64,000 nt of DNA from an uncultured Fodinibius sp. GTDB lineage: Bacteria; Bacteroidota; Rhodothermia; Balneolales; Balneolaceae. Location: positions 62,001 through 126,000 of the forward strand of contig CAJXMW010000005.1 of assembly GCA_913056235.1 (NCBI GenBank). Reading direction: 5' to 3'. The notes beneath the pieces were generated by a model that saw only the letters and a program-made list of their open reading frames with translations, did not search any database and was not told the origin of the DNA. The position numbers and the translations under genes were made by a program. Below, one piece after another: positions 1 to 64,000 of this stretch (position 1 is the stretch's first letter; the number at the start of each line of letters is the position of its first letter).

Positions 1-1
1 A

Positions 2-82
2 TCAACAGATGTTAAACTTACCGCTGAGGCCACCATCAGCACAGATGGGATGGACATCAACTGGACTGAATCAACGAAATAG
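2..82 (+). CDS. C-terminal end of an unidentified protein (partial)
   Basis: An open frame enters from the left edge of the window and stops at a TAG at 80-82. The last 26 residues include the short alternating stretch KLTAEATIS followed by GMDINWTEST, which would suit a beta-strand end of a secreted or lipid-binding protein, but this is too little to name a family. It ends one base before the stop codon of the convergent hydroxylase gene, and that tight packing supports the frame being real. Confidence 0.5.
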   Translation, partial: STDVKLTAEATISTDGMDINWTESTK

Positions 83-83
83 C

Positions 84-1013
84 CTATTCCTCTCCTACGG
101 TTGATGCCTGCATGGCCGGAGCTTCTTGAGATTGAACTTCGGCCTGGCTCTCCTTTTCCACGCGCGCCTGCTCGGCAGGACTGGCAAAAAGTATAAACAG
201 GTACTCCCTCCAGCCGTCAGCCTTTTTCAGATCTTTCCAAATGGCAATAAATTCATGAAACACCAAATAAATAGGATTGTAGGAGTCTGGCGGTGTGGTA
301 ATGCCGTAATTTGGCGTATTGAGTTCCGGCTGAAACGTACCGAACATGCGATCCCAGATGATAAGTGTGGAACCGTAATTCTTGTCCAAGTAATGATCAT
401 CTTTGGCGTGATGCACACGGTGGTGCGATGGAGTGGTGAAAATAAACTCAATGGGACGCGGCAGCTTGTCAATCAGCTCAGTATGAATCCAAAATTGATA
501 GAGTACGGCAATCTGATGACAAATAAAAAAGGCTACCGGATGAAATCCTGCCAGTGCTACCGGAAGGAAGAAAACCACTTTAAATCCCTGTACCCATGAA
601 AGACGAAAAGAGACCGAAAAATTATATTCCTCAGAAGAGTGATGCGGTACATGAGTAGCCCACCAGATCCGCTGTTCATGTGCAATACGATGCGCCCAGT
701 ACCGGCAAAAATCAAGTAACACAAAACAAAGCAAGTACGACCACCAAGTGTGAGGAATGCGCCACGGTACCATATTGTAGAAGAAAAGCACCAAGGCAAA
801 AATGCTAATCTTGGTCGCTGAACTCACAATGATATTACCAACACCAATAGCAGTAGAGGCCCAAAAATCTTTGGTATCGTACAGATCCCATTTTCTCCAA
901 GCACTTAACCCCCACTCGATGAATACAAGAGAAAACATGACTGGTGCCGCATAGATGATAATAGGAGGAAGACCCATTGCCATGAGTTCCTCAATCGTAA
1001 TAAGTTCAGGCAT
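84..1013 (-). CDS. Sterol desaturase / fatty acid hydroxylase superfamily protein
   Basis: This is a 309-residue integral membrane protein with several hydrophobic segments and the histidine clusters of the fatty acid hydroxylase superfamily (PF04116): HRIAH at 108-112, HVPHH at 121-125 and HHRVHH at 197-202. In this family the histidines bind a di-iron centre that hydroxylates or desaturates a lipid chain or ring. The substrate cannot be read from sequence; sterol-like, carotenoid and membrane lipids are all known for relatives. The C-terminal 30 residues are polar and rich in Glu and Ala. The ATG at 1013 is the natural start. The gene is divergent from the LolA-like gene at 1146. Confidence 0.88.
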   Translation of the reverse strand: MPELITIEELMAMGLPPIIIYAAPVMFSLVFIEWGLSAWRKWDLYDTKDFWASTAIGVGNIIVSSATKISIFALVLFFYNMVPWRIPHTWWSYLLCFVLLDFCRYWAHRIAHEQRIWWATHVPHHSSEEYNFSVSFRLSWVQGFKVVFFLPVALAGFHPVAFFICHQIAVLYQFWIHTELIDKLPRPIEFIFTTPSHHRVHHAKDDHYLDKNYGSTLIIWDRMFGTFQPELNTPNYGITTPPDSYNPIYLVFHEFIAIWKDLKKADGWREYLFILFASPAEQARVEKESQAEVQSQEAPAMQASTVGEE

Positions 1014-1145
1014 AATGGGATTTTTGACCTAAAGTTTTTATGCGATTAACATATCGTATCTGTCTGTTAATTAAAAAATTTTATTTCTGGAATGCCAATA
1101 GTTTAAAACGGGTTTTGCCACTTCTGATTAATCAATAAAGACTCT

Positions 1146-1907
1146 ATGAAAATCTATCTACAACTGCTATCAATCATCTTTTTCCTGCCTCTTTTTGCTT
1201 CAGCTCAGCCGGATAACCCGGAGGCACGTAAAATTTTTGAGGAGGTGGACAAACGTCGTTCCTCGGTCGCCAGCGAAGTAGCTAAAATGCAAATGATTAT
1301 CTATAACAGTAACGGCAACCGCCGAAAGCGCTCGTTAAAATCTTTCAGCTATAACGAAGGAGACATCAGTAAGAGCCTGCTCATCTTCAAAGAACCGGCC
1401 AATGTACGCGGAACGGCTTTCTTGAATATCAGTGAAGGCAGCGACGAACTACAAAAGCTTTACCTGCCAGCTCTCAAGCGTATTCAAACGATCTCGGCCT
1501 CTCAGAAAAACGACCGTTTTGTTGGCAGTGATTTTACCTATGAAGATCTCGGGGACCAAAATCCCGATGACTACAGCTTTGAACTAAAAGCTAAAACGGA
1601 CACGGCATATGTGCTTCAGGCTACCAAAAAGGGCAACAGCCAATACGACCATTTCCGGTTTTATATTCATCCGCAAAAGTATACGCTCGGCCAGGTAGAA
1701 TATTTTAATGAGGAAGAAGAGATGATCAAAAAATTGGTGGCCGAAAATTTTGAACAACTCAACGAACAACTCTGGCAACCCCGCAAAATGACAATGTACG
1801 ACCTCAAAAATAACCGGCGCACCGAATTAATCTGGAATGATCGTACCACTGGCAGCGATATCCCACAATGGCGGTTTACCGAACGCGGCCTTAGACGGGG
1901 GCTGTAA
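1146..1907 (+). CDS. LolA-like outer membrane lipoprotein-sorting family protein
   Basis: This 253-residue protein has a clear signal peptide (residues 1-20, ending FASAQ), so it is exported to the periplasm. The rest resembles the LolA-like family (PF17131): an N-terminal helix with EARKIFEEVDKRRSS, then beta-rich segments with LLIFKEPANVRGTAFL, KLYLPALKRIQTI and a later FVGSDFTYEDLG. Those motifs are characteristic of proteins annotated as outer membrane lipoprotein-sorting protein. The cargo is unknown, and many relatives work beside RND or ABC exporters rather than in the canonical Lol pathway. Here the gene stands alone. A second member of the family, at 36242, lies inside an ABC cassette. 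Confidence 0.8.
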   Translation: MKIYLQLLSIIFFLPLFASAQPDNPEARKIFEEVDKRRSSVASEVAKMQMIIYNSNGNRRKRSLKSFSYNEGDISKSLLIFKEPANVRGTAFLNISEGSDELQKLYLPALKRIQTISASQKNDRFVGSDFTYEDLGDQNPDDYSFELKAKTDTAYVLQATKKGNSQYDHFRFYIHPQKYTLGQVEYFNEEEEMIKKLVAENFEQLNEQLWQPRKMTMYDLKNNRRTELIWNDRTTGSDIPQWRFTERGLRRGL

Positions 1908-2005
1908 TTCAAAGTAGTACGTTAGATAGCGTTCAATTTTTGATACCTTAAATTTAAGGTATAACAGAATATTCAACACATTCTGAAAAATTGAATGAGG
2001 CTATT

Positions 2006-2212
2006 ATGAAAGAACCCTATCCAACGAGTTCACCGATTCACTGGAGTCAATTATCCTACTACTTACTGGCCTTACTACTTTTTATTTCAACGGGATGTGA
2101 GAGTGTTACGACAAGCACTACATCAGAACCTGAGATTTATTCTACAACCTATATCCGTGGGCGGTGGAAGCTACACCTTTTATTTTCAATAGCCCTGCCT
2201 ACTTCTTACTAA
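2006..2212 (+). pseudogene. Possible remnant of a small lipoprotein gene
   Basis: From the ATG at 2006 there is a 68-residue frame. It has a hydrophobic segment followed by a lipobox-like FISTGC and then a Ser/Thr-rich stretch typical of the start of a mature lipoprotein. After about 50 residues the composition changes to an unconvincing IRGRWKLHLL tail, and the frame runs 14 bases into the 3' end of the convergent usp gene. It could be a truncated or decayed lipoprotein gene, a very short real lipoprotein, or chance. A TTG start at 1991 is also open. Confidence 0.3.
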
Positions 2213-3194
2213 GTTTTTCAGCCGGTGGCTTCACCGTTAGCACTGGTTTGTCAAGAGACTGCGCTACCTTCTCGGTGGTAGATCCAAGGAAAAAGTGGGC
2301 AAGTCCGCTGTGCCCGTGGGTAGCCATCACTACCACATCGGCGTTTTCTGCAGCATATTCTTCAATACCCAAATGCGCCGACACGCCTTTTTCGACCACT
2401 GTATAAAAATTGACGCGGTGGTTAGAAGCTCCATCGGTAATTACAAACTGATCTTCGAAATCAACTTCGCCACGCGCAATTTGCACATCCTCCATTCCCT
2501 CATTGATCAGATAATCCTCGAGGTGATCAATCAGAGTCTCATACAAATTCGTTTCGTCACTCTTATTGGGATTCCGGCCCTCATACTCGAGAGGACTTCC
2601 ATAGAGTTCCTGCACGTGATAGAAGGTGATGTCTGCCGTATAAATATTCGCAATCGAAAGCGCCAACGGCAACGCAGCAAACGAGATCATCGAGCCGTCG
2701 GTGGGCACCAATACTCGCTTAAGGCCTTCTGATGTCAGCTTGTCGTCTACTGTAAACACCGGCACGCGGGACTGTCGGATCACCTTCTCGGTAGTGGATC
2801 CGCGCAGCAGATTTGACTTGTGCCGGCCTTTGGAGGGCATGACAACCAAATCATATTCTTTTTCGGATGCCAATTCAGCAATAGCCTCAAAAGGTTTGCG
2901 GTCAACCCGTGATATGGCCTCCCCTTTGAACTCCTCCTTCAAATACTTACTCATCAGATCTTGCAGCTTCGCCTTGGCTTCTTTTTGAGCCGTAGGATAG
3001 ATATCATCATCAATCATATCCAGAGGGGCTTCCATTAAGGAAATACTCTCGCTGAAATATTTAATGGTAGGGACAATATGAACGAAGTCAATCGTTGCTC
3101 CAAAACGCTTCGCAATTTCCTGAGCGTGGTTGAAAGCAAGCTCAGCATTATCCGAAAAGTCAGTAGGTACTAATATTTTTTTAATCTGCTTCAT
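2199..3194 (-). CDS. Universal stress protein with tandem Usp domains
   Basis: This 331-residue protein is made of two UspA domains (PF00582). The first starts with KKILVPTDFSD and runs to about residue 155; the second starts with KRVLVPTDGS and runs to about 325. The second domain keeps the nucleotide-binding signature GHSGLAHFFLGST. The corresponding stretch in the first domain (GRHKSNLLRGST) lacks the first glycine pair and may bind ATP poorly. The frame can be extended to a TTG at 3209, but the ATG at 3194 places the first beta-strand at residue 4, as is usual. It is cytosolic and probably part of the stress or energy-limitation response. The popT gene begins immediately upstream on the same strand. 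Confidence 0.9.
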   Translation of the reverse strand: MKQIKKILVPTDFSDNAELAFNHAQEIAKRFGATIDFVHIVPTIKYFSESISLMEAPLDMIDDDIYPTAQKEAKAKLQDLMSKYLKEEFKGEAISRVDRKPFEAIAELASEKEYDLVVMPSKGRHKSNLLRGSTTEKVIRQSRVPVFTVDDKLTSEGLKRVLVPTDGSMISFAALPLALSIANIYTADITFYHVQELYGSPLEYEGRNPNKSDETNLYETLIDHLEDYLINEGMEDVQIARGEVDFEDQFVITDGASNHRVNFYTVVEKGVSAHLGIEEYAAENADVVVMATHGHSGLAHFFLGSTTEKVAQSLDKPVLTVKPPAEKLSKK

Positions 3195-3239
3195 GACAAA
3201 TGGGTTCAATTATTTTGAAGAATAATCTCTGTCCAAACA

Positions 3240-4364
3240 TTAGGCTTCCGACCGCAAATAATCAAGCCCAATTACCATAATTAGACCAATAAAACCTCCT
3301 AAAATACCCTCCCAAAAATGGTTCGTTCCTGACTTCTCTATAGAAACATATGGGATAAAGGGATTACTTGTAATAAGCTTCTTTTTGATAGTGATAATCT
3401 CGACCTGCTTAGCACCCGAATCGGTGGTTATGATATCACCGAGGCGCACGAACTCCGGACGGTTCTCATCAGGCGGATTATTTCGCAGTTCTACAGCCTG
3501 CTCACTTGAATAGGCAACTACTTTCTGACTGGTTACGATCTCTTTATAGGTGCGATCCTGGTAAGGCCAAATCACATAAAGCGATCCAATTAAAAAACCA
3601 ATGAGCACGGCCAGCGTTTGGGTCTCGTAGCGATGTAAGAGCCACGACAATAATCGCGAAAACAGTGCCAACCCCACTGCGGCACCGATAACAAACGGTA
3701 ACAGCGTGAACAGTGCAGCCCCCGTATCCGCCGAACCAAGCTTGCCGATTTGCGATAAAATAAAGTCATATTTGCGCAAGATAAGCAAGAAATAGGAACC
3801 GGAGACACCGGGCAATATCATTGCGCAGATAGCGATAGACCCACTTAGAAAAACAAACAACGGTGATTCGGGCGTATCTGTCGGCACCAATGTAACCACC
3901 CAAAAACCAATACCAGCACCCAATACAATCATGCCCACATGTATCCAGTTAAAGTCATCAATGGCTTTGGTCAGCACGAAGATGGATCCTACGATGAGTC
4001 CAAAAAAGAGGCCAAAGATAAGTTCGGGATCGCTAAACATGTAAACCTGCAGCGGCACAACTTTGGTAAAAAACAACACTGCGCAAAAAATGCCAGACAG
4101 CAACATTACCATAAACTGCCAGTGCACATCACGAAGTGCCTTCTTGAACTTAAACGTCAAAAATCGCTTAAAGAATTGAACATCAAAGCTTTTAATAGCG
4201 TCAATAAGCTGTTTATAGATGCCCACAATCAGGGCCATCGTACCACCGCTAACTCCTGGCACAATATCGGCCGATCCCATTAAAAAACCCTTAAGCAACA
4301 GAAAGGGATATTCGCTCCAGCTCGTCTTGTCTTTTTCTAAATTTTGTTGGTCGGTCTCCGCCAA
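3240..4364 (-). CDS. popT: DUF368 family membrane protein, probable undecaprenyl-phosphate flippase PopT
   Basis: This 374-residue polytopic membrane protein carries the DUF368 signature ADIVPGVSGGT at residues 32-42 and a second, inverted-repeat version, MILPGVSGSY, in the middle. DUF368 proteins were recently assigned as transporters that return undecaprenyl phosphate across the inner membrane for cell-wall and O-antigen cycles; the symbol is given on that basis. The C-terminal part has a polar loop of about 70 residues (PPDENRPEFVRLGDII and onward) before the last membrane span, longer than I would expect. The start is a TTG at 4364, because no ATG lies closer than the one inside the first motif. 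It is on the same strand as pcm, which is upstream. Confidence 0.85.
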   Translation of the reverse strand: MAETDQQNLEKDKTSWSEYPFLLLKGFLMGSADIVPGVSGGTMALIVGIYKQLIDAIKSFDVQFFKRFLTFKFKKALRDVHWQFMVMLLSGIFCAVLFFTKVVPLQVYMFSDPELIFGLFFGLIVGSIFVLTKAIDDFNWIHVGMIVLGAGIGFWVVTLVPTDTPESPLFVFLSGSIAICAMILPGVSGSYFLLILRKYDFILSQIGKLGSADTGAALFTLLPFVIGAAVGLALFSRLLSWLLHRYETQTLAVLIGFLIGSLYVIWPYQDRTYKEIVTSQKVVAYSSEQAVELRNNPPDENRPEFVRLGDIITTDSGAKQVEIITIKKKLITSNPFIPYVSIEKSGTNHFWEGILGGFIGLIMVIGLDYLRSEA

Positions 4365-4368
4365 AATG

Positions 4369-4455
4369 AATTGAAAATAAAAAATTAAAAATTAAAAATC
4401 TTTGCAGCGTGAATATACAATCCAATTTTTCATTAATCGATTTTTCATTTTTAAT
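4369..4455. repeat. Inverted repeat of reiterated AT-rich words between pcm and popT
   Basis: The left arm (4369-4399) reiterates AAAATTAAAAATTAAAAAT. The right arm (4424-4455) reads ATTAAAAATGAAAAAT on the opposite strand. They are separated by a unique 24-nt centre. The transcript could fold into a long, imperfect AU hairpin. The element fills almost the whole gap between two co-directional genes. Three further elements of the same architecture but different sequence lie at 37003, 39599 and 47743. Confidence 0.6.
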
Positions 4456-4459
4456 CAGC

Positions 4460-5128
4460 TTACTTTTGCCAGCCTTTTTTACCAATGAGGGGAACAAACT
4501 TGAAATCACTGTAATGCTCTTCCTCGAATTCGTCTTCCCGAATCTTAATAATCCGGACCATCTCCTGTCGCTTGTCATCACCCACGGGCACTACAAGCCG
4601 TCCGTTTAGCGCTAGCTGATCCACCAGATCCTCGGGCACCACCGGCGCACCGGCCGTCACCACAATGGCGTCGTAAGGCGCATAGGCCGACCATCCCATG
4701 GTACCGTCGCCGAGCTTAGCCCGCACCGAATAACCCAGCTCACGCAAGATTGATCGCGATTTCTTATACAATTCATCGTGACGTTCAACAGTGTACACCT
4801 CTGCACCGAGCTCACACAGAATGGCCGCCTGGTATCCTGAGCCCGTGCCAATTTCGAGCACCTTTTCACCGGGTTTTACCTCCAGCAACTCCGTCTGACG
4901 CGCCACTGTATAGGGCTGCGAAATGGTCTGCTCTTTGCCGATAGGCAAGGCGGTATCCTTATAGGCGCGATCCTGCAGGGCCGTATCCACAAATACATGT
5001 CGCGGCACCACATTGAACGCCTCCAAGACTCGTTTATCTTTGATACCCTTATCGGCAAGCGTATCTACAAGACGCTGGCGGCGTCGCTTAAACTTCGGAT
5101 TATTTGCTCCTGAACCCCAGTTTAACAT
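4460..5128 (-). CDS. pcm: Protein-L-isoaspartate(D-aspartate) O-methyltransferase
   Basis: The 222 residues match the PCMT family (PF01135) over the full usual length. The N-terminal helix region contains RVLEAFNVVPRHVFVD. Next comes ALPIGKEQTISQPYTVA, the conserved substrate-binding segment, and then the SAM-binding motif I VLEIGTGSGYQAA at about residues 93-105. The enzyme methylates isoaspartyl residues in aged proteins so that they can return to aspartate. It starts at the ATG at 5128 and is divergent from the AsmA-like gene. The final residues overlap no other gene; the AT-rich inverted repeat follows directly. Confidence 0.95.
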   Translation of the reverse strand: MLNWGSGANNPKFKRRRQRLVDTLADKGIKDKRVLEAFNVVPRHVFVDTALQDRAYKDTALPIGKEQTISQPYTVARQTELLEVKPGEKVLEIGTGSGYQAAILCELGAEVYTVERHDELYKKSRSILRELGYSVRAKLGDGTMGWSAYAPYDAIVVTAGAPVVPEDLVDQLALNGRLVVPVGDDKRQEMVRIIKIREDEFEEEHYSDFKFVPLIGKKGWQK

Positions 5129-5275
5129 AGTGATTTGCGATGTTTACCATCCAATTTCAGATTAGATTTATAACATAAGGAACTTGTAGCAATAAATTCG
5201 ATATTTAATCTACTACGTTTTTCGGACAATCAGTATCTTACATGACTTTTTCAATTGAGATCCAAGCCAAAAATT

Positions 5276-8200
5276 ATGAAAACTTTCGTTAAGATAGTCG
5301 CTGCAATTCTTATTTTCTTTATTCTTATCGCCGTTGGACTAAACCTGTATTTCACCGATGAGCGCCTCAAAAGTACCGTAATGCCTTACGTCAACGAAGC
5401 GGTAGGACGCCAAGTGAATGTGGAATCAATGTCGCTGACTTTTTTCAGCACCTTCCCTCAGCCAGGACTCAGTATCGAACGGATGACCATTCCCGGAGAA
5501 ACTGAATCCGATACACTGGCCTCGCTTGATGCCCTGGTCGCCTCCGTTAAACTGTTTTCGCTGATGGGCGATCAGATTGAAGTTTCAGAGATTAGCCTGC
5601 GCAACCCACGCTTTACGTATGTGGTCAATCCCGATGGCAGCACTAATATCGATTTTTTGATGGCAACAGAAGAAGCTGAAGAAGACACCTCGGCCGGATA
5701 TACGGTTAACATCCCCTATTTTAATATTAGCGACGGTAATTTCGGATATCGCGATCTCGGCTCCCAAACCAGTGTTCAGTTTGATGATTTGAATGCCGAT
5801 ATCTCGCTAACTTACGCCGACCTCATCAAAAGCACGATTAATGCCAACCTCGGGAGACTTTCAGCTTCGATGGGTGATACCGTGTATCTGAACAATCTTC
5901 CGCTGAGCCTACAGCAGCAATCGACCATTGACATGCAAAACGAGACCGTCAGCCTGGACCAAGGCACCTTCTCCATCCGCGGGCTAGCGCTGAACCTGAC
6001 GGGGTCTATTTCGAACTGGAGTAACACCCTGACCGGTGACCTGTCGTTTACTTCTTCGTCAGATAACTTTGGCGAACTGCTGCGACTGGTACCGGAAGAG
6101 TACCGCGAATCCATCGAAGGACTAGAAACACGTGGCGCCCTGGCCATCGACGGTACGCTCAAGGGTCCGCTGGGCGGCGAGGAACTTCCCTCTTTTAATG
6201 CTTCCATCAAGGTCACGGACGGATATGTCAAAAACCCTGATCTGCCACAGCCGATCCAGAATATTCAACTCTCGGCCAACGCATCCAATGACCTATTGTC
6301 GGTAGATAACTTGACGGCACAAGCCGGTGAAAATAATCTCAAAGCCAGCGGAAGCCTGGCCAATCCCATGAAAGAAAACGGCAACTTTACCGTGGATATG
6401 GATGGCGATGTAAACCTGGCGACCATCAGCCAATTTTATGATATCAGCCAGTTTGATATCGAGCAGATGAGCGGCCAGCTCACTGTCGAAGGCCAGGCAC
6501 AAGGCAACCGTAGTAATCCCGAGCAAGCAACCTTTGATGCGGTGATCAAGCTATCTGATGGGAGCCTGAAATATGCCGAGGTGTCCAAGCCAATCGAAAA
6601 TATTTCGGTGGATGCCAATGCTAATCAGGAAACCATCACCATCAATAATATGACGCTGCAGGCCGCGGCCAACTCCTTTTCAATGCAGGGTAAAATCAAT
6701 CAGCCACTGAAAGAAGAGCAGCGAACCATCGATCTACAGACCAAGCTGGATTTCGATCTGGCATCGATCAAGGAATTTTATCCCATTGACGACGATACGC
6801 TGAGCATGCGCGGCAAACTAACGGCCAAGGCCACGCTCAAAGGCAAGGCTGATCAGATCGAACGGGCAGTGCAGTCAGGACAAATTTCGCTTCGAAATGG
6901 CTATATTAGCCACAAGTCCCTCGGCAAACCCATCGAGGATCTTACGCTGGAATCCTCGCTTAAGGGCCCGACCCTGTCGATTTCAAAGGCCAGCTTCAAA
7001 ACCGGCAACAACAATCTGTCAGCATCAGGTGCAATTACCGATTACCTGAGCGACAACCGCTCACTGGATCTTAAAATCACCGGTAACGCTGCTCTTGAAC
7101 AAATTCAAAATTATTATGATCTGGCTCCAACTATTACCAAGCTCACCGGTCAGGCTGATCTGAATCTACGCGCCAAAGGATCTGTCGCTGATCCGGCTAA
7201 CATGAGTTTTGACGGCCAGCTTAAAGTGAAAGCTGTCAACATGGAGGGCGATGCCATGGTACAGCCGGTATCAAATCTGAACGGGGAGCTCACCCTGTCG
7301 CCTAAATCGGCCGATCTGAAATCACTAAACTTTAAGATGGGCTCTTCGGATATTGCTCTGAATGGTTCTCTGCAAGATTACATGGCGTACCTGAAAGCCG
7401 AAGAAGATCGCAAGGCCACACCGCATTTGAAGGGAACCTACAGGGGCAAACTGCTGGATCTTGATGAACTCATCAACTGGGATGATACGACTTCGGCACC
7501 AATTCCCATTCACCTGCCTGACCTGAACAGCTCAGTCAATGCAGAAATTGACAAAATGATTGTGACCGGCGTCACGATGACCAATCTTAAGGCTCAGGCC
7601 GGTACTACGCCCAAGCAGATTAAGCTCGAAAAAGCATCCGTGGAAATGTTCGATGGAAAAGCTACCGGGTCATTTACCTGGGATGTCCCTCAACCCGACC
7701 ACACGATGATCTCGTTCAAGGGATCGCTCGACAGCCTGCAGGCTGAGGCGTTTTTCAGCGAGTATCCTATCCTGGGCGAAAAGAGCAAGTTCCACGAGTA
7801 TATTTCGGGCGCCTTCAGTGCCAACGTAGATTATTATTCAGAGCTGAATGTTTACCTTGACCCGCTGATCGAGACTTCGAAGATGAACGGCGACTTCGGG
7901 ATGACCAAGTCGCGACTGCAAGGCCATCCGCTGCAGGATAAACTGGCGACGTTGCTTAGCACCAAGGAATTCAGAAACGTTGCACTAGACGAATGGAAGA
8001 GTACGTACAAACTCGATAACAGCGTATTCACCATCAAAGATCTGAGGCTGACCAGCGGTGATATCGGGATGGAACTCAACGGCACGCAACATCTGGTAAA
8101 AGAGACGATCGATTACCAGATGAAGCTCTTTTTACCGGGACGCTTCAAAAAAGCCATCGCCTCGGTGATTACCAAGCAGGCCACCGATGCGCTAACTCAG

Positions 8201-8350
8201 GAAAACGGTACCATTATGGTTCCCTTACGCGTGACGGGCACCCACGAGAATCCCAAAGTATCGCCGGATAAAGAAGTCATCCAGCCTATCATCAAAGATT
8301 ACCTAAAGAATAAGGCTGGCAATGTGCTTAAGAAATTATTTGATGGGTAA
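5276..8350 (+). CDS. AsmA-like protein, large
   Basis: This 1024-residue protein has one N-terminal membrane anchor (residues 4-22) followed by the AsmA N-terminal signature LNLYFTDERLKSTVMPYVNE. The rest is a very long periplasmic region of repeated beta-rich segments of the form LKASGSLANPM, SMQGKINQPL and LSASGAITDYL. The C-terminus contains the AsmA_2-type segment MNGDFGMTKSRLQGHPLQDKL. AsmA-like proteins (AsmA, TamB, YhdP) form hydrophobic grooves thought to carry phospholipids to the outer membrane. The frame is open to a TTG at 5255, but the ATG at 5276 puts the anchor directly at the start. A strong terminator hairpin follows at 8450. Confidence 0.88.
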   Translation: MKTFVKIVAAILIFFILIAVGLNLYFTDERLKSTVMPYVNEAVGRQVNVESMSLTFFSTFPQPGLSIERMTIPGETESDTLASLDALVASVKLFSLMGDQIEVSEISLRNPRFTYVVNPDGSTNIDFLMATEEAEEDTSAGYTVNIPYFNISDGNFGYRDLGSQTSVQFDDLNADISLTYADLIKSTINANLGRLSASMGDTVYLNNLPLSLQQQSTIDMQNETVSLDQGTFSIRGLALNLTGSISNWSNTLTGDLSFTSSSDNFGELLRLVPEEYRESIEGLETRGALAIDGTLKGPLGGEELPSFNASIKVTDGYVKNPDLPQPIQNIQLSANASNDLLSVDNLTAQAGENNLKASGSLANPMKENGNFTVDMDGDVNLATISQFYDISQFDIEQMSGQLTVEGQAQGNRSNPEQATFDAVIKLSDGSLKYAEVSKPIENISVDANANQETITINNMTLQAAANSFSMQGKINQPLKEEQRTIDLQTKLDFDLASIKEFYPIDDDTLSMRGKLTAKATLKGKADQIERAVQSGQISLRNGYISHKSLGKPIEDLTLESSLKGPTLSISKASFKTGNNNLSASGAITDYLSDNRSLDLKITGNAALEQIQNYYDLAPTITKLTGQADLNLRAKGSVADPANMSFDGQLKVKAVNMEGDAMVQPVSNLNGELTLSPKSADLKSLNFKMGSSDIALNGSLQDYMAYLKAEEDRKATPHLKGTYRGKLLDLDELINWDDTTSAPIPIHLPDLNSSVNAEIDKMIVTGVTMTNLKAQAGTTPKQIKLEKASVEMFDGKATGSFTWDVPQPDHTMISFKGSLDSLQAEAFFSEYPILGEKSKFHEYISGAFSANVDYYSELNVYLDPLIETSKMNGDFGMTKSRLQGHPLQDKLATLLSTKEFRNVALDEWKSTYKLDNSVFTIKDLRLTSGDIGMELNGTQHLVKETIDYQMKLFLPGRFKKAIASVITKQATDALTQENGTIMVPLRVTGTHENPKVSPDKEVIQPIIKDYLKNKAGNVLKKLFDG

Positions 8351-8449
8351 CCTATCACGGACATCTTACCCGCTAGTGGTGTTCTTTACAAGATGTAGAT
8401 CATCATAAAGGCAAACTACATTAGTTATATAATATCCTATACGAGACTG

Positions 8450-8480
8450 GATGGAGGCCACCTCAACGGTGGCCTCCATC
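8450..8480 (+). terminator. Intrinsic terminator hairpin after the AsmA-like gene
   Basis: A perfect 13-bp stem (GATGGAGGCCACC paired with GGTGGCCTCCATC) closes a 5-nt loop at 8463-8467. It is followed by a weak T-rich stretch (TTAAGTTTA). The stem is very stable, but the poor U-tract means termination could be partial. Confidence 0.75.
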
Positions 8481-8651
8481 TTAAGTTTAATCAAACAGAC
8501 TTAAAACCAATTCCCACTATTATCTCATGTTTCCAGAAATATTGAGTGACGAGCACGGTGCCCCCCTACTGCGAAACAAGAACATCTTATGATTTGTTAT
8601 TCGCCTACCTAAAACTGCTAACAAAAAGATACCATTTATTTGAAATGCAAA

Positions 8652-8683
8652 TTGTCAACTATTCAGTGTAAACTTTATCTTTG
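8652..8683 (+). promoter_or_regulatory. Bacteroidota-type promoter upstream of cysS
   Basis: TATCTTTG at 8676-8683 matches the -7 element TAnnTTTG used by the Bacteroidota primary sigma factor. A TTG at 8652-8654 sits about 21 nt upstream, near the expected -33 position. This predicts a transcript starting near 8688, about 50 nt before the cysS ATG. Confidence 0.55.
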
Positions 8684-8737
8684 CGCTCTGTCAGTTATTT
8701 TATCGTGATCTAGTTAATGAGTCATCCAAAGCAATAG

Positions 8738-10189
8738 ATGGACAAATTACATATTTACAACACGCTTAGCCGCGAGAAAGAAGAATTTGAACCTATCAAA
8801 GAGGGATTCGTGGGCATTTATGTTTGTGGCCCTACCGTTTATGGGGATCCCCATCTGGGACATGCCAAAAGTTATGTTTCTTTTGATGTGGTGATCCGCT
8901 ACCTGCGTTACCTGGGATATAAAGTCCGGTACGTGCAAAATATTACGGATGTCGGCCACCTGACGGATGATGCCGATCAAGGCGAAGACAAGCTGGAGAA
9001 ACAGGCCGCCATCGAAAAGTTGGAACCGATGGAGATCGCGGAAAAATATACCTATAACTACTTCCGTGATATGGATAAGCTGGGCGTGCAGCGGCCCGAT
9101 ATTTCACCGCGGGCTACTGGACATATCATCGAGCAGATTCAGATGGTAGAAAAGCTACTGGAGAACGGACACGCCTATGAGACCGACGGCAATGTCTATT
9201 TTGATGTCTCCTCGGATGAAGACTATGGCAAGCTCAGCGGCCGCGATATCGAGGAGCAGGAAAGCGGTACCCGTATCGAAACGGCCAGCGACAAACAAGA
9301 TCCCAAAGATTTTGCCCTCTGGAAAAAGGCCGACGACGGACACATTATGAAGTGGCCTTCTCCCTGGGGCATGGGATATCCCGGCTGGCATGTGGAGTGT
9401 TCAGCGATGTCTACGAAGTACCTGGGCGAACATTTCGATATTCACGGCGGCGGCATGGACAACCAGTTTCCGCATCACGAGTGCGAAATTGCCCAGAGCG
9501 AAGGTGCTTTCAACAAGCCATTTGCCAACTACTGGATGCACAACAATATGGTGACGCTTGAAGGCCAGAAAATGGGGAAATCGCTCGGTAACGCCATCTC
9601 ACTGAATGAGTTTTTCCGCGGTGACCACGAGCTGCTGTCCCGCGCCTGGGATCCACAGATCATCCGGTTCTTTTTGCTGCAGAGTCATTACCGCAGTACT
9701 ACCGATTTTTCTGAAGAAGCATTATCCAGTGCCGAAAATGGACTTCGTACCCTGCAAGACATCCTCCGGCTGATTGAAGAAACCGAAGAGGGAACCGGCG
9801 ACGCTTACGACCTAGAGGCATTGAAGAAGTCGGTAGAAAGCAAACTCAATGACGACTTCAATACGGCGCAGGCCATCGCAGTATTATTTGATGAGCTGAA
9901 AAAGATCCGCAAGCAGATCAACAGCGGAGAAGCACCGGAGAATCTCGGGGATGTCAGAACATTTCTGCACAACTTTGTGGATGACGTGCTCGGACTTTGG
10001 CCGGAAGCAGAAGCCGCCCAATCCGAAGACGATAAGACCGAAAAGCTTATCGAACTGCTGATCGATATCCGCAACAAGGCTCGTCATAACAAGAACTTTG
10101 AACTTGCTGATGCCATACGCGATCAGCTGGAAGAGCTCGATATCAAGCTGATGGACAGCCCCGAGGGCACTGAATTTAAAATTGGATAA
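8738..10189 (+). CDS. cysS: Cysteinyl-tRNA synthetase
   Basis: This 483-residue class I aminoacyl-tRNA synthetase charges tRNA-Cys. The zinc-ligand and HIGH region CGPTVYGDPHLGH spans residues 30-42. The other metal ligands lie in HVECSAMS and in FPHHECEIAQSE. The KMSKS loop appears as KMGKS at 278-282, a variant seen in many bacterial CysRS. The C-terminal DALR and anticodon-binding helices follow from about 350. Length is normal for the family. The ATG at 8738 follows a Bacteroidota-type promoter, and the gene appears to be transcribed alone. Confidence 0.97.
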   Translation: MDKLHIYNTLSREKEEFEPIKEGFVGIYVCGPTVYGDPHLGHAKSYVSFDVVIRYLRYLGYKVRYVQNITDVGHLTDDADQGEDKLEKQAAIEKLEPMEIAEKYTYNYFRDMDKLGVQRPDISPRATGHIIEQIQMVEKLLENGHAYETDGNVYFDVSSDEDYGKLSGRDIEEQESGTRIETASDKQDPKDFALWKKADDGHIMKWPSPWGMGYPGWHVECSAMSTKYLGEHFDIHGGGMDNQFPHHECEIAQSEGAFNKPFANYWMHNNMVTLEGQKMGKSLGNAISLNEFFRGDHELLSRAWDPQIIRFFLLQSHYRSTTDFSEEALSSAENGLRTLQDILRLIEETEEGTGDAYDLEALKKSVESKLNDDFNTAQAIAVLFDELKKIRKQINSGEAPENLGDVRTFLHNFVDDVLGLWPEAEAAQSEDDKTEKLIELLIDIRNKARHNKNFELADAIRDQLEELDIKLMDSPEGTEFKIG

Positions 10190-10440
10190 CAAGTAATGAG
10201 CTATAAATACCAGCTGCTTAACTTAATACTCATTTGATAATTTGAGTATGAGGTGAGGAGAATTGATCTCAACTCCTTTTGCTAAATAGGACTGTTCCCC
10301 GTAACACCATGAAGTTTTCTCAGCAAAACTATTTACAACTAGTTTTGCTTAAATTATAAAATTGAGACCTATTAGAAGTAAACTAACCCTTGCCGTCCAT
10401 TAAAAGGAGCGGGTAATTAACAGTCAGGGATTTTAACATT

Positions 10441-10459
10441 CTCCCCTTACAAAGGGGAG
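10441..10459. repeat. Small palindromic repeat, copy A
   Basis: CTCCCCTT and AAGGGGAG form a perfect 8-bp inverted repeat around a 3-nt centre. It shares the CCCCTT...AAGGGG core with copies at 10577, 11050 and 62391. Confidence 0.65.
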
Positions 10460-10576
10460 ACGTAAGAGGGGTTATTCTTCACTTTATTCTATATTTAGAG
10501 TTAAAATTTATCCGACAAACCCTTTAAAGGCATTAACTTTTAGATTTTGAAATAGATTCAAACCAACCACCCCTGC

Positions 10577-10597
10577 CCCCTCCTTTGGAAGGAGGGG
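10577..10597. repeat. Small palindromic repeat, copy B
   Basis: CCCCTCCTT and AAGGAGGGG form a perfect 9-bp inverted repeat around TGG. On its right side it is followed by a run of six T, so it could also act as a terminator. It lies 49 bases before the DUF559 start codon. Confidence 0.7.
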
Positions 10598-10645
10598 ATT
10601 TTTTGGTGCCATGACTTCTATCTGAGCGAATAAATAACTTACATC

Positions 10646-11035
10646 ATGAGTTATAATGACAATGAGAAAATATTTAATCCTAAAAGCACTAAGAAGCAAC
10701 GGAAGTATCTGCGTAACAATATGACTAAAGCCGAAGTCATTCTTTGGTCAAGGTTGAAAGGACGGAAATTGCAGGAATATAAATTCCGAAGGCAGCATGG
10801 TATCGGTGATTACATTGTCGACTTTTACTGCCCTGAATTAAATCTCGCGGTAGAAGTAGATGGAGAAACACATTATACCTCACAAGGCAAACAACACGAT
10901 GCCAAAAGAGAATCTTATTTAGATGAAATTGGGATTATCATTTTACGATTTACCAATCGCCAGATAAAACAGAATTTAGATGGTGTAATTGATCAGATAG
11001 CTTCTTTTATTACGAACGAACTAGTACAGGATTAG
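10646..11035 (+). CDS. DUF559 domain (Vsr-like PD-(D/E)XK) endonuclease
   Basis: This 129-residue protein belongs to the DUF559 family (PF04480), relatives of the Vsr very-short-patch-repair endonuclease fold. The core is visible: MTKAEVILWSRLKGR with Glu30, FRRQHGIGDYIVDFYC with Asp59, and the catalytic-looking VEVDG with Glu70 and Asp72, followed by ILRFTNRQI. Short free-standing DUF559 genes are scattered in many genomes, commonly next to G/C-rich palindromic repeats, and their biological role is not established. Here palindromes of one family flank the gene on both sides, and it has no operon partner. Codon use is more AT-rich than in the neighbouring cysS and lgt, which would suit acquisition. 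Confidence 0.88.
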   Translation: MSYNDNEKIFNPKSTKKQRKYLRNNMTKAEVILWSRLKGRKLQEYKFRRQHGIGDYIVDFYCPELNLAVEVDGETHYTSQGKQHDAKRESYLDEIGIIILRFTNRQIKQNLDGVIDQIASFITNELVQD

Positions 11036-11049
11036 AATACGGTTTACAA

Positions 11050-11080
11050 ACCACCTTTCGCTCTTTTGAAAGGAGGGAAA
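11050..11080. repeat. Small palindromic repeat, copy C
   Basis: This is a degenerate member of the same family, 15 bases after the DUF559 stop. CCTTTC (11054-11059) pairs with GAAAGG (11068-11073), and the flank contains the shared GGAGGG. With copy B it brackets the nuclease gene. Confidence 0.55.
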
Positions 11081-11194
11081 TTTAATCAACCTTGCTCAAT
11101 CAAATTACGTAGCTTAATTCGGTAAAATTTTACAGATTAATTTCAATGTAGTAGAATGATAAGTAACCAGAAACTCATCACTCAATACTAAAAA

Positions 11195-12226
11195 ATGCAA
11201 AACACCGATCATCTAGTCTGGAATATTGACCCGGCCGCCTTTGATCTCGGCACCATTCATTTACCCTTCCCCGTTGCTATCTGGGGCGTTGTTGCAGCTT
11301 TTGTCTTTATTTACTTTGGTTATCAGCGACTGGTACCCGACGATCTTCCTGCCAACAAAGAGCCCGACATCTCACAGTGGAAATTCTGGGGCATGATTAT
11401 CGGCTCTTTTGTGCTGGGCCAACTCATCTTCTTGGTACTACCCTCCCCCACTATCAGCGAAATTGGTCCTATTCGCCCCCGTTGGTATGGAATTTTATTC
11501 GCCAGCTCCTTTTTAATTGGCTTTTGGCTTACGCGACGAATGTTCATCCACGCCAACCGAGATCCACTGGAGGTCGATCAACTACTGACTTATGTGCTTA
11601 TTGCTACCGTTGTAGGAGCAAGACTGGGGCATGTTATCTTTTATGATCTGATGTTTTATCTGCGGCACCCGGCTGAAATTCTGGCCATCTGGCACGGTGG
11701 TCTTGCAAGTCATGGTGCGGCGATCGGCATCATCATTGCCATGTATCTGTTTGTGAAGAAAAAAAACGACATGAGTTTTTTATGGCTGGCCGACCGCGTG
11801 GTCGTAGTGGTGGCCATCGCTGGAGCCTTTATCCGCACTGGTAATTTTATGAACTCCGAAATAGTAGGCCAACCCACTGAAATGGCCTGGGGTATTATTT
11901 TTGCCCGTCTTGATATGGTTCCGCGACACCCCACCATGCTTTACGAAGCACTGCTCTGCATCTTGGTATTCGGCATCCTGTGGGAAGTCTATTACTCCTA
12001 TGACAAGAATCCACCGGAAGGATCACTTTTCAGCCTGTTTCTCACTATTTTATTCAGCGGCCGTTTCTTGCTGGAGTTCACGAAGATCGATCAGGCCGAA
12101 TTTGCCAGCGACTGGATGATTAATATGGGACAATGGCTAAGTGTGCCGTTGGTTGCTATCGGCATCTGGCTGATGATCAAAAAAGTGAACTGGAACCAAA
12201 CTTCCATGGCGAAACAAAAGAACTAA
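11195..12226 (+). CDS. lgt: Prolipoprotein diacylglyceryl transferase
   Basis: This 343-residue polytopic membrane protein attaches diacylglycerol from phosphatidylglycerol to the lipobox cysteine of prelipoproteins, the first step of lipoprotein maturation. The Lgt signature R-x-GNFMNSE is at 214-222. The other essential segments are visible as RPRWYG, IWHGGLASHGA and RHPTMLYEA. It is somewhat longer than E. coli Lgt (about 290 residues) because of an N-terminal segment and a longer first loop, which is common in the Bacteroidota group. The ATG at 11195 is used. The phosphohexomutase gene follows 26 bases later and is probably co-transcribed. Confidence 0.95.
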   Translation: MQNTDHLVWNIDPAAFDLGTIHLPFPVAIWGVVAAFVFIYFGYQRLVPDDLPANKEPDISQWKFWGMIIGSFVLGQLIFLVLPSPTISEIGPIRPRWYGILFASSFLIGFWLTRRMFIHANRDPLEVDQLLTYVLIATVVGARLGHVIFYDLMFYLRHPAEILAIWHGGLASHGAAIGIIIAMYLFVKKKNDMSFLWLADRVVVVVAIAGAFIRTGNFMNSEIVGQPTEMAWGIIFARLDMVPRHPTMLYEALLCILVFGILWEVYYSYDKNPPEGSLFSLFLTILFSGRFLLEFTKIDQAEFASDWMINMGQWLSVPLVAIGIWLMIKKVNWNQTSMAKQKN

Positions 12227-12251
12227 CCGAAATTCATTAAACTTAGAGATT

Positions 12252-13988
12252 ATGCAATCACTTGATCCCCAAGTAGAAGAAAAAATTAACAGCTGGCTGC
12301 ATGGTAATTACGATGAAGAAACGAAGGCTGAAATCCGCGAGAAACTTGACAACGAAAAATATGAAGAGCTGACCGAAGCCTTCTACAAGGATCTGGAATT
12401 CGGTACTGGTGGCTTGCGCGGTATTATGGGGATCGGTCCCAATCGGGTCAATAAATACTCTTTTGGTATGGCCACGCAGGGATTCAGCAATTTTCTGAAA
12501 AAGAACTATCCTGATGAACAAGTGAAGGTGGCCATAGCCCACGACTGCCGCAATAATTCCGAGGAACTAGCGCAGGTGGTTGCCGATGTTTTTTCGTCCA
12601 ACGGCATTCATGTATATCTCTTTGACGGATTGCGACCTACGCCCGAGCTCTCATTTGCTATCCGCGAGCTGGATTGCCACGGCGGCGTTATGTTGACGGC
12701 CTCTCACAATCCCAAAGAATACAACGGCTACAAAGCCTACGATGAACATGGCTGCCAGCTCGTTTCTCCACAAGATCAAATGGTACTCGAGGAAGTACAA
12801 AATATCGACAGTATTGACGAGGTGAAGTTCGAGGGCATTGACGAAAATATCGAATCTATCGGCAAAGAAATTGATGAGAAATACCTCGACGCACTATTCG
12901 AGCTTTCCATCTCCCGCGAAGAAATCCAGCGACAGAAAGATTTGAGTATCGTCTTTTCGCCTATTCACGGAACATCGGGTGTGCTGGCGCCACCGGCGCT
13001 CAAGCGATACGGCTTCAATAATGTGACGTACGTAGAAGAGCAAATGAGCTTCGATGGCGACTTCCCAACGGTCGAATATCCCAATCCCGAGGAGAAGGAA
13101 GCCTTGAGCATGGCACTGGACAAAGCCAAAGAAATTGACGCCGAGCTGGTGATGGCCACCGATCCCGATGCCGATCGTGTGGGTATTGCCGTCAAGGACA
13201 ATCACGACAAGTGGGTGCTGCTCAACGGTAACCAAACCGGCACGCTCATCATTAACTACATGCTCAACGCCTGGGATAAAGCCGATAAGCTGTCCGGCAA
13301 GGAGTATATCGTCAAAACGATTGTCACCTCGTATCTGATCGACCGTATTGCTGATCATTACGATGTGGATTGCTACAATATGCTTACGGGCTTCAAGTAC
13401 ATTGGCGAACTGATGACTGAGCTTGAAGGCCAACAACAATTTATTGCCGGAGGTGAGGAAAGCTACGGCTACCTCATTGGGGATCACGTGCGCGATAAAG
13501 ACGCGATTGTGTCATCGGTCATTATTGCTGAGATGGCTGCCTATTACAAAGATAAAGGTAGCAGCCTGTACGAAGCGCTGCAAAACATTTATCTGCAGCA
13601 TGGCTATTTTCGGGAACGGCTGGTATCGGTTTACAAACGGGGCCGCGAAGGGGCTGAGCAAATCAAACAGATGCTAAAGAACTACCGCGAAAATCCACCC
13701 GAAAAACTTGGTGGATCTAAGGTTATCACCATCAAGGATTACAAGACCCAGCAGGCAAAAAATATTAAAAGCGGTGATACTACGGCCATTGATCTACCAG
13801 AATCAAACGTCTTGCAATTTATCACAGAAGATGGATCTATCATCTCCGTGCGTCCATCGGGTACCGAGCCCAAGATCAAGTTTTACTGCAGTGTGAATAC
13901 CGACCTGGGCAATCGCGCTAATTATGATAAAAAGACAAAGCAGCTGGAATCCAAGATGGACCAAATCATCGAAGAGCTTACAAGCTAA
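12252..13988 (+). CDS. Alpha-D-phosphohexomutase (phosphoglucomutase / phosphomannomutase)
   Basis: This 578-residue enzyme interconverts hexose 1- and 6-phosphates. It has the four domains of the family. The phosphoserine loop TASHNP is at 149-154 (catalytic Ser151), the metal-binding loop DPDADR at 304-309, the sugar-binding GGEESYGY near 400, and the phosphate-binding RPSGTEPK near 537-544. The length and the N-terminal extension match the PgcA-type phosphoglucomutases of Firmicutes and Bacteroidota rather than the 450-residue ManB type. Its preference for glucose or mannose phosphate cannot be decided from sequence alone. A strong terminator follows at 14073. Confidence 0.93.
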   Translation: MQSLDPQVEEKINSWLHGNYDEETKAEIREKLDNEKYEELTEAFYKDLEFGTGGLRGIMGIGPNRVNKYSFGMATQGFSNFLKKNYPDEQVKVAIAHDCRNNSEELAQVVADVFSSNGIHVYLFDGLRPTPELSFAIRELDCHGGVMLTASHNPKEYNGYKAYDEHGCQLVSPQDQMVLEEVQNIDSIDEVKFEGIDENIESIGKEIDEKYLDALFELSISREEIQRQKDLSIVFSPIHGTSGVLAPPALKRYGFNNVTYVEEQMSFDGDFPTVEYPNPEEKEALSMALDKAKEIDAELVMATDPDADRVGIAVKDNHDKWVLLNGNQTGTLIINYMLNAWDKADKLSGKEYIVKTIVTSYLIDRIADHYDVDCYNMLTGFKYIGELMTELEGQQQFIAGGEESYGYLIGDHVRDKDAIVSSVIIAEMAAYYKDKGSSLYEALQNIYLQHGYFRERLVSVYKRGREGAEQIKQMLKNYRENPPEKLGGSKVITIKDYKTQQAKNIKSGDTTAIDLPESNVLQFITEDGSIISVRPSGTEPKIKFYCSVNTDLGNRANYDKKTKQLESKMDQIIEELTS

Positions 13989-14381
13989 TTTAGCATTTTG
14001 GACCAGAACTTAAATCATTGGTCTAAAATTGTTGACTAAGCTACTCGAAGTGAGCTTCCAGATCATGAATTTAGCCTGGGGATTTATCCTCAGGCTTTTT
14101 TTATGTCATCTTACAAGTGACAACGTTAAAGCTCAGGAAACAATACTCTAATTTTTAGTGCAACGACAACTTACACACTAAAGCTCTCCTGAAGCTATGG
14201 AATGGGTTAAGACAAACCACTATTTAATTCATTTCTAAATTTCATTTTTGCCTAGTGATTAAAACGTGCCGCTCTTATCTTCTGTTCGGAGCTTCTTCTG
14301 CTTCCTGGCCTGCTAAACTAGCAACTTCCTTAAAAAACTATTCTAACTCATTGTTAATGTTTCATCAGATAATTTTAATTG
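13989..14381. other. Intergenic region between the phosphohexomutase and ZIP genes
   Basis: These 393 bases contain the terminator at 14073-14103. The remainder is AT-rich with no ORF that looks coding and no RNA fold that I recognise. A promoter for the ZIP gene must lie here, but no clear consensus element was found. Confidence 0.5.
14073..14103 (+). terminator. Intrinsic terminator after the phosphohexomutase gene
   Basis: AGCCTGGGGA pairs with TCCTCAGGCT (one G-U pair) around a TTTA loop. Seven T follow directly. Confidence 0.9.
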
Positions 14382-15134
14382 ATGTTTGATTTCCTTTTTT
14401 CGCCTGAGGCAGATGTTTTCTACTACGCGATGATCACTGCATTAGCCACCGGACTCGGTGCTCTGCCCTTCTTTTTGATCAAAGACCTGACACGTAGCTG
14501 GCTGGGCATTTCCAACGCCATCGCCTCCGGATTGATGCTCGCTGCCAGCTTTGGACTCATCTACGAGGGCCTCAACTACGATCTTTTGTTTACCTTTTAC
14601 GGCATCCTGATAGGCTTGGCATTCATCATTTTCAGCCAAAAAATTATCGACCGGTATGATGATAATTTTGCCATTAAGAAGATTAACAAGGTAGATAGCT
14701 CCAAGATGCTACTGATCGTTGGTATCATGACGCTGCACTCATTTACCGAAGGCGTCAGCGTGGGAGTCTCATTCAGTGGTAGCCTTGACCTCGGGATCTT
14801 TATTACCACTGCTATTGCAGTACACAATATCCCCGAAGGTCTTGCTATTAGCCTGGTGCTTATTCCCCGTGGTACTTCTCCAGCCAAAGCCGCCTGGTGG
14901 AGCGTCTTTTCGAGTCTGCCTCAACCACTAATGGCCGTGCCGGCTTTCCTGTTTGTGGAAATATTCCGCCAGTACCTGCCCATGGGACTCGGTTTTGCCG
15001 GCGGGGCCATGATCTGGATGGTTTTTGCCGAACTGATTCCCGATGCCATGGAAGATACTGAAACTTCAACCGTGGCTACTACTGTTACGATTTCGATAGC
15101 GCTGATGATCATTTTTCAGCAGCTTATCCAGTAG
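14382..15134 (+). CDS. ZIP family divalent metal transporter
   Basis: This 250-residue membrane protein has about eight spans and the ZIP signatures: HSFTEG at 119-124 in TM4 and HNIPEG at 148-153 in TM5. Together they form the binuclear metal site. ZIP proteins carry Zn2+, Fe2+ or Mn2+ into the cytosol, and the exact ion is not readable. The cytosolic loop before TM4 is short and lacks a His-rich stretch. A TTG codon directly precedes the ATG at 14382; the ATG is preferred. It converges on the Nramp gene with only 15 bases between stop codons. Confidence 0.9.
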   Translation: MFDFLFSPEADVFYYAMITALATGLGALPFFLIKDLTRSWLGISNAIASGLMLAASFGLIYEGLNYDLLFTFYGILIGLAFIIFSQKIIDRYDDNFAIKKINKVDSSKMLLIVGIMTLHSFTEGVSVGVSFSGSLDLGIFITTAIAVHNIPEGLAISLVLIPRGTSPAKAAWWSVFSSLPQPLMAVPAFLFVEIFRQYLPMGLGFAGGAMIWMVFAELIPDAMEDTETSTVATTVTISIALMIIFQQLIQ

Positions 15135-15149
15135 AAAAGAATTGTGCTC

Positions 15150-16409
15150 TTATCCCATGATCGTGCTATACAATAGCCACACGTTCAACACGCTGATCAC
15201 GGATACAATAACGCCCAGCACACCGGTTGTAAATCGATGATTGACAAATGAACCCATTACCTGTTCGTCACGGGTAAATATTAATAATGGGATAAGTACA
15301 AACGGTAACTCAAAACTCAGGGCCACCTGCGAAGAAACCAGCACATTCGTAGCTTCAAATCCAGCAATTACAATAGCCAGGCTAGGCATCAAAGTAACTG
15401 ACCGACGCCACCACACGTTAATTTTCAGATTTAGAAAACCATCCATCACCGTTTGTCCGGCCATGGTGGCTACCAGCGAGGAAGAAAGTCCTGCCGCAAT
15501 AAGTGCAATGCCAAAGGCTAGACTCGAATACTCTCCAAACACGCGATCCAACGTTATATACGCTTCATTAAGCGTGCTGATGCCAGTGCCCTGAAGCGCA
15601 GCAGCGGCTACAATCAGCATGGCGGCATTCACGAACATGGCAGCAAACAGTGCCGTAGTGGTATCAAAGGACTCCAGATGAAAATGTCGGCGATGCGACT
15701 CTTCGTTATCTCCTTCTGAGTTAATGCTTAGCTTACGACGATCTTGCACCAATATAGAGTGCAAATACACGCTGTGAGGCATCACCGTGGCTCCCAAAAT
15801 ACCAATAGCAACGTACAACGCGCCGGGGCCCGGCAACGAGGGAATCATGCCAGTGACAATGATATCAGCTGTAGGCTCAGCCAGCACCATTTCGAACACA
15901 AAAGCCAGCGCTACGACGGCGACCAAGCTCATAATGATAAATTCCACCACACGAAATCCCCTCTGGTAAACTGACTTGATGCCCAACAAGGCGAACGAGC
16001 TAACGCCCGCCAGCACAGCCCCAGCCCAAAGCGGCAAATGAAAGATCAGGCTAAAACCAATCGCTGCACCAATAATCTCGGCCATGTCCGTGGCAATCAT
16101 GGCAAGCTCAGCAGCAATCCACAACACAATAACGGAGGGTTTTGACAAGCGTTCTCGGCACAGCGCTGCCACACCTTTTCCGGTAGCAATACCCAGCTTG
16201 GCGGCAATTAGCTGAATCACAATAGCCAACAGGCTGGCCAAAACGATAACCCACAGCAGCGCCGGACCAAACCGAGCACCGCCCGAGATGTTTGTTGCCC
16301 AATTGCCCGGATCCATGTAAGCAACGCTGATCAAAAAACCCGGCCCCAGATAAAATAAGAGCTTACGAAGTGAGGTATCTTTTATCGTCTTTTTTACAGA
16401 TTCGACCAT
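15150..16409 (-). CDS. Nramp family divalent metal ion transporter
   Basis: This 419-residue protein has about 11 membrane spans. The TM1 metal-binding motif DPGN is at 33-36. The TM6 motif MPH, near 209-211, is followed by SVYLHS. Both are characteristic of Nramp/MntH proton-coupled Mn2+ and Fe2+ importers. A loop with a charged stretch (NSEGDNEESHRRHFH) lies between TM6 and TM7. The ATG at 16409 is the natural start. It is convergent with a ZIP transporter, so two families of metal importer sit together, and divergent from the S9 peptidase gene. Confidence 0.93.
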   Translation of the reverse strand: MVESVKKTIKDTSLRKLLFYLGPGFLISVAYMDPGNWATNISGGARFGPALLWVIVLASLLAIVIQLIAAKLGIATGKGVAALCRERLSKPSVIVLWIAAELAMIATDMAEIIGAAIGFSLIFHLPLWAGAVLAGVSSFALLGIKSVYQRGFRVVEFIIMSLVAVVALAFVFEMVLAEPTADIIVTGMIPSLPGPGALYVAIGILGATVMPHSVYLHSILVQDRRKLSINSEGDNEESHRRHFHLESFDTTTALFAAMFVNAAMLIVAAAALQGTGISTLNEAYITLDRVFGEYSSLAFGIALIAAGLSSSLVATMAGQTVMDGFLNLKINVWWRRSVTLMPSLAIVIAGFEATNVLVSSQVALSFELPFVLIPLLIFTRDEQVMGSFVNHRFTTGVLGVIVSVISVLNVWLLYSTIMG

Positions 16410-16598
16410 CTAAAGCATATCTATGTTGGCATACGACAGTAAATTTAGACAATTATTTGATTGAAATAAATTAATTATTAGTCCAAGCTAAAATATAGAT
16501 TAAAAGTGGACTTCAGCATAAATTGTACTTGCTCTCCCCTGCAATATTTGATTACTTCCACATTTGTGTAACACATTTCAACAGATTATTTACCCATC

Positions 16599-18833
16599 AT
16601 GAAAAAATATGTGCGCTTTTCGATTAAATTTTTAGCTCTGAGTCTCCTCCTCTGTGGCTTTATATTGCAACAGCAGAGCCTGGCTCAGGAAAAAAGTCGC
16701 TACTCAAGTGTTAAAGAAGCCCTTTCCAAAAGTGGACAATTAAGCGGATCAAATGGTCCACGCAATGTCACCTGGATTGACAATGGCAACCGCTACTCGT
16801 ACATGCAGTACAACTCCGATACAGAGAGTATGGAGATTCGGGCCTATGACCCTGCAACTGCAGAAGATGAACTCATTTTCAATAATAAGAATCATAACTT
16901 CCCGAACACCGATTCCACCTTTGAGTACTCTTCGTTTCAGTGGTCAAAAGATTCAAAATATCTGGTATTCCGATCGAACTTTCGGCCGGTTTATCGCCAG
17001 TCGGGTATCTCAGACTATTATCTTTATTCCATTGAAAATGAAACCATGAAACTACTTGCCGAGGATGCCCGAACCGCGGAACTCTCTCCGGATGGAAGTA
17101 AAATCGGCTATGAGCGCGATGGCGATCTTTTTGTCTATGACCTCGAAACGGGCAAAGAAAAACAGCTTACCGACAGCGCAGAAAAATATTTTTATAACGG
17201 TCGCTTTGGCTGGGTTTACGAAGAAGAGTTTGGGCTGGGCCAAGCATGGTCATGGTCGCCCGATGGGAAGCATATAGCCTTCTGGCAAACCGATGAGCGC
17301 CACGTCAATATTTTTCAGATGACCGACTATGCCGGTCAACATCCCAAATACGAAAAGATTCCCTACCCCAAGGTGGGCGACGAAAATCCGACGGTACGTA
17401 TTGGTGTTGTCAATGTGGAAAACGGAGAACAGCAGTGGATGGATTCTCCCGAGGACGGCTACATCCCACGGATTTACTGGACATCCAGCAATGATAAGCT
17501 GGCGATAGTACATCTGAACCGTGCCCAAAATCACCTGCGGTTGTTTTTTAATGATATCAACAGCGGTGATAATCGTTTGGTGATGGAAGAAAAGTCCGAT
17601 GCCTGGATTGATGTGTTTGATTTTTTCGCCGGCATCAACCATTACTTTTTCTTTCCCAAAGACAGCGAAGAATTTTTCTGGATTTCTGACCGTGACGGCT
17701 ATAATCATATCTACCGGTATGGCTATGACGGTGAACTCAAAAACCAAGTGACCGACGGCAACTGGGAAGTCACCTACGTACACACCGTGGACTACCGCAA
17801 TAACCGTATTTACTATACATCCACTGACCAATCACCGCTCGAGCGTCACCTGTACTCCATCAATTTCAACGGCCGCAACAAGAAAAAGCTTACCCAGGCT
17901 GAAGGTACTCACAACATCAGCATGGGACCCAATGGTAAATATTACCTCAACCGGTATTCCAACACCACAACGCCTACACAGGTCGAATTGTGGAGCGTCA
18001 TGGACGGACAGATAAAAGTGCTCGAGGATAACGTTTCCGTCAAGGAATTCACCGAATCGCATGTCTACTCTCCAAAAGAACTGTTTTCCTTCACAACTTC
18101 CGACGGACAACAACTGGATGGATCGGTGATCAAGCCCGTTGATTTTGATCCCTCAAAAAAATATCCGCTGGTACTTAATATTTATGGTGGTCCCGGTGCG
18201 CAGGGCGTGTACAACTCCTGGGCTTCCGGCGGATGGGTGCAATACCTTGCTCAGGAAGGCTACGTTGTTGTGAATGTGAATAATCGCGGCAGCGGCGGTT
18301 ACGGAGCTAAATTTGAAGATATCGTCTACAAACAGCTAGGCAAGTGGGAGGCCAACGACTTCGCGGAAACGGCCAAGCATATGGCACAAAAAAGCTGGGT
18401 TGACAGCACACGCATGGCCATCCGCGGTCACAGCTACGGGGGATACATGACTACCTACACCCTATTCACGCATCCCAATGTGTTTGATGTGGGCATAGCA
18501 ACGGCCCCGGTTACCGATTGGCGATACTACGATAGTATCTATGCCGAACGTTACATGGGACTGCTCGAAAACAATAAAGAAGGTTACAAACAAAGCGCTT
18601 CCCTAACCCACGCCAAGAATCTGAAAGGACACCTGTTGGTATCGCATGCTACGATGGATGAAAACGTGCACGTCCAAAATACGATGCAACTCATGACTGA
18701 ACTTACCGGCAACGGCATCGAGGCTGACTTGCAAATTTACCCTCCCGGTGCTCACGGCGTGGCGTTCAACACGGCCAGCTATTACCTACTTTACAAATCG
18801 TATGTCGATTACCTGAATCGATATTTTAAGTAA
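16599..18833 (+). CDS. S9 family dipeptidyl peptidase IV-like serine protease
   Basis: This 744-residue exported peptidase has a signal peptide at residues 1-29 (ending SLAQE). A DPP-IV-type beta-propeller spans about 75-460, and the alpha/beta-hydrolase catalytic domain about 490-744. The triad is visible: Ser612 in GHSYGGY, Asp687 in ATMDEN and His719 in GAHG. The propeller has the acidic stretch YEEEFG (Glu208-210), equivalent to the double Glu of DPP-IV that binds the peptide N-terminus, so it should release N-terminal dipeptides (X-Pro or X-Ala). It is probably periplasmic and nutritional. It is transcribed alone and ends in a strong terminator at 18860. Confidence 0.94.
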   Translation: MKKYVRFSIKFLALSLLLCGFILQQQSLAQEKSRYSSVKEALSKSGQLSGSNGPRNVTWIDNGNRYSYMQYNSDTESMEIRAYDPATAEDELIFNNKNHNFPNTDSTFEYSSFQWSKDSKYLVFRSNFRPVYRQSGISDYYLYSIENETMKLLAEDARTAELSPDGSKIGYERDGDLFVYDLETGKEKQLTDSAEKYFYNGRFGWVYEEEFGLGQAWSWSPDGKHIAFWQTDERHVNIFQMTDYAGQHPKYEKIPYPKVGDENPTVRIGVVNVENGEQQWMDSPEDGYIPRIYWTSSNDKLAIVHLNRAQNHLRLFFNDINSGDNRLVMEEKSDAWIDVFDFFAGINHYFFFPKDSEEFFWISDRDGYNHIYRYGYDGELKNQVTDGNWEVTYVHTVDYRNNRIYYTSTDQSPLERHLYSINFNGRNKKKLTQAEGTHNISMGPNGKYYLNRYSNTTTPTQVELWSVMDGQIKVLEDNVSVKEFTESHVYSPKELFSFTTSDGQQLDGSVIKPVDFDPSKKYPLVLNIYGGPGAQGVYNSWASGGWVQYLAQEGYVVVNVNNRGSGGYGAKFEDIVYKQLGKWEANDFAETAKHMAQKSWVDSTRMAIRGHSYGGYMTTYTLFTHPNVFDVGIATAPVTDWRYYDSIYAERYMGLLENNKEGYKQSASLTHAKNLKGHLLVSHATMDENVHVQNTMQLMTELTGNGIEADLQIYPPGAHGVAFNTASYYLLYKSYVDYLNRYFK

Positions 18834-18859
18834 GTCTCAAAATATATCTTCGTTTTATC

Positions 18860-18895
18860 GGCCGGATCAGATAATATGATCCGGCCTTTTTATTT
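18860..18895 (+). terminator. Intrinsic terminator after the S9 peptidase gene
   Basis: GGCCGGATCA pairs with TGATCCGGCC (10 bp, perfect) around a 7-nt loop, followed by TTTTTATTT. Confidence 0.92.
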
Positions 18896-19127
18896 GGCAA
18901 AATCGTAATTTCTATTCCAAAAAATTTACATCAGATTACAACTTCTCACTTGAACTTAATCAGTACTTAAACTGATATAAATTATTGGCTCTGCAGCTTG
19001 CAAGGTTTACCCTGACCTGTCAGTATTTTAAATCTTTTTGCAGCAATTCACTAGAAGTTACTTACTGAAAATCTTATGCTAATGTGATACAAACCATGTT
19101 TTTTATAATAACTCATACCCATTTAGA

Positions 19128-20384
19128 ATGAAGTTGGCTCGCTTCTTTTTTTTCTGCTTTTTTGCGCTATTCCTTCCCCTTTCAGTACTAAGCCAAAACC
19201 AGGCCGCCAAAAGTGAGGCCGTTTCCGTATTTCTGGACTGCAATCGTTGTGATGAACGATTTATCAAGCAACAAATAACCTATATTAACTATGTCAGGGA
19301 TAAAGAGGATTCTGATGTTCACATATTGATCACACGCCAGCGGACTGGCAGCGGAGGCACTGAGTTCACCATCAAAATGTTAGGCAAAGCACGATTCGAG
19401 GGAATCAACAATACGCTCAAGTATTTTTCAGCGGCCTCAAATACCGACGATGAAGAACGACGGGGTTTAGTAAAAAAGCTTAAAGTGGGCCTTTTCCCTT
19501 ATGTATCAAAAACGGAAATTGTTCAGGATATTGAAATCAGCTACAATGGAGAAAAAAAGGACCAATCTGAGTCACAGGAAGACCAATGGGATAGCTGGAT
19601 CTTTGAAGTAAGTGGCGATACCTACTTTAACGGTGAAGAGTCCAGGAGTAATTTATTTGTTTCATTTGGAGCTTCAGCCGATCGTGTAACACCAGATTGG
19701 AAAATAAACATAGACTATGACTACGACTTTAACCGTCGTACCTTTACTGAACTTGATTCAGTAGGAAATGAGAGTACAACTGAATTTATCACACGTGGAC
19801 AGCGATTTGACGGGAAAATAGTAAAAAGTCTCAGTGATCACTGGTCAGTTGGTATCTTTGGAGAAGCGTTTACCTCTAGCCGTAACAACATCGATTTTTC
19901 AGCGTCCGGAAGCCCCGCTGTTGAATACAATATTTTTCCATATGAAGAATATTCAACCCACGAAATAAGCTTCATGTATATCGTTAAAACGGGCTATTTC
20001 GATTATGATGAGATAACGATTTTCAATGAACGATCGGAGATCTTGGTAAGACAGCAACTTCGCTCGAGACTGGAATTTACCCAACCCTGGGGCGAAATTG
20101 AGGGACGTATAAATGCTTCTACATATATGCATGACTTCAGCAAAAACCGGGTTGACGTTAACCTGGAATTTGATTTCCGGATATTTCGGGGACTATCGCT
20201 GAACTTATCAGGTCGCTATTCCCTCATCAATGACCAACTTTCCATTCCCAAAGGAAACATCAGTGATGCAGAACAGCTCCTTGATCTACGTCAACAATCC
20301 ACTTCATATTCCTACCGCGGTTCGGTGGGCATTGAATACTCATTTGGCTCAATTTATAATAATGTAGTCAATCCTCGGTTCTAA
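19128..20384 (+). CDS. Outer-membrane beta-barrel protein of unknown function
   Basis: This 418-residue protein has a signal peptide (1-22, ending VLSQ). A small N-terminal domain of about 90 residues begins with VFLDCNRCDERFIKQQI, continues with VHILITRQRTGSGG, and has a conserved-looking cysteine pair at about residues 38 and 41. After a charged linker, residues 150-418 form alternating amphipathic strands that end in Arg-Phe, the usual C-terminal signal of outer-membrane barrels. I do not recognise the family by name; similar domain pairs occur as hypothetical proteins in Bacteroidota. It stands alone, with terminators on both sides. Confidence 0.75.
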   Translation: MKLARFFFFCFFALFLPLSVLSQNQAAKSEAVSVFLDCNRCDERFIKQQITYINYVRDKEDSDVHILITRQRTGSGGTEFTIKMLGKARFEGINNTLKYFSAASNTDDEERRGLVKKLKVGLFPYVSKTEIVQDIEISYNGEKKDQSESQEDQWDSWIFEVSGDTYFNGEESRSNLFVSFGASADRVTPDWKINIDYDYDFNRRTFTELDSVGNESTTEFITRGQRFDGKIVKSLSDHWSVGIFGEAFTSSRNNIDFSASGSPAVEYNIFPYEEYSTHEISFMYIVKTGYFDYDEITIFNERSEILVRQQLRSRLEFTQPWGEIEGRINASTYMHDFSKNRVDVNLEFDFRIFRGLSLNLSGRYSLINDQLSIPKGNISDAEQLLDLRQQSTSYSYRGSVGIEYSFGSIYNNVVNPRF

Positions 20385-20415
20385 AAGTTTAACATTTCTC
20401 TTAGTTATAATAGAG

Positions 20416-20441
20416 AAGGCCGAGTCATGTGACTCGGCCTT
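20416..20441. terminator. Bidirectional terminator between convergent barrel and MscS genes
   Basis: AAGGCCGAGTCA and TGACTCGGCCTT form a 12-bp perfect inverted repeat with A runs on one side and T runs on the other. It can serve both the plus-strand barrel gene and the minus-strand MscS gene. Confidence 0.88.
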
Positions 20442-20472
20442 TGTTATTTTTGAATTGAAGTACCTACAAATA

Positions 20473-21378
20473 CTAGGCTTCTTGGGATTGATGCCCATCA
20501 CCGAGCATTGTGTTTAATTTTTCTCCTCCGCGTATGCCAAAGTCGAGTGTTCGAATGGGGAACGGAATCATAATATCGTTCTCATCAAAGGCTTGGGTAA
20601 TCGCAATGATGGCATCGCTGCGCGCCGACCAAAAATCAGGATTACTGCGAAAACTCACCCAGAAACGGATCTTGAAGTTGATCGAACTCCCGCCAAATTC
20701 ATCATAATAAAATTCAATACCCTTACTGTCATCGTAGTTATCCAGGCTTTTGATAGCTTCAATCGCCACCTCTTTGGCCTTCTCCAGATCATCACCATAG
20801 GAGACACCACACGAGAAATCAATACGACGCTCACCACTACTGGTAAAATTCTGTAACGGATTTTCAAAAACTCTCTTGTTGGGGATGTAAACAATTTGTC
20901 CCTGTGGAGTGCGCAAAATTGTGTTTCGCAGGTTCATCTTTTCGACCGTGCCATAGAAGTCGTTGGTCTCAATAATATCCCCAATACCAAACGGGTGACG
21001 AATAGATAAAATAATACCAGAAATAAAATTCGAGGCGATATCCTGAAATGCAAAACCTAATGCCAAACCAATGATACCGGCACCGGCAAGCAGCGAAGTT
21101 ACAGCGCCATCGAGTTTGAGAATGCTGAGGGAAATGAAGACCCCGATACCGATGACTAACACGCTAACGATCGTCTCCAGCAGATGAATGATCGTTTTAT
21201 TCTTGGTAACCTTGTGCAGCAGCTTGTTTACTGCCTTTCGCACCAGTTTTCCAATCACGTAGAAAACGATTAACACTAACAGGGCCACCGCAAGGTTGGG
21301 CAGCATCTGGATAAACGTGTCAATCCAGGTCTCTAGCTTACCAGTAATTAAATTGTACGCATCTTGTACTTCCATCAT
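20473..21378 (-). CDS. MscS family small-conductance mechanosensitive channel
   Basis: This 301-residue protein has three N-terminal membrane helices, the glycine- and alanine-rich pore helix AGAGIIGLALGFAFQ around residue 95-109, and the MscS beta domain with GIGDIIETNDFYGTVEKMNLRNT. A C-terminal alpha/beta domain completes the MscS fold (PF00924). It opens on hypo-osmotic shock to release solutes, which suits a halophile. Two ATG codons follow each other at the start, so 21375 is an equally good start. It is convergent with the barrel gene and shares its terminator. Confidence 0.92.
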   Translation of the reverse strand: MMEVQDAYNLITGKLETWIDTFIQMLPNLAVALLVLIVFYVIGKLVRKAVNKLLHKVTKNKTIIHLLETIVSVLVIGIGVFISLSILKLDGAVTSLLAGAGIIGLALGFAFQDIASNFISGIILSIRHPFGIGDIIETNDFYGTVEKMNLRNTILRTPQGQIVYIPNKRVFENPLQNFTSSGERRIDFSCGVSYGDDLEKAKEVAIEAIKSLDNYDDSKGIEFYYDEFGGSSINFKIRFWVSFRSNPDFWSARSDAIIAITQAFDENDIMIPFPIRTLDFGIRGGEKLNTMLGDGHQSQEA

Positions 21379-21564
21379 ACCTTTTGATTTAATTACTACT
21401 TTTACAATTAAGTACTATTAATACAATAATTTACTCTGGCGTTCAATCTCTATTAGTAACATAAGGCCTTGCCGCTACAAATCTCCGTGACTTTTGGGAA
21501 TGACTATAAATTGCTGCATGTTCATAATTCCTAACCGAATTTGAAATAAAAGTATTTATCAATT

Positions 21565-21993
21565 ATGCCTAAAAGAAAAGCTAAAGCAACCTGGGAAGGA
21601 GATCTAAAAAATGGAAAAGGCAACATGTCGTTTGGCAGCGGGGCCTTTGAAGGAGCCTATTCGTTTAAATCCCGATTTGAGGAAGGAACCGGTACAAATC
21701 CCGAAGAGCTGATTGGGGCTGCCCATGCCGGATGCTTTTCCATGGCTCTGTCTGCAGATCTGGCCGAAGGTGGATACGACCCTGAATCGGTGACCACGAA
21801 TGCTGATGTCAGCCTCGAGATAGTCGACGGCGACCCCGCCATCACCACTATTGTACTCAATGTAAAGGCTACTATTCCTGATATAGATGAAGATACCTTT
21901 ATGGAATTCGCCCAAGGCGCAAAGAAAAACTGCCCGGTTTCCAAGGCACTTAGTGGTGTCAATATTGAACTCAACGCTGAGCTGAACAGCTAA
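21565..21993 (+). CDS. osmC: OsmC family peroxiredoxin
   Basis: This 142-residue OsmC/Ohr-fold protein reduces organic hydroperoxides with a cysteine pair. The two conserved cysteines are present at Cys57 (AAHAGCFSM) and Cys123 (KKNCPVSKAL), in the spacing of the OsmC subfamily. It starts with MPKRKAKATWEGDL, a typical OsmC N-terminus, and the length is normal. It is a single gene, followed by a strong terminator at 22018. A second, more distant OsmC-fold gene is at 50828. Confidence 0.9.
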   Translation: MPKRKAKATWEGDLKNGKGNMSFGSGAFEGAYSFKSRFEEGTGTNPEELIGAAHAGCFSMALSADLAEGGYDPESVTTNADVSLEIVDGDPAITTIVLNVKATIPDIDEDTFMEFAQGAKKNCPVSKALSGVNIELNAELNS

Positions 21994-22424
21994 CTCTTAG
22001 TTTTGACAATTATTTCAAGGGATGTCCTTATGGGCATCCCTTTTTTGGGTAAAAGATGTTCTGTTAGATGCATCTCAGCACAAGACATTTCTAAGATCCA
22101 AACGTCAACATCAATTATCCCGTTAATATTTCCAATAGCTCTCATTTAACTATTGGCCCGGGAAACACCGCATAGCCATTTGCCTAGGATGAAAAGTAGA
22201 TCGATAAAAGCGCTGGTCAAGTGTAAAATTTTTACCTGAGTAACTACTGGCTGCAGCCAAATTATGTAACACTGCACAGTGAAAAATCCCGAGTGGTAGC
22301 TGATCGAAGCGCATTTATCCAGATGAAATTCCCTACAAAATTGTAATCTTTTCCCCCGCTTGAGATCCGCGGTATTTTTTTTAGTCTTTAAAACAATTTA
22401 AGAGAGAACAATGGGAAAAAGGCT
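21994..22424. other. Intergenic region after osmC
   Basis: These 431 bases carry the osmC terminator (22018-22046). Near the right end, a short CCGC/GCGG hairpin at 22356-22372 is followed by a run of T (22375-22382). It might end a small RNA or simply be the leader of the next gene. No ORF of coding quality lies in between. Confidence 0.45.
22018..22046 (+). terminator. Intrinsic terminator after osmC
   Basis: AGGGATGTCC pairs with GGGCATCCCT (one G-U pair) around a TTAT loop, followed by six T. Confidence 0.9.
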
Positions 22425-22679
22425 ATGATTTCTAAAACACGACCCTCAAAGAAGGGCAACAAATTACATTTCTCAGTTTGGGATGACGCCCAAAAAAACG
22501 GCCACGCACTTTTCGTAGGTAATCTTTTTGATACTCTTCAATACCTCAATGGCTGCGATATCCAGACCCTAAAAGTATCGGTATTCGACCTTAGACGCAT
22601 GAAATCAATTGTTCAGGTTTCGGCCGAAGAGTGGATGGAGTGGTACGAGCGTACAGCCGGTAAGCTGAAACGTTTGTGA
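22425..22679 (+). CDS. Hypothetical small protein
   Basis: This is an 84-residue soluble, basic protein with no signal or membrane segment. The middle reads like a small alpha/beta fold: KLHFSVWDDAQKNG, ALFVGNLFDTLQYLNGC, TLKVSVFDLRRMKSIVQV, then a terminal helix with Trp pairs (EEWMEWYERTAGKL). I do not recognise the family. The composition looks coding and the ATG is preceded by a purine-rich AAAAAGG. It lies upstream of rlmN with a 134-bp gap and probably has its own transcript. Confidence 0.65.
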   Translation: MISKTRPSKKGNKLHFSVWDDAQKNGHALFVGNLFDTLQYLNGCDIQTLKVSVFDLRRMKSIVQVSAEEWMEWYERTAGKLKRL

Positions 22680-22800
22680 GATTTCTTAAGATATCAGCTA
22701 CCTGTCGTAATATTTCCTAACAATTTAGGGCATAACACGGGTGCATTATGGACCGCCAATTTTTATGCTTTGCAGGCTAACAACCCTGCCACAGGATTTG

Positions 22801-22808
22801 TATCTTTG
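22801..22808 (+). promoter_or_regulatory. Candidate -7 promoter element directly before rlmN
   Basis: TATCTTTG matches the Bacteroidota -7 consensus TAnnTTTG and ends five bases before the rlmN ATG. If it is used, the mRNA would have almost no 5' leader. A TTTG at 22769-22772 is too far upstream to be an ideal -33 element. Confidence 0.4.
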
Positions 22809-22813
22809 GGGTT

Positions 22814-23926
22814 ATGACTACACAAACCGATGTTGACGAAAAAGTAAATCTTAAAAGCCTGACCAAAGGCGAGCTGGAGAATTTTACCGAGGAGCTGGAA
22901 CTACAATCCTTCCGCAGCGACCAACTGTTTCAATGGCTCTATCAAAAAGGCGTGCACAGTTTTGATGAGATGACTAATCTCTCGAAGGATCTGCGGGCCC
23001 GTCTAAAAGAAATTGCCACCGTACCAACTATCGAACACGTCCGCCAGCAGGAATCGGAGGATGGCACTATCAAGTTCCTGTTTAAGCTTCAGGGCGAAGA
23101 AGACCACAAAGTGGAATCGGTGCTCATTCCTGAATTTTATCCAGATGGAGCCGCCGACCGACTCACAGTTTGCGTGTCTTCCCAAGTTGGCTGCGTATTT
23201 GGATGCTCGTTTTGTGCTACTGGTGCAATGGGTTTTTTCCGCAGTCTTACGCACGGCGAAATCGTTGACCAGGTGCAATATATCGATGCGCTTTGCGAGG
23301 AAAAATTTGGCAAAGGCATCACCAACGTTGTATACATGGGCATGGGCGAACCGCTGCATAATTATGATGCCGTCGTTAACTCGGCAAATATCATTACGGA
23401 TGAACTGAGTATTGGGCTTTCGCCCAAGCGGATCACCGTTTCAACGGTTGGCCTCACCAAGCAGATCAAAAAGCTGGCTGATGAGCGTCAGCCGTTTAAC
23501 CTGGCGATTTCATTGCACGCGGCCAACGACGAAAAACGCGATGAGATCATGCCGATCAACAACGCGATGAACCTCGAGCAGCTCGAAGAGGCTGTCAAGT
23601 ATTATTACCAAAAGCTGCATCGGCCTATCACCTACGAATACCTCTTGTTTGATGAGTTTAACGACACTCCTGAGGATGCTCGTCAGCTTGCCGATATTGT
23701 GCAGTGGGTACCCAGCAAGGTAAATATCATCATGTACAACAACGTGGCGGGCGTAGCACTCAAAAAAGCTCGTGAACAACGACTGGATGCTTTCATGCAA
23801 GAGCTGGTGAAACGTGACATTACCGCTACCGTCCGACGAAGTCGCGGCGAGGATATTGACGCCGGATGTGGTCAGCTGGCCATCAAAGACGGACAAGAGA
23901 AAGGAAAAACTATTCGCAAGAATTAG
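22814..23926 (+). CDS. rlmN: 23S rRNA (adenine(2503)-C(2))-methyltransferase RlmN
   Basis: This 370-residue radical-SAM enzyme methylates C2 of A2503 in 23S rRNA and of A37 in some tRNAs. The iron-sulfur cluster motif CxxxCxxC is at Cys127, Cys131 and Cys134 (CVFGCSFC). The two mechanistic cysteines are Cys120 (CVSSQVGC) and Cys352 (DAGCGQLA). The SAM-binding GMGEP segment follows near residue 176. Length and order are normal for the family. An ATG at 22814 is used. The gene converges on lepB with a hairpin terminator between them. Confidence 0.97.
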   Translation: MTTQTDVDEKVNLKSLTKGELENFTEELELQSFRSDQLFQWLYQKGVHSFDEMTNLSKDLRARLKEIATVPTIEHVRQQESEDGTIKFLFKLQGEEDHKVESVLIPEFYPDGAADRLTVCVSSQVGCVFGCSFCATGAMGFFRSLTHGEIVDQVQYIDALCEEKFGKGITNVVYMGMGEPLHNYDAVVNSANIITDELSIGLSPKRITVSTVGLTKQIKKLADERQPFNLAISLHAANDEKRDEIMPINNAMNLEQLEEAVKYYYQKLHRPITYEYLLFDEFNDTPEDARQLADIVQWVPSKVNIIMYNNVAGVALKKAREQRLDAFMQELVKRDITATVRRSRGEDIDAGCGQLAIKDGQEKGKTIRKN

Positions 23927-23953
23927 TACATCCGCTTTTGAAAGCTGATCAAA

Positions 23954-23992
23954 TTCATCAGATGACAAGTTCAGTCATCTGATGAAGGTTTT
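23954..23992. terminator. Terminator between rlmN and lepB
   Basis: TTCATCAGATGA pairs with TCATCTGATGAA (12 bp, perfect) around a 9-nt loop. GGTTTTTTAT follows on the plus strand, so it mainly ends rlmN transcripts. Confidence 0.85.
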
Positions 23993-23995
23993 TTA

Positions 23996-25093
23996 TCAAT
24001 CCCCAATGATATTAAAGAGACGGCTAAACCGCGGCAACCAGCGCTCCTTATCCCAGGAAAAGTAGATAATGCCTGCTTCACCCACAATGTGCGATTGTGG
24101 AACAAAGCCCCAAAAACGGCTGTCTTCACTGTTATCGCGGTTATCCCCCATCATAAAATAGTAATCCTGATTGATAGTATATTTGTTAGTCTCTTCCCCA
24201 TTGATAATAAATTGACTGCCATTCCGCTTAACATTATTCCCTTCATAGCGGGTAATAATATTTTCATAGATATGATAGTTTTCGGGCGTCAATCTTACTG
24301 TCTGCCCCTCAAACGGCACGACAATCGGCGGCATATGGTGGTGATTCATAAAACCGGAAGAGAAGCTGAAATCACGACGACGGTACTCATTGAAATCATT
24401 GGGCAGCACAAAGGTCTCTACGCTGTTAACCTCGGGCCAGTTACGCATCGTCGCAGCCTCTTCTTTAGTCATATTTACCTGGTAACTGCTATTACCCTGT
24501 GACCCCAGCAGCGTTGCCCCAATAGAATTTACCTTGGCCGAACTAAGCCGTACACGTTCGCGTACTGTAACAGAATAGGTTTGCTGGATGCCGGCAAAAT
24601 GCTGGGCTTTATCACCATTTACAAACAGCTGCGTATCATCAATTGAAAGCGTATCACTCGGCATACCCACCGCCCGTTTGATATAGTTGGTTTTAGCCGC
24701 AATGGGAGTAAGGTCAATGGGATAGTTGAATACTACAATATCGTTGCGCTCAATTTCATCAAAGCCCGGCAAGCGAGTCCACGGCATTACCACACCCGGC
24801 AGATAAATATTGGTAAACGGCACCGCCAAAATCATCGGCGTGCGGGGACCATAATTGATCTTCGAGACAATCAGAAAATCACCGGTAAGAAGGCTTTCTT
24901 CCATCGATGGAGTGGGAATGCGGTAGGCTTCAAACAAAAAGGTGCGTATAATCAGGGCCGCAATAGCTGCAAACAGCAGGGCATCCATCCATTCGCGCAG
25001 CCAGCTTTTGGCCTGCTCGTTTTGTTTCCCCTTGTCCCGTTTACGCCGTTTGCGTCGTTCTTCGCGCTCTTCTTTCGAAAGTTGATCTGCCAA
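23996..25093 (-). CDS. lepB: Signal peptidase I
   Basis: This 365-residue membrane-bound serine protease removes signal peptides from exported proteins. A highly charged N-terminus (KEEREERRKRRKRD) is followed by a membrane anchor at about 36-53. Catalytic Ser63 lies in RIPTPSMEESLLTGD and catalytic Lys139 in NYIKRAVGMPSD. Box E, GDNRDNSEDSRFWG, lies near residues 327-340. Between the Lys box and box E there is a large beta insert of about 170 residues, typical of Bacteroidota SPase I. It is the last gene of the lepA-unknown-lepB run. Confidence 0.96.
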   Translation of the reverse strand: MADQLSKEEREERRKRRKRDKGKQNEQAKSWLREWMDALLFAAIAALIIRTFLFEAYRIPTPSMEESLLTGDFLIVSKINYGPRTPMILAVPFTNIYLPGVVMPWTRLPGFDEIERNDIVVFNYPIDLTPIAAKTNYIKRAVGMPSDTLSIDDTQLFVNGDKAQHFAGIQQTYSVTVRERVRLSSAKVNSIGATLLGSQGNSSYQVNMTKEEAATMRNWPEVNSVETFVLPNDFNEYRRRDFSFSSGFMNHHHMPPIVVPFEGQTVRLTPENYHIYENIITRYEGNNVKRNGSQFIINGEETNKYTINQDYYFMMGDNRDNSEDSRFWGFVPQSHIVGEAGIIYFSWDKERWLPRFSRLFNIIGD

Positions 25094-25114
25094 TGTTCGT
25101 ACTCCTGTAAATTA

Positions 25115-25753
25115 TTAATTTGAAAAATCGATACTCATACCCGCCGGCGATGAAATTTCCTTGGTTGTGTAGCTCCCATTATTGTAAGCCACGTTAAACC
25201 ACTGCTCACGTTCGGGTGAATAAAAGTAATCCTGGTAATTGGCCAACTCCTCGATCGCCATCAATTTTCGGGCAAACGTCCGTTTAACCTGGGGCATTAA
25301 ATCAATATACCGACTGGCGCCTACAAACGTTAAGCCGCTGCCAAAAGGACCATCCCAATCGAGCACCATCATCGGGATACTGTCATTAACGGTAAACCAG
25401 TATTCAAATTGAATGGCTTTGCCCGGACGAAAATCCTGTTTATTGATCAAGTCCTTGATAGTCTGTGTAGGATCCCCATATACAGCCTGCAGGCGTGCTC
25501 GGATTTCGTTGGTCTGTCGGTCATCCAGATCCGTTTCGTTATATAGACCGCGCCCTGTCCACTTGATATCGTTAAACCGTTCCATAAACCAAGCCCGGCG
25601 ATCCTTCGTAATTTTTGTGATTTCGGGCTCCTCAAACTGGGCAAAAGCTGAGGATGAAATAAGCAGAAAAAGTACAAGGAACAGGGTTGAGATCCAGTAC
25701 CTAACTCTAATTTGTTTCGACAAAGAAAAGCTGTTATTCATTAAATTAATCAT
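25115..25753 (-). CDS. Hypothetical exported protein between lepA and lepB
   Basis: This is a 212-residue protein with a signal peptide (hydrophobic core YWISTLFLVLFLLISSSAFA, then QFEEPE). The mature part is mixed alpha/beta with WFMERFNDIKWTGRGLYN, a strongly hydrophobic strand VLDWDGPFGSGLTFVGASRY and a conserved-looking helix VKRTFARKLMAIEELANY. I cannot name the family. The frame can also start at a TTG (25762) or at the ATG at 25741; 25753 is a compromise and the signal peptide is intact from either ATG. It lies about 30 bases after the lepA stop and about 20 before lepB, so the three are surely one transcript. Its position suggests a cell-envelope role (inference). Confidence 0.75.
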   Translation of the reverse strand: MINLMNNSFSLSKQIRVRYWISTLFLVLFLLISSSAFAQFEEPEITKITKDRRAWFMERFNDIKWTGRGLYNETDLDDRQTNEIRARLQAVYGDPTQTIKDLINKQDFRPGKAIQFEYWFTVNDSIPMMVLDWDGPFGSGLTFVGASRYIDLMPQVKRTFARKLMAIEELANYQDYFYSPEREQWFNVAYNNGSYTTKEISSPAGMSIDFSN

Positions 25754-25781
25754 TACAAACAATTAGCCGTTGAAAACCTTA

Positions 25782-27587
25782 TTAATCGTCATCCATCGAG
25801 AGTATGGCAAGAAACGCTTCTTGGGGAACTTCTACCGTACCCACTTGTTTCATTCGTTTTTTTCCTTCCTTCTGACGCTCCAGCAACTTCCGCTTCCTGG
25901 AAACATCGCCACCGTAACATTTTGCAGTCACATCTTTGCGCATAGCCGGTATCGTTTCTCGTGCAATAACGTTGTTGCCGATCGCGGCCTGAATAGGAAC
26001 CTCGAATTGGTGACGTGAAATCAAATCTTTAAGCTTTTTGCAGAGTTTGCGCCCAAGCTCGTAGGCCTTGTCGCGATGGACGATACTTGATAACGCATCC
26101 ACCGGCTCTTTATTAAGCAAAATATCCAGTCGAACCAGATCGCCTTCGCGATACTCCATAAATTCGTAATCCAGCGATGCGTAACCGCGCGTACCACTCT
26201 TTAGACGGTCATAAAAATCAAAGACCACTTCGGCCATCGGCAGCTCATATTTAATCTCCACCCGTTGGCCCTGCATGTGAATTTGGTTGATGTACTTGCC
26301 CCGCTTTTCTTGGCAGAGCTCCATCACCGGACCAATATATTCAGAGGGGGTCAAGATACTAGCCTTGATATACGGTTCATACACCGCGTCAATGGTATTT
26401 GGATCCGGCATATCGTTGGGATTGTCAACGATTTTCTTCTTCTGTTCCCCTTTTTCAGTCATAAGTACCTCATATTCCACGTTGGGAACGGTGGTCACGA
26501 TATCGATATCAAACTCGCGATCCAGGCGCTCCTGCACAATTTCCATGTGGAGCATACCCAAAAATCCAGCCCGAAATCCAAAGCCGAGTGCCTCGGAGGT
26601 CTCCGGCTGATACGTCAGCGAAGCGTCGTTAAGCTGTAGTTTCTCCAAAGCTGATCGCAAGTTCTCAAAATCATCCGACTGCGTAGGGAACAGCCCACTG
26701 AAAACCATCGGCTTGGGTTCCTGATATCCCGGAATGGGTTGGTCGGCTGGATTATCGATACGCGTCACCGTATCACCCACGCGGGCATCCTGCAAGGATT
26801 TTACGCTACCCACAATGTAGCCTACATCCCCGGCCTCCAGCTTCTCTGTTTTCTCTTTTTCAAGCTTCAGATATCCGATTTCTTCGGCCTCGTACTCCTT
26901 GTCAGTAGCCATAAACCGGATGCCATCGCCCTTGTTCAAGGTTCCCTGCATTACGCGAACATACACAATCGAACCGCGATAACTATTGAAAACCGAATCA
27001 AATATAAGTGCTTTTAGCGGTTTCTCGGTTTCACGTCCAGGAGCAGGGATCTCCTCTACAATAGCCTCGAGCAGATCATCCACCCCTTCGCCGGTCTTAC
27101 CGGATACTTTTAAAATTTCGTCGTGATCGCAGCCGATCAGATCCACAATTTGCTGGCCTACGCCCTCGATATCGGCGCCCGGCAGATCGATCTTATTGAG
27201 CACCGGAATAATTTCCAAGTCCTGCTCAATAGCCTGGTAAAGCGTTGATATCGTCTGTGCCTCAATACCTTGAGCAGCATCTACAACCAGCAGCACCCCT
27301 TCGCAGGCTTTCAGTGCTCGTGACACCTCGTAGGAAAAGTCGACGTGACCCGGCGTATCGATCAGGTTAAAGATCACATTTTCGCCACTGGGGCGCTCAT
27401 AATCCATGCGGATGGCGTGGCTTTTAATCGTGATACCGCGCTCCCGTTCCAAATCCATATCGTCAAGAATCTGTTCCTGCATTTCGCGCTCGGTGATTGC
27501 TCCGGTACGTTCCAGCAGGCGATCCGCGAGCGTGGATTTGCCGTGATCGATGTGGGCAATGATGCTAAAGTTGCGAATTTGGGTCAT
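25782..27587 (-). CDS. lepA: Elongation factor 4 (LepA)
   Basis: This 601-residue translational GTPase back-translocates or remobilises stalled ribosomes. The G1 motif AHIDHGKS is at residues 10-17, followed by G3 DTPGH and G4 NKIDLPGAD. After the EF-G-like domains II, III and V comes the LepA-specific C-terminal domain, with its conserved [20 protein letters not shown] segment and [16 protein letters not shown]. The length matches the family (about 600). It is the first gene of the lepA-unknown-lepB run; the lepA-lepB association is also known from E. coli. Confidence 0.97.
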
Positions 27588-27751
27588 AAAGATGTGCTCA
27601 CAGCACTATTTTTGCCAGCTAAAAAGAACGCTTAAGATACAAAATTGCCGATGGCATTGCATAATATAATAATGTCTTCAACAGCAAAAATTCTATAAAG
27701 AAACCCAACACCTGTTACAGTATCGGGTTAAATGATGAAGACTTGTAATTT

Positions 27752-28024
27752 TTACTCAGGCCTATCCACCGGATCTTCATCTTCAGCTACCGGACTCATC
27801 AACTCGACATGGAAACGAAATTCCTCTTTTTCAATCGTCATGGTCTCGTACATCTCATGGATCAGCTCAAACACCTCTTCAGTTTTGCCGCGCACGCTGG
27901 TAGACATATAGTTCACGTCCACTTCTACATCATGTTGGGCTACCAGCTCCAGCAGATAATCAATACTTTCGCGGGGATCAGATTTTTTGAGGGGGATATA
28001 TGTAAACTGAGCGGTTGTAATCAT
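27752..28024 (-). CDS. Thiamine-binding / YkoF-like small protein (tentative)
   Basis: This 90-residue acidic cytosolic protein has a ferredoxin-like pattern: strand ITTAQFTYIPLK, helix SIDYLLELVAQHD, strand EVDVNYMSTSVRGK, helix EEVFELIHEMYETMTI, strand FRFHVELMSPVA. That order and spacing resemble the MTH1187/YkoF family (PF01910), whose members bind thiamine or related pyrimidines. The resemblance is from memory of the pattern, not from an alignment, so the function is tentative. It is upstream of lepA on the same strand with a 164-bp gap and probably has its own promoter. Confidence 0.6.
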   Translation of the reverse strand: MITTAQFTYIPLKKSDPRESIDYLLELVAQHDVEVDVNYMSTSVRGKTEEVFELIHEMYETMTIEKEEFRFHVELMSPVAEDEDPVDRPE

Positions 28025-28443
28025 AATTTTGACCTATCAATTAGCAATTATTTTGGGTTTGGGGCTAAGAATAATCGTTTAGGTGTAATAGTTCAATGAA
28101 TAAGTCATTTTATTTCGATTAAACGTCAGTCGATATTCTCGGAACATTTAGGTTCAGCAGCTGTACATAACCCCCTGTAACACAACATCATCTACAGATC
28201 ATTTACTATGCTACAAAAGAAACTTCTTCAAAACCCTGTTTTGCAGCTTACCCTGTTTACCCTCATGCTAATTGTTTTAGTAGCTGCCATTTCTGCCTGA
28301 ATGCGAACAGTTCAACTTTTTTTAGAGATACAATTCGTAAAACTCCCAATAAAACACTGAAAGCAGAAATAAGTACTGAAACATTTTATTTGAGTTCCTG
28401 TTAGTACCAACAGAAATCAAATTTCAAATAAATTATATTTAAT
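28025..28443. other. Intergenic region before the DUF4382 lipoprotein gene
   Basis: These 419 AT-rich bases lie between divergent genes. They contain one short hydrophobic ORF (28208-28300, listed separately) and otherwise nothing recognisable. The right end should hold the lipoprotein gene's promoter, but no clear consensus was found. Confidence 0.45.
28208..28300 (+). CDS. Possible 30-residue membrane microprotein
   Basis: An ATG at 28208 opens 30 codons ending in TGA. The N-terminal part is basic (LQKKLLQNP) and the C-terminal 18 residues are uniformly hydrophobic (LFTLMLIVLVAAISA), as in single-span small membrane proteins. No ribosome-binding site is obvious. It could equally be chance in an AT-rich gap. 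Confidence 0.3.
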   Translation: MLQKKLLQNPVLQLTLFTLMLIVLVAAISA

Positions 28444-29283
28444 ATGAAGCAATTATCGCTACTATTAACATTTTCGCTTATAACGTTGATTGGATTTACT
28501 AGCTGTGACAGTTCTGGATCTGACGCCGGTACAGGCACAATGTCGGTCACCATGACCGATGCTCCGGCGCCCTATGATTCAGTGCATGTCACCATTAACA
28601 AGGTCACGGTCAAAAAAGAAGACGCAAACAACGACTCCGATTCCGAAAGTGACGATGGAGATAACACTGAAGAAGATGGATGGGAGACCATCTCGGATGA
28701 GCAGATGAGAGTTAATCTGTTGGAGCTGACGAATGGTGATAAAATTGCCCTTGGCTCCAAAGAGCTGGAAGCAGGTAATTATGAGCAAATTCGCCTGATC
28801 CTCGGTGATAATAATACCGTTACTGTTGATGGCGAAACGCATAACCTGCAAACACCAAGCGCTCAGCAGTCCGGCTTAAAACTAAATCTGAACGCCGAAG
28901 TGGAAGAAAATACCGACTATTCACTATTAATCGACTTTGATGCTGCTCGCTCAATTGTTGAGCAAGGTAATGGTGGATATCTTCTGAAACCGGTTCTGCG
29001 AGCTGTCCACTTGGAAGAAACGGGATCTATTATTGGTACCGTGCAACCTTCTGATTTCAATACCAACGTACTTGCTGTTATGGATGGCGATACAGTTACC
29101 TCGACCATCACGGCTGACAATGGAGACTTCGAAATTGTCGGGCTCGAAGAAGACACCTACGAAGTGTATTTCGATCCCACTAGTGATAATTATGCCGATT
29201 CTTCCCAGACCGGCATTGACGTTACCGCCGGAGAAGAAACGGATCTCGGTACTATTGAACTTGAATCAAACAGTGCTCTCTAA
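28444..29283 (+). CDS. DUF4382 domain lipoprotein
   Basis: This 279-residue lipoprotein has a signal peptide ending in GFTSC, with lipidated Cys21. The DUF4382 domain (PF14321) follows: GTMSVTMTDAPAPYDSVHVT, an Asp/Glu-rich loop, NLLELTNG, LEAGNYEQIRLIL and later SLLIDFDAARSIV. After about residue 195 a carboxypeptidase-regulatory-like beta-sandwich begins (GSIIGTVQPSD and onward). DUF4382 proteins are surface or periplasmic lipoproteins of unknown function, common in Bacteroidota. The acidic loop could bind divalent cations (inference). A strong terminator follows at 29308. Confidence 0.88.
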   Translation: MKQLSLLLTFSLITLIGFTSCDSSGSDAGTGTMSVTMTDAPAPYDSVHVTINKVTVKKEDANNDSDSESDDGDNTEEDGWETISDEQMRVNLLELTNGDKIALGSKELEAGNYEQIRLILGDNNTVTVDGETHNLQTPSAQQSGLKLNLNAEVEENTDYSLLIDFDAARSIVEQGNGGYLLKPVLRAVHLEETGSIIGTVQPSDFNTNVLAVMDGDTVTSTITADNGDFEIVGLEEDTYEVYFDPTSDNYADSSQTGIDVTAGEETDLGTIELESNSAL

Positions 29284-29307
29284 CCCTCAAGGGTGAATGA
29301 ACAGTCA

Positions 29308-29341
29308 AAGGCTCTTGCCGAGAGGCAAGAGCCTTTTTTTA
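29308..29341 (+). terminator. Intrinsic terminator after the DUF4382 gene
   Basis: AAGGCTCTTGCC pairs with GGCAAGAGCCTT (12 bp, perfect) around a GAGA tetraloop, followed by a run of T. Confidence 0.95.
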
Positions 29342-29486
29342 TTGCCGTTGCCAGCTCGAACATATCTTGTAACCTCTTAATAAAACTTAATCTAAAATGC
29401 CTGTTAGCGCATATAAACTCTGAAACACTAACCCCTTGATAAGGCTTTGAATGTCCCAAAGTAAAATCGAATAAAAAAAGTAATAC

Positions 29487-30491
29487 ATGAAAAAAGCTAC
29501 AATTTTACTGACAACACTCATCATTTCATTAACGCTAAGTTTCACAGCTTGCGATGTCACTAACAGTTCCGATGACGACAACAGCGGCACGCCCGACCCG
29601 GTATCTCCCAGCGAGGCTAAAGAAGGCGAATGGACACTGGTAAAATCTACTACGGATAACACTATCCACGATGTTGCTGTTACATCCGAAGGTGCCTACG
29701 CTGTGGCCGAAGGAGGTATTCTGCTTGAGCGTACGCAAACCGAATGGACCAAAGTGGTCGATGGTGGTGTCTCAGGCAACGGTAACGATCTTTTGGGACT
29801 AGCCGTTACCGACAATGGTAATCGCCTGTGGCTGGTAGGATCCAGCGGAGCTGTAGGTGAATACGACATCCAAACCGGCAATCTCAATGATTATTCGCAG
29901 CCGATGGATGCTTCTAATAATTTCAATGACGTATCCGCTACCAATGAAGCAGATTCGGCCAATATTTATATTGCCGGCGATTCTGGCAAGATCTACTATA
30001 ACTTTGATGCCGGCGAAGAAGGAAAATGGCACAGCGTTACACCGGGCAACGGTTCGGCCATCAACGCCATTGGATTTGACGGCAAGAGACTTGGCCATAT
30101 CGTTGATGCCAATCAATCGGTGCAAAACACGCAGGACGGCAGCACCTGGAACAAAATGGGTATTGCCGACGCTGATGTTGACTTTCAAGGTATCGACAGC
30201 GACGGAACCGAAAATGTTTGGGTATCCGGCGGAAACGGTATGATCTTCCACTGGAACGGGTCAGAATGGAGCTCCAAAAGCATCAGCGAATCAACGTTGG
30301 TGAGCATTGAAGTAGCATCTGATGAAAGTGGATATACTGCCGGGGCAAATGCCGATATCGTCCGTTTTGATGGTTCCTCATGGACATCAGAAGAAACCCC
30401 AATCAGCGAAAACCTAAACGCCATAGTGCTTGAAACATCTTCCACTCCTGCCATTGCCGTTGGCGCTGGTGGAACCATCCTTGAGAAATAG
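29487..30491 (+). CDS. Lipoprotein with Asp-box / beta-propeller repeats
   Basis: This 334-residue protein has a lipoprotein-type signal peptide (lipid Cys22 in SFTAC) and an acidic Ser/Asp linker. About six repeats of the kind TIHDVAVTSEGAYAVAEGG, LGLAVTDNGNRLWLVGSSG and VWVSGGNGMIFHWNGSEW form a predicted beta-propeller, similar to YCF48/BNR-type proteins. The repeats are degenerate, and there is no sialidase or other catalytic motif. A role as an outer-membrane-anchored binding or assembly factor is a guess. It is a monocistronic gene bounded by terminators at 29308 and 30511. Confidence 0.78.
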   Translation: MKKATILLTTLIISLTLSFTACDVTNSSDDDNSGTPDPVSPSEAKEGEWTLVKSTTDNTIHDVAVTSEGAYAVAEGGILLERTQTEWTKVVDGGVSGNGNDLLGLAVTDNGNRLWLVGSSGAVGEYDIQTGNLNDYSQPMDASNNFNDVSATNEADSANIYIAGDSGKIYYNFDAGEEGKWHSVTPGNGSAINAIGFDGKRLGHIVDANQSVQNTQDGSTWNKMGIADADVDFQGIDSDGTENVWVSGGNGMIFHWNGSEWSSKSISESTLVSIEVASDESGYTAGANADIVRFDGSSWTSEETPISENLNAIVLETSSTPAIAVGAGGTILEK

Positions 30492-30510
30492 TTCTCATTC
30501 AACAGACGAA

Positions 30511-30540
30511 AGGCTCCTGCCAATCCGGTGGGGGCCTTTT
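30511..30540 (+). terminator. Intrinsic terminator after the propeller lipoprotein gene
   Basis: AGGCTCCTGCC pairs with GGTGGGGGCCT (11 bp including G-U pairs) around AATCC, followed by TTTTGTTTT. Confidence 0.8.
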
Positions 30541-30639
30541 GTTTTGGGAATGGTAATTCATCAGCTAGAGTTAGACAATATGAACGAGTTAAATTTTTGT
30601 AAGGGTAAAAATCGCTATGGATGATTCCATGAAATCCTG

Positions 30640-30647
30640 TATCTTTG
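30640..30647 (+). promoter_or_regulatory. Candidate -7 promoter element of the his operon
   Basis: TATCTTTG fits the Bacteroidota TAnnTTTG element. It ends only five bases before the start codon of the histidine-rich leader ORF, so a transcript from it would begin at or next to that AUG. No good TTTG lies 19-21 nt upstream. Confidence 0.45.
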
Positions 30648-30652
30648 GTCTG

Positions 30653-30715
30653 ATGCAAAAAGGCAATCTACATATCCATTCCCACCTCCATCACGGCGGT
30701 TCCCACCGTCGATAG
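30653..30715 (+). CDS. hisL: Histidine-rich leader peptide of the his operon
   Basis: An ATG at 30653 opens 20 codons ending with TAG. Six of the 20 residues are histidine, clustered at positions 7, 9, 11, 13, 14 and 18 (HIHSHLHH, then GGSH). The ORF ends 79 bases before hisG. A run of His codons in a short ORF just before hisG is the hallmark of his-operon attenuation, where ribosome stalling reports the level of charged tRNA-His. Two hairpins are visible: 30694-30711 (CGGCGGT with ACCGTCG) overlaps the last codons, and 30727-30740 (GCAGC with GCTGC) lies after the stop. Neither has a clear U-tract, so control could act on translation rather than termination. Confidence 0.82.
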   Translation: MQKGNLHIHSHLHHGGSHRR

Positions 30716-30794
30716 CATCACTACATGCAGCTAAGGCTGCCACGTCACTTCCTCATCCATCATTTTATTCCTAAATAATTTATAACTATTTGCT

Positions 30795-31676
30795 ATGCAA
30801 CGCACTGCTGATTCTGAAACCTCACTACGTATTGCCATTCAAAAGTCTGGTCGCCTGACCGACAAAACCATTGACCTACTAAAAGGCATTGGGCTCCGAT
30901 TTGATGACTACAAACGAAATCTGCTAGTTAAATGCCGTAACTTTGATGTAGAACTCCTGCTAATCCGCGATGATGATATCCCTGAATATGTGCAAGATGG
31001 CGTCTGCGATTTGGGATTTGTAGGCGCTAATGAAACACAAGAAAAAGGAGCGGACGTTACCGTACTTCGCGGGTTGGACTACGGGATTTGCCGCCTTTCA
31101 CTTGCAGCTCGTAAAAACGGGGATATCCAATCAGTCGAAGATTTTGAGGGCAAGTCAATAGCAACCAGTTACCCCAATATAACGCGGAACTATTTTAACG
31201 ACCGGAACATAAACGCAGATATTGTAACTATTTCCGGCGCTGTTGAAATTGCACCACGACTGGAAGTGGCCGATGCGATTTGTGATCTTGTCTCTACTGG
31301 TAACACGCTCAAGGCCAATGGACTCGAAGAGCTGGAAACGATCCTGGAATCCGAAACGCAACTTATCCGCACCAATAAAAAACTATCTACGGGCAAGAAA
31401 AAGCTAATTGATAAATTTTTGCAGCGTATGGACGGCCATCAGCAAGCCGAACGCAGTCGTTACATTATGATGAATGCACCCGAAGAGGCCGTACCTGAGA
31501 TCAAAGAAATTATCCCTTCACTTAAAAGTCCCACCGTAATGCCCCTGGCTGACAATGGAATGGTGGCTGTGCATACGGTAATCCCTATTGATGAGTTTTG
31601 GATTGTCATGGAGCGACTTAAAGAAGCCGGCGCAACCGGTATCGTCATTCTTCCCATCGAAAGCATGATACTGTAA
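30795..31676 (+). CDS. hisG: ATP phosphoribosyltransferase (long form)
   Basis: This 293-residue protein catalyses the first step of histidine synthesis, PRPP plus ATP to phosphoribosyl-ATP. It has the two periplasmic-binding-protein-like catalytic lobes, including GFVGANETQEKGADVTVLRG and the PRPP-binding segment DLVSTGNTLKANGL. A C-terminal ACT-like regulatory domain from about residue 215 binds histidine for feedback inhibition. The length therefore places it in the HisG-long group, which does not need HisZ. It starts 79 bases after the His-rich leader. Its TAA overlaps the hisD ATG by one base, so the two are translationally coupled. Confidence 0.97.
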   Translation: MQRTADSETSLRIAIQKSGRLTDKTIDLLKGIGLRFDDYKRNLLVKCRNFDVELLLIRDDDIPEYVQDGVCDLGFVGANETQEKGADVTVLRGLDYGICRLSLAARKNGDIQSVEDFEGKSIATSYPNITRNYFNDRNINADIVTISGAVEIAPRLEVADAICDLVSTGNTLKANGLEELETILESETQLIRTNKKLSTGKKKLIDKFLQRMDGHQQAERSRYIMMNAPEEAVPEIKEIIPSLKSPTVMPLADNGMVAVHTVIPIDEFWIVMERLKEAGATGIVILPIESMIL

Positions 31677-32977
31677 TGGAATCATACAATTATAACGCTC
31701 TTTCTGAGGAAGATCTCGACCAGCTTTGCCAGCGCCCGAAGATGGACTTTAAATCTATCTTTGGCGAAGTACAACCAATTATTGATCGGATTGAAAAAGA
31801 GGGAGACTCTGGCATACTGAAGTTTACTGAAAAATTTGACGGCGTCCGTCCGGATCCGCAAGTGATACATCCGGCAGAGCTTGACGTTGAACTGGATGAA
31901 GAAACAATGCAGCCCATCGACACCGCCTTCAAGAACATCTACCGCTTCCACAAGGCGCAGCTCCCGATGCCGCTGGAAGTTGAAACCATGCCCGGCGTGC
32001 AGTGCAAACGGGTAGCTCGTCCTATCGAACGGGTGGGACTCTATATACCGGGCGGTACAGCCATTCTACCCTCTACCCTGATGATGCTTGGCATTCCTGC
32101 CGCCCTGGCAGGGTGCAAAACCATTGTGGTTGCTACTCCGCCTCAGCAAGACGGCTCAATCGCTGATGAAATCCTATATATCGCTAAGAAAATTGGAGCC
32201 ACCCATCTCCTTAAAGCGGGGGGCGCACAGGCGGTAGCTGGCATGGCACTTGGCACCGGATCAGTACCGAAAGTGGACAAAATTTTTGGGCCCGGCAACC
32301 AGTACGTAACCGCTGCTAAGATGGTATTACAAAACAGTGAGGCCCAAATTGCGATCGATATGCCGGCCGGTCCATCGGAGGTATTGGTGATTGCGGATGA
32401 CTCTGCCAATCCCGAGTATGTAGCGGCCGATCTGTTATCCCAGGCCGAGCACGGTACCGACAGCCAGGTTGTATTGGTGGCCACCGAAGAGTTTAACTTC
32501 TCAGCATGCCAGAACGCCATCACCCAACAACTGGATGATTTGCCAAGAAAAGAAATGGCTGAAAAGGCTATCGACCAGAGTTTTTCGCTGATCGTCGATA
32601 ATTTAGAAGATGCATTCAAATTTTCGAATCGCTATGCGCCGGAGCACCTAATTGTACAATGTGATGATGCCGAACAGTGGCAAGAACACATTATGAATGC
32701 GGGATCAGTTTTCTTTGGTCACTGGACCCCTGAAAGTGCCGGCGATTATGCCTCAGGAACGAATCATACGTTGCCAACCTATGGCTATGCGCGCATGTTT
32801 AGCGGCGTGTCGGTGGACTCTTTTATCAAACAGATTACCATGCAGACGCTGTCAGAAAACGGGCTGCGAAATCTGGGTCCAACAATCGAGAAACTGGCCG
32901 AACTTGAAGGACTCGACGGCCACAAAAACGCCGTATCTATTCGAATCAAAGATCTAACCAACCAAACAGAGTCATGA
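31676..32977 (+). CDS. hisD: Histidinol dehydrogenase
   Basis: The 433-residue enzyme oxidises L-histidinol to L-histidine in two NAD-dependent steps with a zinc ion. Family segments visible are RVGLYIPGGTAILPSTLMML, KIFGPGNQYVTAAK, DMPAGPSEVLVIAD and LLSQAEHGTDSQ. The catalytic Glu-His pair is Glu323-His324 in YAPEHL. GDYASGTNHTLPT carries further zinc and substrate ligands. Length is normal. It overlaps hisG by one base and hisC by four (ATGA), as in a tight operon. Confidence 0.97.
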   Translation: MESYNYNALSEEDLDQLCQRPKMDFKSIFGEVQPIIDRIEKEGDSGILKFTEKFDGVRPDPQVIHPAELDVELDEETMQPIDTAFKNIYRFHKAQLPMPLEVETMPGVQCKRVARPIERVGLYIPGGTAILPSTLMMLGIPAALAGCKTIVVATPPQQDGSIADEILYIAKKIGATHLLKAGGAQAVAGMALGTGSVPKVDKIFGPGNQYVTAAKMVLQNSEAQIAIDMPAGPSEVLVIADDSANPEYVAADLLSQAEHGTDSQVVLVATEEFNFSACQNAITQQLDDLPRKEMAEKAIDQSFSLIVDNLEDAFKFSNRYAPEHLIVQCDDAEQWQEHIMNAGSVFFGHWTPESAGDYASGTNHTLPTYGYARMFSGVSVDSFIKQITMQTLSENGLRNLGPTIEKLAELEGLDGHKNAVSIRIKDLTNQTES

Positions 32978-34035
32978 GTACCACTTTCGATCTTGATCAA
33001 CTTGTTCGTCCCAATATCAGAGCATTGAAACCCTACCACAGTGCCCGCGCCGACTTTTCGGAGGGCCTGCTGCTCGACGCTAATGAGAACAGCCTGGGTT
33101 CTCCCTTCACCGAAGATGACGAACTGCATCGCTACCCAGATCCGTCCCAGCAGAAATTGCGCAATCTCATCGCTCAATGGCGTGGTGTTCGGCAGGAAAA
33201 TGTGTTTGTGGGCGTAGGCAGTGATGAAGGTATTGATCTGCTATACCGCATCTTTTGTCAGCCGGGCCAAGACCGTATTTTAACCACACCGCCCACATAC
33301 GGGATGTACAGCGTTTCGGCCAATATCCACGATATCAATATTGACGAAGTGTTGCTCGAGGAAGAGACGTTTCAACCCCGCGTGGATGCTACCCTTGATG
33401 CTGTAGCTCCAAACACCAAGATTCTGCTGCTTTGCTCCCCGAATAATCCCACCGGAAATTTGTTTGATGCCGAACGCATGACGGAACTGATCGAACAATT
33501 CCCAGGCATTGTAGTTGTGGATGAAGCCTATGTAGATTTCAGTAGTGAGGAAAGCTGGGCACAAAAAGTGGCTAAATATCCCAATTTGGTAGTCCTGCAA
33601 ACCATGTCGAAATCGTTTGGCTTGGCGGGCATCCGGCTGGGCATTACCTTTGCCAACGAAGAGATTATCAACTACATGATGAAGGTTAAAGCGCCATATA
33701 ACATCAACAAACTAACGGCCCAGAGAGCAGTTGAGGCATTCAAAAAACTGGATACCATCCAGTTTAATACTGAAGCCATCCGTAAGGAACGAAAGCAGTT
33801 GCGGGATAAGTTGAATGATCTGAAAGCAGTAGAGAAAGTGTATCCCAGCAACGCAAACTTCTTGCTGACCAAAATATCAGAAGCAAAAAAAGTATATCAG
33901 AAGTTGGCTGACAGAGGTATCATCGTGCGCTATCGCGGGGACGAACCGCTTTGCGACGGCTGCCTGCGTATCACGGTAGGTACGCCCGACGAAAACGAAC
34001 GTTTAATCTCAGCACTAAAAGAGGTAACAGCATGA
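32974..34035 (+). CDS. hisC: Histidinol-phosphate aminotransferase
   Basis: This 353-residue PLP enzyme of fold type I transfers an amino group to imidazole-acetol phosphate. The segments are typical: LLDANENSLG, RYPDPSQQKLR, GVGSDEGIDLLYRIF and LCSPNNPTGN. The PLP-binding Lys213 lies in TMSKSFGLAGIRLG. The C-terminal IIVRYRGDEPLCDGCLRITVGT contains the phosphate-binding Arg. It overlaps hisD and hisB by ATGA junctions at both ends. Confidence 0.96.
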   Translation: MSTTFDLDQLVRPNIRALKPYHSARADFSEGLLLDANENSLGSPFTEDDELHRYPDPSQQKLRNLIAQWRGVRQENVFVGVGSDEGIDLLYRIFCQPGQDRILTTPPTYGMYSVSANIHDINIDEVLLEEETFQPRVDATLDAVAPNTKILLLCSPNNPTGNLFDAERMTELIEQFPGIVVVDEAYVDFSSEESWAQKVAKYPNLVVLQTMSKSFGLAGIRLGITFANEEIINYMMKVKAPYNINKLTAQRAVEAFKKLDTIQFNTEAIRKERKQLRDKLNDLKAVEKVYPSNANFLLTKISEAKKVYQKLADRGIIVRYRGDEPLCDGCLRITVGTPDENERLISALKEVTA

Positions 34036-34922
34036 AAATTTGGATCTCGACAGACGCGCTTAAAGGTCATGATGAGACACTCCTGTGGAGCGGGGCTCTG
34101 TATGGACTCAAACGATTGCAAAGTTTGGGACACGAGATCACTTTTGATGCGGAAAAATTGTCAGAGCGCCAGCAACACTTGTTGGAAAATGATGAGATCG
34201 AATCGGCAGAATTTTCCAAAGAGGATGCCCATCTCCTGGTTACGGTAGAAGAATCATTTTTAAAGGCATATGATGCTGGCAACATCGAAATTGAACAAGC
34301 CTCGAACTGGAGCGAACTCAGCGATAGAATTTGCTTCCCCACGCGTGAAGCCCAACTAAGTCGTGAAACGGCTGAAACTGATATTTCAGTAAAGCTAAAC
34401 CTCGACGGTTCGGGCGAAGCCGACATTTCAACCGGACTTGGGTTCTTCGACCATATGCTGGAGCAGATTGCCCGGCACGGACTTATCGATCTGGAAATAA
34501 CCTGTGAGGGCGACCTGGAGGTAGATGAACATCACACCATCGAGGACGTAGCCATTACGCTTGGTGAAACGCTCAAAAAAGCAGTGGGTAAAAAGCTTGG
34601 AATTGAACGCTACAGCTTTACGTTGCCCATGGATGAAACACTGGCTAAGGTGGCCATCGATTTATCCGGACGGCCGTACCTCTCATTCGAAGGAACTTTC
34701 AAACGCGATATGGTTGGCGATTTTCCGACTGAGATGGTTGAACACTTTTTCTACTCGCTAGCCATACATTCAAGTTCTACCATTCATATATCATTTGAAG
34801 GCGATAACGACCATCACAAAATTGAAGCCTGTTTTAAAGGGTTTGCGCGATGCCTGCGCGCCGCCGTCAGCCGAAGTGAACGAAACTACAATATATTACC
34901 CAGCACCAAGGAGTCACTTTAA
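34032..34922 (+). CDS. hisB: Imidazoleglycerol-phosphate dehydratase with a degenerate N-terminal domain
   Basis: The 296-residue protein has an intact imidazoleglycerol-phosphate dehydratase from about residue 106 to the end: FFDHMLEQIARHG (His141), DEHHTIED (Glu166-His167-His168), FPTEMVEHFF and DNDHHKIEACFKGF, all metal ligands present. The first 105 residues are extra. In enterobacterial HisB that position holds a HAD-type histidinol-phosphatase of about 165 residues with a DxDGT motif. Here the domain is much shorter and the first strand reads KIWISTDALKG without the catalytic Asp pair. The joining segment SNWSELSDRI resembles the NWxxI linker of bifunctional HisB. So it is probably a decayed fusion with dehydratase activity only. 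The frame opens further upstream, but the ATGA overlap with hisC fixes the start at 34032. Confidence 0.93.
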   Translation: MKIWISTDALKGHDETLLWSGALYGLKRLQSLGHEITFDAEKLSERQQHLLENDEIESAEFSKEDAHLLVTVEESFLKAYDAGNIEIEQASNWSELSDRICFPTREAQLSRETAETDISVKLNLDGSGEADISTGLGFFDHMLEQIARHGLIDLEITCEGDLEVDEHHTIEDVAITLGETLKKAVGKKLGIERYSFTLPMDETLAKVAIDLSGRPYLSFEGTFKRDMVGDFPTEMVEHFFYSLAIHSSSTIHISFEGDNDHHKIEACFKGFARCLRAAVSRSERNYNILPSTKESL

Positions 34923-35528
34923 ATGATTGCAATTATCAATTACGATGCCGGCAACTTAGCGTCTGTTTCCAACGCGCTGAAACGGCTTGATGAACCCCAT
35001 ATCATCACAAATGAAATAGAGGAGCTAGATCAGGCTGAAGGTATTATTTTTCCCGGCGTTGGACATGCTGAGCCAGCTATGAAATCGCTTCAAGCAAACA
35101 AGTTGGATACGTGGCTGCAAAAAACAACTAAGCCTGTTCTTGGCATCTGCCTGGGAATGCAGCTTTTATTTGAATCTTCTGAAGAAGGCGATTCCAAAGG
35201 ACTGGGTATCATCCCGGGGCGACTCAAAAAGTTCAATTCCACCAAAGCTAAAGTTCCACACATGGGCTGGAATACCTTTAAGGATGTCCATCCCCACCCA
35301 CTTGTAGATTGCTTTAATACAGAGCAGTATTTCTATTTTGTACACAGTTACTACGCGCCGAAATGCGAACATACGATTGCCAGCTGCGATTACATTGAAG
35401 AGTTCTCGGCCGCGGTCTGCAAGGATAACTTCATGGGCGTTCAGTTCCATCCCGAAAAATCCGGGCAAGCTGGATCCCTGCTTCTGCAGAATTACCTGCA
35501 GTACGTTCAAGGTTCTAATCTGCATTAA
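34923..35528 (+). CDS. hisH: Imidazole glycerol phosphate synthase, glutamine amidotransferase subunit
   Basis: This 201-residue class I amidotransferase supplies ammonia to HisF. Its catalytic triad is visible: Cys76 in GICLGMQLLF, then His176 and Glu178 in VQFHPEKSG. The oxyanion region follows the pattern PGVGHAEPAMKSL. It starts directly after the hisB stop with no gap. Its partner hisF is not adjacent; it lies about 11 kb downstream at 46981, with the two groups separated by unrelated genes. Confidence 0.96.
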   Translation: MIAIINYDAGNLASVSNALKRLDEPHIITNEIEELDQAEGIIFPGVGHAEPAMKSLQANKLDTWLQKTTKPVLGICLGMQLLFESSEEGDSKGLGIIPGRLKKFNSTKAKVPHMGWNTFKDVHPHPLVDCFNTEQYFYFVHSYYAPKCEHTIASCDYIEEFSAAVCKDNFMGVQFHPEKSGQAGSLLLQNYLQYVQGSNLH

Positions 35529-35646
35529 TATCTGTTGACAAGTTATTTCCCTTCGGACTTTAGTAGTATTCCCCGCTAACTAAACAGATGTCGCAAATTC
35601 AATTTATACCTTATAAAACTTGAGTTTATAAATTTTGATATGTAAT

Positions 35647-35670
35647 TTTTGACTGAACGTTCAGTCAAAA
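35647..35670. promoter_or_regulatory. 24-bp perfect palindrome, probable TetR operator
   Basis: The half-site TTTTGACTGAAC is followed by its exact reverse complement, centred at 35658/35659. The palindrome ends seven bases before the TetR start codon, so a bound repressor would block the promoter or ribosome entry of the regulator and of the genes behind it. Dyads of this size and position are typical of autoregulated TetR genes. Confidence 0.8.
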
Positions 35671-35676
35671 GAAACC

Positions 35677-36261
35677 ATGACTCCTCGGACGCCCAATCAA
35701 AACAAAGAAATACGGCAGGAAACACGCCAACAGATTAAGGATGCTGCCTTTGAGCTCTTTGCTGAAAAGGGCTTTTCCAGCACCAGTGTCCGTGCTATTG
35801 CCCAACAAGCCAACAAATCGAAGGGACTCATCTACCACTACTTTGATGGTAAGAATGATATTCTCCAAGCTATTTTTGATGACTTGGCAACCCTGAGTAA
35901 TCAGGCGATGGATTTTCCGGACGAGTTGTCTTCAGCAGAACGTCTGGAGTATCTGTTGGATATGATTTTTGGGTACATCCAAGAATCGACCGAAGTCGTC
36001 CGGCTGATGATGGCCCTGGCGCTACAGCCCAAAGCAATTGCCACCCTCAAATCATCTATTGAACAATACAATGCTCATCACATTGAGATGATGCGTCCCC
36101 TTTTCGAAGATTTAGGCTGCGAAAATCCCGAAGCCGAAGCCTACTATCTGGTGGCCAAACTCGATGGTATCACCCTGGGCCTCATAACCCTTGGAGACGA
36201 TTATCCTTTTGAATCCATGAAACAAAAAGTGCTTGAAGATTATGTTCTCGACCAAAAATAA
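35677..36261 (+). CDS. TetR/AcrR family transcriptional regulator
   Basis: The 194-residue protein has the TetR N-terminal helix-turn-helix: TRQQIKDAAFELFAEKGF, then TSVRAIAQQANKSKGLIYHYF and DGKNDILQAIF (about residues 12-65). A helical ligand-binding domain with a conserved-looking ALQPKAIATLK segment follows. It is preceded by a perfect 24-bp palindrome that is probably its own operator. It overlaps the LolA-like gene by 20 bases, so regulator and exporter genes are one transcript and autoregulation would control the whole cassette. The ligand is unknown. Confidence 0.93.
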   Translation: MTPRTPNQNKEIRQETRQQIKDAAFELFAEKGFSSTSVRAIAQQANKSKGLIYHYFDGKNDILQAIFDDLATLSNQAMDFPDELSSAERLEYLLDMIFGYIQESTEVVRLMMALALQPKAIATLKSSIEQYNAHHIEMMRPLFEDLGCENPEAEAYYLVAKLDGITLGLITLGDDYPFESMKQKVLEDYVLDQK

Positions 36262-37000
36262 GATTATAATATCGCTTCTTTTTCTTCTCGGTATTTCGTT
36301 TCCATTGCAGGCGCAAGACGCCACTGACATCGTCCGCAAAGCTAATGAAAAGATGCAGGGCGAAAGCTCGAAAGTGGAGATGACGATGCAGATTATTCGT
36401 CCCAGTTGGGAGCGGAGTGTCTCGATGAAGGCCTGGAGTAAGGGCCAGGACCACAGTCTGATTCTTATCACCGCTCCCGCTCGAGATAAAGGTTCTGCCT
36501 ACCTAAAACGCGACAATGAGATATGGAACTGGCAGCCAAACATAAACCGAACGATCAAGATGCCACCATCGATGATGAGTCAGTCCTGGATGGGGTCGGA
36601 TTTTTCCAATAATGACTTGGTTCGGGAAGCGTCAATAGTAGTCGATTACAACCATACGCTGCTGGGTGATAGTACCCTCAGCGGACGTGAGAGCTACAAA
36701 ATTGAGATGATCCCAAAACCGGAAGCTCCAGTCGTCTGGGACAAGGTTATTACCTTTATTTCGAAAGATGAGTATCTACAGCTACGCGCCGAGTTCTATG
36801 ATGAAGACGGAGAGCTCGTGCGACTCATGCAGGGATCAGAAATCAAGGAAATGGATGGACGCATCGTGCCAACCCGCATGGATATGATACCTATGAATAA
36901 AGAAGGGCACAAAACAGTAATTACGTACGAGAAAATGGAATTTAATATCGATATCTCTCAGCGATTCTTTAGCATCCAAAACATGAAAAACGTAGACTAA
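36242..37000 (+). CDS. LolA-like periplasmic protein of the ABC cassette
   Basis: This 252-residue exported protein has a signal peptide at 1-24 (hydrophobic core KIIISLLFLLGISFPLQAQ). The mature part follows the PF17131 pattern: DIVRKANEKMQGESSKVEMTM, ILITAPARDKGSAYLKRD, IWNWQPNINRTIKMPPSMMSQ and MGSDFSNNDLVREASIV. In this family a half-open beta-barrel with a hydrophobic cavity carries a lipid or lipoprotein. Its place between a TetR gene and two FtsX-type permeases suggests that it takes cargo from that ABC transporter across the periplasm. An upstream in-frame TTG exists at 36233; the ATG at 36242 is preferred. It is a paralogue of the lone gene at 1146. Confidence 0.86.
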   Translation: MFSTKNKIIISLLFLLGISFPLQAQDATDIVRKANEKMQGESSKVEMTMQIIRPSWERSVSMKAWSKGQDHSLILITAPARDKGSAYLKRDNEIWNWQPNINRTIKMPPSMMSQSWMGSDFSNNDLVREASIVVDYNHTLLGDSTLSGRESYKIEMIPKPEAPVVWDKVITFISKDEYLQLRAEFYDEDGELVRLMQGSEIKEMDGRIVPTRMDMIPMNKEGHKTVITYEKMEFNIDISQRFFSIQNMKNVD

Positions 37001-37002
37001 CT

Positions 37003-37087
37003 AATTAGAAATGAAGAATTAGGAATTTTCCCGATTGGAGACTGTCCGCAGTAAATTTTCTTCATTCTAAATTCCCAATTTTTAATT
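37003..37087. repeat. Inverted repeat of reiterated words between the LolA-like and permease genes
   Basis: The left arm (37003-37029) reads AATTAGAAATGAAGAATT and onward. The right arm (37053-37087), on the opposite strand, carries the related words TTTAGAATGAAGAAAATTT. A unique 23-nt centre separates them. It fills the gap inside the cassette. It has the same architecture as the elements at 4369, 39599 and 47743, but a different sequence. Confidence 0.55.
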
Positions 37088-37094
37088 GGAAGCA

Positions 37095-38315
37095 ATGCTG
37101 ACACTAAAACTGGCTTGGCGAAATATCTGGCGTAACAAGCGCCGAACGCTCATCACAATGACATCTATCGTTGTGGCAGTGCTACTCTCGGCTGTAATGC
37201 GATCGATGCAAGAGGGACAGTACGACGACATGATTAAGTCAACCGTCGGTACCTTCTCGGGGTATATTCAGGTGCACGCTGACGGGTACTGGGATAACCA
37301 AACGCTGGAAAACAGTTTTGCGGCTACCGACTCACTGCTCCAAACGATGAGAAACCCTAACAATGTTACCGCTGTGATTCCGCGAATCGAATCGTTCGCG
37401 CTCGGTGCCGGTAAGCAACAAAGCCGTCCCGTAATGATTATGGGCATTGATGTTGAAGCTGAGCGAAATCTCAGCAATCCTCAACAGCGACTTCAAAAAG
37501 GAACCTATTTCCAAAGTAATGATGAGAATGCCGTACTCGTGGGCCGCGATGTATTGCAACGCCTTAATATGCAAGTTGGCGACAGCCTGGTGTTATTGGG
37601 ACAGGGCTTTCGTGGGATGAGCGCTACTGGCCTTTATCCCGTAAAAGGAACTGTTTCGTTTCCCAATCCTGAAATGAACAAAAGTCTTGTGATGCTGCCA
37701 TTGCGGACTGCTCAAAATTTTTTAGCGGCCGATGGCCGACTTACATCCGTGGCCTTCAAAGTGGATGACCCCGGAGCAATCAATCCGATCATACAGCACT
37801 TAAGGACCAAACTCCCTGATAACTACGAAGTGATGGGCTGGCGCGAAATGATGCCCTCGCTGGTACAAAGCATCGAGGCAGATCGCGGCAGTGGCTATAT
37901 CATCCTGGGGGTACTTTACATGGTGGTGGGCTTTGGTATTTTAGGAACCGTACTGATGATGATTACCGAGCGTACCTACGAATTTGGCATCATGCTGTCG
38001 GTCGGTACACCGCGCGGAAAAATAGCACGTATCCTCAGTATAGAGATCCTGTTTATTGCCCTGCTGGGCAGTGCAATTGGTATACTGATTAGTCTGCCCG
38101 TTGCCTGGTATTTCCACCTCAATCCCATTCACCTTACCGGGGATATGGCCGCCGTAACCGAAAGTTATGGCCTACAACCGATCATTCCCTTTTCAGTGGA
38201 TCCTTCTATTTTTCTCTCGCAGGCGGTCATCATTTTGGGAATCACCTTACTGTTCAGCCTGATTCCCGTTTTTAATGCCAGCAAACTTAATCCTGTAGAA
38301 GCAATGAGGTCCTGA
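37095..38315 (+). CDS. FtsX/LolC-type ABC transporter permease 1
   Basis: This 406-residue permease has the MacB/LolCE architecture. A short cytosolic helix LKLAWRNIWRNKRRTLITM leads into TM1 (about 20-40). A periplasmic MacB_PCD domain of about 210 residues follows. The C-terminal FtsX domain has three spans: GYIILGVLYMVVGFGILGTV, LLGSAIGILISLPVAWYFH and a final span before LNPVEAMRS. Such permeases act mechanically on periplasmic partners or extract lipoproteins rather than pumping cytosolic substrates. An upstream TTG at 37086 is open, but the ATG at 37095 gives the normal N-terminus. The second permease begins two bases after its stop. Confidence 0.9.
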   Translation: MLTLKLAWRNIWRNKRRTLITMTSIVVAVLLSAVMRSMQEGQYDDMIKSTVGTFSGYIQVHADGYWDNQTLENSFAATDSLLQTMRNPNNVTAVIPRIESFALGAGKQQSRPVMIMGIDVEAERNLSNPQQRLQKGTYFQSNDENAVLVGRDVLQRLNMQVGDSLVLLGQGFRGMSATGLYPVKGTVSFPNPEMNKSLVMLPLRTAQNFLAADGRLTSVAFKVDDPGAINPIIQHLRTKLPDNYEVMGWREMMPSLVQSIEADRGSGYIILGVLYMVVGFGILGTVLMMITERTYEFGIMLSVGTPRGKIARILSIEILFIALLGSAIGILISLPVAWYFHLNPIHLTGDMAAVTESYGLQPIIPFSVDPSIFLSQAVIILGITLLFSLIPVFNASKLNPVEAMRS

Positions 38316-38317
38316 TT

Positions 38318-39538
38318 ATGTTTCTCAAGGTAATTCAACTCGGCTGGAAAAACGTTTGGCGCAATCCCATGCGCAGCGCAGTCGTGATCATCGCTGTGTT
38401 GCTGGGTACCTGGGCTGGTATTTTCTTGTCTGGCTTCTTTGCCGGTATGGCACAGGGCTACCTCAATAATCAATTTAAACTTACCGTGGGACATATCGAG
38501 ATCGTCCATCCTCAATTTAAGGATCTCTATAGTCCCGAATATTACATCCCCAATTCTGATGACGTGATCCGTGAGCTTAGTCAACTTTCCTATGTCCAAA
38601 ATATCTCAACGGAAAGTGTTACCACTGGACTTGCGCAAAGTGCCCACAGCAATTACGGGGTTACGATGCACGGCATCCATGCCGACAGCAACAATGCAAT
38701 AGCTGATTACATCAAAGAAGGCACCATGCCAGGGCAATCTGATAAACGGAACCCGGTACTGATCGGACAAAAACTGGCCGAACGCCTGGATATTGAGATA
38801 GGCTCTCGGATGGTACTCAGCTTTCAGGACAAGAATGGTGAAATAACGGGCGGAGCATTCCGTGTGGCCGGTATCTTTGATTCATTCAGCGATCCCTATG
38901 ATGAGGGGAATGTGTTTATTGGTCTGGAGAATATGAACGAACTACTGGGACTCACCAATCAGGTTCACAACATCCAATTGGAACTGGCCGATTTTAGCCA
39001 AGCTTCACAGTACGCCAGTCAGCTACAAAACGAATATCCCAACCTACAGATCCAGACCTGGGGCAAAATTGCGCCCGAGCTACAGTACATGTACGATATG
39101 ACCGACCTGATGATGTATATCGTAATGGTCATTATCATCATCGCGCTCATATTCAGCATCATCAACACAATGCTTATGGCCGTGCTGGAGCGAACACGGG
39201 AGTTAGGCATGCTCCGGGCGGTGGGGATGAACAAGCCCCGCGTATTTTCCATGATCGTCTCAGAAACACTGTTTCTCACGATGGTGGGCGCACCCGTCGG
39301 GATGCTGCTCAGCTGGATCACCATTTCATACTTTGGTAATGTAGGGATCGACCTGAGTGCATTTTCCGCAGGCTTAAGTGCTTATGGATTTGGCACGGTG
39401 ATCTATCCTTCGCTGCCCAATATTTACTATCTAAACATCACCCTGATGATTGCTGCGGCAGCACTCTTATCAGCACTATATCCGGCCTGGAAAAGCCTGC
39501 AACTAAATCCCGTTGAAGCAATCAGAAAGTTTAACTGA
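38318..39538 (+). CDS. FtsX/LolE-type ABC transporter permease 2
   Basis: This 406-residue permease has the same architecture as its neighbour: IQLGWKNVWRNPMRSAVVI before TM1, a periplasmic domain with FAGMAQGYLNNQFKLTVGH, then three C-terminal spans (MYIVMVIIIIALIFSIINTM and onward) and the cytosolic ending LNPVEAIRKFN. The two differ in sequence, so they probably form a heterodimer like LolC-LolE rather than a MacB homodimer. The RELGMLRAVGMNKPRV coupling helix contacts the ATPase. It is part of the TetR-controlled cassette. Confidence 0.9.
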   Translation: MFLKVIQLGWKNVWRNPMRSAVVIIAVLLGTWAGIFLSGFFAGMAQGYLNNQFKLTVGHIEIVHPQFKDLYSPEYYIPNSDDVIRELSQLSYVQNISTESVTTGLAQSAHSNYGVTMHGIHADSNNAIADYIKEGTMPGQSDKRNPVLIGQKLAERLDIEIGSRMVLSFQDKNGEITGGAFRVAGIFDSFSDPYDEGNVFIGLENMNELLGLTNQVHNIQLELADFSQASQYASQLQNEYPNLQIQTWGKIAPELQYMYDMTDLMMYIVMVIIIIALIFSIINTMLMAVLERTRELGMLRAVGMNKPRVFSMIVSETLFLTMVGAPVGMLLSWITISYFGNVGIDLSAFSAGLSAYGFGTVIYPSLPNIYYLNITLMIAAAALLSALYPAWKSLQLNPVEAIRKFN

Positions 39539-39598
39539 TATAGAATAAAAGTAAGTAAAAATAACAACGAATTTACTTTTTAGAATAATGATCTCACT

Positions 39599-39663
39599 AG
39601 CAGTCAGCCTTTAGTTTTCAGCAGTTAGAATCACTGAAAGCTGATGACTGATAGCTGAATGCT
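39599..39663. repeat. Inverted repeat of reiterated CAGTCAGC-like words before the ATPase gene
   Basis: The left arm (39599-39628) reads AGCAGTCAGCCTTTAG and onward. The right arm (39634-39663), on the opposite strand, gives AGCATTCAGCTATCAG and onward. Each arm repeats an AGC(A/T)NTCAGC-like word, and only five bases separate them. The transcript can fold into a long, imperfect hairpin between permease 2 and the ATPase, which could change their expression ratio. Confidence 0.6.
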
Positions 39664-39678
39664 TAAATCACAATAATT

Positions 39679-40365
39679 ATGGCTGTAATAGAAACCACCG
39701 GACTCACAAAAGTTTATAATGCTGATCAGGTGCCCGTACATGCCTTACGCGGCGTAGATCTGACGATCGAAAAAGGAGAATTTACCGCTGTGGTGGGGCC
39801 ATCCGGGTCGGGAAAAACCACGTTGCTCAATATTATCAGCGGGCTTGATGAGCCAACCGAAGGGCGAACTATTGTGCAGGGAACTGATCTTAGCACGCTA
39901 TCCGACCGCCAGCTTATCGATTTTCGCCTCCACCATATTGGCTTTGTCTTTCAAGCTTATAATCTAATTCCCGTGCTAACGGCCATCGAAAACGTTGCCT
40001 TTGTGATGCAGATGCAGGGACGTCCCCAGAAAGAATGTAATGAGACAAGCCGAGCACTGCTGGAAGAGGTTGGACTGGCAGACAAAATTAACAAACGTCC
40101 CTCTGAACTTTCCGGTGGGCAGCAGCAGCGCGTAGCTGTGGCACGAGCCCTGTCATCCAAACCGGATTTTGTACTTGCTGACGAACCCACGGCTAACCTC
40201 GACTCGGTCTCCTCAGGTGAACTACTGGATATGATGTTAGAACTCAATGAAAAAGAAGATATGACCTTTGTGTTTTCGACCCATGATCAGCGGGTCATTG
40301 ATAGAGCACGACGAGTTGTTACACTTGTTGATGGTAAAATTGACAAAGACGAACTCCGAGAATAA
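39679..40365 (+). CDS. LolD/MacB-type ABC transporter ATP-binding protein
   Basis: This 228-residue ATPase has Walker A GPSGSGKTT at residues 40-48, a Q-loop in FVFQAYNLIPVLTAIENV, the signature LSGGQQQRVAVARAL, and Walker B VLADEPTANLDS. The H-loop His is in STHDQRV. The sequence is of the LolD/FtsE/MacB class, the usual partner of FtsX-type permeases. It drives the two permeases encoded just upstream. Its stop is two bases before the barrel gene start, so the barrel belongs to the same operon. Confidence 0.95.
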   Translation: MAVIETTGLTKVYNADQVPVHALRGVDLTIEKGEFTAVVGPSGSGKTTLLNIISGLDEPTEGRTIVQGTDLSTLSDRQLIDFRLHHIGFVFQAYNLIPVLTAIENVAFVMQMQGRPQKECNETSRALLEEVGLADKINKRPSELSGGQQQRVAVARALSSKPDFVLADEPTANLDSVSSGELLDMMLELNEKEDMTFVFSTHDQRVIDRARRVVTLVDGKIDKDELRE

Positions 40366-40367
40366 AT

Positions 40368-41603
40368 ATGCTAAGTTACTATTCAGAGCTACACCAAGAA
40401 GAGAACACATTGCTCAGAGAAATTCTTCATAATTCTTTTTGTAATAGTTTAACGTACATTGGACTGATAACTGCCCTGATAATTATCGTTAGCCACCCCC
40501 TTAGGGCTCAGGATAGCGAATTCGATGTTGAGCTGAGCGGCTATGTAAAAGAGCTCGGGCAACTTTCGGTAGATAACGATTTCACCACATTGCGGTACGA
40601 CAATATCCTGCACCACCGCATCGAAAGTGACTGGACGCTATCCGATCACTTCAACTTTCGCGCCGATCTGCGAACGCGCCTCCTCAATGGATACACTGTA
40701 AATAACACTCCGGGACTTGAGCGACAATACGAACAGGATGCCAATTACTTTGATCTTTCGTGGGTCTGGTTTAACACCGACCACTCATTGATGCACTCCA
40801 ATATCGACCGGCTGCACCTGAGCTACATAAATGGTCCGTGGGAAGTACATGCCGGCCGGCAACGTGTCAACTGGGGACGCACCTTCGTCTGGAATCCTAA
40901 TGATCTATTTAATAATTACGCCTTCCTAAACTTCGACTACGAAGAACGTCCCGGCGTGGATGCCCTGACGGCACAGTACAACTGGAGCTACGCTTCCAAT
41001 GCAGAGGCCGGAATCAGAATAGCCGACAGCTGGGAAGAGTCGGTTTTAGCGGGAATGGTCCGCACCACCTGGGGCAGCTATGATATCCAGTTTACCGGCG
41101 GGCACTATCTGGATAATATCACGCTCGGGGCCGGCTGGGCCGGGTATCTCGGGGATGCCGGTTTCAAGGGCGAACTTTCATACTTTCACCCTGAGGACGA
41201 TTTCTTTGAACAAACCGGTCATTTTACAGCTACCGCCGGATTCGATTACATGCTGTCCAGCGGCCTATACCTGCAGAGCGAGTTGCTGTACAATGGAGGT
41301 TATAATACGCGTGGAAACCCGCTCAATACACTCGTACAACCTCCCAGTGCCGACAATCTCTTCATTGCCAAATCGGCCTTCTACCTGAACGGCTCGTATC
41401 AGTTTCATCCGCTGGTAAGCGGTAACCTCGGATTCATGGGCAGCTTCGACCGATCTATTTTCATCGCCATCCCGCAAGTGACCATTTCGGTCACCGAAGA
41501 CATAGATTTGTTGATTCTGTCTCAGCTTCTGAAAGGCTCGGCATTCAATAATGCCATCGAAACGCCCAATCTGTTCTACTTTCGACTGAAATTTTCGTAC
41601 TAG
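40368..41603 (+). CDS. Outer-membrane beta-barrel protein of the ABC cassette
   Basis: This 411-residue protein has a hydrophobic export signal at about residues 25-46 (YIGLITALIIIVSHPLRAQ). The mature part is entirely made of amphipathic strands with aromatic girdles: FDVELSGYVKELGQLSV, HLSYINGPWEVHAGRQRVNWG and YLQSELLYNGGYNTRG. It ends in Phe-Ser-Tyr, a barrel C-terminal signal. It resembles porin-like or DUF1302-like barrels, but I cannot assign a family with confidence. The 20 residues before the signal segment are unusually long, so a TTG at 40410 may be the real start. Its position after the ATPase suggests that it is the outer-membrane end of the same transport route. Confidence 0.8.
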   Translation: MLSYYSELHQEENTLLREILHNSFCNSLTYIGLITALIIIVSHPLRAQDSEFDVELSGYVKELGQLSVDNDFTTLRYDNILHHRIESDWTLSDHFNFRADLRTRLLNGYTVNNTPGLERQYEQDANYFDLSWVWFNTDHSLMHSNIDRLHLSYINGPWEVHAGRQRVNWGRTFVWNPNDLFNNYAFLNFDYEERPGVDALTAQYNWSYASNAEAGIRIADSWEESVLAGMVRTTWGSYDIQFTGGHYLDNITLGAGWAGYLGDAGFKGELSYFHPEDDFFEQTGHFTATAGFDYMLSSGLYLQSELLYNGGYNTRGNPLNTLVQPPSADNLFIAKSAFYLNGSYQFHPLVSGNLGFMGSFDRSIFIAIPQVTISVTEDIDLLILSQLLKGSAFNNAIETPNLFYFRLKFSY

Positions 41604-41699
41604 CGACACCAATATGCAGCTAGTCACATGATTGTTTATTTCAAATCTTCAAATGCTTAAATAGATTAATAATTATCCTTGAAGAAACTATAGTTTTCA

Positions 41700-42662
41700 A
41701 TGACCCGCTTCTTATCGGCAGTACTTCTGTGTCTGTGTTTTACATTCCATGCACATTCCCAATCCAATTGGCAAAAACATGAAAGCCCCATTTCGGCCGA
41801 CTTGCACAATATATTCTTTGTCAGTGATTCAGTGGGATGGGTAACAAGTCATAAAACCGGAGCTATCTTGCACACCCGTGATGGTGGCCAAAACTGGCTT
41901 GTACAAGCGCAGATGGATTCAATTTATTTCGAAGATATTTTCTTCTTAGATCGTCAAACGGGATGGGTAACAGCAGAACATGGACTTATTTTCAAAACCT
42001 ATAATGGCGGAAAAACCTGGACAAAAGAACAAATTGCCGATACAACAAGCTGGATCTACTCCATCCATTTCACCGACAATCGCAATGGCATAGCCGTTGG
42101 ACTGCGCGAACAAAGACCTGCTACACTATTTCTAAAAACTAAAGATGGCGGCAAGAACTGGCAAAATATTCGAGAAAAAGTACCTGCTTCTTTCTATGAA
42201 CCTATTTCTTTTCTTGATGATCAGAAAGGCTATGTAGCGGGATTAAATAAAATTGTATATACCGAGAATGCTGGAGCAAGTTGGGAAAAATTATACGATG
42301 ATACTACTTCAAACTCCACGTGCCGCGAAGCCATTCGCGGACTAACGATGGTAACTTCAAATATAGGATGGGCTGTGGGACATTGTGGTTTGGTATTACA
42401 TACCGATGACGGAAAAAATTGGAAAAAACAGAAAAAATTTACCGAGAATCGTCTACGTAGTGTCCGCTTCATCAATCAGTCAGAGGGTTATATCGTTGGC
42501 GATAGCAACAAACAACCCGGTGTTCTCTTCCGTACCCGTGACGGTGGGAAGACATGGCAAACTGCAATGAAAAAAGCTCCCGATTTGCACCGCATTACCC
42601 TCACCGACAATAGAATTTGGCTGGTCGGTGATGAAGGAACCATCCTATCAAAACCAAAGTGA
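41700..42662 (+). CDS. Exported YCF48/Asp-box beta-propeller protein
   Basis: This 320-residue protein has a signal peptide (1-20, ending HAHSQ). At least six Asp-box repeats of the form TRDGGQNW, TYNGGKTW, TKDGGKNW, TENAGASW, TDDGKNW and TRDGGKTW follow. This is the layout of YCF48/BNR-type propellers, known as photosystem II assembly factors in phototrophs and as generic exported proteins in Bacteroidota. No catalytic residues are evident. Its role here is unknown. It follows the barrel gene by 97 bases and converges on the phosphoesterase gene. Confidence 0.85.
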   Translation: MTRFLSAVLLCLCFTFHAHSQSNWQKHESPISADLHNIFFVSDSVGWVTSHKTGAILHTRDGGQNWLVQAQMDSIYFEDIFFLDRQTGWVTAEHGLIFKTYNGGKTWTKEQIADTTSWIYSIHFTDNRNGIAVGLREQRPATLFLKTKDGGKNWQNIREKVPASFYEPISFLDDQKGYVAGLNKIVYTENAGASWEKLYDDTTSNSTCREAIRGLTMVTSNIGWAVGHCGLVLHTDDGKNWKKQKKFTENRLRSVRFINQSEGYIVGDSNKQPGVLFRTRDGGKTWQTAMKKAPDLHRITLTDNRIWLVGDEGTILSKPK

Positions 42663-42702
42663 GGTAATCAGTAAACGGTAAGCTTGTATGCTCTAGTCAC
42701 AA

Positions 42703-44283
42703 TTATTGCTTCGGCTTTACAACCTCATAAGTAAACTCATCAGTAAAAGTTCGTCCAAACATATCAGTCACACGAATCTGAATAGTCTGTTTCCCGAGCG
42801 GCAAATGTGTGGGTAAAAACATCGTCCACAAATGTGTTGATTCCGATGGATTGATCGGACGTTTACCCTCAAGAACTTTCTCTGCCATATCCCACTTGGC
42901 CATCACTGTTGTCAAATGTGGATCTGCTTGCTCAACACGCCTCATATATCGCCAATCGTCAAGCCCATTGTAACGATATTCAACGTCGGTTAACTTGCTG
43001 CCTAAGAAATAGTTTACGTACAGCTGAGCACTGATACCTGAGGCTTTCGCCACCACCTCAGGTCCCCACATACTCATCTTATAATCAGCAGATTTATTCG
43101 CGGCTTTATAATCGATAGTAAAAGAATTGCCATCCACATTTAACGTTGCGTAACCATTGGGCGTACCATCGCGCATGGTGGCTGGCGGAATACCACGATT
43201 ATCCGGAACGCCCGTCCACCATGACCCTGAAGTGGTGCCTACGTTATAATGGATATGAGGCTTGAGTCGATCCCAGCCCTGGCTCTCATCAAAAAACCGA
43301 AACTGCTGCTCGTGCGTATGAGCTGATATCGAAAGCGTGTGGGGATACTTATCAAGTATATTAAACAGCCTTTTGCGATCCTCCTCGGGAAATGAACCAA
43401 AAATGGGAATATGAAATGCCACCACGATCAACTTATCTCTAGAAACGTGCTTCAAATCATTTTTAAGGAACTCAATTTGCTTATCGGTAAAACCTCCTCG
43501 ATACCCACTACCGCCATCTTTTCGGGGATAAATAATATCATCCAGGATAATAAAATGGGCGTTCCCTTTATTGAACGAGTAGGTTGCAGGCCCAAAGGTA
43601 GCTTCAAACGTCTCATCAGCCGCACTGTCACTCTCAGCTTCCATGTTCATATCGTTGTTGCCGTAAACATGGAACCAAGGTATTCCAATTTTTGCAACCG
43701 ATTTACTGTAGTTACTAAACCAATCCAGCCGCTCATCCACCATATCACCAAGTGTAATACCAAATGCATACTCGGTGGCATTGTGTAACTCCGAGACAAT
43801 ATCCCGATCAAAGTAACCAAGCTCTTTCTTTTGCTCCGGCTGTGGATCACCAAAAATTAAGGCTTTAAATCTCTTTCCAAATGTCGTCTTCAAAAGGGGG
43901 AAATTTATTGCTTCAGGTAGCTTGCCGGTAGGCTCAACGCCTTGATATTTGAGATCTGGCGACCCCTTAGGTTTGTGTAAATAATAAAACTTCGGATGAT
44001 TTTGCTCGTCAGTAGGAACTTGATATCCCGCCGGTTTAATAACAAATACCTTGCCCTCGTTTTTATTGATCTTAATAGAGTATTTCCCCAACTCATCAGT
44101 AGTAACAACCTGTCGGCCATTAGAGACCGGCACATCGGGAATCCCCTCTTCCCCGGCATCTAGTACTCCATTATTATTCTGATCCAGAAATACCGTACCA
44201 CTAGCTGTCTCCTGAGCCTGCAACGAAAAAAATCCCACACACAAAATACAAACCGTAATCCCCAGAAATCTTTGTAACCGCAT
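42703..44283 (-). CDS. Exported calcineurin-like phosphoesterase with MetallophosN and MetallophosC domains
   Basis: The 526-residue protein has a signal peptide (1-23). An N-terminal beta-sandwich is typical of MetallophosN (TVFLDQNNNGVLDAGEEGIP, also like an SdrD B-type repeat). The metallophosphoesterase core runs from about residue 138 (ALIFGDPQPEQ, GDMVDERLDWF, AHTHEQQF). A C-terminal beta domain (MetallophosC) completes it. The Bacteroidota family PF16370/PF16371 has this order. One core motif is altered: the usual GNHD appears as GNND (208-211), losing the histidine that normally helps catalysis. Activity is therefore uncertain. The substrate is unknown. It is divergent from hisA. Confidence 0.88.
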   Translation of the reverse strand: MRLQRFLGITVCILCVGFFSLQAQETASGTVFLDQNNNGVLDAGEEGIPDVPVSNGRQVVTTDELGKYSIKINKNEGKVFVIKPAGYQVPTDEQNHPKFYYLHKPKGSPDLKYQGVEPTGKLPEAINFPLLKTTFGKRFKALIFGDPQPEQKKELGYFDRDIVSELHNATEYAFGITLGDMVDERLDWFSNYSKSVAKIGIPWFHVYGNNDMNMEAESDSAADETFEATFGPATYSFNKGNAHFIILDDIIYPRKDGGSGYRGGFTDKQIEFLKNDLKHVSRDKLIVVAFHIPIFGSFPEEDRKRLFNILDKYPHTLSISAHTHEQQFRFFDESQGWDRLKPHIHYNVGTTSGSWWTGVPDNRGIPPATMRDGTPNGYATLNVDGNSFTIDYKAANKSADYKMSMWGPEVVAKASGISAQLYVNYFLGSKLTDVEYRYNGLDDWRYMRRVEQADPHLTTVMAKWDMAEKVLEGKRPINPSESTHLWTMFLPTHLPLGKQTIQIRVTDMFGRTFTDEFTYEVVKPKQ

Positions 44284-44473
44284 AGTTAACTATTAATTGT
44301 TAAAAAGTAACAGCTAAACATATATAAAGCCGTGAAACGACTTTAAATAGAAATTTATGAATCAGAAACGTACCTTCGATATGCATATCAACATGCTTAA
44401 AAGACAGGTACTACCAACTCTCGTTGGTACAGACCGTGAGATACAATTCCAGAATCTATTAATTTCATCTTAT

Positions 44474-45193
44474 ATGCGCGTTATCCCTGCTATTGATTTG
44501 CTGAACGGTCAAGTTGTACGCCTGCACAAAGGCGACTATGACCACGCCACCATCTATAATGATGATCCCATAGAAGAAGCCCGTAAATTCAAAGAGGCTG
44601 GTTTTAGCCACATCCATGTAGTTGATTTGAATGGAGCCAAGGAGGGAAAGTTCGTGAACCTGAAGCATATCAAGCAGATTATTCAAGAACTCGATCTGTC
44701 GGTACAGACCGGGGGCGGCATCCGCAGTTATGAAGATGCTTCCAAACTGCTGGATCAGGGTATTTCAAACATCATCTGTAGCTCTATGGCCGTAAAAAAC
44801 CAAGAGGAATGGTTGCAGGTACTCGACAACTATGGCGTTCACGCTATACTCGGGATGGACCTTAAAGATGGCAAAGTGGCTTACGGCGGCTGGCTGGAAA
44901 CTCTGGATCAAACACTTGAGGATTTTCTTGAGCCTATGATCGCGCGCGGTCTCTCGACCGTCCTATGCACTGATATTTCCAAAGACGGGACGCTCGAAGG
45001 GCCAAATCTACAGTTATATCGAAATTTATCTAAGCAGTTTGCAAACCTCAATTTTATTGCCTCGGGCGGGGTCTCCAGTGCCAGCGATTTGGAAACACTA
45101 TCCCATCAAAATATGTACGGCGTTGTGGTAGGACGTGCCTATTACGAAGACCAAATTTCACTTAAGGAGATGCTTCAGTACCACATCCCCTGA
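44474..45193 (+). CDS. hisA: Phosphoribosylformimino-5-aminoimidazole carboxamide ribotide isomerase
   Basis: This 239-residue beta/alpha-barrel enzyme catalyses the fourth step of histidine synthesis. The paired phosphate-binding sites and catalytic Asp residues are present: MRVIPAIDLLNGQVVRL (Asp8), QTGGGIRSYED, CTDISKDGTLEGPN (second Asp) and IASGGVSSASDL. The frame is open 39 codons further upstream, to an ATG at 44357, but conserved HisA sequence begins exactly at 44474, and the extension looks non-coding. It stands alone, separated from hisGDCBH and from hisF. Its end almost abuts the convergent cupin gene, with no terminator between. Confidence 0.94.
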   Translation: MRVIPAIDLLNGQVVRLHKGDYDHATIYNDDPIEEARKFKEAGFSHIHVVDLNGAKEGKFVNLKHIKQIIQELDLSVQTGGGIRSYEDASKLLDQGISNIICSSMAVKNQEEWLQVLDNYGVHAILGMDLKDGKVAYGGWLETLDQTLEDFLEPMIARGLSTVLCTDISKDGTLEGPNLQLYRNLSKQFANLNFIASGGVSSASDLETLSHQNMYGVVVGRAYYEDQISLKEMLQYHIP

Positions 45194-45197
45194 CCTC

Positions 45198-45698
45198 TTA
45201 TCGCCCAAAGTCGTCCTGCACGCGCACGATGTCGTCCTCATCGGATGGATTATCGGGATCGGTGTGCTGCCATATTTCCGCTAAAATGCCCCAGTCATCA
45301 AGTCCCACTAACCGGTGACGTTCGCCCTGCTTTAGCTTGACCGTTTCACCGGTATTAAACGTTTCTACTGGCCCTTGTTCATCAGTGTCGCTCGTCATTA
45401 TGCCTACGGGTCCTTCGAGCACTTTCCAGATTTCGGCACGGCGATGGTGATACTGCCAGGAAAGGCGTTTTTCAGGCTGTACCAACAAGACTTTGGGACT
45501 CAATTTTCCCGAAATGCTCAGATCATCCACCGAGGAATCGAAGAATTTCTTGGCGAATTCCGGAGCTTGCTCCTCATCAATCACAAAATAACCGCCCCAT
45601 GGACGTTCCTGATCTTCATCTATAATTGTGAATCCCCATTGTTTGATTTGTTGCTCAGTCTGCTGGAAAAGCTGTTTCTTGGCTGTATCAATACTCAT
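45198..45698 (-). CDS. Cupin protein, phosphomannose isomerase type II C-terminal-like
   Basis: This 166-residue protein has an N-terminal helix followed by a single cupin domain. RPWGGYFVI and LVQPEKRLSWQYHHRRAEIWKVLEGP carry the metal-ligand His/Glu set. The second half, LKQGERHRLVGLDDWGILAEIW, has the second cupin motif. This is the pattern of the isomerase domain of AlgA/ManC-type enzymes (PF01050), but the guanylyltransferase part is absent. A free-standing mannose-6-phosphate isomerase or a sugar-binding regulator are both possible. It is downstream of the adenylation-domain gene on the same strand. Confidence 0.75.
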   Translation of the reverse strand: MSIDTAKKQLFQQTEQQIKQWGFTIIDEDQERPWGGYFVIDEEQAPEFAKKFFDSSVDDLSISGKLSPKVLLVQPEKRLSWQYHHRRAEIWKVLEGPVGIMTSDTDEQGPVETFNTGETVKLKQGERHRLVGLDDWGILAEIWQHTDPDNPSDEDDIVRVQDDFGR

Positions 45699-45782
45699 AT
45701 AACGATCCCTTTAAAAATTTCCGATGTGTTTTAAAGGCATAAGTTACAAATTATCGTGGACTCACATAACTACCACAGAATA

Positions 45783-46601
45783 TTATTTTGGACGTCGACC
45801 CTGCAAATATAGCTGCCCGCCATCACTGATAAATCCTTCATCTCCTGTATCATAAAATCCTCGTTGAGTGGCCGTAGGGGACTTAAACCAAATAGGTTGT
45901 GGATTATCCGGCGTGCCTTCGCATCGTATCTTAAACTCTTTCGGTGGGTCCCCATAACAACGTGACGCTCCTTCTGGAATTGACGCCGCTGTTGAAAGCC
46001 GTTGGCAACTAATCAGTCCACCAGCCTCGGTCTGTCCGTACCCTTGATAAAGTGTATCCGCATAATTTGAAAGCGACTTGTAATCCTCATCCCGGATAGG
46101 AGTCCCACCATAGACAATATTGGGCACAAACCAATCCTCATACCCAAACAGTGATCGCAAAACGGCCGGCACAGTGAGCAAATAATCAGGCTGAATATTC
46201 TTTATTGCTTTGACCCATTGCTTGTCCTCTCCCCTTTTGGTGGAGATAAATGTGTAGTCCAGGTTCAAATTCTCAGCCATCAACGTCCAACTGAGCCCCG
46301 CTACATGCCAAGGCTTCGCCATCATCAGCAAGCTATCGCCTTCTGAAATTTCGAATTCTCGGGCTGTAATTTGGGCATTTTTTATCAGGCGGTTATAACT
46401 ATTCCAAATACATTTGGGAGGTCCGGTAGTAGCGCTGGTATAAAGGCCAATCTGCAGAGAGGATTCTGCTTCTTTAGGTAATGGTGCAACTTTGCAGGCT
46501 GACGGTTCATGCTGTGATAAAAGCAAATGTTTGTCAGACCGAATAATTTCACTAACCCAGGGTCTGATATCACCATTAAAACGCAATCTTCGATAGTTCA
46601 T
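45783..46601 (-). CDS. Truncated AMP-binding (O-succinylbenzoate-CoA ligase-like) adenylation domain protein
   Basis: The protein has the core of the ANL adenylating superfamily: P-loop YTSATTGPPK, AKPWHVAGLSWTLM, the A5 motif YGQTEAGG and the A7 motif YDTGDEGF. It resembles MenE-type ligases. It stops at LQGRRPK, exactly at the hinge (A8), so the C-terminal lid with the catalytic Lys is missing; other frames downstream also stop within nine codons. Such a protein could at most make acyl-adenylates, or it may be a decaying gene. A GTG at 46727 opens a longer frame, but that start lies inside a better-supported small ORF. The ATG at 46601 (272 residues) is therefore preferred, without a visible ribosome-binding site. 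Confidence 0.68.
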   Translation of the reverse strand: MNYRRLRFNGDIRPWVSEIIRSDKHLLLSQHEPSACKVAPLPKEAESSLQIGLYTSATTGPPKCIWNSYNRLIKNAQITAREFEISEGDSLLMMAKPWHVAGLSWTLMAENLNLDYTFISTKRGEDKQWVKAIKNIQPDYLLTVPAVLRSLFGYEDWFVPNIVYGGTPIRDEDYKSLSNYADTLYQGYGQTEAGGLISCQRLSTAASIPEGASRCYGDPPKEFKIRCEGTPDNPQPIWFKSPTATQRGFYDTGDEGFISDGGQLYLQGRRPK

Positions 46602-46665
46602 AGACGGCAGCAAATAAAAAAGGCCACGGATAAATCCGCAGCCATTGGGGTAATATTGTTTGTTG

Positions 46666-46758
46666 TTAATCTTCTCGTACGCAGTCGATCTTAACGTCTT
46701 TCTGACATGGATCAACTGCTGTTGCACCGCATTTCGGACATTCTGATTTTTCAGCCAT
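46666..46758 (-). CDS. Small Cys-rich (zinc-ribbon-like) protein, 30 residues
   Basis: An ATG at 46758 opens 30 codons ending in TAA. It is preceded by AAAGGA eight bases upstream, one of the few good Shine-Dalgarno sequences in this window. The product has four cysteines: Cys7 and Cys10 in a CPKCG knuckle, then Cys18 and Cys26. That spacing suits a minimal zinc- or metal-binding module. It precedes the adenylation-domain gene on the same strand. I do not know a family of this size. The Shine-Dalgarno sequence, the CPxCG knuckle and the soluble composition argue for coding. Confidence 0.55.
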   Translation of the reverse strand: MAEKSECPKCGATAVDPCQKDVKIDCVRED

Positions 46759-46935
46759 AGTACTATTCCTTTGGAAGTTAACCTTCATTCAACTATACAA
46801 ATGCTGGAAGTAATATGATTCCGTATTCATAAATTTAAAACCAATCTAAGTTAATGTATCGCCGAATGTATTAAATCAGTTGTGCCTACAGAAAAATTAA
46901 TAGCAGGATTACTAATCCCTTACCTTTAGATTTTC

Positions 46936-46943
46936 TATATTTG
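46936..46943 (+). promoter_or_regulatory. Candidate -7 promoter element upstream of hisF
   Basis: TATATTTG fits the TAnnTTTG consensus, 37 bases before the hisF start. It would give hisF-hisIE a promoter separate from the leader-controlled hisG operon. No consensus -33 element is visible at the ideal distance. Confidence 0.45.
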
Positions 46944-46980
46944 CCTGTTTGCTAAGATCAATGGGAAACAAAGTTACACT

Positions 46981-47742
46981 ATGATTGCAAAGCGCATCAT
47001 CCCGTGTTTAGACATCAAAGACGGACGAACAGTAAAGGGCGTTAATTTCGAGGGACTGCGGGATGCGGGAGATCCCGTGGAACTGGCGCGCCGCTACAGC
47101 GAAGAAGGTGCCGATGAACTTGTTTTCCTGGACATTACCGCTACCAAAGAAAAACGAAAAACATTAATCGATCTGGTCGAAAAGATTGCCCTGAAAATCG
47201 ATATCCCTTTCACTGTAGGCGGCGGAATCGGCAGCACCGATGAGATCGCAGATCTGCTGCATGCCGGGGCTGATAAAGTCTCGCTGAACAGCGCTATCGT
47301 TCGAAACCCCGATCTTATTAACAAGGCAGCCCAACAATTTGGATCGCAGTGTATCGTGGCCGCCGTGGATGCCAAACGAACCGGCGGCCAGTGGACGGTC
47401 TTTATTTCAGGAGGCTCCCAAAAAACTGGTAAAGATGTCCTACAGTGGATTAAAGAGGTGGAAAAACGGGGAGCAGGTGAAATTTTGTTGACCAGTATGG
47501 ATCAGGACGGTACGAAGGAAGGGTTCGATATTGAACTGCTGCAAAAAGTAAATGAATTTCTGACGATCCCCGTTATTGCCAGCGGAGGTGCCGGCACCAA
47601 GCAACATTGCATTGATGCTATCAAAAAAGGAAGAGCTGATGCGGTGTTGGCTGCCAGCATCTTTCACTTTGGTGAGATAGCAATCAGCGAGCTAAAAGAA
47701 GAATTGGAAAAAGCAGAAATAAACGTCCGAAAAACAATGTAA
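46981..47742 (+). CDS. hisF: Imidazole glycerol phosphate synthase, cyclase subunit
   Basis: This 253-residue beta/alpha-barrel uses ammonia from HisH to form imidazole glycerol phosphate and AICAR. Conserved segments: [21 protein letters not shown] with catalytic Asp11, [26 protein letters not shown], and [12 protein letters not shown] with the second catalytic Asp. [11 protein letters not shown] forms the last phosphate site. Length is normal. It is followed by hisIE after a gap filled by an inverted-repeat element. Its amidotransferase partner hisH is in the upstream his group. Confidence 0.97.
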
Positions 47743-47808
47743 TATTGCGTATTCCGCAATGCGTAATCCTGATATCAACTGAGACTACGCAGTCCGAAAT
47801 ACGCAGTA
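47743..47808. repeat. Inverted repeat of reiterated TGCGTATT-like words between hisF and hisIE
   Basis: The left arm (47743-47767) reads TATTGCGTATTCCGCAATGC and onward. The right arm (47784-47808), read on the opposite strand, is TACTGCGTATTTCGGACTGC and onward. About 19 of 25 positions match. A unique 16-nt centre separates them. Each arm contains a near-tandem TGCGTA word. It is the fourth element of this architecture in the window. Confidence 0.65.
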
Positions 47809-47832
47809 CCAATATGATACAAGTACACAATT

Positions 47833-48471
47833 ATGATTGACATTGATACGCTCGATTTTGAAAAAGGCGACGGACTTATCCCCGCCATCATTCAGGATGC
47901 TGACAACTTTCAGGTTCTGATGCTCGGCTATATGAACAGAGAAGCCCTGGAAACAACGCTGGAAGAAGAGCGCGTTACCTTTTACAGCCGCAGCAAGGAA
48001 CGCCTTTGGACCAAGGGCGAAACATCCGGCAATTACCTGGATCTAGTGGATATGCAAGAAGATTGTGATAATGACACGTTGCTAATCCTGGCTAATCCAA
48101 ATGGACCTACCTGTCATACGGGAGAAAAATCCTGTTTCCATAAGAAAACATTTAAGCCGAAAAATAAGCTCGATTTTCTCAATGAGCTTGAAGAACTGAT
48201 CATTAGCCGCAAAAAAGAATGTCCCAAGGATTCCTACACTACCTATCTGTTTAATAAAGGATTGGATAAAATTACCCAAAAGGTGGGTGAAGAAGCGGTG
48301 GAAACCGTCATTGAATCTAAAAATAAAAACAAGAAAAAGTTCATCGGTGAAGTTGCCGATCTTATTTTTCACCTGATGGTACTTCTCGTCGAAAAAGGCG
48401 TGTCTCTGAAAAAAATTATCAAGCGACTGAGAAAGCGTCATCAAAAAGGGAATCACAAGCATTTGAAATAA
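47833..48471 (+). CDS. hisIE: Bifunctional phosphoribosyl-AMP cyclohydrolase / phosphoribosyl-ATP pyrophosphatase
   Basis: This 212-residue fusion performs steps 2 and 3 of histidine synthesis. The HisI part (1-110) has VLMLGYMNREALE, TFYSRSKERLWTKGETSGN, the metal-binding DCDNDTLLI and GPTCHTGEKSCF. The HisE part (from about 120) has TTYLFNKGLDKITQKVGEEAVE and the helical GEVADLIFHLMVLLVEKG. The order and fusion are common. A terminator hairpin follows at 48582. It probably shares a transcript with hisF. Confidence 0.96.
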   Translation: MIDIDTLDFEKGDGLIPAIIQDADNFQVLMLGYMNREALETTLEEERVTFYSRSKERLWTKGETSGNYLDLVDMQEDCDNDTLLILANPNGPTCHTGEKSCFHKKTFKPKNKLDFLNELEELIISRKKECPKDSYTTYLFNKGLDKITQKVGEEAVETVIESKNKNKKKFIGEVADLIFHLMVLLVEKGVSLKKIIKRLRKRHQKGNHKHLK

Positions 48472-48581
48472 TTACAGTTGCCAGGAATTAGGCATTACCT
48501 TTCCAAATACAAAATAAATTACTCCTTCTGCACTCAAATCTATGTAAAAAGGCCTCACATCTGACTATTGGGAGGATACGT

Positions 48582-48607
48582 GGGCAGAGAAAACATTCTG
48601 CCCTTTT
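48582..48607 (+). terminator. Terminator after hisIE
   Basis: GGGCAGA pairs with TCTGCCC (7 bp) around an 8-nt loop, followed by TTTT. It lies about 110 bases after the hisIE stop. Confidence 0.7.
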
Positions 48608-48626
48608 ACTATTGCCTTCTCACTTT

Positions 48627-50675
48627 TCATTTCCGAACGGCCATCTTATACAGCCAGATGCAGAAAAATACGGCTGCAAGCGCGCCCAGCCAATCAGCAT
48701 AAGGCGCAAACGACGCTGGTACCAAGCGCAGCGCATCCGTACTTTCTTGAATCGCAAACGGAATAGCCAGTACAATACCAATGAGTGCTTCTCCAGTAAT
48801 CAATCCCGATGAAAAGAGCAGCCCTTTTTGTTCGGCTTTAGTCTTGGCTTCTTCGACATCGCCACCCTCCTCTCGAGCGCGTTTGGCCACCGCACGTCCG
48901 GCATACCAAGCAATCATCCCACCAATAAAAATGGGTACCGTCAGCTCCAGCGGCAAGTAAATACCTACGGCCACAGCCAGTACAGGCGTGCGAAATTCAA
49001 AATCTTTTGCTTCTAATACCTTATCCAATATGATGATAGCTACTGCAATAACAGCACCAATCCAGATCATATTCCATTCTAAATTACGGGCAAACACCCC
49101 CTCGGCCACCGACTGCATCAGCGTGGCCTGTGGTGCGCTCAGCATCTCTTCGGTACTCATGCCCTCGCGTGGCAATACTCCGCCCAACCCATAGGCATTA
49201 AAGAGCAGGCTCAGTATGGGTGCAATCACCAGTGCCGCTGATACAACACCTACAATTTGCATAATCTGCTGCTTATAGGGCGTAGCACCTACAAGCTGAC
49301 CGGCCTTCAAATCCTGCATGTTATCACCCGCAATCGCTGCAGCACAGGCCACCATCGCCCCTACCACAATAGCGGCCGCCGCAGCGGCTTTAGCCTGTCC
49401 CGTATCCACGGCAAACTCCAGCTGCGTGCCCAGCATGGCTAACAAGATCAAAGAAGTGGCTAATATCGTTGCTATGGTTACTCCCGAAATGGGATTATTC
49501 GACGATCCGACAAGTCCTGCCATATAGCCGGCCACGGATGAAAACAGGAAACCAGCCACCAACGAGAATAGCACTCCAACGCCCATAGTGGACCAGTATA
49601 GCCCACTACTAACCGGTAGATGAGTGGTATCAATAACCTGTGTGAATACGACAAATATGGGGATAGCCAGTCCAATAACACCCCAAAGCACATAATTGAT
49701 AGGCATATCCCGCTCAGTTCGGGGTACATCTATCGATTTCCCGGATCGGGCTTTCTTGACAGCTTCCCAGGATGACATGATACCATCTTTGAGTGGTTTG
49801 GCCAGCGAGATCAGCGCCCAGACGCCGCCTACAACCATAGCGCCGACACCCATATAGCGAATTTTCTGACTCCAGATTTCAAGCGCGGCATCGTAGCCAC
49901 TCATATCTCCAATGACCTCGGATACATCTGCGGGATTGGCAAATGCCATGTAGAGGGGAATCCCAAACAGCCACGAAATAAGCCCACCGGCAAAAACAAG
50001 TATAGCAATGTTTAATCCCACAATATAGCCGACACCGAGCAGTGCCACCGATAGCTCCGTGCCCATACCAAAAATTGATCCTCCAACCGTAGCTGAACCA
50101 CTGACCGACCCCGAAAAAAGTTTTAGTCCGGTTTGTCCGAGCTTATACAGGGCTCCTGCCAGCGCTGCCCAGGCAATTTGGATAATCCCTTTTCCGCCTT
50201 CGGTGCCCGCCTTGAGCACTTCGCCCGTGGCGACCCCTTCTGGAAACTTCAATCCCTTTTCAATAATCAACGCACGCCGTAGCGGGATGGTAAACAGCAC
50301 TCCCAGCACGCCCCCGAACATGGCGATAGCCATGGTATCCAAGAAGGGGAAATCAGCCCAGTAGCGGAGTAAGATCAGTGCTGGCAGCGTAAAGATAACA
50401 CCTGCGGCCAACGATTCTCCCGCCGAAGCGGCCGTCTGCACAATGTTATTTTCCAGGATATTAGACTCTTTGAAAAGCCGCAATATTGCCATCGAAATTA
50501 CAGCGGCTGGGATGGAGGCAGAGACGGTCATCCCTACTTTTAAGCCCAAGTAGGCATTGGCACCGGCCAGGATGGCGGAAAGCAAAATTCCCAAAATGAC
50601 CGCCTTGAACGTTATTTGTGGATAGTTGTCTTCAGCTCGAACATAAGGTACAAAGTCTTTTGTCTGATCACTCAC
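48627..50675 (-). CDS. OPT superfamily oligopeptide transporter
   Basis: This 682-residue protein has about 15 membrane spans and the OPT family (PF03169) layout. It opens with PQITFKAVILGILLSAILAGANAYLGL and continues with AQTAASAGESLAAGVIFTLPALI-like and GATPYKQQIMQIVGVVSAAL segments. Bacterial OPT members import short peptides or metal chelates. The specific substrate is unknown; a GSH or oligopeptide role would be a guess. It starts at a GTG (50675) with AAAGGGA upstream. It is divergent from the OsmC-metZ pair. Confidence 0.9.
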   Translation of the reverse strand: MSDQTKDFVPYVRAEDNYPQITFKAVILGILLSAILAGANAYLGLKVGMTVSASIPAAVISMAILRLFKESNILENNIVQTAASAGESLAAGVIFTLPALILLRYWADFPFLDTMAIAMFGGVLGVLFTIPLRRALIIEKGLKFPEGVATGEVLKAGTEGGKGIIQIAWAALAGALYKLGQTGLKLFSGSVSGSATVGGSIFGMGTELSVALLGVGYIVGLNIAILVFAGGLISWLFGIPLYMAFANPADVSEVIGDMSGYDAALEIWSQKIRYMGVGAMVVGGVWALISLAKPLKDGIMSSWEAVKKARSGKSIDVPRTERDMPINYVLWGVIGLAIPIFVVFTQVIDTTHLPVSSGLYWSTMGVGVLFSLVAGFLFSSVAGYMAGLVGSSNNPISGVTIATILATSLILLAMLGTQLEFAVDTGQAKAAAAAAIVVGAMVACAAAIAGDNMQDLKAGQLVGATPYKQQIMQIVGVVSAALVIAPILSLLFNAYGLGGVLPREGMSTEEMLSAPQATLMQSVAEGVFARNLEWNMIWIGAVIAVAIIILDKVLEAKDFEFRTPVLAVAVGIYLPLELTVPIFIGGMIAWYAGRAVAKRAREEGGDVEEAKTKAEQKGLLFSSGLITGEALIGIVLAIPFAIQESTDALRLVPASFAPYADWLGALAAVFFCIWLYKMAVRK

Positions 50676-50762
50676 CGTTGGTATCCCTTTGATTTAGATT
50701 GATGTGTCCAAATTAACAGAACTTATATAGAAAACAAGTCGTGAATTCTCCCTCCACAATTC

Positions 50763-50793
50763 TTTGTGAACCATTGGTGTTTTCGTACTTTTG
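50763..50793 (+). promoter_or_regulatory. Consensus Bacteroidota-type promoter of the OsmC-metZ pair
   Basis: TTTG at 50763-50766, exactly 19 bases of spacer, and TACTTTTG at 50786-50793 match the -33/-7 promoter of the Bacteroidota primary sigma factor in sequence and distance. Predicted transcription starts about 30 bases before the OsmC-family ATG. Confidence 0.75.
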
Positions 50794-50827
50794 AGCCCGA
50801 AATAAGTACAATGCAAAATACTGGTTT

Positions 50828-51244
50828 ATGAAAATTACGATCGACCATCTCAATGACATGCACATGGAAGCCCAAAACGAGGAAGGGGGATTGATCCGCA
50901 TGGACGGCTCCACAGAAATTGGTGGACTTGAAGGCGGCTTTAGCCCTATGCAACTTCTGCTGGCCGGCGTTGGTGGATGCAGCGCCATCGACATCATCGG
51001 CATACTCAAAAAGCAGCGCCAAGATCTCCAGGATCTCAAAGTGGAAGTTGACGGCGATCGCCAATCCAAAGAGGAGTATTCCGAATTCACGAATATCCAT
51101 ATCAAATACACCTTTACGGGCGATCTTGATCCCTCAAAGGTAGAACGCGCTATCAACCTTTCGCTGGACAAGTATTGCTCTGTATCCAAGACACTGGAAA
51201 AAACATCCGACATCACCCATAGTTACGAAATCCATAACAATTAA
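50828..51244 (+). CDS. OsmC family protein (YhfA-like)
   Basis: This 138-residue OsmC-fold protein has the two conserved cysteines at Cys51 (AGVGGCSAIDIIGIL) and Cys116 (SLDKYCSVSKTL). The sequence around them (GFSPMQLLLAGVGGC, KYCSVSKTLEKT) is of the YhfA/OsmC-like subgroup rather than classical OsmC. The physiological substrate of this subgroup is not established; thiol-linked redox defence is likely. The gene is four bases upstream of metZ and under a consensus promoter, so the pair is probably one operon that links it to sulfur metabolism. Confidence 0.88.
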   Translation: MKITIDHLNDMHMEAQNEEGGLIRMDGSTEIGGLEGGFSPMQLLLAGVGGCSAIDIIGILKKQRQDLQDLKVEVDGDRQSKEEYSEFTNIHIKYTFTGDLDPSKVERAINLSLDKYCSVSKTLEKTSDITHSYEIHNN

Positions 51245-51248
51245 CACC

Positions 51249-52415
51249 GTGAGCAACCAAAAGCCCGAGACCCAAGCTATACGTAATCAGACCAACCGCA
51301 CCGAGCAACGCGAGCACTCGACGCCGCTGTTTATGACGTCGAGCTTTGTCTTCGACTCGGCCGAACATGCCCGTGCCCTGTTCGCCGACGAGCAGGAAGG
51401 CAATGTGTACAGCCGGTACTCCAATCCCAATACCGATGAGTTTGCGTCCAAAATGTGTGAGCTCGAAGGAGCTGAGGCAGGTATTGCTACCGCATCCGGA
51501 ATGTCGGCCATTTTTTCAAGCCTGGCAGGTCTGTTGGAGCAAGGTGACCATGTACTGGCATGTCGTTCCCTGTTTGGTTCATCCCACCAAATCCTGAACT
51601 GCATTCTGCCCAAGTGGGGCATCGACTTTTCCTATGGGGATATCGACCAGCCCGAGAAGTGGGAGTCGCTTATCAACGACAATACGCGCGTGCTGTTTGT
51701 GGAGACGCCCTCCAACCCCGGTCTCGACTTGATCGATTTAGAATGGGCCGGCAAGCTGGCAGAGGCACATGATCTTATCCTGATTGTCGATAACTGCTTT
51801 GCCACGCCCTACCTGCAAAATCCCATGGAATACGGGGCCGACCTGGTGCTACATTCAGCCACCAAGTTTATCGACGGGCAGGGACGCGGTATTGGCGGCG
51901 TAATCGTTGGCAAGCAGCGCTATATCGAAGAAATTAGCTTTTTTACACGTCATTCCGGTCCGGCGATGTCGCCCTTTAACGCCTGGATGTTCTCCAAGAG
52001 CCTTGAAACACTGCCGGCACGTATGGATCGCCACTGTAACAATGCCCTTGAACTGGCTGAATTCCTCGAGGATCACCCTGCTGTCGACTGGGTTAAGTAT
52101 CCGCACCTGGAAAGTCACCCGCAGTATGAATTGGCTAAAAAGCAGATGAAACAGGGCGGCGGTGTGGTATCTTTTCAGATCAACGGCGGGAATAAGGCCG
52201 CAATGCAATTCCTGGACAACCTGAATACCCTTTCGTTGTCGGCCAATCTGGGTGATTCGCGCACCATCGCCACGCATCCCGCTTCGACTACGCATTCGAG
52301 CCTGACCGAGGAAGAGCGCAACGCCGTAAATATCACCCAGGGCATGATGCGCATTGCTGTAGGACTGGAAGCCGCTGAAGATATCATCGCAGATGTCGAC
52401 CAAGCGCTGGGATAA
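51249..52415 (+). CDS. metZ: O-succinylhomoserine sulfhydrylase / cystathionine gamma-synthase family PLP enzyme
   Basis: This 388-residue Cys/Met-metabolism PLP enzyme (PF01053) has SSFVFDSAEHARALF, GNVYSRYSNPNTDEFASKM, ATASGMSAIFSSLAGLL, and FVETPSNPGLDLIDL with the cofactor Asp in IVDNCFATPYLQ. The PLP lysine is Lys206 in SATKFIDGQGR. The N-terminal TQAIRNQTNRTEQREHSTPL and the closing ANLGDSRTIATHPASTTHS fit MetZ, which makes homocysteine from O-succinylhomoserine and sulfide. MetB, MetZ and MetY overlap in sequence, so the exact acyl group is inferred. The start is a GTG. It is convergent with ilvD across a strong shared terminator. Confidence 0.85.
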   Translation: MSNQKPETQAIRNQTNRTEQREHSTPLFMTSSFVFDSAEHARALFADEQEGNVYSRYSNPNTDEFASKMCELEGAEAGIATASGMSAIFSSLAGLLEQGDHVLACRSLFGSSHQILNCILPKWGIDFSYGDIDQPEKWESLINDNTRVLFVETPSNPGLDLIDLEWAGKLAEAHDLILIVDNCFATPYLQNPMEYGADLVLHSATKFIDGQGRGIGGVIVGKQRYIEEISFFTRHSGPAMSPFNAWMFSKSLETLPARMDRHCNNALELAEFLEDHPAVDWVKYPHLESHPQYELAKKQMKQGGGVVSFQINGGNKAAMQFLDNLNTLSLSANLGDSRTIATHPASTTHSSLTEEERNAVNITQGMMRIAVGLEAAEDIIADVDQALG

Positions 52416-52425
52416 TCGAACAAAC

Positions 52426-52459
52426 TTGCTGTGAGAAGTATCCACGCTTCTCACAGCAA
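52426..52459. terminator. Bidirectional terminator between metZ and ilvD
   Basis: TTGCTGTGAGAAG pairs perfectly with CTTCTCACAGCAA (13 bp) around an 8-nt loop. It lies exactly between the two convergent stop codons. There is no long T-run on either side. Confidence 0.8.
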
Positions 52460-52476
52460 TTAGGAGTCAATCATCT

Positions 52477-54156
52477 TTACTGATCTGTCACGCAGCCCTC
52501 GGATGCTGACGAAACCAGCTGTGCGTACTTATAGAGAGATCCACTAGTCACGGATAGCGGCGGTGCCTCCCAGTTTTTTCGACGCTTTTCCAGCTCTTCG
52601 TCTGACAGGTGTACATCAATTTCATGCGTATCGGCATCGATGGTGATGGTATCGCCGTCCTCAATCAGGGCGATCGTACCGCCCACCTGGGCCTCGGGCG
52701 TCACATGACCAATAACAAAGCCGTGACTGCCGCCTGAAAAACGGCCGTCGGTGATCAGAGCTACATCTTTGCCAAGTCCAGCACCCATGATGGCCGCTGT
52801 GATGGAAAGCATCTCCCGCATTCCGGGTCCGCCTTTAGGTCCTTCGTATCGAATAACAACTACATCACCTTTCTGCACTTCGCCACTTTCGATGCCTTTC
52901 AGGCTTTCCTCCTCGGAATCATACACGCGTGCCGTACCCGTAAAGCGTGTCCCCTCTTTACCGGTGATTTTGGCCACCGCCCCTTCCGAGGCCAAGTTTC
53001 CATATAAAATTTGCAGGTGCCCGGTTTCTTTAATGGGATTATCGACCGGTGCAATAATGTTTTGCTCTTCAAACAGCCCGGGTACGTCGGCCACATTTTC
53101 CTCAAGCGTGTTCCCGGTAACGGTCAGGCAATCGCCGTGCAAGAAGCCTTCTTTAAGCAACATCTTCTGCACCGCCGGCACGCCACCCACGTTATATAAA
53201 TCCTCCATTACATATTTTCCACTGGGTTTCAGATCTGCCAGGTAGGGCGTTCGATTGCTTATCTCCTGGAACTCATCAATGGTAAACGGCACTTCGGCCG
53301 CCCGGGCAATTGCCAGCAGGTGCATTACAGCATTCGTAGAACCGCCCAGTGCTACAGTAATTGTCACCGCATTTTCGAGGGCTTTTCGCGTGATGATGTC
53401 TCTGGGTTTGATATCTTCTTCCAGCAGACGCAAAATCGCTTTTCCCGCACGTTGACACTCTTCAACTTTCTTGTCATGCGTCGCCGGGATCGATGAACTG
53501 AACGGCAAACTCATCCCCATGGTCTCGATGGCCGAAGCCATGGTATTGGCCGTGTACATCCCGCCACAGGCGCCCGCACCGGGACACGCATGACGAAGCA
53601 CTTCATTCATTTCGCCTTTGCTAATCTCATCCGACAAATATTGGCCATAAGATTCAAACGCCGAAACCACATCCAGGTCCTGCCCATTGAGCTTCCCCGG
53701 ACGTATCGTACCACCGTAAACCATAATCGAGGGGCGATTGAACCGGGCCATGGCCATTACGGAGCCGGGCATATTTTTGTCACATCCCACGATCGAGATA
53801 TTAGCGTCGTACCACTGGGCGCGGGTGACCGTTTCTATGGAATCGGCAATGACCTCCCGCGACTGTAACGAATACTTCATGCCCTGCGTACCCATCGAAA
53901 TCCCATCACTGACACCAATGCTGTGAAACACAAAGCCAACCAGCCCTGAATTCCACACGCTCTCACGAACGTGCACAGCCAGATCATTGAGATGCATATT
54001 GCAGGGGTTGCCTTCCCAGCCAGTACTTGCTACACCTACCTGGGCTTTCTCCATATCTTCGTCTGTTAGTCCCGCCCCGTAGAGCATTGCTCTTGACCCT
54101 ACCTGCGATTCCTGTTGTGTTAACCTGGAACTGTATTTATTGAGTTTGCCGGACAT
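52477..54156 (-). CDS. ilvD: Dihydroxy-acid dehydratase
   Basis: This 559-residue iron-sulfur dehydratase makes 2-ketoisovalerate and 2-keto-3-methylvalerate, the common steps of valine, leucine and isoleucine synthesis. Cluster-ligand cysteines are visible in [24 protein letters not shown] and [17 protein letters not shown]. The C-terminal swivel-like domain has [21 protein letters not shown]. The start [12 protein letters not shown] and length are normal. It is transcribed divergently from the ilvB-leuB operon, so the enzyme belongs to the same pathway but has a separate promoter in the 280-bp gap. Confidence 0.96.
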
Positions 54157-54299
54157 AAAAGGTGTTTTCTAAAATTATCGAGTATAAATTCTTTTCGTCC
54201 CGTCTCTTTTAAAAACGAAATCTACTGGCCTTAAAACCTAACAGAATCCTCAAAATATACAAGGAAAATTTACCGTCATTTGTGACTCGTAATTTATAT

Positions 54300-54328
54300 T
54301 TGACATAGGAACGCCCTTTATCTATAAT
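54300..54328 (+). promoter_or_regulatory. Perfect-consensus sigma-70-type promoter of the ilv-leu operon
   Basis: TTGACA at 54300-54305, a 17-base spacer and TATAAT at 54323-54328 match the consensus at every position. The predicted start near 54335 leaves a leader of about 365 nt before ilvB. In a genome where TAnnTTTG promoters prevail this is striking, and it implies strong constitutive initiation with control exerted later, in the leader. Confidence 0.85.
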
Positions 54329-54436
54329 GAGAATTCTAATTGAAAGAAATAGCTGGATTTGATCACGCAAGCATCACAACATATCAATTCTTCTTTGGTG
54401 GCGGAGCTTTTCTCCGACCTCTCAGAGATCGATGGT

Positions 54437-54610
54437 ATGTCTATATTGCTTGCAATTTCTCTTATCTCTCTTTTCATCACCTCCGCTATTTCTATCTCTC
54501 CTGTGGTAGATATAATTAGCCTTAACATTATTGCGGCTGTACTAAGCCTCCTAATTATTCTACCTATTCTAATTTCTGGCATTATTAACCTAATCCTAAT
54601 TATTAGCTAA
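54437..54610 (+). CDS. Branched-chain-amino-acid-rich leader peptide of the ilv-leu operon
   Basis: From the ATG at 54437 a 57-codon frame ends with TAA at 54608-54610, 88 bases before ilvB. Its composition is extreme: 19 Ile, 12 Leu and 3 Val, or 60% branched-chain residues, with runs such as SLLIILPILISGIINLILII. It lies between a consensus promoter and the first ilv gene and is followed by a long hairpin, which is the arrangement of an ilv attenuator leader. The frame is open to a TTG at 54359 (83 residues). It could also be a small membrane protein, but position and codon content favour a leader that senses charged tRNA-Ile, -Leu and -Val. Confidence 0.75.
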   Translation: MSILLAISLISLFITSAISISPVVDIISLNIIAAVLSLLIILPILISGIINLILIIS

Positions 54611-54618
54611 CCATAACA

Positions 54619-54675
54619 GCCAGAGGTTAGAGCCCAAGTTTAGATTCACATTTCGACTTCCTCCTGACCTCTGGC
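54619..54675 (+). promoter_or_regulatory. Long hairpin between the leader peptide and ilvB
   Basis: GCCAGAGGTTAG (54619-54630) pairs with CTGACCTCTGGC (54664-54675) over 12 bp with one G-U pair and a 33-nt loop. The sequence GACCTCT in the right arm also occurs at 54416-54422, early in the leader, so the left arm has an alternative partner, as attenuators require. No U-run follows the hairpin, so it may control ribosome access or a pause rather than be a classical terminator. Confidence 0.6.
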
Positions 54676-54698
54676 GGGAAAACTATATCTGCTACGTC

Positions 54699-56444
54699 AT
54701 GAAAAACGCAAAAGCCCACAAATTCGACGACGAGAAAAACCAACAACCAGCGCCGACAACTAAAAAACTCACTGGCGCCGGAATTCTCATCAATACGCTG
54801 CAAGATCTCGACGTGGATACTATCTTCGGCTATCCGGGAGGAGCGGTATTGCCACTGTATGATGAGCTTTACGACAAGCACGATATTAACCACGTGCTGA
54901 TTAAACATGAGCAGGCAGGCACGCATGCTGCGGATGGATATGCCCGCGCAACCGGCAAGCCTGGTGTGGTTGTGGTGACCTCAGGTCCCGGTGGAACGAA
55001 CACGGTGACTGGCATTGCTACTGCCGCAATGGACTCTATTCCACTGGTTGTTTTTACGGGACAGGTTCCAACTGATATGATTGGCAATGATGCATTCCAG
55101 GAAGCGGACATTGTGGGTATTACGCGTCCCATTACCAAGCACAACTACCTTGTCAAGGATGTAGAAGAGTTGGAGCAGGTCACGCGCGAAGCTTTTCACG
55201 TAGCCACCAGTGGACGCCCAGGCCCCGTGCTGGTCGACCTTCCCAAGGATATGTTGAAAAGTGAGGGACATTACAGCGGGCTCCACAAGGTTTCGATTCC
55301 CAGCTACAACCCTACGAAAGAAGGCCATTCCACCCAGATCAAAAAGGCGTCGAAGATGCTTAGTGAGGCCGAAAAACCATTGATTTATGCCGGTGGCGGC
55401 GTTGTATTGGGAGAGGCTTGGGACGAGCTTACCGCCATGGCCGAGCGACATAACATTCCTGTTACCACTACCCTGATGGGACTCGGAGGTTTCCCCGAAA
55501 GCAAACCACAATCGCTGGGAATGTTGGGAATGCACGGCACTTATTATGCCAACATGGCTACCACCGAATGCGACGTGCTGCTGGCTGTAGGTGCCCGTTT
55601 TGATGACCGGGTAACCGGCAATCTTGAAGGATTTTCGCCACACTCAAAGAAAATTCACATCGATATTGATCCGACGAATATCGGCAAAAATGTAGAAGTG
55701 GAGATCCCAATCGTTGGGGATGTAAAACAGGTGCTGCCGGAAATCGACAAGCAGGTTGAAACGCCTGAGACAAATGACTGGTGGCAGACTATTGAGAACT
55801 GGAAAGAAGAACATCCGCTGAAAGTGCCGAAATCTGAAGACACCATTAAACCGCAACATATGGTGGAAGCGATATCTGAGGTCACGAATGGAGAAGCTAT
55901 TGTAGTCACTGATGTCGGCCAGCACCAAATGTGGGCCGCCCAGCACTACACCTTTAATCATCCGCGATCGTTTCTGTCATCCGGCGGACTTGGCACCATG
56001 GGATACGGATTTCCTGCGGCCATGGGTGCCGCTTTCGGCTGCCCCGATCGACCAGTAGTGTGCATTACCGGCGACGGTGGTTTTCAGATGACAGCTTATG
56101 AACTGGCTACAGCAGTCGAGTACGAAGTACCGCTGAAGATCGCCATTATGAACAACGAGTGCCTGGGCATGGTTAGACAGTGGCAGGAGCTGTTTTATGA
56201 TGAACGATACAGCCATTCTATCCTCAAAAAAAGTAATCCGGATTTTGTGAAGCTGGCCGAAAGCTATGGTGCAGCCGCTTTCCGTGCGACCAATGGTAAA
56301 GAGATGAATGAGGTCCTCAACAGGGCCATGGCAATCAACGACCGGCCAGTCGTTATGGATTTCCGTGTTGAAGCCATGGAAAACTGCTATCCGATGGTTC
56401 CCGCTGGAGCTGCACTGAATGAAATGGTATTGGAGGACGAATAA
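54699..56444 (+). CDS. ilvB: Acetolactate synthase, large catalytic subunit
   Basis: This 581-residue ThDP enzyme condenses pyruvate with pyruvate or 2-ketobutyrate. The order is normal: N-terminal domain with TIFGYPGGAVLPLYDEL and catalytic Glu71 in LIKHEQAGTHAADGYARATG; central FAD-type domain with LLAVGARFDDRVTG; C-terminal ThDP motif GDGGFQMTAYELATAVEY ending at MNNE. The first 25 residues are polar and variable. It is the first structural gene after the leader. Its TAA overlaps the ilvN ATG by one base. Confidence 0.97.
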   Translation: MKNAKAHKFDDEKNQQPAPTTKKLTGAGILINTLQDLDVDTIFGYPGGAVLPLYDELYDKHDINHVLIKHEQAGTHAADGYARATGKPGVVVVTSGPGGTNTVTGIATAAMDSIPLVVFTGQVPTDMIGNDAFQEADIVGITRPITKHNYLVKDVEELEQVTREAFHVATSGRPGPVLVDLPKDMLKSEGHYSGLHKVSIPSYNPTKEGHSTQIKKASKMLSEAEKPLIYAGGGVVLGEAWDELTAMAERHNIPVTTTLMGLGGFPESKPQSLGMLGMHGTYYANMATTECDVLLAVGARFDDRVTGNLEGFSPHSKKIHIDIDPTNIGKNVEVEIPIVGDVKQVLPEIDKQVETPETNDWWQTIENWKEEHPLKVPKSEDTIKPQHMVEAISEVTNGEAIVVTDVGQHQMWAAQHYTFNHPRSFLSSGGLGTMGYGFPAAMGAAFGCPDRPVVCITGDGGFQMTAYELATAVEYEVPLKIAIMNNECLGMVRQWQELFYDERYSHSILKKSNPDFVKLAESYGAAAFRATNGKEMNEVLNRAMAINDRPVVMDFRVEAMENCYPMVPAGAALNEMVLEDE

Positions 56445-56965
56445 TGAGTACACAGAATGGAACGCAAACAAAATCAGACAAGCACACTCTTTCGGTTGTC
56501 GTAAAATATAACCTTAATGCCCTGTCCCGCATCATCGGGATTTTCAGCAGCAAAGGGTTCGAGATCGATAGCATTAGCTTCGGCTCCGGCAAAGAATCCG
56601 GACAGGCACGCATCACCATTACCACACATGGCGATGAGCAGATCATCGAGCAAATCACCAAACAGTTGCACAAAATTATCGATGTAGTGACGGTTACCGA
56701 TCTCACCTACGACAGTTTTGTAGAGCGCGAGCTGGCGCTGGTTAAGGTAAAAGCCGACAGCGCCGCCCGGTCGGAGATCATGCAGATCACCCAGGTGTTT
56801 CGGGCTAAAGTAATCGATATCAGTCCCGACCGGCTGGCTATCGAGATTACCGGTAATGCGGACAAGATCAATGCTTTTATCGGCATGGTTCGTCCCTTTG
56901 GCATCATCGAATTGGCCCGGACCGGAAGCGTAGCCCTCAAACGAGAATTCGAAGGTGATGTATAA
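56444..56965 (+). CDS. ilvN: Acetolactate synthase, small regulatory subunit
   Basis: The 173-residue protein has the ACT domain of IlvN/IlvH: LSVVVKYNLNALSRIIGIFSS, FEIDSISFGSGKESGQARI and IIEQITKQLHKIIDVVTVTDL. A C-terminal ALS_ss_C domain follows (RELALVKVKADSAARSEIM, FIGMVRPFGIIELARTGSVAL). It activates IlvB and confers feedback inhibition by valine and relatives. It overlaps ilvB by one base, which favours stoichiometric synthesis. Confidence 0.96.
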   Translation: MSTQNGTQTKSDKHTLSVVVKYNLNALSRIIGIFSSKGFEIDSISFGSGKESGQARITITTHGDEQIIEQITKQLHKIIDVVTVTDLTYDSFVERELALVKVKADSAARSEIMQITQVFRAKVIDISPDRLAIEITGNADKINAFIGMVRPFGIIELARTGSVALKREFEGDV

Positions 56966-57058
56966 TAAAATCCTTTTACCTCAGAGGAATACAGAGTTTG
57001 TTGTGTTCTTCGATAAAACCAAATTAAACACTTAAAAACGCTATTAAATCAATCCAAC

Positions 57059-58084
57059 ATGGAAGCTAAAACCTATTACAACAACGACGCAGATCTGAAA
57101 TTTCTAAACGATAAAACAGTAGCCATTCTTGGTTACGGTAGCCAGGGCCATGCTCACGCACTAAATCTGAAAGACAGTGGCGTAGATGTAGTCGTGGGAC
57201 TACGGGATGGCAGCTCCTCACGAGCCGAGGCCGAAAATGAGGGACTTGAAGTACTCTCTCCGGCCACTGCTGCTAAACGGGGTGATATTGTAATGGTGTT
57301 GATCCCAGACCAGTACCAGGCCGATATCTACGAAAATGCGATCGAGCCAAACCTGGAGGAAGGAAACGTGTTGGCCTTTGCCCACGGATTCAATATCCAT
57401 TTTGATCAAATTCAGCCACCAAGCAATGTGGACGTGTTCATGATTGCCCCCAAAAGTCCGGGTCACCTTGTTCGACGTGTGTATAAAAAGGGATCCGGTG
57501 TGCCATGCCTGGTCGCAGTAGATCAGGACTACACCGGCACTGCCAAAAACACCGCCCTGGCCTACGCTAAAGCAATTGGTGGCACGCGTGCAGGAGTGAT
57601 CGAAACCACGTTTAAAGAGGAAACTGAAACCGACCTTTTTGGAGAACAAGCCATCCTGTGCGGCGGGGTTTCTGAGATGGTCAAACAGGGATTTGAAGTA
57701 CTTACCGAGGCTGGATATCAGCCTGAAATTGCCTACTTCGAATGCCTCCACGAACTCAAGCTAATTGTGGACCTTATGTACGAAGGCGGCATTGAGCGGA
57801 TGTACTACTCCGTCAGCGATACAGCCGAATACGGTGGGCTGACACGCGGTGCTGAAGTCATCGACGAAGTTAACAAGGAACGTATGAAAGACGTGCTTAA
57901 ACGCGTGCAAAACGGTTCTTTTGCCGATGAATGGATCAAAGAGAACAATGAGGGCATTCCAAACCTCAAGAAGTTGCGTAGTGAACTGGGCGACCACCAG
58001 ATCGAAAAAGTAGGCAAACAGCTGCGCTCCATGATGGAAGGAATCTTGGAAGAAGAGGAAGAAGTAGAAGAGGCTGCAGAATAA
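57059..58084 (+). CDS. ilvC: Ketol-acid reductoisomerase (class I)
   Basis: The 341-residue enzyme isomerises and reduces acetolactate or acetohydroxybutyrate. The Rossmann motif [17 protein letters not shown] spans residues 21-37. The cofactor loop [13 protein letters not shown] has serines at the positions expected for NADPH. The knotted C-terminal domain has [15 protein letters not shown] and [17 protein letters not shown] with the Mg ligands. It ends in a run of Glu. Its stop overlaps the cimA start by one base. Confidence 0.97.
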
Positions 58085-59676
58085 TGGATCAGAATATCCA
58101 CATATTTGATACTACCCTTCGCGACGGGACGCAGGGCGAAAAGGTCGCCTTTTCCGCCCAGGATAAACTGCGGATTGCTCAGCGACTCGACCGCTTTGGT
58201 ATCGACTATATCGAGGGCGGCTGGCCAGGCTCCAACCCCAAGGATATGCAGTTTTTTGAGCTGGCCCGTGACCACAACTTCAACCATGCGAAGGTCGTGG
58301 CATTCGGAAGTACCTGTCGCGCCGAAACCGATCCATTTGATGACAGCAACATCCAAATGCTGATCGAAGCGGGTACCCCCGCGGTATCACTCTTTGGGAA
58401 AAGCTGGCTTCTTCACGTAGAAGAAGCGCTGCAAACGACGGCCGAAGAAAATCTTCAAATGATTTATAAGTCAGTTACTCATCTTAAGGAGCATGACAAG
58501 GAAGTCATTTATGATGCCGAACATTTTTTCGATGGTTATAAAGACAATACCAATTACGCGATAGAGACCATCAAGGCTGCTGAAACGGCCGGTGCCAACA
58601 CAATTGTGCTCTGCGATACCAATGGCGGCACCCTGCCCTCGGAAATCTCGAAAATCGTGCGCGAAGTTAACAAGCATATCGATATCACGCTTGGCATTCA
58701 TGCTCATAACGACTGTGAGCTTGGCGTAGCCAATTCGCTTGCGGCCATCAACGCCGGATGCAGTCACGTACAGGGCACCGCCAACGGCTACGGCGAACGC
58801 TGTGGCAATGCAAATCTCTGTTCAGTGATACCTAACTTGCAGTTAAAGCAACAGTATGATTGCATACCGCAAGAAAAGTTGAAGTCCCTCTCCTCTCTTT
58901 CGCACTTCGTAAGCGAAGTTGCGAACCTCAAGCCGGATGATCGCCAGGCTTTTGTAGGGCAGAGCGCTTTTGCCCACAAAGGTGGCATCCATGTAAGCGC
59001 CGTGATGAAGAATGCCGATACCTACGAACACATTGATCCCGAAGAGGTCGGCAATCGTCGTCGCGTGCTGGTTTCCGATCTCTCAGGAAAGAGTAACATA
59101 CGGTATAAATCTAAACAATTGGGTATTGAGCTGGATGAAGAAAGTGAGGAAATACCAGCAATTGTTGACAAGCTCAAACACCTTGAAAATGACGGCTACC
59201 AGTTTGAGACCGCAGAAGCGTCGTTTGAGCTCTTGGTCCAAAAGATGAAAAATCAGTGGCAGGATTTCTTCACGCTGGAAGGATTCCGCATCATCGTAGA
59301 AAAAAATGTCTCCGGAGATTCGCGAACGGAGGCAACCATCCGTCTGACTGTTAATGGACAGATGGAACACTGTGCAGCGGAAGGAAGCGGCCCGGTTCAT
59401 GCGCTTGATAAAGCTCTTCGCAAGGCCGTTCACCGCTTTTATCCCGATATCGCCAAGATGCACCTTCAGGATTACAAAGTGCGTGTTTTGAATCAGAAAG
59501 AAGGGACCGACGCACAGGTCCGAGTGCTTATCGATTCAGCAAAAGAAGAAGAATCCTGGACCACAGTGGGCGTCTCCCGCAACATCATCGACGCCAGCTG
59601 GGAAGCACTTTCAGACAGTTTCAACTACTATTTAGCCAATCAACATCAAAATATTCACAACAAAAAAGCTATCTAA
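58084..59676 (+). CDS. cimA: (R)-citramalate synthase
   Basis: This 530-residue enzyme of the DRE-TIM superfamily condenses pyruvate and acetyl-CoA to citramalate. That route makes 2-ketobutyrate, and so isoleucine, without threonine. [20 protein letters not shown] and IDYIEGGWPGSNPKDMQFF are diagnostic for the GSU1798-type CimA rather than LeuA. Metal and catalytic residues are in HAHNDCELGVANSL and NGYGERCGNANL. The C-terminal part (about 410-530) is a complete LeuA_dimer regulatory domain, expected to bind isoleucine for feedback. It is translationally coupled to ilvC. Confidence 0.94.
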   Translation: MDQNIHIFDTTLRDGTQGEKVAFSAQDKLRIAQRLDRFGIDYIEGGWPGSNPKDMQFFELARDHNFNHAKVVAFGSTCRAETDPFDDSNIQMLIEAGTPAVSLFGKSWLLHVEEALQTTAEENLQMIYKSVTHLKEHDKEVIYDAEHFFDGYKDNTNYAIETIKAAETAGANTIVLCDTNGGTLPSEISKIVREVNKHIDITLGIHAHNDCELGVANSLAAINAGCSHVQGTANGYGERCGNANLCSVIPNLQLKQQYDCIPQEKLKSLSSLSHFVSEVANLKPDDRQAFVGQSAFAHKGGIHVSAVMKNADTYEHIDPEEVGNRRRVLVSDLSGKSNIRYKSKQLGIELDEESEEIPAIVDKLKHLENDGYQFETAEASFELLVQKMKNQWQDFFTLEGFRIIVEKNVSGDSRTEATIRLTVNGQMEHCAAEGSGPVHALDKALRKAVHRFYPDIAKMHLQDYKVRVLNQKEGTDAQVRVLIDSAKEEESWTTVGVSRNIIDASWEALSDSFNYYLANQHQNIHNKKAI

Positions 59677-59680
59677 TACC

Positions 59681-59815
59681 ATGCTATACCTACTCATATC
59701 TCTGCTTCTAGGCAGTCTTTTGACTGCAATCAAACTCAACAATGAACTGTACGACCACCGAAAAATCATTGTACAAACATTGACAAAAAATCCACCAGGT
59801 CATAATCATGGATAA
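59681..59815 (+). CDS. Small leucine-rich ORF overlapping the leuA start
   Basis: An ATG at 59681, four bases after the cimA stop, opens 44 codons. The N-terminal half is hydrophobic and rich in leucine ([18 protein letters not shown]; 11 Leu overall). The C-terminal half is polar and basic, with NNELYDHRK. The stop TAA lies inside the leuA start region so that the frames overlap by eight bases (ATGGATAA). Such an overlap makes leuA translation depend on ribosomes finishing this ORF. It could be an internal leucine-sensing leader or a small membrane protein. I know no family for it. Confidence 0.55.
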
Positions 59816-60992
59816 CCACATTCAAATTTTTGACACCACGCTCCGCGATGGCGAACAATCTCCCGGATTCAGCATGAATCAGGATGAAAAGCTGCGACTG
59901 GCACTCCAGCTTGAACGCTTGCAGGTTGATGTCATCGAAGCCGGCTTCCCGATTGCCTCGGACGGCGACTTTAACACGGTACGTGCCATCAGCAAGAACA
60001 TCCAAAACAGTACGGTGGCGGCCTTGTGCCGTACCAGACAAAAAGATATCGACCGGGCCGCAGCCTCCCTGAGACCAGCTGCGAACCCACGCATTCACAC
60101 CTTTATTGCCACCTCTGACATTCATATGGAGCACAAGCTGAAAAAGAATCGCGACGAAGTACTGGAAGACGCGGTGCAGGCAGTGGAGCATGCCACACAA
60201 TTTTGCGACGAAGTGGAGTTTTCAGCTGAAGATGCTTCCCGAAGCGATCCCCGATTTTTATATCAGATATTTGAAGCCGTCATTAACGCGGGGGCTCAAA
60301 TTATTAACGTCCCCGATACGGTAGGCTACGCCATGCCCTGGGAGTTTGGCCAACTTATCAAGAATATCCGCGAAAATGTCCCCAATATAGATCGTGCAAC
60401 GCTGAGCGTCCATTGCCATGACGACTTAGGCGTTGGGGTAGCCAACTCATTAATGGCCATTCGCAACGGAGCCGAACAAGTAGAATGCACCATCAACGGT
60501 ATTGGCGAACGGGCCGGTAATGCCTCTCTTGAAGAAATCGTGATGTCTATTGCAACACGAGACAACAATCGAGAAACCGGCATTGTAACTGAACAGCTAG
60601 TGCCTTCGAGTAAATTATTGTCTGAAATTACGGGCCACGATGTGCAACCCAATAAAGCAATTGTGGGCGATAATGCCTTTGCTCATGAAGCGGGCATCCA
60701 TCAGCACGGTGTGCTAAACAACCCGATGACCTACGAAATAATGACGCCCAAATCGGTTGGGCTGGAAGGCAATAAAATCGTCCTGGGTAAACACTCCGGA
60801 CGCTTTGCCCTGAACCGAAAACTCGAAAAGATGGGCTACAACCTTGGCAAAGACGAATTGAATCAGATTTATATGAAATTTACCAAGGTGGCCGATGAGC
60901 AAAAACGGGTAAAAGAAAATGAGCTACTCAACCTCATCAGCCAAACATTACCACAGAAAAATTTGTCAGGAGACAGTGCCATGACGGGCTGA
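59808..60992 (+). CDS. leuA: 2-isopropylmalate synthase lacking the C-terminal regulatory domain
   Basis: The 394-residue enzyme condenses acetyl-CoA with 2-ketoisovalerate, the committed step to leucine. The catalytic barrel is complete: [48 protein letters not shown] and [15 protein letters not shown], then the subdomain segment [17 protein letters not shown] and [18 protein letters not shown]. It stops around residue 394, where typical LeuA continues about 120 residues into the LeuA_dimer domain that binds leucine. Only 54 bases separate its stop from leuC, so the domain is not merely frameshifted. Leucine feedback by the usual allosteric route should therefore be absent. Confidence 0.92.
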
Positions 60993-61046
60993 TTTCTCCT
61001 TCGAACTCACATTATTAAATCATAAATCAATTAAACATACAGAACT

Positions 61047-62360
61047 ATGGGAATGACTCTCACGGAAAAAATTATTGCAAACCACAGCGACAAATCCACC
61101 GTCGAGCCGGGCGAAAGCGTCTGGATTGATGTGGATGTGCTGATGACTCACGACGTCTGTGGGCCGCCCTCGATCTCTATTTTCAGGGATCAGTTTGGCG
61201 AAGATGCTCGTGTCTGGGATAAAGAAAAAGTCGTTATCATCCCTGATCACTACATTTTCACTGAGGATAAATACGCCAATCGCAATGTGGATATCCTGCG
61301 CGCTTTTGCCGCTGACCAGGATCTGCCCTATTTCTACGACGTTGGCTCAGAAGACTACAAAGGGGTCTGTCATATCGCCCTGCCCGAAGAGGGGTTCACG
61401 CGTCCCGGCGAAGTACTATTCGGCACCGACTCCCATACCTGCACCGCTGGCGCCTTTGGACAATTTGCTACGGGTATCGGCAACACCGACGCCGCCTTCA
61501 TTATGGGTACCGGCCAGCTCTGGGTAAAAGTGCCCGAAACCATGCGCTTTCATTTTAACGGTACTTCCATGCCCCCCTACCTGATGGCGAAGGATATCAT
61601 CCTGCAAATTATTGGTGACATCGGCGTCGACGGCGCTACCTATCGCACGATGGAGTTCGGCGGTCCGGGCATCAACTGCATGTCAATGGAAGACCGGATG
61701 ACACTCACTAATATGGTGATCGAAGCCGGAGGCAAAAACGGCGTGGTAGAACCCGATGAAAAAACCGAAGCATACGTTAGAGAGCGCACCGACAAAGATT
61801 TTGAACCGGTCTATAGCGATCCCGATGCTAACTACCACAGCGAGTACCATTACAATCTTGAGGACATGGTACCCATGGTGGCTAAACCACACAGCCCGGA
61901 TAACAAGGCAACGGTTATAGAACTCGAAGGTACCCAACTGGATCGCGCCTACATCGGCTCTTGTACCGGAGGCAAGCTCTCTGATTTTAAAGCAGCAGCC
62001 GAAATTATTGCGGGACACGACCTGAAAGTTGACACCTATATAGTACCGGCCACAACCGAAATTGCTGATGGGCTGGAGACCGAAACTTTCAACGGTGAGC
62101 CGCTGATCGATATTTTCAGAAAGGCCGGCTGTAAGATCGGTCAGGCATCCTGCGCGGCTTGCCTTGGCGGTCCGTCGGATACCTTTGGCCGGCTGAATAA
62201 TGATGAAACATGCATCTCCACGACCAACCGGAATTATCCCGGTCGAATGGGTTCTAAAGAGTCTGAGGTCTATTTAGCTTCGCCCTACACCGTGGCCGCC
62301 TCAGCCATCACCGGCAAGATTACCGACCCACGAGTCTTCATTCACGAAACTATCATTTAA
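61047..62360 (+). CDS. leuC: 3-isopropylmalate dehydratase, large subunit (short aconitase-type)
   Basis: The 437-residue aconitase-family subunit isomerises isopropylmalate, and citramalate derivatives when CimA is present. Segments are LFGTDSHTCTAGAFGQFATGIG, MEFGGPGINCMSMEDRMTL and the Fe-S cysteines in YIGSCTGGKLSDF and QASCAACLGGPSDTFG. RNYPGRMGSKESEVYLASPYTVAA closes the active site. At about 430 residues it is the shorter LeuC2/HacA type rather than the 465-residue enterobacterial form, and it matches the short LeuD downstream. Confidence 0.94.
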   Translation: MGMTLTEKIIANHSDKSTVEPGESVWIDVDVLMTHDVCGPPSISIFRDQFGEDARVWDKEKVVIIPDHYIFTEDKYANRNVDILRAFAADQDLPYFYDVGSEDYKGVCHIALPEEGFTRPGEVLFGTDSHTCTAGAFGQFATGIGNTDAAFIMGTGQLWVKVPETMRFHFNGTSMPPYLMAKDIILQIIGDIGVDGATYRTMEFGGPGINCMSMEDRMTLTNMVIEAGGKNGVVEPDEKTEAYVRERTDKDFEPVYSDPDANYHSEYHYNLEDMVPMVAKPHSPDNKATVIELEGTQLDRAYIGSCTGGKLSDFKAAAEIIAGHDLKVDTYIVPATTEIADGLETETFNGEPLIDIFRKAGCKIGQASCAACLGGPSDTFGRLNNDETCISTTNRNYPGRMGSKESEVYLASPYTVAASAITGKITDPRVFIHETII

Positions 62361-62390
62361 CTCGATTAGAAGATAAAAACTATTACAATC

Positions 62391-62422
62391 ATCCCCATTG
62401 CACCCTTCAAAGGGGGACACTT
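62391..62422. repeat. Small palindromic repeat, copy D, between leuC and leuD
   Basis: CCCTT and AAGGG around CA (62403-62414), flanked by ATCCCC on the left and GGGGAC on the right, match the core of the palindromes around the DUF559 gene 51 kb away. It sits alone in the 144-bp leuC-leuD gap with no nuclease gene. Confidence 0.55.
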
Positions 62423-62504
62423 CTCTGGAAATATAATGAGTATCAGCTAAGGGGATTCAAATACACTCTAGCTTCAACTAAATAAATTCTAGCAATTACC
62501 AATT

Positions 62505-63083
62505 ATGTCAGAACAGAACCAAACAATTAAAGGAAAGGCATTTGTGCTCGGTAAAAATATCGACACCGACCAGATTATTCCGGCTGAGCATCTAGTCTAC
62601 AGTCTCGATGATCCCGAAGAGCGCAAATTTTATGGACGGCATGCGCTTTCGGGCGTACCGGATGAACAGTCAGGTCTGCCACAAGGGGGAATCCCGCTGG
62701 TCGAAGCGGACGAATTTGAAAGTGAGTTCAATATTATTGTGGGCGGTCCCAATTTCGGCTGCGGATCGTCGCGCGAACACGCCCCGGCCTCACTGGATAT
62801 TGCCGGCGTGGAAGCGATTATCGCACCTACTTTTGCCCGTATTTTTTATCGCAACTCCGTGGACGGCGGTTTTGTTATTCCCTACGAAAGTCTGGAAAAT
62901 TTGAGTAAAAAAGTCGAAACGGGTGATAAGCTTGAAATAGATCCGGCGAAGCAAACCGTTCGAAACATCAGCCAGGACGAAAGTTATGAAATTCGTCCAC
63001 TGGGCAGTGTCTCGGATATCGTTAACGCCGGTGGAATCTTTGAATTTGCACGAAAAGAGGGGATGATCGATGTCGCAAGCTAA
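62505..63083 (+). CDS. leuD: 3-isopropylmalate dehydratase, small subunit
   Basis: This 192-residue swivel subunit partners LeuC. Visible segments are [37 protein letters not shown] and [17 protein letters not shown]. It ends with [15 protein letters not shown]. It overlaps leuB by 14 bases (leuB starts at 63070), implying coupled translation. With CimA upstream, the LeuCD complex should work in both leucine and isoleucine synthesis. Confidence 0.95.
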
Positions 63084-64000
63084 AGAAATTGTTGTGTTAC
63101 CCGGAGATGGAATTGGTCCTGAAGTCACCAAAGAAGCCGTTAACGTTTTAGAGATCGTTTGCAAACGGCATGGGCACAAGCTGCGGATACGCTCCTTCCC
63201 TGTTGGCGGAGCCAGCATCGACCGTTATGGACGACCACTTACGGATGAAACGCTGGAGGCCTGCAAGGACAGCGAAGCTGTATTGTTGGGAGCAGTCGGC
63301 GGCGATAAGTGGAATGACCAGCCCAAGGACAAACGTCCCGAATCGGCGTTGTTGAACCTCCGCAAGGAACTAGATCTATACGCCAATCTGCGTCCCATTA
63401 AGACGTATAAATCTCTAATCCATGCCTCTCCCCTTAAACCAGAAATTATCGAAGGTGTGGATATCATGATCGTCCGCGAGCTTACCGGAGGGATCTACTT
63501 TGGACGTCCACGGCTGATCGAGCAGACCGAATCCGGCGAACGCGCCGTAGATACAAAGGAATACACGACCCCGGAAATAAAACGTGTTGCTCATACAGCT
63601 TTTGAAACGGCCACCGTACGCAACCGAAAAGTGACGTCGGTAGATAAAGCCAACGTGCTGGATTCATCCCGACTGTGGCGGCGCACTGTCGAGGAATCAG
63701 CCAAGCAGTGGCCGGAAATCAAACTGGAACATATGCTGGTTGATAACTGCGCGATGCAACTCGTTCGCAATCCCGGACAGTTCGACGTTATTCTTACCGG
63801 CAATATGTTTGGGGATATCCTGAGTGATGAGTCTTCGATGATTACCGGCTCGCTCGGCATGCTGCCATCGGCCAGTATCGGTGAGGAATACGCCATGTAC
63901 GAACCTGTACACGGCTCAGCGCCCGACATTGCCGGTCAAGACAAAGCCAATCCATTGGCGGCCATTGCCTCAGTAGCACTCATGTGTCGCTACTCGCTGG
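63070..64000 (+). CDS. leuB: 3-isopropylmalate dehydrogenase (3' end beyond the window)
   Basis: At least 310 of about 355 residues lie in the window; the gene runs off the right edge. The NAD-dependent decarboxylating dehydrogenase begins [20 protein letters not shown], has the LeuB substrate segment [18 protein letters not shown], the active-site Tyr region [13 protein letters not shown], the metal-binding [25 protein letters not shown] and [19 protein letters not shown]. It starts at an ATG inside the end of leuD. It probably also oxidises methylmalate derived from citramalate in isoleucine synthesis. Confidence 0.95.

Follow-up and report, generated by a model that had tools for sequence, protein, structure and literature searches.

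In the his attenuator of enterobacteria (hisL; Rfam His_leader), a short His-rich open reading frame (ORF) lies before hisG, and ribosome stalling on it senses histidyl-tRNA. Leader peptides were long thought to be limited to Proteobacteria and Actinobacteria, and a His leader has been added for bacilli (PMC2965389). The transcriptome of Flavobacterium psychrophilum pointed strongly to leader-peptide attenuation ahead of amino-acid operons and showed a structured element before hisG (PMC9723704). A 2021 survey of his genes in the superphylum does not mention a leader (PMC8305728). Two other described systems combine cognate codons in a leader ORF with a pyrimidine-rich segment and lack a terminator hairpin; Rho has been proposed to act in them. 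These are the leaders of mycobacterial cys operons, put forward as a Rho-type arrangement without a terminator (PMC1262725), and tnaC of Escherichia coli. In Sinorhizobium meliloti, the trpL leader ORF begins at nucleotide one of the transcript (PMC7298713).

The his leader described here resembles each of these systems in part. It lies in the 64 kb stretch of DNA that was analysed (the window), which HisG searches of whole genomes and named contigs assign to Fodinibius/Aliifodinibius in the family Balneolaceae. As in hisL, a His-rich ORF stands before hisG, but the Balneolaceae leader has no Rfam match and no terminator with a U-tract, its transcript is predicted to be leaderless, and its hairpins are different. 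The mycobacterial Cys leaders serve another amino acid in another phylum, and conserved RNA stems of the kind found with the His leader are not described there. The tnaC leader differs in sensing a nascent peptide together with free Trp. The S. meliloti trpL leader shares the start at the transcript end that is predicted here, but it is a classical trp attenuator with a terminator and belongs to the Alphaproteobacteria. The features of the locus are as follows.

30640..30647, + strand: predicted promoter -7 box TATCTTTG, fitting the Bacteroidota consensus
30652..30653, + strand: predicted transcription start, on the first base of the leader start codon or 1 nt ahead of it, placed from the spacing to the -7 box
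30653..30715, + strand: His leader peptide ORF, MQKGNLHIHSHLHHGGSHRR*, supported by the His run kept across Balneolaceae and by a shuffle test
30694..30711, + strand: hairpin H1 in the last leader codons, a conserved core stem (core GGCGGU-UCCC-ACCGUC)
30713..30715, + strand: leader stop codon UAG
30727..30740, + strand: hairpin H2, separated from the stop codon by about 11 nt and lacking a U-tract, supported by covariation in Fodinibius
30742..30794, + strand: G-poor, C/U-rich, mostly unstructured spacer, a candidate Rho entry region by composition, its function being putative
30795..31676, + strand: hisG, ATP phosphoribosyltransferase, first gene of the operon (PF01634 and PF08029)
31676..32977, + strand: hisD (PF00815)
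32974..34035, + strand: probable hisC (PF00155 aminotransferase), between hisD and hisB
33951..34922, + strand: hisB (PF00475), start uncertain, the ORF overlapping hisC
34923..35528, + strand: probable hisH (PF00117), after hisB

The leader stands directly before a his operon, and its density of His codons is unlikely to be due to chance. It has 6 His among 20 codons, its centre reads HIHSHLHH, and 79 nt separate the end of its stop codon from the hisG ATG at 30795. An earlier note on this DNA had reported the leader with these coordinates and had named the gene downstream as hisG; the coordinates, His content and distance are exact on re-reading, and both Pfam matches agree with hisG. Among 2000 shuffles of 30653-30794 that preserve dinucleotides, only 3 have as many as 6 His within 12 codons. 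On both strands of the window, at least 5 His in 12 codons are found at four places only, two of which reach 6; the second of these is a stretch at about 39021-39270 within a coding region. Two upstream ATGs, at 30617 and 30629, could also open the reading frame, and the start at 30653 is preferred because the relatives and the promoter position support it. The operon has the order hisGDCBH, all on one strand. Homologues of hisA/hisF are found about 9-11 kb past it, at 44477-45157 and 46993-47679; these loci were searched as a possible second regulated his cluster, and they have no His leader. Upstream of the leader, an inverted repeat at 30510-30546 (AAGGCTCC...GGGGGCC, then TTTTGTTTT) is probably the terminator of the preceding gene (29487-30491). 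Its loop is too long for the terminator scan, which missed it.

The His run is conserved throughout the family, while the rest of the peptide is not. Balneolaceae are placed in Balneolota in NCBI usage and in Bacteroidota in GTDB. Loci were counted if they had the right orientation, an ordinary HisG and enough upstream sequence, and removal of duplicates left 70 distinct leaders. Each such locus has a His-rich ORF whose end lies 57-127 nt upstream of hisG. Carriers include Fodinibius sediminis, F. salsisoli, F. roseus, Gracilimonas mengyeensis, G. amylolytica, Rhodohalobacter sulfatireducens, R. halophilus, and Balneola sp. EhC07. All 70 leaders keep 4-8 His per 12 codons as the peptide diverges; the mean is 8.3 His codons per leader, with both CAT and CAC in use, and residues other than His vary freely except where they overlap H1. 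The leader is absent from three small-genome Balneolaceae (G015, G025, and G031), whose HisG is divergent (42-46% identity). The other families of Balneolales are mixed, with a leader in L086, L088, and L098-L100 and none in L089-L097 or L105. The locus thus has the marks of a ribosome-mediated attenuator, namely a short ORF rich in the operon's own amino acid whose cognate codons are kept in relatives. This comparison of hisG upstream regions, which the earlier note had suggested as a check, upholds the sensing part of its proposal of a his attenuation leader. The leader very probably senses the supply of histidyl-tRNA for the his operon.

The his leader transcript is probably leaderless, judging from the position of the promoter. 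The Bacteroidota -7 consensus is TAnnTTTG (PMC7366714), and all 70 leaders have a box of the TA..TT type ahead of their start codon, with a gap of 4-5 nt in 62 of them. Since the start codon was chosen by box score within 2-9 nt, the narrow peak in spacing is the evidence and the mere presence of a box is not. With the box 4-5 nt before the start codon, the transcript would begin at or next to that codon if the -7 box is placed as usual. The Trp leaders of Balneolales have nearly the same spacing, their start codons lying mostly 4-7 nt from the box, and the his leaders of other Bacteroidota have gaps of between 4 and about 33 nt. A sigma-70 promoter scan of 30400-30900 found nothing, as expected for Bacteroidota promoters.

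The Balneolaceae his leaders do not have the terminator hairpin with a U-tract before the first gene that defines a classical intrinsic attenuator. The earlier note had placed two hairpins at 30694-30711 and 30727-30740 and had remarked that they have no clear U-tracts; both are present there, and a scan of 30400-30900 for intrinsic terminators found none. A detector of hairpins followed by U-tracts was positive in 2 of 71 Balneolaceae his leaders and in 3 of 40 shuffled sequences, which is no more than chance. The same detector found a terminator of -15 to -24 kcal/mol in all 23 trpE leaders from this genome, Fodinibius and other Balneolales, and one of -8 kcal/mol or better in 32 of 43 hisG upstream regions from elsewhere in Bacteroidota. 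Most of the remaining regions outside Balneolaceae have no recognisable classical arrangement or no leader. An Rfam search of the entire window gave no match to His_leader (gathering score), to T-boxes or to other riboswitches. Overlapping alternative stems are visible by eye in some lineages, with no terminator present for them to exclude.

His leaders are found in most sampled families of Bacteroidota, as a rule together with a textbook terminator, so that the earlier note's restriction of his attenuation mainly to Gammaproteobacteria and a few other phyla is too narrow. These leaders (L106 and L131-L169) precede the same gene in the same place, have the same His run and belong to the same phylum, with the stop codon 70-160 nt before hisG. 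They mostly have a terminator of -12 to -24 kcal/mol with a U-tract, whereas the Balneolaceae leaders have none. The textbook terminators occur in L106, L107, L110, L131-L134, and most of L137-L169, with Ignavibacteria, Flavobacteriaceae, and numerous further families of Bacteroidota among them. L140, from another family of the class to which Balneolaceae belong, likewise combines a His leader and a strong terminator. Because L140 keeps both leader and terminator, the simplest history would be that the terminator was lost in the Balneolaceae line.

A rival explanation is classical attenuation in Balneolaceae through a degenerate or non-canonical terminator, either H2 or a stem enclosing the stop codon, that needs no U-tract. 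The sensor and the phylum are the same, and the classical layout is found in L140, the Ignavibacteria loci and Flavobacteriaceae. Against this, the stems in Balneolaceae have only 4-7 bp, and 69 of the 71 leaders have no U-tract; by comparison, trp leaders from this genome and its relatives retain hairpins of -15 to -24 kcal/mol with U-tracts. This explanation is therefore considered improbable.

Other RNA stems around the leader stop codon are conserved. In the window, H1 runs from C30694 to G30711 (stem CGGCGGU/ACCGUCG). Its core GGCGGU/ACCGUC is found in 12 Fodinibius genomes, with five of the six pairs invariant and the sixth broken in two genomes. In L005, the leader stop codon has shifted upstream into the H1 loop and the first His has become Tyr, and the stem is unchanged, which shows that the RNA stem is what is maintained in H1, not the peptide sequence. 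In H2, positions 30727-30731 pair with 30736-30740 (GCAGC/GCUGC). Across Fodinibius, both bases are substituted in two of its six pairs (UA, GC, AU, and CG), 93% of cells are paired, and the covariation score of 0.138 is never reached in 500 shuffles.

Outside Fodinibius, the leader stop codon sits in the loop of a conserved stem. This stem is typically GUGC/GCAC, and ACGCA/UGCGU, AUGCGC/GCGCAU, and CUGUGC/GCACAG also occur, with slightly outer stems of GGGCA/UGCCC, UGGAUA/UAUCCA, and AUGGC/GCCAU (the last identified by eye). The region before the stop codon pairs with its own downstream segment at a mean of -9.55 kcal/mol, compared with -7.42 for segments swapped between species and -5.96 for shuffled ones. 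None of 20000 permutations in the swap test was as low as the own pairing; relatedness inflates the significance of the swap and shuffle tests, and the variety of the stems is the direct evidence. In L078 and L080-L082, the stop codon is enclosed by a stem of 11-13 bp, located some 57-131 nt ahead of hisG, whose 5' arm is also used by the shorter GUGC/GCAC stem; the two could possibly form a two-state switch without a U-tract. Fodinibius, including this window, has H1 and H2 only and no stop-enclosing stem of the same form.

The spacer before hisG is poor in G. In the 60 nt before hisG, the median G content is 5% among the 70 Balneolaceae leaders, compared with about 13-15% before other genes of the window and the fetched loci, and C is raised to 25%; the composition of any single spacer stays within the range of other upstream regions. 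The spacer resembles a Rho entry site and could equally be an unstructured landing site for ribosomes, its composition being proof of neither. The genome encodes rho (PF07497 match at G000:C3:134966-135184, E 1.5e-31). A second, weaker match to the Rho RNA-binding domain (PF07497) is found at G000:C1:368378-368590, in an open frame of 405 aa.

The reading that we lean towards is a ribosome-sensed histidine attenuator without an intrinsic terminator, in which termination of the Rho type is the most likely output. For the leaderless start, the stalling, the direction of control, and the part of Rho as terminator, we infer the following course. Transcription would start at or next to the leader start codon, making the translated transcript a leaderless mRNA. 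Under a shortage of histidyl-tRNA, the ribosome would stall within the His run; the structure at and beyond the leader stop codon would then persist, and the operon would be transcribed. When histidine is plentiful, the ribosome would reach the stop codon, open the structure and leave. Its departure would expose the C/U-rich, G-poor spacer, and RNA polymerase would be stopped before hisG, with Rho as the most likely agent. Modelled openness of the spacer is 0.76 with the ribosome at the stop codon and 0.66 with the ribosome stalled or absent, which fits exposure of the spacer to Rho upon full translation of the leader. A stalled ribosome would cover little of the spacer, and the stems are assumed to keep Rho off under starvation. 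It is reasonably likely that the output is transcriptional and non-intrinsic; that Rho itself is the terminating factor has slightly less than an even chance.

Translational attenuation, in which access to the hisG start site would depend on where the ribosome stands in the leader, had been suggested by the earlier note and is now disfavoured. It would account for the absence of a terminator, and several Fodinibius folds pair AUAGCA at the leader stop with UGCUAU at the hisG start. However, modelled accessibility of hisG from -18 to +12 is 0.616 for the free RNA, 0.617 with a stalled ribosome, and 0.609 with the ribosome at the stop codon, and it shifts by more than 0.1 in only 1 of 70 leaders. 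Because the start site is equally open in all three states, a translational switch is unlikely. The pairing of stop codon and hisG start was dropped as a candidate. It is mostly one unvarying motif, it is not seen by eye in other genera, and it has the wrong sign, since starvation would close hisG.

Control of mRNA stability also has a low probability. The ribosome would then shield or expose the 5' end or an RNase site, with the hairpins as stabilisers. The U-rich, G-poor spacer would suit RNase cleavage, and pairing of the leaderless 5' end with the spacer could shield that end. Of three groups tested for such pairing of the first codons with the spacer, only Balneola/Gracilimonas supports it (p about 0.02); neither Fodinibius (p 0.11) nor the Rhodohalobacter-like set (p 0.32) does. 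A striking single pairing of this type, GUGAAUUC/GAAUUCAC, occurs in L025.

It is very unlikely that the leader has no regulatory role and is either a decayed attenuator relic, as the missing terminator might suggest, or a translated His-rich micropeptide. His-rich peptides can bind metals, and a metal-binding product could be imagined. The position before hisG, the divergence of residues other than His, the conserved promoter spacing, and the covarying hairpins argue instead for regulation in cis.

Ribosome-sensed His leaders are thus widespread in Bacteroidota, where they have hardly been described, and one family, Balneolaceae, appears to have kept the sensor and lost the terminator. No published description of the Balneolaceae case was found, and Bacteroidota his leaders may have been predicted earlier. 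We tentatively propose that an ancestral his attenuator of Bacteroidota still had an intrinsic terminator, that it became terminator-free in Balneolaceae, and that loading of Rho there may be decided by whether a 70S ribosome on the leaderless leader reaches or misses a stop codon held in a hairpin. Leader-peptide action without an intrinsic terminator, proposed for the mycobacterial Cys leaders but rarely tested, becomes testable in cultured strains such as Fodinibius roseus and Gracilimonas mengyeensis.

In the trp leaders of this genome and its relatives the terminators are intact, which makes these leaders a built-in control. The Balneolales Trp leaders are like the his leaders in their run of cognate codons and in the spacing of the -7 box, and unlike them in having a strong terminator in 23 of 23 cases. 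The regions upstream of ilvD, pheA, and the homoserine dehydrogenase gene have no consistent leader with a terminator and no consistent box-adjacent leader; this is a weak test, as the starts of pheA and hom are poorly placed. Trp leaders with the motif NWWWP and a strong terminator precede trpE in L171-L193, and in this genome one lies just upstream of 224251 on contig G000:C4.
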